Shown: piece by piece, positions 1 through 10,440 of the stretch
How positions within the stretch are numbered: the stretch's first letter is position 1
Layout of the letters: the number at the start of each line of letters is the position of its first letter
DNA from: a bacterium
GTDB taxonomy: Bacteria > UBA9089 > CG2-30-40-21 > SBAY01
Direction of reading: 5' to 3'
Assembly: GCA_040757115.1 (NCBI GenBank)
Contig: JBFLYA010000133.1
Span: 1 to 10,440 of the forward strand
Length of the DNA stretch: 10,440 bases
Program-made: the position numbers and the translations under genes
The notes under the pieces: generated by a model
Seen by the model: the letters and a program-made list of their open reading frames with translations, nothing else
Told to the model about the DNA's origin: nothing
The model's database searches: none

Positions 1-30
1 AGTTGAGAAGATTTTCACATCCTTAATCCC

Positions 31-43
31 CCGCCAGCGGCGG
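31..43. repeat. GC-rich palindrome CCGCC-AGC-GGCGG
   Basis: A 5-bp perfect stem with a 3-base loop lies in otherwise AT-rich DNA, so it stands out in composition. It is the first of several short palindromes packed into the gene-free first 338 bases. There is no T-tract after it, so a Rho-independent terminator is not supported. It is probably a dispersed intergenic palindrome. Confidence 0.4.
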
Positions 44-87
44 AGAAGGGAGAGTACGTCTTTAACCTTAATGCGGGGAGGTTTCTC

Positions 88-127
88 TTCTAACCGCACA
101 GATCGAATAATTGTGCTGAATAGTTAC
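88..127. repeat. Intergenic repeat copy 1 (TTCTAACCGCACAG unit ending GAATAGTTAC)
   Basis: The unit begins TTCTAACCGCACAGATCG (88-105) and ends GAATAGTTAC (118-127). A second copy with the same start, differing by one base, and a similar end lies at 254-317. The end sequence is the same as the right end of the inserted element at 2421-2656 and nearly that of 1308-1518, so this is probably the right end or a decayed copy of the same family. Its left end and target duplication cannot be fixed within the window. Confidence 0.45.
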
Positions 128-142
128 ATCCATGGTTAGAAT

Positions 143-161
143 TCAACCCTTTCAGGGTTGA
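143..161. repeat. REP-like hairpin TCAACCCT-TTC-AGGGTTGA
   Basis: A perfect 8-bp stem with loop TTC. A sister hairpin with the same stem length and loop is at 218-236. The two differ by a paired C-G to A-T change, so base pairing is kept while sequence changes. That points to a structure under selection or copied as a palindromic repeat, as in REP-type elements. Confidence 0.6.
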
Positions 162-187
162 GTAGTAAGCAGGAGTTTTTCTTCGCT

Positions 188-206
188 CCGTAGATTTTAT
201 CTACGG
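188..206. repeat. Hairpin CCGTAGAT-TTT-ATCTACGG
   Basis: A perfect 8-bp stem with loop TTT, set between the two TCAA..TTGA hairpins (143-161 and 218-236). The three together look like one compound palindromic repeat of about 95 bp. No gene lies beside it and no T-run follows, so a terminator is unlikely. Confidence 0.55.
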
Positions 207-217
207 TTATGTAAAAG

Positions 218-236
218 TCAAACCTTTCAGGTTTGA
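218..236. repeat. REP-like hairpin TCAAACCT-TTC-AGGTTTGA
   Basis: A perfect 8-bp stem with loop TTC, matching the hairpin at 143-161 except for one compensatory base-pair change. It is in the same orientation as its sister copy. Confidence 0.6.
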
Positions 237-253
237 GGAAATTTGCTTGTAAT

Positions 254-317
254 TTCTAACCGCACAGGTCGTAAAGTTTTGAATAATAACTGCTATAATC
301 AGTGGCTGAACAATTAC
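254..317. repeat. Intergenic repeat copy 2 (TTCTAACCGCACAG unit ending GAACAATTAC)
   Basis: It begins TTCTAACCGCACAGGTCG (254-271), one base different from 88-105, and ends GGCTGAACAATTAC (304-317). That end closely matches GGCTGAATAATTAC at the right end of the element at 1308-1518. The bases just before 254 (GTAAT at 249-253) resemble the GTAAC start of that family. I found no matching direct repeats flanking it, so its limits are uncertain. Confidence 0.45.
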
Positions 318-338
318 TACCCTTTGCACCCCTGCGAG

Positions 339-367
339 TTGACAAAACCCCAGGTTTGTGATACACT
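339..367 (+). promoter_or_regulatory. Sigma-70-type promoter for the permease genes
   Basis: A perfect -35 box TTGACA (339-344), a 17-base spacer and a -10 box TACACT (362-367) precede the permease start at 377. The expected transcription start is near 374, which would make the mRNA almost leaderless. An imperfect dyad, ACAAAACC (342-349) and GGTTTGT (353-359), fills the spacer and could be an operator, though that is inference only. Confidence 0.6.
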
Positions 368-376
368 TATCGGGAA

Positions 377-1303
377 ATGATAATTTACATTATTAAACGA
401 TTATTACTAACCATTCCTGTTTTATTCGGGATAGCGACGATTACTTTTATCCTGATTTATGTTATCCCCGGCGACCCTACTTCAGGTATAGTTGGAGAAA
501 GGGTCAATGCCCAAACCCTTCAACAGATACGGGAAGAAATGGGACTTGATAAACCATTCCATATTCAATATTTCTGTTATCTGAATAGAGTCATCCATGG
601 TAATTTAGGTCGGTCTTTTTCAACTAAACAGGAAGTTACACAAACAATCATTGAGAAATTCCCAAATACCTTAAAATTGGCAATATCGGCGATGGTTATT
701 GCTATCTTATTGGGTCTCCCAATGGGAATTTTTGCGGCGGTTACCAGAAATTCCATCTGGGATAGATTAACTATGGTTTCAGCCGTATTGGGTATTTCTA
801 CGCCGGTATTCTGGTTTGGACTACTTCTTATTTTTATCTTTTCGATTAAACTTGGCTGGCTACCAGCCTCAGGAATGGGTGATGGAGATATTCTTTATCT
901 TATTTTACCCGCGACTACTCTGGGATTACGCTCGGTGGCTTTAATTGCCCGAATTACAAGGACATCAATATTAGAAATATTAGGAGAAGATTATATTAGA
1001 ACCGCAAGGGCAAAAGGATTAAAAGAAAGTGTGGTCATATTTAAACATACCTTAAAAAATAGCCTTATCCCGATTGTGACAATTATTGGATTAGACTTTG
1101 GAAGTTATCTTAATGGTTCAGTTCTGACAGAAACAGTATTTGGCTGGCCAGGACTTGGCAGATATGCGGTTGAAGGAATTATAAAAAGGGACATACCAGT
1201 AGTGATGGGTGTTGTGCTGTTTGGGGCTTTTGTCTTTGTTATCGTTAATTTAATCGTAGATATTTTATATCATTTTCTAAATCCAAAAATCAGGGTAAAA
1301 TGA
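377..1303 (+). CDS. Peptide/nickel ABC transporter permease, DppB/OppB family
   Basis: One of the two inner-membrane permease subunits of a Dpp/Opp-type importer for peptides or nickel chelates. The 308-aa length is normal for DppB-like proteins. The first helix (about residues 9-30) is followed by the typical PGDP at 31-34. The ATPase-docking EAA loop is at about 203-235 (EDYIRTARAKGL then IP), and the family signature TETVFGWPGLGRYA is at 251-264. The N-terminus MIIYIIKRLLLTIP matches the usual family start, supporting 377. There is little Shine-Dalgarno sequence (GGGA just before ATG), and the promoter at 339-367 places the transcript start only a few bases upstream. The stop overlaps an ATGA that is also part of the target duplication of the element that follows. 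No binding protein or ATPase gene is next to it, so substrate is unknown. Confidence 0.95.
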   Translation: MIIYIIKRLLLTIPVLFGIATITFILIYVIPGDPTSGIVGERVNAQTLQQIREEMGLDKPFHIQYFCYLNRVIHGNLGRSFSTKQEVTQTIIEKFPNTLKLAISAMVIAILLGLPMGIFAAVTRNSIWDRLTMVSAVLGISTPVFWFGLLLIFIFSIKLGWLPASGMGDGDILYLILPATTLGLRSVALIARITRTSILEILGEDYIRTARAKGLKESVVIFKHTLKNSLIPIVTIIGLDFGSYLNGSVLTETVFGWPGLGRYAVEGIIKRDIPVVMGVVLFGAFVFVIVNLIVDILYHFLNPKIRVK

Positions 1304-1307
1304 AAAG

Positions 1308-1518
1308 GTAACTATTCACCGCAGAGGCACAGAGGACGCAGAGAAGATGAATATAAATGAATTAATCTGTAGACAAATAAATTCCAATGTAGAATTTGGA
1401 ATTTAGGATTTCAAAGTATGTGCTAAAACATAGAATGAGAAGAATGGTTTTAGGTTTAGAAGAGTAAAGATTACTCTCTGCCTTTCTGTGGTGAAATATA
1501 ATAAGGCTGAATAATTAC
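1308..1518. mobile_element. Non-autonomous element (MITE-like), family 1 copy A, inside the permease operon
   Basis: A 211-bp insert with ends GTAACTATTC (1308-1317) and GAATAATTAC (1509-1518), inverted repeats matching at 9 of 10 bases. Inner left sequence ACCGCAGAGGCACAGAGG is mirrored in degenerate form at 1476-1495. It is flanked by an exact 8-bp direct repeat ATGAAAAG (1300-1307 and 1519-1526), the mark of transposition. It encodes nothing. IS66-family elements are known to have GTAA ends and 8-bp duplications, so an IS66-type transposase is a plausible mobiliser (inference). The insertion separates two genes that previously overlapped. Confidence 0.8.
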
Positions 1519-2343
1519 ATGAAAAGATTATATAAAAACAAGACAACTTTAATAGGACTAATTATAATCACTGTTTTCATTATTCTTGCTATTTGTGCAC
1601 CGATAATTGCTCCGTATTCCCCTTATGAAATTAACCTGGAACAAAGGCTGAAATCTCCAGATTGTCAACATCTTTGTGGCACAGATAATCTTGGACGAGA
1701 TATATTCTCGCGGATTTTATATGGTGCCCGAATTTCATTAACCGTGGGCACGATAGCGACTTTTTTAGCCATGTTTATTGGTTTTGTCTTTGGAGGTATC
1801 GGAGGTTATGTCGGTGGTAAGATAGATAAATTGATTATTGCCTTAACAGACATTATGTTAGCCTTTCCTGGGTTACTTCTGGCAATTGGAGTTTCGGTCG
1901 CAGTTGGACCAGGTTTAATTACTCTTTATATTGCTTTAGCTACCGTTGGTTGGGCAGAATTTGCCAGATTAATCAGAGGAATAATTTTATCTCTTAAAGA
2001 ACAGGATTATATCGAGGCGGCAAGAGTCATTGGCGCCTCTGATGTCCGGATAATTTTAAGACATATCCTGCCAAATATCTTTCCGATAATTATCGTTGTC
2101 GCTACTTTAAGGATTGGTGGATATATTTTAAGTGAGGCATCTTTAAGTTTTCTTGGTTTAGGTGCACAACCACCGACTCCAAGTTGGGGTTCAATCGTCA
2201 GCATTGGAAGTAATTTTATCCTTACCGCACCCTGGTTTTCCATTTTCCCTGGACTGGCTATTGCAACAGTAGTGATTGGTTTCAATCTATCAGGAGACGG
2301 ACTAAGAGACATTCTTGACCCAAAATTAAAGGGAAAAATTTGA
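1519..2343 (+). CDS. Peptide/nickel ABC transporter permease, DppC/OppC family
   Basis: Partner permease of the upstream gene, together forming the membrane channel of a Dpp/Opp importer. The 274-aa length is typical. A first helix at about 11-31 is followed by the family motif GTDNLGRDIFSRILYGAR at 54-71. The EAA loop is at about 161-186 (EQDYIEAARVIGAS, then ILPN), and the C-terminal signature SFLGLGAQPPTPSWG at 210-224. The start codon lies in the right copy of the duplication ATGAAAAG left by the inserted element. Without that element the upstream stop and this start would overlap as ATGA, with AGGG (1292-1295) as ribosome site. Now that site is over 200 bases away and only a weak AAGG (1503-1506) precedes the start, so translational coupling has been lost. 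No ATPase genes follow within the window. Confidence 0.95.
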   Translation: MKRLYKNKTTLIGLIIITVFIILAICAPIIAPYSPYEINLEQRLKSPDCQHLCGTDNLGRDIFSRILYGARISLTVGTIATFLAMFIGFVFGGIGGYVGGKIDKLIIALTDIMLAFPGLLLAIGVSVAVGPGLITLYIALATVGWAEFARLIRGIILSLKEQDYIEAARVIGASDVRIILRHILPNIFPIIIVVATLRIGGYILSEASLSFLGLGAQPPTPSWGSIVSIGSNFILTAPWFSIFPGLAIATVVIGFNLSGDGLRDILDPKLKGKI

Positions 2344-2361
2344 TAACTTTAAATATTTTTG

Positions 2362-2390
2362 TTGAAATTTATTCATTTTTAATGTATACT
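2362..2390 (+). promoter_or_regulatory. Sigma-70-type promoter upstream of the Trm112-like gene
   Basis: TTGAAA (2362-2367), a 17-base spacer and TATACT (2385-2390). The predicted transcript start is near 2397. The leader to the Trm112-like gene is now about 325 bases because a 236-bp element plus its duplication sits in it. Before insertion it would have been about 80 bases. Confidence 0.55.
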
Positions 2391-2420
2391 TATGTCGGGT
2401 TTCACGAAATTAAAAGTAAG

Positions 2421-2656
2421 GTAACCGTTCACCGCAGAGACGCAAGAGTTCGCAGAGAGGAAAATATCTTTTTTTTTCGTGTTTTTCGCGTTTTTCGGTG
2501 TTTAAAAAGGCTTAAAAACAGTTAGTCGAAAGTCCGTATTAAAAGATTAATAAACAACAAAAGACCCGCAATGCACAAAAAAAGGAAATTTCTGTTTCTG
2601 GTGAATAGATTTTAATTTTTTCTCTGCGTCTCTGTGTCTCTGCGGTGAATAGTTAC
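2421..2656. mobile_element. Non-autonomous element (MITE-like), family 1 copy B
   Basis: A 236-bp insert with long inverted ends: GTAACCGTTCACCGCAGAGA on the left, and on the right the complement of GTAACTATTCACCGCAGAGA. It is flanked by an exact 8-bp direct repeat AAAGTAAG (2413-2420 and 2657-2664). Ends and duplication length match the copy at 1308-1518, so they are one family, but the interiors differ. There is no coding capacity. Together with the promoter and hairpin around it, this accounts for the gene-free stretch 2344-2722. Confidence 0.8.
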
Positions 2657-2676
2657 AAAGTAAGTAATCGGTTAAA

Positions 2677-2706
2677 TGGTAACTAATTATCATTCACCAG
2701 TTACCA
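2677..2706. repeat. Hairpin TGGTAACT...AGTTACCA before the Trm112-like gene
   Basis: A perfect 8-bp stem (2677-2684 with 2699-2706) and a 14-base loop, ending 7 bases before the ribosome site of the next gene. The loop contains ATTCACC, so the whole looks like a short relative of the GTAACTATTCACC element ends. It could affect leader folding, but no regulatory role is shown. Confidence 0.4.
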
Positions 2707-2722
2707 AACTGTTGGAGGTAAA

Positions 2723-2881
2723 ATGATGGATAAAGAATTATTAGATATTTTAGCCTGCCCCGTATGTAAAGGTGATATTACTTATGATGAGGTAAATCAG
2801 AAGTTAATCTGTAATGCCTGTGGACGCAAATACCCAATACGAGATGGAATTCCAGTGATGTTAGAGGAAGAGGCAGAATAG
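2723..2881 (+). CDS. Trm112-family (YcaR-like) small zinc-ribbon protein
   Basis: A 52-aa protein with two zinc knuckles: CPVC at residues 12-15 and CNAC at 30-33. The N-terminus [16 protein letters not shown] and the later [12 protein letters not shown] are both hallmarks of Trm112/YcaR proteins. In eukaryotes and archaea Trm112 activates methyltransferases. The bacterial proteins are assumed to act as similar small partners, but their clients are mostly unknown. A strong ribosome site GGAGG (2714-2718) precedes two adjacent ATGs at 2723 and 2726. The first gives the usual extra residue before DKELL, the second has better spacing, so the start may be either. The gene is too short for most ORF callers. 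It lies downstream of its own promoter and a leader broken by an inserted element, and upstream of accD. Confidence 0.85.
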
Positions 2882-2885
2882 AGAA

Positions 2886-2953
2886 AGGTTGAGATTAAGG
2901 TTAAGTGGAAAAAGTCAAAGGTTCAGCAGTAACTAATCACTTTTCCTCAACCT
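2886..2953. repeat. Imperfect long hairpin after the Trm112-like gene
   Basis: AGGTTGAG (2886-2893) pairs with CTCAACCT (2946-2953). Further in, GGAAAAAGT pairs with ACTTTTCC with one bulged base. It begins 5 bases after the stop codon, where a terminator might be, but no T-tract follows. The right arm overlaps the target duplication of the element at 2959-3324. Confidence 0.35.
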
Positions 2954-2958
2954 CAAAA

Positions 2959-3324
2959 GGGTTCTGCAAGGAGGAGATAACTAAGAGTTAGACCTGAAAT
3001 TAAATCAAATATCAAATATTAAAATGCAAAATTACAAATCAAATTTCAAAAAGGAAGGAGCATGGTTTCTCAAAGAGTTGGAGGAATTTGGTAATATCTT
3101 TGCTTCAAGTATTTTAACGCTGAAATGTAGTAGATAGTTGATAGTTTATAGTTTATAGTTGAAGGACTATACACTATAAACTATACACTATACACTATAA
3201 ACTATACACTATAAACCCTAAACTATAAACGAGTTTTGCATTTTGATCTTTGGAGGAAATTGATAAGAATAAAGGTTTTAAATACCCGCTTAAAAATACA
3301 GTTTCCTGGTTTTGCAGAACTCTA
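2959..3324. mobile_element. Non-autonomous element (MITE-like), family 2 copy A
   Basis: A 366-bp insert with ends GGGTTCTGCAA on the left and TTTTGCAGAAC plus TCTA on the right, giving a terminal inverted repeat GGTTCTGCAA. It is flanked by an exact 11-bp direct repeat CAACCTCAAAA (2948-2958 and 3325-3335). Its interior holds a 7-base-phased arm (3131-3160), a GAAGG turn and a complementary (ACTATAA/ACTATAC)n arm (3166-3230) that would fold as a long hairpin. A second copy of the same length is at 6900-7267. The right duplication stops one base before the accD ribosome site, so the insertion sits in the accD leader without damaging it. No transposase is encoded. Confidence 0.8.
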
Positions 3325-3350
3325 CAACCTCAAAATAAAGGAGACATAAA

Positions 3351-4193
3351 ATGGCCTGGTTTAGAAAACCTAAATATACCACTATTCCGGTTATACGGAA
3401 AAAAGCCGAAGTTCCTGAGGGATTATGGATAAAGTGTAAAGAATGTGGTGAGATGATTTATAAAAAAGATTGGGAAAGTAATTTTAAGGTGTGCCCTGTG
3501 TGTCATTACCACTTTCGATTGAGTAGTCAGGAAAGAATAGCCATTACTTTAGATAAAGATAGTTTGGTGGAAGATGATGTTGATATTGCACCAATTGATT
3601 TTTTAAATTTTACTGATTCCAGGAGTTATAAAGACCGTTTAATTGAGTATCAACAAAAAACAAAACTTGAAGATGCTGTTGTGAGTGGCACCGGGACAAT
3701 AAGTGGGTATAAAGTTGTTATTTGTATTTTAGATTTTAGTTTTATGGGTGGAAGTATGGGGTCAGTTGTGGGAGAGAAGATTACCCGAGCAATTGAAAAG
3801 GCTATCTCAATGAGACTGCCTTTAATTATTATCTCAAGTTCAGGTGGGGCAAGGATGCAAGAAGGGATAATGTCTTTAATGCAAATGGCTAAAACCTCAA
3901 GTGCGATTGCGAGATTAAATACCGCTGGGGGACTTTTTATCTCTGTTCTTACTGACCCGACTACTGGCGGAGTAACCGCAAGTTTTGCCTCACTTGGTGA
4001 TATTATCATTGCCGAGTCAAATGCCCTAATAGGGTTTGCTGGACCGCGCGTGATTGAACAAACAATAAATCAACAACTGCCAAAGGAATTTCAACGGGCA
4101 GAGTTCTTGTTAGAACATGGGCTGGTAGATATGGTTGTCTCTCGTCAGGAGATGAAAAATACTATCACCCAGCTTTTAAAACTTTTGAGTTAG
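3351..4193 (+). CDS. accD: Acetyl-CoA carboxylase carboxyltransferase subunit beta
   Basis: AccD pairs with AccA to move the carboxyl group from biotin to acetyl-CoA, making malonyl-CoA for fatty-acid synthesis. At 280 aa it is near the usual 285-305. The N-terminal four-cysteine zinc ribbon is intact (C29, C32, C48, C51). The carboxyltransferase core has the glycine-rich SSSGGARMQEG at 162-172, TTGGVTASFASLGD at 204-217 and GFAGPRVIEQT at 228-238, which form the CoA and oxyanion sites. The start ATG is preceded by AAAGGAGA (3337-3344) at good spacing, and MAWFRKPKY is a typical AccD opening. An inserted element ends just upstream of this ribosome site, so transcription must read through it or start inside it. 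No accA is in the window. lnt follows after 65 bases. Confidence 0.97.
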   Translation: MAWFRKPKYTTIPVIRKKAEVPEGLWIKCKECGEMIYKKDWESNFKVCPVCHYHFRLSSQERIAITLDKDSLVEDDVDIAPIDFLNFTDSRSYKDRLIEYQQKTKLEDAVVSGTGTISGYKVVICILDFSFMGGSMGSVVGEKITRAIEKAISMRLPLIIISSSGGARMQEGIMSLMQMAKTSSAIARLNTAGGLFISVLTDPTTGGVTASFASLGDIIIAESNALIGFAGPRVIEQTINQQLPKEFQRAEFLLEHGLVDMVVSRQEMKNTITQLLKLLS

Positions 4194-4258
4194 AAAAACA
4201 GAGGGCAGATACCCTATATATCTAACTTCTGACCCCTGACTCCTGATTTTAGGATTCA

Positions 4259-5728
4259 ATGAATACCATATTTTTATCCTTTTTATCTGCCATAATTTTA
4301 ATTCTGACTCTTTTTTCATTCAACTCAGGGTTTTTAGTCTATTTTGCCTTAATTCCTTTATTAATAGGGTTAAATAGATTAGCCACGCCAAAATGGGCTT
4401 TTGGGGTAGGTTTATTCACCGGGATAATTACCTTTGCCGGGCTATTTTACTGGCTTTGCCTTTTTAAAATATGGGTATTTTTAGCGATTGTTGGCATTCT
4501 TTCACTTTTTATGGCATTATTTTGTTATTTTACTAAGGTCGTCTGGAAACGAAGTAAAAATGTTTATTTAATCATTCTCTTCCCACCATTTCTCTGGATA
4601 ACATTACAATATCTTTACAATAATTTTACTCCTCTTGGTTCATTTTGGGCGAATTTAGGTTATACCCAGATTAAATACCTACGACTTATTCAAATTATTG
4701 ATGTTACCGGAACAGATTTCATTACTTTTTTGATTATTGGGATAAATTCCGCCCTTGCTTTTTGTTTTCATTCTGATTTTCGCAGACAGGCTTTTCGCTC
4801 AGGATTGTTATTTTCAGGATGTCTAATTCTCATCTATGGTTATAGTTTCTTTTTAAATTCGGAGAAATCGAAGGAAATAAAGGTTGCTTCTATTCAGGCT
4901 AATTTCTATCAAACCTGGCAGTGGCGAAAAACACATATTGAAGAAATTCTAACTACCTATTCCAAACTCACTAAAGAGGCAAAAAAAAGATTTAATCCTG
5001 ACTTTATCCTCTGGGCTGAATATGCCATCCCCACGGATGTCATCCATCAACCTGAATATTATAAAATTATTTCTGAATTAGCCAGAGAAATAAAGACTTA
5101 TTTAGTTTTGGGAAGTTTAACTTATGAAAAAGAAAGGATGTATAATATTGTTCTTGTTTTTTCACCCGAAGGGGAATTAGTCTCAAAAGTCGGCGAATAT
5201 GATATTGTTCATCGGAAAATATTACCTGTCCCATTTGGAGAATCACAGATTTCCTCTGGCTATGATTATTCACCTTTTAAAACAAAATTTGGTAGATTAG
5301 GGGTAATTGTCTGTTATGAAGATACCTTCCCTCAAATTGTAACAAAGATGTCCAGGTTGGGCGCAGAATATCTATTTGTCTTAGCCAATGATGGTCATTT
5401 TAGAAATACTATTGAACCCAGATTACATGCGATGATGAGCACCTTCCGTGCCATCGAAACAAAACGCTTTATCGTTAGAGTGGCTAATACTGGCATTACC
5501 ACTACCATCGACCCTTATGGCAGATGTGTTGAAGGCATTATTTACTACCCGGATAAAGATATGGCATTTAAAGATATAGAAACAACAAAAAATACTCAAC
5601 AAATATTCTTGACTAAGATTAATCCATTGTCTAAATTGACCTTTTTTTCACGCTGTCAGGGGATATTCACCCTTCTTTCGTTAGTCATAACTATCGGAAT
5701 GCTTTTATTAGTAGTCAGCAGACAATAA
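4259..5728 (+). CDS. lnt: Apolipoprotein N-acyltransferase
   Basis: Lnt adds the third acyl chain to the N-terminal cysteine of lipoproteins at the outer face of the inner membrane, allowing sorting to the outer membrane. The 489-aa protein has a multi-helix membrane half (about residues 1-200) and a nitrilase-fold domain (about 205-440), then a last helix near 467-486. The catalytic triad is visible: Glu254 in LWAEYAIP, Lys320 in VHRKILPVPFGE and Cys352 in VIVCYED. Family motifs ANDGHF and RAIETKR also match. Only a modest AGGA (4251-4254) precedes the start. The 65-base gap after accD has no terminator, and the next gene follows after 41 bases, so the three are probably one transcript. Its presence indicates a diderm cell. 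Confidence 0.95.
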   Translation: MNTIFLSFLSAIILILTLFSFNSGFLVYFALIPLLIGLNRLATPKWAFGVGLFTGIITFAGLFYWLCLFKIWVFLAIVGILSLFMALFCYFTKVVWKRSKNVYLIILFPPFLWITLQYLYNNFTPLGSFWANLGYTQIKYLRLIQIIDVTGTDFITFLIIGINSALAFCFHSDFRRQAFRSGLLFSGCLILIYGYSFFLNSEKSKEIKVASIQANFYQTWQWRKTHIEEILTTYSKLTKEAKKRFNPDFILWAEYAIPTDVIHQPEYYKIISELAREIKTYLVLGSLTYEKERMYNIVLVFSPEGELVSKVGEYDIVHRKILPVPFGESQISSGYDYSPFKTKFGRLGVIVCYEDTFPQIVTKMSRLGAEYLFVLANDGHFRNTIEPRLHAMMSTFRAIETKRFIVRVANTGITTTIDPYGRCVEGIIYYPDKDMAFKDIETTKNTQQIFLTKINPLSKLTFFSRCQGIFTLLSLVITIGMLLLVVSRQ

Positions 5729-5769
5729 CCGATTAAGTAAGATACTGTTCACTTTTAAAGAGGTCCAGC

Positions 5770-6891
5770 ATGTTAGAACGAGTAATGTTATCCTATATCA
5801 ATATTACTACCGGTCATAGAAAAGCCGCTCAGTCTATCCATAAAACATTGAATTTGATTTATCCCGGAATAGATGTTTTAGAAATTGACCCACTTGGATA
5901 TTTTCACCCTAAACTTGAAAATATCATTGGAAAGATTTATTTTGAAATAATCAAGACAAATCCAGATTTCTGGGATTTTATATATGACAATGAACAGATA
6001 GTTAAATTGACGGCTAAGATTAGACAGGCACTTAACGCCTTGAATTCTACTCGATTACATAAATTATTTTCATCATTTAATCCTCAAGTTGTCATTTGTA
6101 CCCATGCCCTTCCTTGTGGGATATTTTCTGCTTTAAAAAAGAAGTTAGATGACTTTTCACTAATTGGGGTAATTACAGACTTTGATATTCATAATTACTG
6201 GATTCATGAGAATGTGTCTTACTATGTTGTCTCAAATGACGAGACCGCTAAAAAACTCGAGGAAAAGAGGATTAATAAAGAAAGGATTAAGATTTTAGGT
6301 ATTCCTATTGACCCGGTATTTACAGAAGATAAGGACATTTATAATTTAAAGAAAAAATATGAGTTAAAAGATGACCTGCCAACGATTTTAATTATGGGAG
6401 GTGGATTAGGATTGGGCCCGATAGACAAGATAGTTCATTGTCTCAATAAGATAAAAAATATTGATTTCCAAGTTATAGTTGTTGCAGGCACAAATAAGGA
6501 ATTAGAGTTAAAACTTAGAGAAATATCCGCTACTCTACCAAAATTAACTAAGGTATTTGGTTATGTGAATTTTATAGATGAATTAATGAAAATATCGAAT
6601 ATCCTTATTGGCAAACCAGGGGGGCTAACCACGGCTGAAAGTTTAGCCTGTGGCTTACCAATGCTCATTGTCAATCCCATCCCGGGGCAGGAAGAAAGAA
6701 ACACTCAATATCTGATTTCTCAAGGTGTGGCGATAAAAGTAAGCAATGAATTTGAAATACAAAAAACAATCCAGGAATTATTAATTACTCCAGAAAATTT
6801 ACTTAAGATGCGCCAGAAAACCTCAAATATTAGCAAGCCTAAATCTGCCTTTGATATAATTAAAGTAGCTCAGGATTCTATCCTAACATAA
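5770..6891 (+). CDS. GT28/MGDG-synthase-like glycosyltransferase (probable glycolipid synthase)
   Basis: A 373-aa GT-B glycosyltransferase related to plant MGDG synthase, Bacillus UgtP and MurG. These add sugar from a UDP-sugar to diacylglycerol or another lipid at the cytoplasmic membrane face. The N-terminal lobe has the acceptor-side GHRKAA at 15-20 and VITDFDIHNYW at 134-144. The C-terminal lobe begins near 205 with ILIMGGGLG and holds the donor-sugar motif KPGGLTTAESLACGLP at 282-297 and IPGQEERN at 304-311. Ribosome site AAAGAGG (5757-5763) supports the start. Acceptor and sugar cannot be told from sequence alone. A MurG assignment is less likely, because the N-terminal motif is of the MGDG-synthase type. 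Position after accD and lnt fits a role in envelope lipids. Its stop codon lies inside the left target duplication of the element downstream. Confidence 0.88.
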   Translation: MLERVMLSYINITTGHRKAAQSIHKTLNLIYPGIDVLEIDPLGYFHPKLENIIGKIYFEIIKTNPDFWDFIYDNEQIVKLTAKIRQALNALNSTRLHKLFSSFNPQVVICTHALPCGIFSALKKKLDDFSLIGVITDFDIHNYWIHENVSYYVVSNDETAKKLEEKRINKERIKILGIPIDPVFTEDKDIYNLKKKYELKDDLPTILIMGGGLGLGPIDKIVHCLNKIKNIDFQVIVVAGTNKELELKLREISATLPKLTKVFGYVNFIDELMKISNILIGKPGGLTTAESLACGLPMLIVNPIPGQEERNTQYLISQGVAIKVSNEFEIQKTIQELLITPENLLKMRQKTSNISKPKSAFDIIKVAQDSILT

Positions 6892-6899
6892 TCTCATTG

Positions 6900-7267
6900 T
6901 AGGGTTCTGCAAAATAGGATTTGGGGAAGACGACAAATAAATATCAAATATCAAAATGCAAAATTACAAATCAAATTTCAAAAAGGACTTCAAGTATTTT
7001 AACGTTGAAAGGAAAGAGATAATTTTACTGAACTTTGGCAAATTTGCAAATTCTCTGAAAAACTTAAAACTAAAAGCGTAAAACCAAAAACCGTTGATAG
7101 TTGATAGTTGATAGTAGATAGTTGATAGTTGAAGGACTATAGACTATAAACCATAAACTATAAACTATAAACGAGTTTTGCATTTTGCTCTTTGGAGGTA
7201 ATTGATAAAAATAGAGGTTTTAAATACCTGCTTAAAAACTACAGTTTCTTGGTTTTGCAGAACCATA
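6900..7267. mobile_element. Non-autonomous element (MITE-like), family 2 copy B
   Basis: A 368-bp insert with ends TAGGGTTCTGCAAAA on the left and TTTTGCAGAACCATA on the right, inverted repeats with one mismatch. It is flanked by an exact 12-bp direct repeat ATAATCTCATTG (6888-6899 and 7268-7279). It shares with 2959-3324 the ends, an AT-rich left block with AAAATGCAAAATTACAAATC, the CTTCAAGTATTTTAACG block, a GATAGTT tandem arm (7093-7130), the GAAGG turn and the right block from ACGAGTTTTGCATTTTG on. The spacer between blocks differs in order and length. It is in the same orientation as the other copy and encodes nothing. Confidence 0.8.
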
Positions 7268-7312
7268 ATAATCTCATTGAAGTGGTAGGATAGAAAAAAA
7301 CGATAAAACCCC

Positions 7313-7341
7313 TTGTATTTTAATGAGTTTTGTGGTATACT
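7313..7341 (+). promoter_or_regulatory. Possible promoter with no clear gene
   Basis: TTGTAT (7313-7318), a 17-base spacer and TATACT (7336-7341). It leads to an ATG at 7355 that runs only 18 codons before a stop and has no ribosome site. It may be a leftover promoter of a lost gene, or an additional upstream promoter for the operon starting at 7768. Confidence 0.35.
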
Positions 7342-7461
7342 TATTATAACCACAATGGTTAAAAAAACGTACTGTGTCAAACGGGTTAAAAAATACCTTT
7401 ATACAGGCTAAAGAGTAGTATGACCATTTCTATGTCCATTTTTCGGTTCTTGATTTTTCAC

Positions 7462-7491
7462 TTGACTTAAATAGTTTTTATATACTATAAT
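7462..7491 (+). promoter_or_regulatory. Sigma-70-type promoter for the ABC-3C operon
   Basis: TTGACT (7462-7467), an 18-base spacer and a perfect TATAAT (7486-7491). The transcript would start near 7498, leaving a leader of about 270 bases before the HNH gene. The leader opens with a short hairpin (GCTTTTT 7503-7509 with AAAAAGC 7518-7524), has a small reading frame at 7541-7669 and then a tandem repeat. No closer promoter of this quality was seen. Confidence 0.55.
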
Positions 7492-7571
7492 TATCGGAGT
7501 GGGCTTTTTGTCCTAAAAAAAAGCTGAGAAGGATATTCCTATGACACTTTTCCCAAATTGCCCAAAAATCA

Positions 7572-7625
7572 AAATTCCTATCAGCTATCAGCAAATTCCT
7601 ATCAGCAATCGAAATTTCTATCAGC
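7572..7625. repeat. Tandem repeat of AAATTCCTATCAGC, three units
   Basis: Units at 7572-7585, 7593-7606 and 7612-7625 (the last with TTTC for TTCC), spaced 21 and 19 bases, plus an extra TATCAGC at 7586-7592. Units are too short and too irregular for CRISPR. The repeat lies in the leader of the ABC-3C operon, in the otherwise gene-free stretch between 7280 and 7767. Confidence 0.55.
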
Positions 7626-7767
7626 TTAAGGGAAGTGGATGTATGAGTGAATCTACCATTGCGGTCTAAGAAGGAAATGAAACGAGGTTAAGTACAATAT
7701 ATAACATTCCGAACCCTTTGCTAACAACGACGAATAAATAATCAGTTGAACGATATGGTGAAATACA

Positions 7768-8517
7768 ATGAGTAACGACATATCCAGTAAGGATCTAAAA
7801 CTTCTATGGTCAAGAAGTGGAAATAGATGTGCATTCCCCGGATGCAATAGTCTCTTGATTAAAGATAGGACAAGAGGGGATAAGGAGGCTATTATTGGAG
7901 ATATGGCTCATATTGAGGGTGAGAAACCAGGTTCAGCAAGATATAATCCTGATATGACTGAGAGAGAAAGGAGTTCGTATTCCAATCGTATTGTACTTTG
8001 TAGAAATCATCATAAAATAGTAGATGATCAACCACAAGAATATTCTGTTCAAAGATTGAAAGAGATGAAAAATAAACATGAAGAATGGATTGAAGATTCT
8101 ACCGAAAAAGAAATTTTAAATATTACTTTTGCAGAATTGAGTATTGTCACAAAATATCTCATTTCTGATCAATCAGAGCCGCCTGATAGATACGACATTA
8201 TACCGCCTAAGGATAAAATAAAGAAAAATATGTTATCTTCAAGAATTGAACGGTCAATAGTGAATGGGATGACACAAGTAAAGCAAGTAGCTGATTTCAT
8301 TAATAAAGTTCCAGATATTGAATTCAGTGATAGACTTAAAGCAGGCTTTGTAAACGAATATAATAAATTGAAAAACATTGATGGATTTATGGGTGATGAT
8401 TTATTCGATGCCCTCGTAGGTTTTGCTTCAGGAGAATCTAGTGATTTTAAACAGAAAGCTGCAGGATTAGCAGTTTTGGTATACTTATTTGAGAAATGTG
8501 AGGTGTTTGAACAATGA
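7768..8517 (+). CDS. HNH protein with ABC-3C C-terminal domain (probable effector)
   Basis: A 249-aa protein with two parts. Residues about 10-85 form an HNH nuclease fold: CAFPGC (C21, C26), AHIEG with H48, N73 and the CRNHH motif at 78-82 with C78 and H81/H82 as likely metal and catalytic residues. Residues about 145-249 are helical and end in AVLVYLFEKCEVFE, which resembles the C-terminal domain that links effectors to ABC-three-component systems. Inferred role: a DNA-cutting effector controlled by the ATPase partner, either against invaders or against the host. The ribosome site is weak (GGTG, 7757-7760). The gene overlaps the next by ATGA (8514-8517), so translation is coupled. Expression may come from the promoter at 7462-7491. 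Assignment of the C-terminal part is by eye, so less certain than HNH. Confidence 0.82.
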   Translation: MSNDISSKDLKLLWSRSGNRCAFPGCNSLLIKDRTRGDKEAIIGDMAHIEGEKPGSARYNPDMTERERSSYSNRIVLCRNHHKIVDDQPQEYSVQRLKEMKNKHEEWIEDSTEKEILNITFAELSIVTKYLISDQSEPPDRYDIIPPKDKIKKNMLSSRIERSIVNGMTQVKQVADFINKVPDIEFSDRLKAGFVNEYNKLKNIDGFMGDDLFDALVGFASGESSDFKQKAAGLAVLVYLFEKCEVFEQ

Positions 8518-8741
8518 TACTCCCAAACAAGCATATTCAAATATCAAACTCTATATTAAATCTGGGGGCAATTCTATTAGACAATATTACAACAAACCAA
8601 ACTGTCAGTCTACTCTGGGACAAAGTAAGGGAATTATCTGAGGTAAGAAATTTTGAAAGATTTACTTTGGGGTTAGATTTATTATTCATTTTAGGTATTG
8701 TTGAATTGAAAGATGGAATAATTAGGAGGGTTGAAAAATGA
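8514..8741 (+). CDS. ABC-3C middle component (MC6-like), small protein
   Basis: A 75-aa protein without membrane segment or catalytic motif. Its opening MILPNKHIQISNSILNLGA, the LLWDKVRE segment at 33-40 and the helical FTLGLDLLFILGIVEL at 50-65 resemble middle-component type 6 of ABC-3C systems, thought to bridge ATPase and effector, possibly through a small winged-helix-like fold. It overlaps the HNH gene by ATGA at the start and the ATPase gene by ATGA at the end. Such double overlap implies a fixed stoichiometric complex. Position between HNH and DUF2326-type genes is itself strong evidence for the role. Confidence 0.78.
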   Translation: MILPNKHIQISNSILNLGAILLDNITTNQTVSLLWDKVRELSEVRNFERFTLGLDLLFILGIVELKDGIIRRVEK

Positions 8742-10440
8742 TTCATTCAATAGAGTGTGATAATCCCTCATTTAAAAAAATCGTTTTCAAAGATGGGCTT
8801 AATGTTATACTCGCTGAAAGAACTAAAGAAGCGACTATAAAAGATTCAAGAAATGGTCTTGGAAAATCTACCTTAATAGAAATAATCCATTTTTGCCTGG
8901 GTGCTGACAAGAGAGAGACATTGAAGAATCCACGGTTGGATAATTGGACATTTATACTAAATTTAGACTTGGGTGGGAAAACATATTCTATATCCCGTAA
9001 TACCGCAGACAATAATAAGATAATTATTGAAGGAGATTGTTCCGATTGGAAGATTAAACCTACTATTGATGAGAAATCCAGGAAGCAAATTATTTCCAGG
9101 AATGATTGGAAGAAATGCTTAGGTATTTTAATGTTCAACCTTCAGCCGATTTATGACGAATTTGAATATGTACCGACTTTTAGAAGCTTAATTTCATACT
9201 TCATTAGACAAAATGGACAAAGAGGCGGTTTTCTTACCCCTTTTCAGCAATACAAGAGCCAACGAGAATGGGATATTCAAATCAATAATGCTTTTTTACT
9301 TAGTCTTGGTTGGGAATATGCCTCGAAACTACAAGTTATTAAAGATAGAGTAAAATTTTTGAACCATCTCAAAAAAGAAGCACAGTCTGGTTTACTTGCA
9401 AATCTTATGGGAAACATTGGAGAATTAGAAGCACTGAAAATTAGGATAGAGGCACAAGTTCAAGATGAGGACTCCCAATTAAGAAGTTTTAAGGTTCATA
9501 ATCAGTATAACCAGATTGAAAGAAATGCCGATAATTTGACAAAAAATATACATGAATTAGTTAATCTGAATATGACTGATAGAATGATTCTTGAACATTA
9601 TGAAGGGAGTTTGAGTGAGGAGAAGGATGCAAGAACCGACAAAATCATCAAGATTTACAAAGAGGCTGGATTAGTATTCATGGATATAGTAACAAAAAAA
9701 ATCGATGAAGTTCTTGATTTCCATCGTAAAGTAGTAGCCAACAGAAAGGATTTCTTAGCAAACGAGATGGATAGAATTAGAGGCAATATTTCTCGTCGAG
9801 AAGATGAAATAAAAAAAATGACATCCCAACGAACAGAGTTAATGCAGATTTTACAAAGTCATGGTGCATTAGAGGAATTTAACGAATTACAGAAGAATCA
9901 TCAGAATAGTGTCTCTCAGTTAAAGGATATATCCATAAGATTAGAAAATTTAAAGAAATTTGAACAGGGAAAGAGTGGAATATCTATTGAACAGGAACTT
10001 CTTCATCAACAGGCAAACAGAGATTTGAGTGAGAGAGAGTTTCAAAGAAGAGATGCAATTTTAACATTTAATGAAAGTTCAGAAGCACTTTATGAAGTAC
10101 CTGGAACACTATCCATAGATTTTACGAAAAAAGGATTTAAATTTGGAATTAATATAGAACGTTCAGGCAGCCACGGTATAAGTAACATGAAAATTTTTTG
10201 CTATGATTTAATGTTGGCAAAATTGTGGGCAAAAAGAACGAAGACACCAATATTCTTAATTCATGACAGCAATATTTTTGATGGTGTCGATGAACGACAG
10301 AGGGCATTAGCTCTACAATTGGCAGCATCTGAATCTTCTAAACATGGATTTCAGTATATTTGTACCTTCAACTCAGACATGATTCCCCAAAAAGATTTTA
10401 GAGGCGATTTCGATTTTTCCAGTAATGTAGTCAGGAAACT
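8738..10440 (+). CDS. DUF2326-type ABC/SMC-like ATPase of the ABC-3C system (3' end outside window)
   Basis: At least 567 residues, open to the window edge. The N-terminal ATP-binding lobe has a Walker A loop at 38-45 (RNGLGKST) followed by IEIIHFCLG. A long, charged, coiled-coil-rich middle (about 215-440) separates it from the C-terminal lobe. There SHGISNMKIFCYDLML is in the ABC-signature region and IFLIHDSNIFDGVDERQ (about 505-521) is the Walker B region, with HDS in place of the usual DE, as I recall for DUF2326 proteins. The final VRK is probably about 20 residues from the true end, as the family normally closes soon after this. Ribosome site AGGAGGG (8724-8730) supports the start, which overlaps the previous stop by ATGA. 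Related to YydD and Rad50/SMC-type ATPases. It probably senses DNA or a nucleoprotein state and licenses the HNH partner (inference). Confidence 0.88.
   Translation, partial: MIHSIECDNPSFKKIVFKDGLNVILAERTKEATIKDSRNGLGKSTLIEIIHFCLGADKRETLKNPRLDNWTFILNLDLGGKTYSISRNTADNNKIIIEGDCSDWKIKPTIDEKSRKQIISRNDWKKCLGILMFNLQPIYDEFEYVPTFRSLISYFIRQNGQRGGFLTPFQQYKSQREWDIQINNAFLLSLGWEYASKLQVIKDRVKFLNHLKKEAQSGLLANLMGNIGELEALKIRIEAQVQDEDSQLRSFKVHNQYNQIERNADNLTKNIHELVNLNMTDRMILEHYEGSLSEEKDARTDKIIKIYKEAGLVFMDIVTKKIDEVLDFHRKVVANRKDFLANEMDRIRGNISRREDEIKKMTSQRTELMQILQSHGALEEFNELQKNHQNSVSQLKDISIRLENLKKFEQGKSGISIEQELLHQQANRDLSEREFQRRDAILTFNESSEALYEVPGTLSIDFTKKGFKFGINIERSGSHGISNMKIFCYDLMLAKLWAKRTKTPIFLIHDSNIFDGVDERQRALALQLAASESSKHGFQYICTFNSDMIPQKDFRGDFDFSSNVVRK

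Follow-up and report, generated by a model that had tools for sequence, protein, structure and literature searches.

A 211-bp MITE between the dppB- and dppC-like permease genes of one bacterial genus and its probable insertion into an ATGA overlap

The stretch of DNA analysed here (the window) comprises the 10,440 nt of contig JBFLYA010000133.1, from the bacterial assembly GCA_040757115.1, and carries a dppB-like and a dppC-like ABC peptide permease gene, which are separated by an insert with an exact direct repeat, ATGAAAAG, on either side (Table 1). Within positions 1200-1650, no other direct repeat reaches 8 nt. The stop codon of the dppB-like gene (TGA, 1301-1303) lies inside the left copy and the start codon of the dppC-like gene (ATG, 1519-1521) inside the right copy, and the distance from stop to start is now 215 nt. 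When the flanks are joined in silico, CAGGGTAAAATGAAAAGATTATAT is obtained, in which the two genes share an ATGA overlap with AGGG 4 bases 5' of the ATG. An earlier note on this DNA had located the 8-bp repeat, the insert between its copies and the stop and start codons, and all of these coordinates were reproduced from the sequence; its ATGA, to be rebuilt by removing the insert and one repeat, was seen on joining the flanks, and the two permease genes that it had described as intact have complete ORFs in which Pfam permease domains are found.

Table 1. Features of the dppB-dppC region of the window.
Feature	Position	Strand	Evidence
dppB-like ABC peptide permease gene, intact, stop in left target duplication	377..1303	+	ORF 308 aa; PF00528 (BPD_transp_1), PF19300
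AGGG, presumed original dppC ribosome-binding site, 4 nt before old ATG at 1300	1292..1295	+	sequence; presumed role
left ATGAAAAG copy, 8-bp target site duplication	1300..1307	+	repeat and family boundary comparison
relict start codon ATG AAA AGG TAA (MKR*); TAA from element end GTAAC	1300..1311	+	sequence, translation
211-bp MITE, left end GTAACTATTCACCGCAGAG, right end CTGAATAATTAC	1308..1518	+	genome repeat matches; same insert in G001
AAGG within the right end of the element, 12 nt upstream of the dppC ATG; may serve as a weak substitute ribosome-binding site	1503..1506	+	sequence; presumed role
right ATGAAAAG copy, holds dppC start codon	1519..1526	+	repeat and family boundary comparison
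dppC-like ABC peptide permease gene, intact	1519..2343	+	ORF 274 aa; OppC_N (PF12911) and BPD_transp_1 (PF00528)
second MITE, same end type, 236 bp; perfect 8-bp duplication AAAGTAAG at 2413-2420 and 2657-2664	2421..2656	+	end pairing, flank comparison

Elsewhere in the window, two copies of another repeat (2961-3330 and 6902-7265), with GGTTCTGCAA / TTGCAGAAC ends and tandem ACTATAAACTATAC stretches, flank the accD and lnt-glycosyltransferase genes. Three adjacent genes at 7768-10440 show ABC-three-component (ABC-3C) signatures, namely CTD10 (below cutoff), an MC6/MC7 middle component and a DUF2326 ATPase-like protein, and are likely to form a defence system that is truncated where the contig stops.

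The insert begins with GTAACTATTCACCGC and ends, as reverse complement, with GTAATTATTCAGCC, both ends being of the form GTAAYTATTCA. Its terminal inverted repeats, GTAACTATTCA and GTAATTATTCA, are identical at 10 of 11 positions and diverge further inwards, where only 12 of 25 positions agree, and it harbors no ORF of at least 80 aa. A search with the insert gave 58 matches in the genome of the window (G000), 57 of them besides the window copy, and the end pattern GTAAYYRTTCACCGCAGAG, which describes the CCGCAGAG-type ends, occurs 202 times in that genome with at most one mismatch, the reversed-pattern control giving 0; these G000 counts come from searches and fetched stretches. Among the family end pairs in the fetched G000 stretches, 18/102 have an 8-bp flank match (at most one mismatch) at the exact boundary, and only 0-2 do when the register is moved by 1-3 bases. 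Exact 8-bp target duplications were found at 31 distinct family insertions in the loci read across the order, a number that includes the insertion in the window and counts it once, since one of the 32 rows listed was the same insertion in a second genome of the genus, G001. Being short, with inverted ends, a duplication of fixed length and many dispersed copies, the 211-bp insert is a member of a high-copy MITE family. The transposition with 8-bp target duplication that the earlier note had proposed is thus borne out by the exact duplication and by the boundary enrichment in the repeat family.

A sibling copy of the element on G000 contig C14 (L121, C14:3002-3634) matches the insert at 88-93% over two stretches. 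A different element, with GGTGGTGTC inverted ends and what looks like an 8-bp duplication, AATAAATT, interrupts it. The right end of this sibling is without the terminus GGCTGAATAATTAC that is present in the window copy. In G001, a different, GTAAGCGTTCAGCC-ended sequence lies near the site of the window's second MITE, 3' of dppC.

The family's GTAAC..TTCA ends are common to IS66-type elements within the same order. An IS66 transposase (PF03050) on G000 contig C277 sits between inverted GTAACCGTTCAGGTA ends, another on contig C299 of G004 sits between GTAACCGTTCACA ends, and many MITE copies have at one end the GTAACCGTTCAGGT sequence found at the C277 IS66 ends. IS66 elements have ends that start with GTAA and target duplications of 8 bp (PMC11946415, PMC12888890), and the MITE family has both the 5'-GTAA ends and the 8-bp duplication. 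Unlike IS66 elements, the insert is only 211 bp long, lacks a transposase gene and has terminal repeats of just 11 bp. The full-length IS66-type copies on C277 and C299 showed no clear direct 8-bp duplication at their ends, and two in-frame stops interrupt the C277 copy. For these reasons, it is from the identity of the ends that we infer mobilisation of the MITE, probably by an IS66 transposase.

The insertion is shared within the genus, as G001 has the identical insert with the same duplication between two complete permease genes. A comparison of G000 with G001 gave a dN/dS of about 0.32 for dppB (estimated from only 3 + 3 changes) and 0.09 for dppC; the insertion is therefore older than the split of these two genomes, and both genes have been under constraint. 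In other genomes the junction is tight, with the dppB stop and dppC start at a gap of -4 (ATGA) in G004 and G006, which belong to the same order, in G012, from the same phylum, and in a number of distant genomes, the overlapping orthologues within the order having 62-68% protein identity and the further relatives lying beyond it. The gap is +1 in G014 and short in most other genomes compared, and +215 is found in G000 and G001 only, i.e. in one genus. In neither the genus nor the family was an empty site found, and in G002, of the same family, the 83 nt between the two genes are taken up by an unrelated repeat, for which the G002 genome gave 60 matches. A 57-nt spacer lies at the junction in G007, of the same order, and no further copy of it was found among 40 candidates scored in that genome. 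The dppB and dppC orthologues of G007 (L036, contig C167) have one in-frame stop each (TGA, TAA), and are possibly pseudogenes or assembly errors. Searches for dppB in G003 and G005 gave no match at E <= 1e-60. The ancestral ATGA overlap predicted in the earlier note is consequently supported by orthologues, as the nearest uninterrupted relatives (G004, G006 and G012) overlap.

These comparisons also bear on whether the spacer could be an old regulatory region of dppC, such as a leader or attenuator, flanked by the 8-mer by chance. The spacer RNA does fold better than shuffled sequences (-52.1 kcal/mol, z -3.2), but a good fold is expected of a MITE and is explained by the inverted CCGCAGAG-type segments common to the repeat family. 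No Rfam match was obtained at gathering score, duplications are enriched at the exact family boundaries, and the 215-nt spacer is absent outside the genus among the genomes compared. An old regulatory leader is thus refuted by its absence in relatives and by membership in the repeat family, and we give it almost no credence.

The account that we regard as very probably correct is that the MITE inserted once, in the ancestor of the genus, into an ATGA overlap of dppB and dppC, with a duplication that spared both genes. A non-autonomous 211-bp element, probably mobilised by IS66, would have entered at a staggered cut whose repair duplicated the 8 bp holding the whole overlap, so that the dppB stop stayed in the left copy and the dppC start in the right one, and purifying selection would then have preserved this insertion, harmless as it was to both genes. 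The 8-bp duplication exceeds the 4-bp overlap in length, so that any target covering the whole ATGA would leave each gene with its own codon, and five insertion registers would permit such sparing. All element ends with an ATGA 0-4 bases before them were located in 8 genomes of the order, and nearly all such ends in G000, G001 and G005 were read, among which no second case of both ORFs intact across a split overlap was found. Only 1 of the 31 insertions examined leaves a gene end and a gene start in the two copies. A preference of the family for stop/start overlaps was accordingly rejected, the insertion in the window being unique among those read; the lack of a second one argues against targeting and for a chance hit kept by selection.

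The consequences for expression are proposed from sequence features. No promoter or terminator above shuffle expectation was found within the insert, and co-transcription of dppB and dppC is thus the default expectation. The earlier note had described two separated cistrons, which holds for the geometry of translation alone, given an insert without detected promoter or terminator. The former AGGG and ATG still stand at 1292-1302, with the old start now reading MKR*, and the only motif resembling a ribosome site before the present dppC ATG is the distant, element-derived AAGG, 12 nt upstream. From its position 215 nt past the dppB stop, dppC would probably initiate independently on the same transcript, and it is plausible that any translational coupling was lost and the DppB:DppC subunit balance altered.

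It could be argued that the insertion was adaptive, selected for a changed DppB:DppC balance or for uncoupled translation of dppC, as it is retained in both genus members, the old start now reads MKR*, and spacers lie at this junction in three lineages of the order (G000/G001, G002 and G007). Neutrality suffices to explain this pattern, however, no promoter or terminator rises above chance, and a single insertion of this kind in 31 speaks against targeting and against repeated recruitment of overlaps, which makes an adaptive origin unlikely. We favour, with good but not complete confidence, a slightly harmful or neutral insertion that drifted in a repeat-overrun genome and was tolerated since the dppC start was usable. 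The very high repeat load, the nested insertions in the sibling copy and the different repeats at the same junction of a relative are all in keeping with drift, although sequence alone does not separate it from adaptation.

The repeat that fills the junction in G002 ends in AGGAAAAACGATGAAAATRAACCGTCCC (L228 / L085 around 1455-1600), and this end includes an AGG resembling a Shine-Dalgarno sequence, followed by an ATG and the codons of MK[IM]NRP. It occurs 29 times in G002 and 6 times in G003, and opens host genes in many places (dppC, EPSP synthase and others, starting MK[IM]N), including prepilin-like, LivM-type permease-like, undecaprenyl diphosphate synthase-like, glycosyltransferase-like and NADH dehydrogenase subunit-like ORFs; the names of these repeat-opened genes were assigned by sequence inspection, except for EPSP synthase, O-antigen ligase and archease. 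The same repeat forms gene starts in G000/G001 as well as in G002/G003, with further loci at L210, L211, L213, L216, L219, L222, L224-L226, L232 and L238. This repeat end may therefore act as a portable translation start. A tentative and rather doubtful generalisation would be that the dppB-dppC overlap of this order repeatedly accepts, or domesticates, unrelated repeats, with mobile-element ends serving as portable translation starts. If that were true, one genus would have obtained both codons through the 8-bp duplication, and the repeat of its sister genus would have brought ribosome site, start and first codons.

A MITE in an undisrupted operon is already known from Chunjie, of Geobacter uraniireducens Rf4 (Chen et al. 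2008 Genetics 179:2291), which, as cited in PMC10969869, is inserted in an ABC-transporter operon with its structure undisturbed; it is likened here to the insert in the window by that description. BIME, ERIC, Correia and BOX are likewise bacterial repeats inserted in operons, where they can alter expression (reviewed in PMC3049150 and PMC10969869), and resemble the MITE as small folded repeats within transcribed regions, but they belong to other sequence families, and any regulatory effect of the MITE would be conjectural. The literature yielded nothing on the repeat motif and, in a limited search that is weak evidence of novelty, nothing relevant on a transposon splitting a stop/start overlap.

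The insertion in the window is a single one among hundreds in a repeat-rich genome, and represents a neat example of an ordinary process. The junction offers a natural before/after pair on whether the ATGA overlap matters for permease balance. More generally, a target duplication longer than the overlap lets a transposon part overlapping genes without damage, which is one route by which spacers may arise in closely packed operons.
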